Assembly (NCBI GenBank): GCA_031259095.1
Contig: JAIRLW010000315.1
Location: 1-10,148, forward strand
Direction of reading: 5' to 3'
Source: Planctomycetaceae bacterium
Lineage (GTDB): Bacteria > Planctomycetota > Planctomycetia > Pirellulales > Thermoguttaceae
DNA length: 10,148 nucleotides
A program made the translations under genes and the position numbers. The notes beneath the pieces are model-generated. The model was given only the letters and a program-made list of their open reading frames with translations. It ran no database searches and was not told the DNA's origin. Within the stretch, counting starts at the first letter, position 1. Every line of letters starts with the position of its first letter. Shown one piece after another: positions 1 through 10,148 of the stretch.

Positions 1-326
1 TCCAAATCGTCCGACATCTTGCCGGCGCGAATTTTCGGAATCGGAACACGTTTCAACGCAGCAGCCGAAACATCTTGTAACGGTTTATTGCCGCCTTCGG
101 TAAGACGATCCGGTTGTCCGTCGATTTTTTCAGCGGAAGACGCGGAAGACAATGTTGAATTGTTGACGGTTTCCGTTTTACTCTGGGAATGTTCCGCGTC
201 AACAACAGGAATATCCGGCTTGGAACGATAAGCGTCCGGGTTCCGCTGAGAACCAATCAAACGCTTACGGACTGGAGGCGCAGTATCAATGAGACTGTTT
301 TCAGAACGGTCAGTATCAGAAGTCAT
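1..326 (-). CDS. Unidentified protein, N-terminal 108 residues (runs off the window start)
   Basis: An open frame begins at the ATG whose first base is 326 and continues without a stop to the window edge, giving 108 residues. It starts MTSDTDRSENSL and is rich in Ser, Thr, Asp and Pro, so the visible part is probably a disordered N-terminal extension. No signal peptide or membrane segment is seen. A short more ordered stretch with VPIPKIRAG and MSDDLE lies at the truncated end. That ending faintly recalls linkers before S1 RNA-binding domains in planctomycete proteins, but this is memory of a pattern and too weak for a functional call. No Shine-Dalgarno sequence precedes the ATG (upstream reads TTGATAATTTT). 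Codon use looks like the neighbouring minus-strand genes. The competing open frames at 19-231 (plus) and 53-256 (minus) are taken as shadows. Confidence 0.6.
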   Translation of the reverse strand, partial: MTSDTDRSENSLIDTAPPVRKRLIGSQRNPDAYRSKPDIPVVDAEHSQSKTETVNNSTLSSASSAEKIDGQPDRLTEGGNKPLQDVSAAALKRVPIPKIRAGKMSDDL

Positions 327-446
327 AAAATTATCAATAAGTTTTTAGTCAAAATTGGTAATGTAAGAAAATAAAATCAGAACGGTCACTTGTAACTGTC
401 TATTTTCACAATTGTTTTCGTAACGATAAAACGTCTTTTTCCTAAT

Positions 447-595
447 GCCCTGTAAGGGCAATAGGATGATAGCCCGCCCCAACGGGGCAGGGAACGAATA
501 ATACGATATCTGATCGCCCTTTCTGGGCTTTGGTTGTTGGCGATTTTTACCTGCCCCGTTGGGCGGGCTATCATCTCAACGCCCCTTACAGGGCT
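447..595. repeat. Large inverted repeat, arms about 44 nt, with nested GC-rich palindromes
   Basis: The left arm 447-490 and the reverse complement of the right arm 551-595 agree at nearly all positions: both read GCCCTGTAA, then GATGATAGCCC, then CAACGGGGCAG, with a divergent block of about five bases and two one-base indels. The loop is 60 nt (491-550). Each arm carries its own small palindromes, such as GCCCTGTAAGGGC (447-459) and GCCCCAACGGGGC. The loop has a further one, GCCCTTTCTGGGC. The same palindrome types recur at 3075-3159. This looks like a REP-like or mini-element family; a structured RNA is an alternative. Confidence 0.75.
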
Positions 596-755
596 AAAAA
601 CCATACCCAATAAATTTTACAATATCTGAACAAAAAGATAAATAGACCGTTACGGTTGCTCGGCGATCATGGAACTTCCGACAACAAATTTTATCTCAAA
701 CACAGTTAAAAATCGAAAAAAACAAAATATTCTCATTACGGCGCAGCCGCAACCA

Positions 756-789
756 AAGGTAGGCGATCCCTTCGCCGAAGGGTCGCGCC
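756..789. repeat. Hairpin repeat with GGTAGGCGA motif, copy 1
   Basis: GGTAGGCGA at 758-766 leads into a hairpin, GCGATCCCTTC against GAAGGGTCGC (763-786), with a one-base bulge. Related copies on the opposite strand are at 942-960 and 2879-2904. It lies in non-coding sequence. Confidence 0.5.
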
Positions 790-886
790 GGTGACGTTTA
801 CTCGATACCAGAAGGTTTGCCCTTCCTACTGCGTGTCGATTCAATAACAAAATATTGAACAGGGGCATTGCTTATCGGTATCTATT

Positions 887-909
887 AATTAAATAATTAA
901 ATAATTAAA
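887..909. repeat. AT-rich 8-bp tandem repeat (AATTAAAT, about 2.9 copies)
   Basis: The unit AATTAAAT is repeated almost three times without interruption. It is non-coding and consists only of A and T, so easy strand opening is possible, but no origin boxes are seen around it. Confidence 0.6.
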
Positions 910-941
910 CTGGCGCTGTCCGTATGTTAGGTAATCTTCAA

Positions 942-960
942 CGAAGGAATCGCCTACCTT
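942..960 (-). repeat. GGTAGGCGA repeat, copy 2
   Basis: Read on the minus strand the sequence is AAGGTAGGCGATTCCTTCG. It matches copy 1 (756-789) through the motif and the following CCTTCG. It sits immediately before the TCGA array. Confidence 0.5.
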
Positions 961-962
961 CA

Positions 963-1006
963 TCGATCAAAATCGACTTTAATCGATTTTGGTCGATTAA
1001 AGTCGA
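963..1006. repeat. 10-bp-phased TCGA array, five units
   Basis: TCGA begins at 963, 973, 983, 993 and 1003, exactly every 10 bp. The intervening six bases are mostly A/T runs (TCAAAA, CTTTAA, TTTTGG, TTAAAG). A second array with the same period is at 7293-7346. Phased A/T runs suggest intrinsic curvature or cooperative binding on one helix face; that role is inference. Confidence 0.7.
973..1006 (-). terminator. Possible intrinsic terminator of the TIM-barrel gene
   Basis: On the minus strand, 7 nt after the stop codon, a perfect 14-bp stem (TCGACTTTAATCGA / TCGATTAAAGTCGA) with a 6-nt loop is followed by TTTTGATC. The position is right for a terminator, but the stem is AT-rich and the T run is only four bases. 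The hairpin also belongs to the TCGA array, so termination may be incidental. Confidence 0.4.
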
Positions 1007-1013
1007 AAAAAAA

Positions 1014-1901
1014 TCATGATTCTTGTACGATTTTTTTAGCGGTTTGCCGGAAAAAGCGAACGCCTTCGGCGACTAACGGTTGGTTGTTGTTCCAATCGGA
1101 TTCGTATTCGATTGAAAACGGCGCATTGACACGTTGTGCGGCGCATTCTTTCAAAATTTCAGCGATTTTACAAACACCTTTACCAAGTGGAATATCGCGT
1201 TTTTGTTCATTCAGATCTTTGATATGAAAACTGACGATTCTTCCTTTGAATTTCTGAACACATTCGAGCGGATCAAGTCCGCTTCGATACCAATGTCCGG
1301 TATCACAACATGCGCCGATGCGTGTACTGCAATCTTTGAGGTGATCGAGAACAATTTGCGGATCCCAATAAATGGACGGTTTCGGATGATTGTGAAGTCC
1401 GACACTGATCCGGTATTCTTCGGCTAATTTATTGACTTCTGGCAGTTTATCGAAACCGGGTTCGCAGTTGAGTACGGAAATACCGACGGTTGCGGCAAAC
1501 TCAAAATGTTCCCGATTCCCCGGACAAACGCCCATTGAATGCGGAACACATTCATTTTCGGCGAGCAGTTCACGAAATCGTTTGAAGGCATTTTTATTTT
1601 CAGGTTTGAGCAAATCGGGACCAACTCGAACATCAATCTCTTTCGACAATTTCTGACCGCTAAACAATTCGAAACTGGCGACGCCGCAAGCCTGAACTTT
1701 CTTGATTGCTTCATCGAATGGAAATCGGTTAAACGAATAGATTTGGGGACCGATTTTCCAGCCGAGAATAACGGCATAGATTTGGTCTTGATTGGCGGGT
1801 TCTTCAGATTGTGCCGAAGCGGAAGGCAATAACTGAGAGCCGAGCAAAGCGGCGCCGCTCAGTAAAGCGGTATGACGTAACAATTCACGACGTGTTGTCA
1901 T
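1014..1901 (-). CDS. Tat-exported sugar phosphate isomerase/epimerase-like TIM-barrel protein
   Basis: This 295-residue protein belongs to the xylose-isomerase-like TIM-barrel (AP_endonuc_2) superfamily, many members of which isomerise or epimerise sugars or inositols with a divalent metal. It opens with a twin-arginine-type signal (TRRELLR at 3-9), a hydrophobic stretch and a likely cleavage site after ASA (28-30), so it probably acts outside the cytoplasm. Candidate metal and catalytic residues lie in NCEPGF (E147), GLHNH (H170, H172), CCDTGHW (D200, H203), SFHIKDL (H226) and IEYESDW (E265). The start at 1901 is preferred over an upstream in-frame ATG at 1940, because AAAGGAG sits 8 nt before it and the signal then begins at the N-terminus. 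Such exported TIM-barrel proteins are common in planctomycete carbohydrate metabolism. The substrate cannot be read from sequence. The HAD gene upstream is 162 nt away, and a candidate promoter lies between them. Confidence 0.9.
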   Translation of the reverse strand: MTTRRELLRHTALLSGAALLGSQLLPSASAQSEEPANQDQIYAVILGWKIGPQIYSFNRFPFDEAIKKVQACGVASFELFSGQKLSKEIDVRVGPDLLKPENKNAFKRFRELLAENECVPHSMGVCPGNREHFEFAATVGISVLNCEPGFDKLPEVNKLAEEYRISVGLHNHPKPSIYWDPQIVLDHLKDCSTRIGACCDTGHWYRSGLDPLECVQKFKGRIVSFHIKDLNEQKRDIPLGKGVCKIAEILKECAAQRVNAPFSIEYESDWNNNQPLVAEGVRFFRQTAKKIVQES

Positions 1902-1909
1902 TAGTTTTT

Positions 1910-1916
1910 CTCCTTT
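1910..1916 (-). promoter_or_regulatory. Ribosome binding site that fixes the TIM-barrel start
   Basis: AAAGGAG on the minus strand, 8 nt before the ATG at 1901. It is one of only a few strong Shine-Dalgarno sites in the window and argues against the longer in-frame start at 1940. Confidence 0.75.
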
Positions 1917-1983
1917 GTGACAAATGGGGTTGAAACACACGATGACCGGTTCATCCCACAGGTAGGACCGATCAAAAGGCTAG

Positions 1984-2012
1984 AGTTTAACACGTTGCCG
2001 GAACAATTGCAA
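1984..2012 (-). promoter_or_regulatory. Candidate sigma-70-type promoter for the TIM-barrel gene
   Basis: On the minus strand TTGCAA (2012-2007) and TAAACT (1989-1984) are separated by exactly 17 bp. Each matches consensus at 4 of 6 positions. It would give a leader of roughly 75 nt. This is pattern matching only. Confidence 0.35.
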
Positions 2013-2063
2013 GATACTCAGCCGCTTGAACATTTGGTTTTTGTACGTGGTTTCGGTTTTCGA

Positions 2064-2711
2064 TTACGGCAATAATTCCAAGAGTTCAGGAGCGTTGAGT
2101 GAAGTAACAATTAATCGGGCGGCGTTGAAATCGCCGTTTTTATTATGTTCCGCGAGAACAACAACCGGAAACGCTCCGGCATTTCGTGCCGCCTGACTTC
2201 CGGCAACGCTGTCTTCAAGCGCCAGCATTTCCGCAGGAGAAACCGCAAATAGATCAGCCGCTTTCAGATAAATTTCCGGATTGGGTTTACCGTGTGTAAT
2301 GTTTTCGGCAGTCAAGACGAAATCGAATTGCTTGGACAAATTTTTTCGCCGAAGCACTTCCGAAACAATCCGTGACGCACTGCTTGTACAAATTCCTTTT
2401 GGAATTTTTCGAACGTCCAGATAATCAATTAATTCAAAAAGTCCCGGCATTGCGGAAAAACCGTCGTCGAGGAATTGTAAAAAGAAATCTTCAGATTCTT
2501 GTTGGAGTTCCTGCCATGTTTCGGGAAAACCATACGTTTCTTTGAATAATTCAAAACAATATTGCGGTGGTCGTCCCATAATAGCGGCACACATTTCCGG
2601 CGTATAAATTTCTCCTCGCCGTGCCAAAAGAGCCGAAGCCGCCTTCCAATAGACATCCTCCGTGTCAAACATCAAACCATCCATATCAAACGCCGCCGCT
2701 TTTAGTGTCAT
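2064..2711 (-). CDS. HAD-superfamily phosphatase / beta-phosphoglucomutase-like hydrolase
   Basis: This 215-residue cytoplasmic protein has all four haloacid-dehalogenase motifs: FDMDGLMFD with nucleophile D9 and acid/base D11; the motif II Thr/Ser in CTSSA (109-111); the motif III lysine K142 in HGKPNPEIY; and the acidic motif IV LEDSVAG (E166, D167). Residues 18-88 form a helical cap between motifs I and II, as in subfamily IA enzymes such as beta-phosphoglucomutase and 2-deoxyglucose-6-phosphatase. The likely reaction is dephosphorylation, or mutase transfer, on a small sugar phosphate. The start at 2711 is chosen because motif I normally lies within the first ten or so residues. The frame extends to an ATG at 2801, but those 30 extra residues are hydrophobic and unlike the family, and the candidate promoter covers that ATG. 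No clear Shine-Dalgarno site is present. The substrate is unknown. Confidence 0.9.
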   Translation of the reverse strand: MTLKAAAFDMDGLMFDTEDVYWKAASALLARRGEIYTPEMCAAIMGRPPQYCFELFKETYGFPETWQELQQESEDFFLQFLDDGFSAMPGLFELIDYLDVRKIPKGICTSSASRIVSEVLRRKNLSKQFDFVLTAENITHGKPNPEIYLKAADLFAVSPAEMLALEDSVAGSQAARNAGAFPVVVLAEHNKNGDFNAARLIVTSLNAPELLELLP

Positions 2712-2772
2712 AAAACCGATTATAAATGATGTAACTATTTGTTTCTTAGGTAAAAAAATTTTTATGATTATT

Positions 2773-2801
2773 AGTAGAACGTATGACAGAGTTTCCGTCA
2801 A
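2773..2801 (-). promoter_or_regulatory. Candidate sigma-70-type promoter for the HAD gene
   Basis: On the minus strand TTGACG (2801-2796; 5 of 6 matches) and TCTACT (2778-2773; 4 of 6) are spaced 17 bp. Transcription would start near 2766, downstream of the long-form ATG at 2801, which fits translation from 2711. Confidence 0.35.
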
Positions 2802-2878
2802 TGAGGAGAAGTCGGAAAAAAAAAATTCACTTGAAAATCTTTAATAATTCGTTTTTTAACCACAACGTTTGATGAAAA

Positions 2879-2904
2879 CCTTTCGGCAAAAGGTCGCCTA
2901 CCTG
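2879..2904 (-). repeat. GGTAGGCGA repeat, copy 3
   Basis: On the minus strand it reads AGGTAGGCGACC followed by TTTTGCCGAAAGG, with CCTTT/AAAGG forming a short hairpin. It matches copies at 756-789 and 942-960. Confidence 0.5.
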
Positions 2905-2958
2905 CACAAGTTGACGGCATCTTCAAAATAATTGGAAAATTACCTTGTGTACACATTG

Positions 2959-3206
2959 CACTTTAAAATTCGGTTTTTATTTTTGTAACCCAAAACATTG
3001 TGAACAAATGTTTCTGTAGTTTCAAGTAAAGGCGATCAGTTTTCGAGCCGAAATATCGTAATCTTATTGCTGCCGCCCTTACAGGGCTTTTTCTTTCATG
3101 GTTTTATATTTGTTACGTAGGGCGTTGCCCTACGCTAATGCGGATTGCCCCGTTGGGGCGATTTTAATAAACATCTATTTTAAAACGAAAACCGAATTTT
3201 AAAGTG
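2959..3206. repeat. 248-bp segment bounded by 19-bp perfect inverted repeats
   Basis: CACTTTAAAATTCGGTTTT at 2959-2977 is the exact reverse complement of 3188-3206. The interior has no open frame of note but contains three GC-rich hairpins. No obvious target-site duplication flanks the arms (TTG on the left, TGA on the right). It could be a small non-autonomous element, a paired-repeat regulatory structure or an RNA domain. No transposase or known IS end is recognised. Confidence 0.6.
3075..3159. repeat. Cluster of three GC-rich mini-palindromes
   Basis: GCCCTTACAGGGC (3075-3087), CGTAGGGC-GTT-GCCCTACG (3116-3134, a perfect 8-bp stem with a 3-nt loop) and GCCCCGTTGGGGC (3147-3159) follow one another in AT-rich surroundings. 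The first and third share cores with the palindromes in the arms at 447-595, which points to a repeat family dispersed in this genome. Confidence 0.65.
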
Positions 3207-3240
3207 TGATGAGTATGTTATCGGTTGTTATGAATTGTAT

Positions 3241-6200
3241 CTATTTACCAATTCCTTCCGTATAACGAGTGAAACGGTCTTTGATCGCAGGCGGAGGAGT
3301 GAAACGTTGTGATTCTATAACTTTATTTTCGTCCTGAATTCCGGTTCGGGATTTTTGTAATTGTTGACGATTCTGAGCAGGTCGCAATCCAAGACTCTTA
3401 AACGCCTCTTTCCATCTGGCATCGTCGTTGGTTGCCGTCGATTCGGAACGCTTACTTTGTTCAGACATCTCACTCCATTTATGATGGAAATCACGGAGTT
3501 CCTGTTCCGACCAACCAAGATTGTCCAGAAGTTCCTGACTCGGTTTGGATTTCAATTGATCTTCAAGATAGTCCAAAACAAGATTCGTAATCTTTTTCGA
3601 ATATTCCAAATTCGCGTCTTCTGTCGGTGTTTCAACATTCAACGCCGATGGTCCCTGTCCGCCAACAGAATTACTTTGGGCGTCCGAACCAACCGAAGAA
3701 GACGGATTGTTTTCAGTTCCCAATGAAGAAGGTTGAGATTGATTGTTTTCCGTACTTTTTTTCATATTTCGTCCGATATTATTTTCTGTACCATTTTTTA
3801 TGTCGTTTTCCGCATTGTTTTGATTATTTGTACTATTTTTATCCTTTGCATTATTTTTATCGTTTGCGCTGTTTTCCGAAGCGGAATTTTGCAACGGTTT
3901 ATCTGATGGTTTGGTACCGGCTGCGGAATTTTTGCCTTCAAGCAAACCGGAACGATTGGATTTATCTTGGTCGGAATTGCCGGATTCGCCGGAATCCGAT
4001 TCGTTTGATTGTTTTGTTTCCTGTTGATCGCCGACGGATTGAGCGTTTTTCGTTGTGCTGTTTTGTTTTTCAACTCTGTTTCCATTTTTGTTATCAGATT
4101 TATTGCCGGACATTCCTTGTTCAGTGGATTGCGTTTGATTACTTCGTTCTTGTTGTCTTGTTTCCCGACCATTTCCATCATTACCGTCGGTAACAGAATC
4201 ATTCGCTCTATCAACATCAGACTTTTTCGGTTTATTCGAATCACCGCCTTGATTGGAGCGTTCAGTTGAATTTGGATCAAGCGAATCGTCACGTTGGCGA
4301 GGCGTTTTGTCTGCCGGATCAACCGGAACATCCCGACGTTGTTGTTCGGATTTTGAATTATTCCCTTGATTTCCCGAAGATTCCGAAACAGAATCACTTT
4401 GCTGATTACCTCCGTTGCCGCCGTTAGTTGGTTCACTGTTTTTCGTATCGGTTTGATTTGAATGATTCGGTTGGGAAGTGTTCTGTTGGGAATCAGATTC
4501 TCCTTGTTTTTCTGAACGTTGTTTTTCAACATCTTGCTTTTCTGAACCTTGCTTTTCCGAACCTTGTTTTCCAGTATCTTGCTTTTCCGAATCTTGTTCA
4601 TTTTGTTGTTGTTGTTGTTCAGATTGAGAATCCGGCGTGGAATTTGCCGGTTTTGAATCGGTTCGATTTTCCTCGCCTTTCTGATTTTGACTTTGATTTT
4701 GATTTTGTTCATTATCATTTCGTTGCTCATTATTCTGTTGCTCACGATTCTGTTCGTTGTTATTTTGGTTGCGATTCTGATTGTTATTGTTTTGATTATC
4801 ATTTTTATCGCTATTATTATTATTATCGTTCAATTTTTTATCATCAAACTTACCTTCCTTTTTCATTTGTTTCAAAATTTCCTCTATCGCGTCACCGTCC
4901 TGAGTTTCAGGATTGATTGGTTTTTTTGAAACATTACTCTGCCGATCACTCTTTTGAGATGAATCACCTTGTTTCTTCCGAACCGATTGATTCGAATTTT
5001 CTTTGCCGTTTTGTTCTCCTTGCTTTCCGTTGTCGGAAGAATTATTGTTATAGGAATTATTTTTTAAGGAATCATTATTTTTTTGTTCCGAATGTTCCTT
5101 GTCGGGATTGTTTTGATTTGAATCATTTTGGTTGTTGTTGTTGTTGTTGTTCCCGACTGAATTTTCATCAGCGTTTGGAGATTCCGAAGTATTGGAATTT
5201 TCCTGTTGAGTAGATTCTTGCGTTTGTTCCGTTCTGTTTTGATCGTTTCGGGAATGATCTGATTTTTGTTGCTCCTCGTTTTCTCCATTGTTTTCTCTAT
5301 TTTCTCTGTTGTTTTCTGGTTTCTGCCGTTTGTTTGCTTGTTGTTCCTTATTTTGTTCATTGCTATTTTGTTCCTCCTTATTTTGTTGCGTATTGTTTTG
5401 TTGTTCTTTTTTTTCTTGTTCCGATTTCTCTTTTGGCGGTTGTTCCTGTTTTTGCGGCGCAACAATTTGTACCGTAATTCGCCGAGTTGTTGCGTTATTG
5501 GGATCGGGGAATTTTGTATCGACTGCTTCCGCCCAAATTTCAGCGGTATCGCCTTCCGCGAGCCGACTGGTGATTGGCGAAAAAATCGCCTTACGTTGAA
5601 TCGAACCTTTATGCTCTGTTGCTCCGGTTGCCGGAGATTCCAACAGTTCAACGGGACGAATTTGCTTGTTACCGGATTCGACGCGGAACCGAAGATAACG
5701 CAAACCGAAATCACGATCTTCCGCTTGAATCGGTAATTCCAATGAATTATTGAGCGGTAAATCTAATTGGGCGACCTCTTTTAATCGCGTATCGGTATCC
5801 GCCCACTGAACCATTGGCGGTTGATCCGGCAACACTTCGAGCCGGAAAACACCGCTTCGACGATTTTCATAACCTTCCTGATCGGTTGCCCGAAACGAAA
5901 AATTCCGAATCGTTGTTGGAGTGTTACGTTGCGGATCGAGTTTTAGCGTGATGGTTGCGGCTGCTTCGGTCGGATTTTCGTCCGCAATTTTCATTCCGAC
6001 CGTTCTAAGCGGATCATTATCAAACACAAGATCAATCCGTTGTAACGGAATCGTGCTGCGCACGCCGATTTTAACCTCCGTTCCTTCAACGGCACGAATA
6101 TCGCCGGTATTTTCGACGATTTTTTCCGGCAATCCGGTGTAAGGCGGAAAGCGGTATCTTAGTGAAACGATTTCGATGGCTGCGGTCGGACGCACCTTGA

Positions 6201-7101
6201 TTCTAAACGTTCCGCTTCGGCTGTCGTTTTGGGCAATCCAGTAATCGACGCCGCTAGCGAATCCTTGTTTTCCCGGCGGAAACGGAACTTCATACCGTGT
6301 CTTCCCTTCCGGCAACGACATTGGGATTGCCTGCCGAACCGCTTGACCGTCATCGGTGGAAAAGAAAAGATAAACCGGTTCCTTGTTCCGACTAACAACT
6401 TCGGCGGAAATCGTAAGTTTTTCACCTTGCAGCGCAACAGTATTTCCGGGTTCAACGTTCAGAAAACGCACCGCTTGCGGTTTTTCGATTTTACTGATGG
6501 GCAAGATAATTCGGGTCAATGACGTCAACGGACTTTTAGGCGAAAACGTTGCGTAAATGACAAAGAACAGAAAACAGAGTGTCAGGGCAATTCCCCACCG
6601 TGTTACATTTCGTAAATCGACGGCACGTTCAGAAGAAATCACTGTGACCTTGGACACGGCGGTTTGAGTAACGCCGTCGAATATCCGTTCCGATAATTTA
6701 TCACGGTTACATTCTTCCTGTTCGAGCCGTTCTTTACGCAACAGAATCCAATTAACGATGGAATTTTTGAGCGACGGACTGCTTTCTTCCAATAAACTTG
6801 CCGCATAAACTGGATTAATCGGATAAAGCAAAAGCGGGACAATCCGCCGATAAACGTAAAACACAATAATGAAAACAAGAATCCCAAAAACGCCAAGCCG
6901 TAAGGAGATGGACAAACCATCTGTGAAAAGCCAGTGATCGGCAAGAATCGCCGCGAACAAGACGGCAAGTAACATGGTTAAGAGTGAGAAAAACGACAAC
7001 GAAAAATCAATTTGTCGGATAAAACGTCGAGTTTCATCAATTTGCCGATCCAATGTTTCATTGGGATTTTCGGCGATTATTTTTGCGGTATTCATACTCA
7101 T
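3241..7101 (-). CDS. DUF4175-like membrane-anchored protein with a giant Asn/Gln-rich linker (1286 aa)
   Basis: Function unknown. Three hydrophobic helices at about 32-56, 67-92 and 168-187, with basic residues after the second (YRR), suggest an N-in topology that leaves residues 188-1286 outside the cytoplasm. Residues 200-548 are beta-rich, with repeats resembling Ig-like or DUF4175-type modules (RYRFPPYTG at 315-323; SFRATDQEGYENR at 402-414). Residues 551-1157 are low complexity, dominated by Asn, Gln, Ser, Lys, Asp and Glu. A tail (1158-1286) looks folded, including LVLDYLEDQL and LLDNLGWSEQELRDFHHKW. As I recall them, planctomycete relatives share this layout with much shorter Lys/Gln-rich linkers. 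Here the linker is unusually long and Asn-rich. The start at 7101 has no Shine-Dalgarno; an ATG two codons later is an alternative. The frame is intact throughout, so the linker is not a sign of decay. It appears to be transcribed alone, divergently from the SGNH hydrolase gene. Confidence 0.85.
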   Translation of the reverse strand: MSMNTAKIIAENPNETLDRQIDETRRFIRQIDFSLSFFSLLTMLLAVLFAAILADHWLFTDGLSISLRLGVFGILVFIIVFYVYRRIVPLLLYPINPVYAASLLEESSPSLKNSIVNWILLRKERLEQEECNRDKLSERIFDGVTQTAVSKVTVISSERAVDLRNVTRWGIALTLCFLFFVIYATFSPKSPLTSLTRIILPISKIEKPQAVRFLNVEPGNTVALQGEKLTISAEVVSRNKEPVYLFFSTDDGQAVRQAIPMSLPEGKTRYEVPFPPGKQGFASGVDYWIAQNDSRSGTFRIKVRPTAAIEIVSLRYRFPPYTGLPEKIVENTGDIRAVEGTEVKIGVRSTIPLQRIDLVFDNDPLRTVGMKIADENPTEAAATITLKLDPQRNTPTTIRNFSFRATDQEGYENRRSGVFRLEVLPDQPPMVQWADTDTRLKEVAQLDLPLNNSLELPIQAEDRDFGLRYLRFRVESGNKQIRPVELLESPATGATEHKGSIQRKAIFSPITSRLAEGDTAEIWAEAVDTKFPDPNNATTRRITVQIVAPQKQEQPPKEKSEQEKKEQQNNTQQNKEEQNSNEQNKEQQANKRQKPENNRENRENNGENEEQQKSDHSRNDQNRTEQTQESTQQENSNTSESPNADENSVGNNNNNNNQNDSNQNNPDKEHSEQKNNDSLKNNSYNNNSSDNGKQGEQNGKENSNQSVRKKQGDSSQKSDRQSNVSKKPINPETQDGDAIEEILKQMKKEGKFDDKKLNDNNNNSDKNDNQNNNNQNRNQNNNEQNREQQNNEQRNDNEQNQNQSQNQKGEENRTDSKPANSTPDSQSEQQQQQNEQDSEKQDTGKQGSEKQGSEKQDVEKQRSEKQGESDSQQNTSQPNHSNQTDTKNSEPTNGGNGGNQQSDSVSESSGNQGNNSKSEQQRRDVPVDPADKTPRQRDDSLDPNSTERSNQGGDSNKPKKSDVDRANDSVTDGNDGNGRETRQQERSNQTQSTEQGMSGNKSDNKNGNRVEKQNSTTKNAQSVGDQQETKQSNESDSGESGNSDQDKSNRSGLLEGKNSAAGTKPSDKPLQNSASENSANDKNNAKDKNSTNNQNNAENDIKNGTENNIGRNMKKSTENNQSQPSSLGTENNPSSSVGSDAQSNSVGGQGPSALNVETPTEDANLEYSKKITNLVLDYLEDQLKSKPSQELLDNLGWSEQELRDFHHKWSEMSEQSKRSESTATNDDARWKEAFKSLGLRPAQNRQQLQKSRTGIQDENKVIESQRFTPPPAIKDRFTRYTEGIGK
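3631..5451 (-). repeat. Asn/Gln-rich low-complexity coding region (residues 551-1157)
   Basis: About 607 residues with only one Tyr (684) and one Phe (752) and no Trp or Cys. Residues 761-800 contain 20 Asn and 8 Gln out of 40. A run of seven Asn (651-657; bases 5131-5151) and one of five Gln (829-833; near 4604-4619) are both AAC/ACA/CAA-type triplet tracts read in different registers, a sign of replication slippage. A short helix-like island, AIEEILKQMKKEGKFDDKK (738-756), interrupts it. The skewed composition removes stop codons from other frames, producing long spurious open frames on both strands. Confidence 0.85.
4498..4590 (-). repeat. Pentapeptide tandem repeat (SEKQG-like, six copies) within the linker
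   Basis: Residues 838-867 read SEKQD, TGKQG, SEKQG, SEKQD, VEKQR and SEKQG: a 15-bp DNA unit in six diverged copies. It is the only regular tandem repeat I see in the low-complexity region, and it probably changes in copy number between strains. Confidence 0.7.
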
Positions 7102-7190
7102 TATTTGGAATCGCTAAAAATATTATTTTGGAGGATAAAAATTTCCCACAAAGACACAAAATTCACAAAGAAAAATGATAGAGGTTCATA

Positions 7191-7220
7191 CTAAACAATA
7201 CTAAACAATACTAAACAATA
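7191..7220. repeat. Perfect 10-bp tandem repeat (CTAAACAATA x3)
   Basis: Three identical head-to-tail copies of CTAAACAATA, about 90 bp upstream of the start at 7101. The period is one helical turn, so the copies could act as phased operator half-sites or arise from simple slippage. Confidence 0.8.
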
Positions 7221-7278
7221 AATAATCATCGGCAAGCAGTTTGCCTATTATACAATACTATTTCCAATAAATTAAGGG

Positions 7279-7371
7279 AACTTCTAAAAATTTCGATTGA
7301 AATCGACCGAAACCGATTTTAGTCGAATTTAATCGATTTCGGTCGATCAAAAAAACAAGTTTTTAGAAGTT
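7279..7371. repeat. 93-bp dyad containing a 10-bp-phased TCGA array
   Basis: Outer arms AACTTCTAAAAA (7279-7290) and TTTTTAGAAGTT (7360-7371) are perfect inverted repeats. Inner arms ATCGACCGAAACCGATT (7302-7318) and 7331-7347 pair with one mismatch. Both pairs share nearly the same centre (about 7325). Within, TCGA (or CCGA once) starts at 7293, 7303, 7313, 7323, 7333 and 7343. It lies upstream of both flanking genes, so a terminator role is unlikely. Confidence 0.75.
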
Positions 7372-7479
7372 GCCTTCTCAATATCTTCGTGAATCAGTGT
7401 CCTCTGCGGATAACAATGTTGTTGATGACGGTAAAAACTCCGCTTGCGTCACAAACCAAGTATTCCATTTTCATTGAAA

Positions 7480-7485
7480 TATAAT
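7480..7485 (+). promoter_or_regulatory. Possible -10 box of the SGNH hydrolase gene
   Basis: A perfect TATAAT, 62 nt before the ATG at 7548. No acceptable -35 hexamer is found 16-18 bp upstream, so this may be a chance match in AT-rich sequence or an activator-dependent promoter. Confidence 0.25.
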
Positions 7486-7547
7486 AAAATAAAACAGGTT
7501 AGTAAAAATTTTCACCGGACATTTCACCAATTTTAAGGAGTATTCGT

Positions 7548-8876
7548 ATGTTAAAGTCTCATTTGTATTTGTTTTTCGTTGGAATTTTGTTGACGGTAAG
7601 TCCGTTTTTTGCTGCAGCGGAACCGTTGTTGTTTGATCTTGGCGGCGACGGCTGGACACTCATCAACAAAAATGGTTCCGGTCAATGGACCATTGATAAA
7701 CCGGAACTTATTACCGTAACAAACGAAAAATATGATAAACTTCCGTTGTTCAACGCCAAAGGCGCCGAATATAATCGCGGAATGAAACTTCACCAGATTC
7801 AGGCGCAGGAATGTCCAACCGCCTACGCTGTCAATCCCGATTCAATTATTGTTCGGGAACAACCGGAAAAAAACTCGCTCCAATATGAACTTGCTAAGGA
7901 TTATCAAATCGAACCAAAATGGGGTTGCATTGGTCGGCTTCCCGAAAGCCGGATTAGCGGGCAACAATCAGTTTATATTGATTATGTTTACGGTAAAATG
8001 CGGATTGATTCTCTTGTTCGAACCCAATCCGGTAAATTGATTCTGAAAAAAGGCGTGTCACATGTTACAACACCCGTCCAGCCGGAACTTGGTGATGGCG
8101 AAACACGGTTGGCCAACATTTGGATCAAAGCGCGTATCGAAAAACTAACACCTGAACTGATTTTTCCGATTTTGGAAACCCAATATCCCGAACCGCCACC
8201 GCAATCTCCAACAACAGCGGAAAAACTGATTCCCCAAACGATAGCAAAACTCAACGCCGGTGAAACAGTTAATATTCTTGCGTGGGGTGATAGTGTAACT
8301 GATGCCGGATATTTGCCCAATCCGCAAACCGAACGTTGGCAAGAACAGTTTGCCGCACGGCTTCGTACCGCATTTCCCAAAGCCGATATTGTTCTGAAAA
8401 CAGAGGCGTGGGGCGGACGCACTTCCGATTCTTACCGTAACGAACCGCCGGGAAGTCCAAAAAATTATAAGGAAAAAGTGCTTGATCTGAAACCGGATTT
8501 AATTGTTTCGGAATTCGTTAATGATTCCGGGCTGCACGGTGATGCGTTGAACAAACGGTATTCCAAAATTCTTGAAGAGTTTAAGGAGATTGGAGCCGAA
8601 TGGATTATTTTGACGCCGCATTATGTCCGTCTCGAATGGATGGGGTTGCAGTCCGAACAAGGAATTGACGACGATCCGCGGCATTACACAAAGTCGTTAC
8701 GGGAATTTGCCGCAAAAAATAATGTTGCATTGGCGGACGCCGCTAAACGTTACGGTCGGCTTTGGCGTCAAGGGATTCCCTATTCAACATTGATGATGAA
8801 CAATATCAATCATCCCAACCCTGACGGTATGAAACTTTTCGCCGACGCTCTCATGGAATTATTCGAAACAAAATAA
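7548..8876 (+). CDS. Secreted SGNH/GDSL-family hydrolase with uncharacterised N-terminal domain
   Basis: A 442-residue protein starting with a Sec signal (hydrophobic 5-21, likely cleavage after AAA near 24). Residues 26-205 form a Trp/Gly-containing, probably beta-rich domain that I do not recognise. A Pro-rich linker (208-222) leads to an SGNH hydrolase domain (about 240-440). Its blocks are visible: WGDSVT with catalytic Ser249, the Gly block AWGGRTS (287-293), FVNDS with oxyanion Asn325, and NHPNPDG with His422. The usual Asp three residues before the His is Asn419. This family removes acyl groups, often acetyl from carbohydrates, so an extracytoplasmic polysaccharide esterase is plausible but the substrate is not shown. 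The start is supported by AAGGAG (7535-7540), 7 nt before the ATG. The next gene is 101 nt downstream and has its own candidate promoter. Confidence 0.9.
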   Translation: MLKSHLYLFFVGILLTVSPFFAAAEPLLFDLGGDGWTLINKNGSGQWTIDKPELITVTNEKYDKLPLFNAKGAEYNRGMKLHQIQAQECPTAYAVNPDSIIVREQPEKNSLQYELAKDYQIEPKWGCIGRLPESRISGQQSVYIDYVYGKMRIDSLVRTQSGKLILKKGVSHVTTPVQPELGDGETRLANIWIKARIEKLTPELIFPILETQYPEPPPQSPTTAEKLIPQTIAKLNAGETVNILAWGDSVTDAGYLPNPQTERWQEQFAARLRTAFPKADIVLKTEAWGGRTSDSYRNEPPGSPKNYKEKVLDLKPDLIVSEFVNDSGLHGDALNKRYSKILEEFKEIGAEWIILTPHYVRLEWMGLQSEQGIDDDPRHYTKSLREFAAKNNVALADAAKRYGRLWRQGIPYSTLMMNNINHPNPDGMKLFADALMELFETK

Positions 8877-8904
8877 TCATGAAAACCCGGACAAAAAGAT
8901 TCCC

Positions 8905-8932
8905 TTGAAAAAATTCGTTGCCAATGTAAAAT
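8905..8932 (+). promoter_or_regulatory. Candidate sigma-70-type promoter of the Rpn-like gene
   Basis: TTGAAA (8905-8910) and TAAAAT (8927-8932), each 5 of 6 to consensus, spaced 16 bp. Transcription would begin near 8939, giving a leader of about 39 nt. This is the best-scoring promoter pattern in the window and suggests the nuclease gene is transcribed independently. Confidence 0.45.
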
Positions 8933-8977
8933 AGTAAAATATGTTGGCGATCAGGCAGCATTTGAGAATTAAGGTTT

Positions 8978-9868
8978 ATGACAAAAACTTTGTGGCATCC
9001 GGCATTTTGTGAAGCAATGAAACTCGAACTTCATGAGTATCGGGATGTGTTGGAGTTTCAAGATGAACATCAATTGACAAGCGGTTCGTTACGAATTGAT
9101 ACCCTGATTATCAAAAAACTCAAAAATATTGTTATCGATAAAGATATTGCCCGCATTTTTCGGAACTATAACATATTTGAATACAAAAGTCCCGATGATT
9201 CGCTCGATATTCACGATTATTACAAAACACACGCTTATAAATTGTTTTACTTTTTTCAGAATAAAATTAGTGATATTGACGATATTTCCGTAACAATAGT
9301 GGCTTCACAACATCCGTATAATTTGTTGAAATATCTGTCCAATCGTTACAAAGACAACATAACTTCCCCTCAAAAAGGTATTTATGTTGTCGATCACGAT
9401 ATGGGACCAACTCAAATAATCGTTTCAAGTAAGTTAGCGAAAGATAAAAATCTTTGGTTAACCCATTTAAATAAACAATTAACAGCTACACGATTACAAC
9501 GGCTTCTAACTGAAGCCGCAAAACATGGTAAAGACTCGGCGCTTGAGACTTACCTTGATGTGATCGCCGAAGCAAATTTCAAAACATTTCAGGAGGTAAT
9601 CATGGGAAAAGCAATTGATCGATGCTTAAAAGAACTCGGTCTTGTCGATAAATGGCGTGCCGAAGGCAGAGCTGAAGGGAAAACTGAAGGAGAAGCCAAA
9701 GGGGAAGCCAAAACGATTATCCGTATTTTATCGCGTCGTTTGGAACCGCCTTCGGCATCGCTTCAGAAAAAAATCAATTCGATTCGAAATATTGCTAAAC
9801 TTGATGAGTTGACCGATTTTGCTCTGACTTGTGTTTCGTTAGACGAATTTGCAACCGCTTTAAAGTGA
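8978..9868 (+). CDS. Rpn-like PD-(D/E)XK nuclease (full-length form, 296 aa)
   Basis: The N-terminal half fits the PD-(D/E)XK nuclease fold of the Rpn / 'putative transposase' families: SLRIDTLIIKK gives Asp41, and FEYKSPDD gives the E-x-K pair Glu68/Lys70, followed by a helix around DYYKTHAYKLFYFF (80-93). Residues 100-165 continue the nuclease domain (VTIVASQHP; GIYVVDHD). A helical linker leads to four-residue repeats (227-245) and a C-terminal DUF4351-like helical segment (246-296). In enterobacteria Rpn proteins are DNA endonucleases first linked to recombination and later shown to be toxin-antitoxin anti-phage systems; the same role here is inference. The start at 8978 has only AAGG three bases upstream, a weak site. 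An AGGAGG within the gene precedes an in-frame ATG at 9602. No IS ends surround it, so it is not itself an insertion sequence. Confidence 0.85.
   Translation: MTKTLWHPAFCEAMKLELHEYRDVLEFQDEHQLTSGSLRIDTLIIKKLKNIVIDKDIARIFRNYNIFEYKSPDDSLDIHDYYKTHAYKLFYFFQNKISDIDDISVTIVASQHPYNLLKYLSNRYKDNITSPQKGIYVVDHDMGPTQIIVSSKLAKDKNLWLTHLNKQLTATRLQRLLTEAAKHGKDSALETYLDVIAEANFKTFQEVIMGKAIDRCLKELGLVDKWRAEGRAEGKTEGEAKGEAKTIIRILSRRLEPPSASLQKKINSIRNIAKLDELTDFALTCVSLDEFATALK
9591..9596 (+). promoter_or_regulatory. Consensus internal ribosome binding site inside the Rpn-like gene
   Basis: AGGAGG, overlapping codons 205-206, sits 5 nt before the in-frame ATG at 9602. It is the strongest Shine-Dalgarno sequence I see in the window and is much better than the one at the annotated start of the same gene. 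Confidence 0.65.
9602..9868 (+). CDS. Candidate intragenic RpnS-type antitoxin (C-terminal 88 aa of the Rpn-like protein)
   Basis: Translation from the in-frame ATG at 9602 (Met209 of the long form) would give an 88-residue protein starting MGKAIDRCLKELGLVDKW, then RAEG/RAEG/KTEG/EAKG repeats, then a DUF4351-like helical tail. It lacks the nuclease domain. In characterised Rpn loci the separately translated C-terminal domain (RpnS) directly blocks the toxic full-length RpnL, and its helix carries four-residue repeats whose number varies among strains. The sequence shows the ATG, the strong ribosome binding site and the repeats; inhibition is inferred by analogy. I found no convincing internal promoter, so it may be translated from the same mRNA as the long form. 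The alternative is that AGGAGG arises by chance from the Gln-Glu-Val codons. Confidence 0.5.
   Translation: MGKAIDRCLKELGLVDKWRAEGRAEGKTEGEAKGEAKTIIRILSRRLEPPSASLQKKINSIRNIAKLDELTDFALTCVSLDEFATALK
9656..9712 (+). repeat. 12-bp coding repeats (tetrapeptide repeat of the Rpn-like protein)
   Basis: Residues 227-245 read RAEG, RAEG, KTEG, EAKG, EAK, a degenerate 12-bp unit. Related Rpn proteins carry similar variable-number four-residue repeats at the RpnS dimer interface. Confidence 0.75.
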
Positions 9869-9987
9869 AAATTTTAATAGCGTTTGTTTTTTTCAACTTT
9901 TGTGTGAAAGATTATCGGAATAAATTCATCCGAACATTTTTGTTTTAAAATCTCTTTGGTGAAGAAATTGATCTGAATTTACTTTTT

Positions 9988-10148
9988 ATGCGAACGATTA
10001 AAATATTCGATACAACATTGCGCGACGGTGAACAATCGCCGGGCGCGAGTATGAATTTGAGTGAGAAACTCGAAGTTGCTAATGCGTTGGCGGAGTTGGG
10101 CGTTGACGTGATTGAGGCGGGATTTGCGATTGTTTCGCCGGGTGATTT
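9988..10148 (+). CDS. leuA: 2-isopropylmalate synthase, N-terminal 53 residues (runs off the window end)
   Basis: The visible N-terminus carries the DRE-TIM metallolyase signature [16 protein letters not shown] (residues 7-22), followed by [23 protein letters not shown] and SPGDF. LeuA condenses acetyl-CoA with 2-oxoisovalerate in the first committed step of leucine synthesis; Arg12 and Asp13 are the expected catalytic and metal-binding residues at the barrel entrance. SPGASM and the very short N-terminus favour LeuA over homocitrate or citramalate synthase, though the discriminating regions lie outside the window. The ATG at 9988 leaves only six residues before the signature, as expected. 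No Shine-Dalgarno site is visible, and I see no T-box or leader peptide in the 119 bases upstream. Confidence 0.9.

Follow-up and report, generated by a model that had tools for sequence, protein, structure and literature searches.

An internal start signal maintained in a planctomycete nuclease gene suggests an RpnL/RpnS-like two-product locus

Does a single reading frame of a Planctomycetaceae bacterium encode both a nuclease and, from a start codon within the gene, the tail that would hold it in check? This question was raised by a gene in the first 10,148 nucleotides of contig JAIRLW010000315.1 (assembly GCA_031259095.1), the whole stretch of DNA that we analysed and that is called the window below. 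The model for such a locus is the RpnL/RpnS toxin-antitoxin system of Escherichia coli (PF04754, COG5464), whose mechanism was shown by mutation, binding and cleavage assays according to PMC10327210. The window locus resembles it by its PD-(D/E)XK-type head, by a variable C-terminal tail with an internal Shine-Dalgarno (SD) sequence and start, by four-residue repeats located 8-20 residues after this start, and by the stand-alone tails found near long genes. It differs from it in that no relation between the two heads could be detected, the tail is of the DUF4351 type and the window locus is known from sequence. The features of the locus are collected in Table 1.

Table 1. Coordinates of the features of the two-product candidate in the window
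Feature	Position	Strand	Remark
Long form, 296-aa PD-(D/E)XK-type nuclease with DUF4351-like tail	8978..9868	+	ATG start, stop included
Weak ribosome binding region of the long form	8957..8977	+	-3.3 kcal/mol
D41 codon	9098..9100	+	invariant, 88-protein alignment
E68-x-K70 codons	9179..9187	+	invariant, 88-protein alignment
Internal Shine-Dalgarno AGGAGG	9591..9596	+	-11.6 kcal/mol, conserved among homologues
Short form, 88 aa from internal ATG, same frame	9602..9868	+	stop included
Four-residue repeats, residues 227-245	9656..9712	+	inside predicted long helix 223-254

The initial annotation had read the long frame as a PD-(D/E)XK nuclease with residues D41, E68 and K70. We confirmed the open reading frame, and the three residues are unchanged in 88 out of 88 aligned proteins; the catalytic residues of an RpnL/RpnS-type system are present in the window protein. 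In six pairs of homologues, dN (0.07-0.15) was each time well below dS (0.44-0.79), and the protein is therefore maintained. The window protein scores 21.2 bits against DUF4351, under the Pfam cut-off of 25. A PDB sequence search with the whole protein returned no credible match (5 rows, best E-value 0.24), and PADLOC, whose library was run without an Rpn positive control, did not match it either.

An AGGAGG placed 5 nt before an in-frame ATG, together with a weak ribosome binding site at the main start, had also been claimed for this gene, and both are present. The spacer TAATC separates the AGGAGG from the ATG, which is codon 209. The energy of the duplex with the anti-SD core is much lower at this internal start than at the long-form start (-11.6 vs. 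-3.3 kcal/mol), and the best of the 14 other in-frame ATG, GTG or TTG codons of the long form reaches only -4.1 kcal/mol. The M209 column is at least 90% conserved, with a methionine in 83 of the 88 proteins and, for the other five, within a few columns. The AGGAGG-N3-9-ATG pattern occurs once in the window against 0.14 expected. We rejected such single-site statistics as proof of an internal start: because at least one such site also appeared in 26 of 200 shuffles, the site taken by itself is no more than suggestive, and its weight comes from the homologues. A search for the 16S gene in the genome carrying the window found none; the anti-SD CCTCC is present in the 16S gene of one congener (L182), and the pattern was unmatched in another (L183). 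Several neighbouring genes of the window lack an SD at their listed starts.

The AGGAGG-ATG could be an unused by-product of the residues Gln-Glu-Val-x-Met, since Gln-Glu alone often encodes GGAG. We compared the junction between head and tail with a synonymous null, in which amino acids were fixed, codons were drawn by usage (1000 draws) and the best site was picked as in the observed sequences. The junction set comprised all non-rRNA loci with a head match reaching at least position 190 of the 202-position profile; junctions identical over 150 nt were counted once, which removed the duplicates between two collections and left 55 junctions. A methionine lies at most 24 residues from the end of the head in 54 of them. 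For these 54, the mean SD energy was -8.57 kcal/mol, vs. -3.93 (sd 0.32) under the null, and none of the 1000 draws reached the observed mean; taking the first methionine instead of the best one gave -7.67 vs. -3.43. This excess survived thinning to 33 heads with <60% identity and to 21 heads with <45% identity (0 of 1000 draws each), and 222 other internal methionines of the same genes, used as a control, displayed no excess (-2.04 vs. -1.88). The SD upstream of the junction methionine is thus stronger than the amino acids impose, which is the check that the initial annotation had proposed. The null does reach -5 kcal/mol in 30% of draws, and genes taken singly show a weak excess. In an earlier gene-wise test, 71 non-identical long genes had been kept from 116 loci, i.e. 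48 with the window-type head, all used, and 23 others of at least 250 aa, 22 of them used. Only 13 of the 48 reached p < 0.05. The 22 genes with other heads (PF04754-type) showed a smaller excess (-8.74 vs. -6.15, sd 0.40), with p < 0.05 in two of them, and some PF04754-type genes of the window's own genome have weak internal sites (L129, -4.4; L132, -4.6 kcal/mol).

Homologues that keep this region and lose the SD or the methionine would argue against an internal start. Among the 55 junctions, the only departures were one weak SD (L083, -4.1 kcal/mol) and two genes, L072 and L173, with a valine at the site, written GTG. As a description of the best site per gene, all junctions but L083 have an SD of at least -5 kcal/mol strength (54 of 55), and when both codons are allowed, 53 of the 55 use ATG and the remaining 2 use GTG, with a spacing of 5-12 nt. 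Two codon phases are found for the SD core, in 39 and 16 genes, over residues such as FQEVI, LMETKN and LMEEYQ in one phase and KGEIK or IGENE in the other. Moreover, even when the best of all candidates was generously taken for the long form, its start was weaker than the internal one in 39 of 40 complete genes, the -5 kcal/mol level being reached by 4 of 40 long starts and by 39 of 40 internal starts. An SD with an in-frame start before the C-terminal domain, as in RpnL/RpnS-type genes, is a feature of the family. Judged from these comparisons, the internal start signal is under selection and persists across different protein contexts.

We then examined the stand-alone copies of the tail. 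Nine of them were compared, ungapped, with a long gene of the same genome (L074, L082 and L112 were left out); this long gene lies directly upstream in four cases (L066, L067, L085 and L115). For six of the nine (L064, L066, L067, L076, L085 and L108), similarity starts between 14 and about 32 nt upstream of the ATG, level with the SD or slightly above it, and no continuous similarity precedes this point. The two copies compared from L093 still carry the end of the head. In the L115 stand-alone frame (offset 735, minus strand), the SD is lost and the ATG follows the stop codon of the long gene by one base, an arrangement that translational coupling would predict. In the window's own genome, an 82% paralogue is followed by a decayed copy made of AGGAGGT, an ATG and about twenty matching codons, after which the sequences diverge. 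Since six headless copies would start at the internal site, they provide the strongest evidence in favour of a genuine start there.

We also built a tree of 68 tails, excluding 28 frames that were open at the start of a contig and counting tails identical within a genome once (which dropped the L066 stand-alone copy). Six times, this tree strongly supports the pairing of a stand-alone tail with a long gene of its own genome (L067, L070/L076, L080/L082, L085, L015/L064 and L089/L108); L115 pairs in the same way with lesser support. Among its 11 stand-alone frames, four carry the end of another head as judged by eye (L074, L112 and the two of L093), and that of L082 has no clear site. The downstream RpnS copies of E. 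coli likewise group with their parents (Zhong et al., PMC10327210). Tandem arrangements also occur: L093 is an array of three tail frames, one of them open at the contig start, and L054 holds two long genes in a row with the PF04754 region.

It is thus very improbable that the AGGAGG-ATG is an unused by-product of the encoded residues, given that the SD also lies over other residues and in another codon phase, that GTG is found where the methionine is lost and that stand-alone copies begin at the SD. Because the SD exceeds the null, recurs in varied contexts, is stronger than the long start and marks the beginning of stand-alone copies, it is well supported that one reading frame gives a long nuclease and a short tail.

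The four-residue repeats that had been noticed just inside the short product are indeed there: RAEG-RAEG-KTEG-EAKG-EAK begins 18 residues after M209, and a 12-nt tandem repeat lies at 9687-9712. This distance falls in the range of 8-20 residues known for RpnL/RpnS-type genes, and the number of repeats varies among relatives; the predicted short product measures 72-140 aa in the 35 genes with a complete DUF4351-like tail. The predicted full-length model is helical from residue 211. A PDB sequence search with the tail alignment found nothing credible (4 rows, best E-value 0.35), and the dimerising three-helix bundle 7TH0 was absent from the 50 structure matches listed, which hardly cover the tail. 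NCBIfam FliH matches in relatives were discarded as compositional; those seen in P0094 and P0107 span the charged repeats (residues 230-306). By a simple pattern, the repeat number of the long gene differs from that of the stand-alone copy in four of five pairs (L015/L064, L066, L067 and L070/L076, the pair of L085 agreeing). In E. coli, a single added repeat breaks inhibition, according to PMC10327210, and some stand-alone copies may therefore no longer serve their parent.

What would the two products do? We consider it probable that the locus is an RpnL/RpnS-like two-product gene, in which a weakly made nuclease is kept in check by a surplus of the 88-aa tail. The full frame would be translated at a low level from its weak start into a PD-(D/E)XK-type nuclease, and the strong internal SD and ATG would yield an excess of the tail, predicted to consist of a long repeat-bearing helix and a small helical bundle. 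The short tail would most likely bind its counterpart in the long form and keep the nuclease inactive; stress or phage infection would disturb this pairing and release the nuclease. For the window locus, we infer that both products are translated, that their tails bind each other, that the long form is toxic and inhibited by the short one, and that the pair acts against phages. A weak long start with a strong internal start fits a toxin held by an excess of antitoxin, as in E. coli RpnL/RpnS. The short product could also be real and act as a structural partner or assembly regulator instead of an antitoxin. PMC10327210 cites Cas11d as a partner subunit and PMC12707154 presents McrBS as a case of assembly control; in both Cas10d/Cas11d and McrB/McrBS, a defence gene gives rise to a C-terminal product through a start that lies in frame within it. 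These pairs bear no toxin-antitoxin relation, unlike what we propose for the window, and serve as an analogy only. Although such a role (cf. Cas11d-Cas10d, McrBS-McrC) would leave the same sequence marks and could accommodate the frequent differences in repeat number between parents and stand-alone copies, we regard it as unlikely: the tail is homologous to Rpn-type tails, antitoxin action being shown in E. coli for another tail type, and the relative strengths of the two starts fit an excess of inhibitor.

The initial annotation had also assigned the gene to a different nuclease family, an assignment that our comparisons bear out. None of the 88 family members matches the PF04754 (YhgA-like) head, which is matched by five of five genes with the other head. 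With hhalign, the probability was 0.4% between window-type heads and other heads (profile of 28 rows, PF04754 confirmed for 11), vs. 98% (E = 3.7e-14) between window-type tails and the tails of PF04754-type genes, E. coli tails being outside this comparison. TIGR01784 does not match the window protein; it matches 26 of the 88 relatives (E <= 0.01), and 2 of the 10 that were rescanned, at residues 187-300 and 242-282. Judged by its head, the window gene is not a PF04754 Rpn. The PF04754-type Rpn paralogues with DUF4351-like tails of the same genome and genus have a homologous tail and, in several cases, an internal SD and methionine; they differ by their head.

Mapping the two head types onto the tree of tails takes 12 and 16 changes, of which 5 and 9 are forced by well-supported branches; this speaks for repeated exchange of heads and tails. 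Several observations count against it. The tree is built on only 58 columns and leaves many forks unresolved, and the closest tail comes from a gene of the same head type for 32 of 35 genes with the window-type head and for 13 of 22 genes with the other. Moreover, the window's own genome offers no direct proof of exchange, the tails of its two types being at most 34% identical over the 58 residues compared. Since several relatives end in non-DUF4351 modules, the window-type head is not tied to a single kind of tail. We give an even chance to a broader scenario, in which the internal start and the DUF4351-like tail form a portable antitoxin cassette that was joined repeatedly to unrelated PD-(D/E)XK heads and copied out at its own SD as stand-alone antitoxins, with sets of long and short partners possibly cross-protecting or escaping one another.

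The probable planctomycete origin proposed at first agrees with the relatives, as eight of the nine relatives' loci in named genomes belong to Planctomycetaceae MAGs, bins that we take to come from termite guts. The ninth is in a Defluviitaleaceae MAG; L173 and L172 (G352), from this other phylum, keep a strong internal SD with other tails. The window's genome holds four genes with the window-type head (contigs C116, C406, C362 and C210), and PF04754, the head of Rpn proteins, matches it 12 times. The number of copies per genome is uncertain because many contigs stop within one of these genes, so that only a tail is left at the contig end (e.g. L048, L060, L068, L084 and L091 among congeners). 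Any part of the protein is matched in 22 of 60 genomes: its own, 19 of 20 congeners, 2 of 16 further members of the family and none of 23 from the order. Of 294 genomes across the phylum, 14 match, its own included; apart from its own genome, only G214 has near full-length matches, G181 matches a short stretch of the head and the rest match the second half. The distant genome G214 carries two facing copies of equal score (C78:2014-2844 and 3519-4349; L156 and L163), each with one in-frame TAA. On viral contigs, 16 pattern matches to alignment A1 were obtained and none was confirmed. No defence gene was detected around the locus in the window, and PADLOC, run without an Rpn positive control, did not match the four neighbours submitted. 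One neighbour (3241-7101, minus strand) is a 1286-aa open reading frame with a very long stretch rich in Asn, Gln, Glu, Ser and Lys and no Pfam match at E <= 0.001.

This distribution bears on whether a toxin-antitoxin unit would serve phage defence or rather selfish persistence or genome plasticity. Many copies per genome, a patchy spread that extends to a distant genome of the phylum and to Defluviitaleaceae, a decayed copy and the neighbourhood of the window could all suit a selfish unit. Defence genes are also patchy and mobile, however, and RpnP2 of E. coli protects against T-even phages according to PMC10327210; a selfish role is possible, and we hold it to be less likely than not.

Finally, the claim that the locus extends this architecture to a new family and a new phylum stands for the family, given the other head. 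The phylum is a smaller step, since PMC10327210 reports rpn genes in 34 bacterial phyla (Zhong et al. 2023) and an RpnS from Clostridioides difficile. As far as that article goes, the mechanism, the broad spread among phyla, the DUF4351 annotation of stand-alone RpnS genes and the stand-alone tails themselves were already known. In the open-access literature, the scope of our search (subscription work lying outside it), PMC10327210 was the only article retrieved on RpnL/RpnS, DUF4351 or intragenic antitoxins of this sort; it concerns Rpn genes, and we came across neither a non-Rpn head with the same internal unit nor copies beginning at the SD in it. What appears new is that a PD-(D/E)XK nuclease of another kind carries a putative RpnS-like cassette, and does so in a multi-copy lineage of Planctomycetaceae. 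The same kind of tail and start on a head with no recognisable link to that of Rpn suggest that the antitoxin unit, and not the nuclease, may be the conserved shared part. The stand-alone copies starting at the SD act as constructs made by nature, which point to the start, and the many copies of the lineage would allow partner specificity to be tested.
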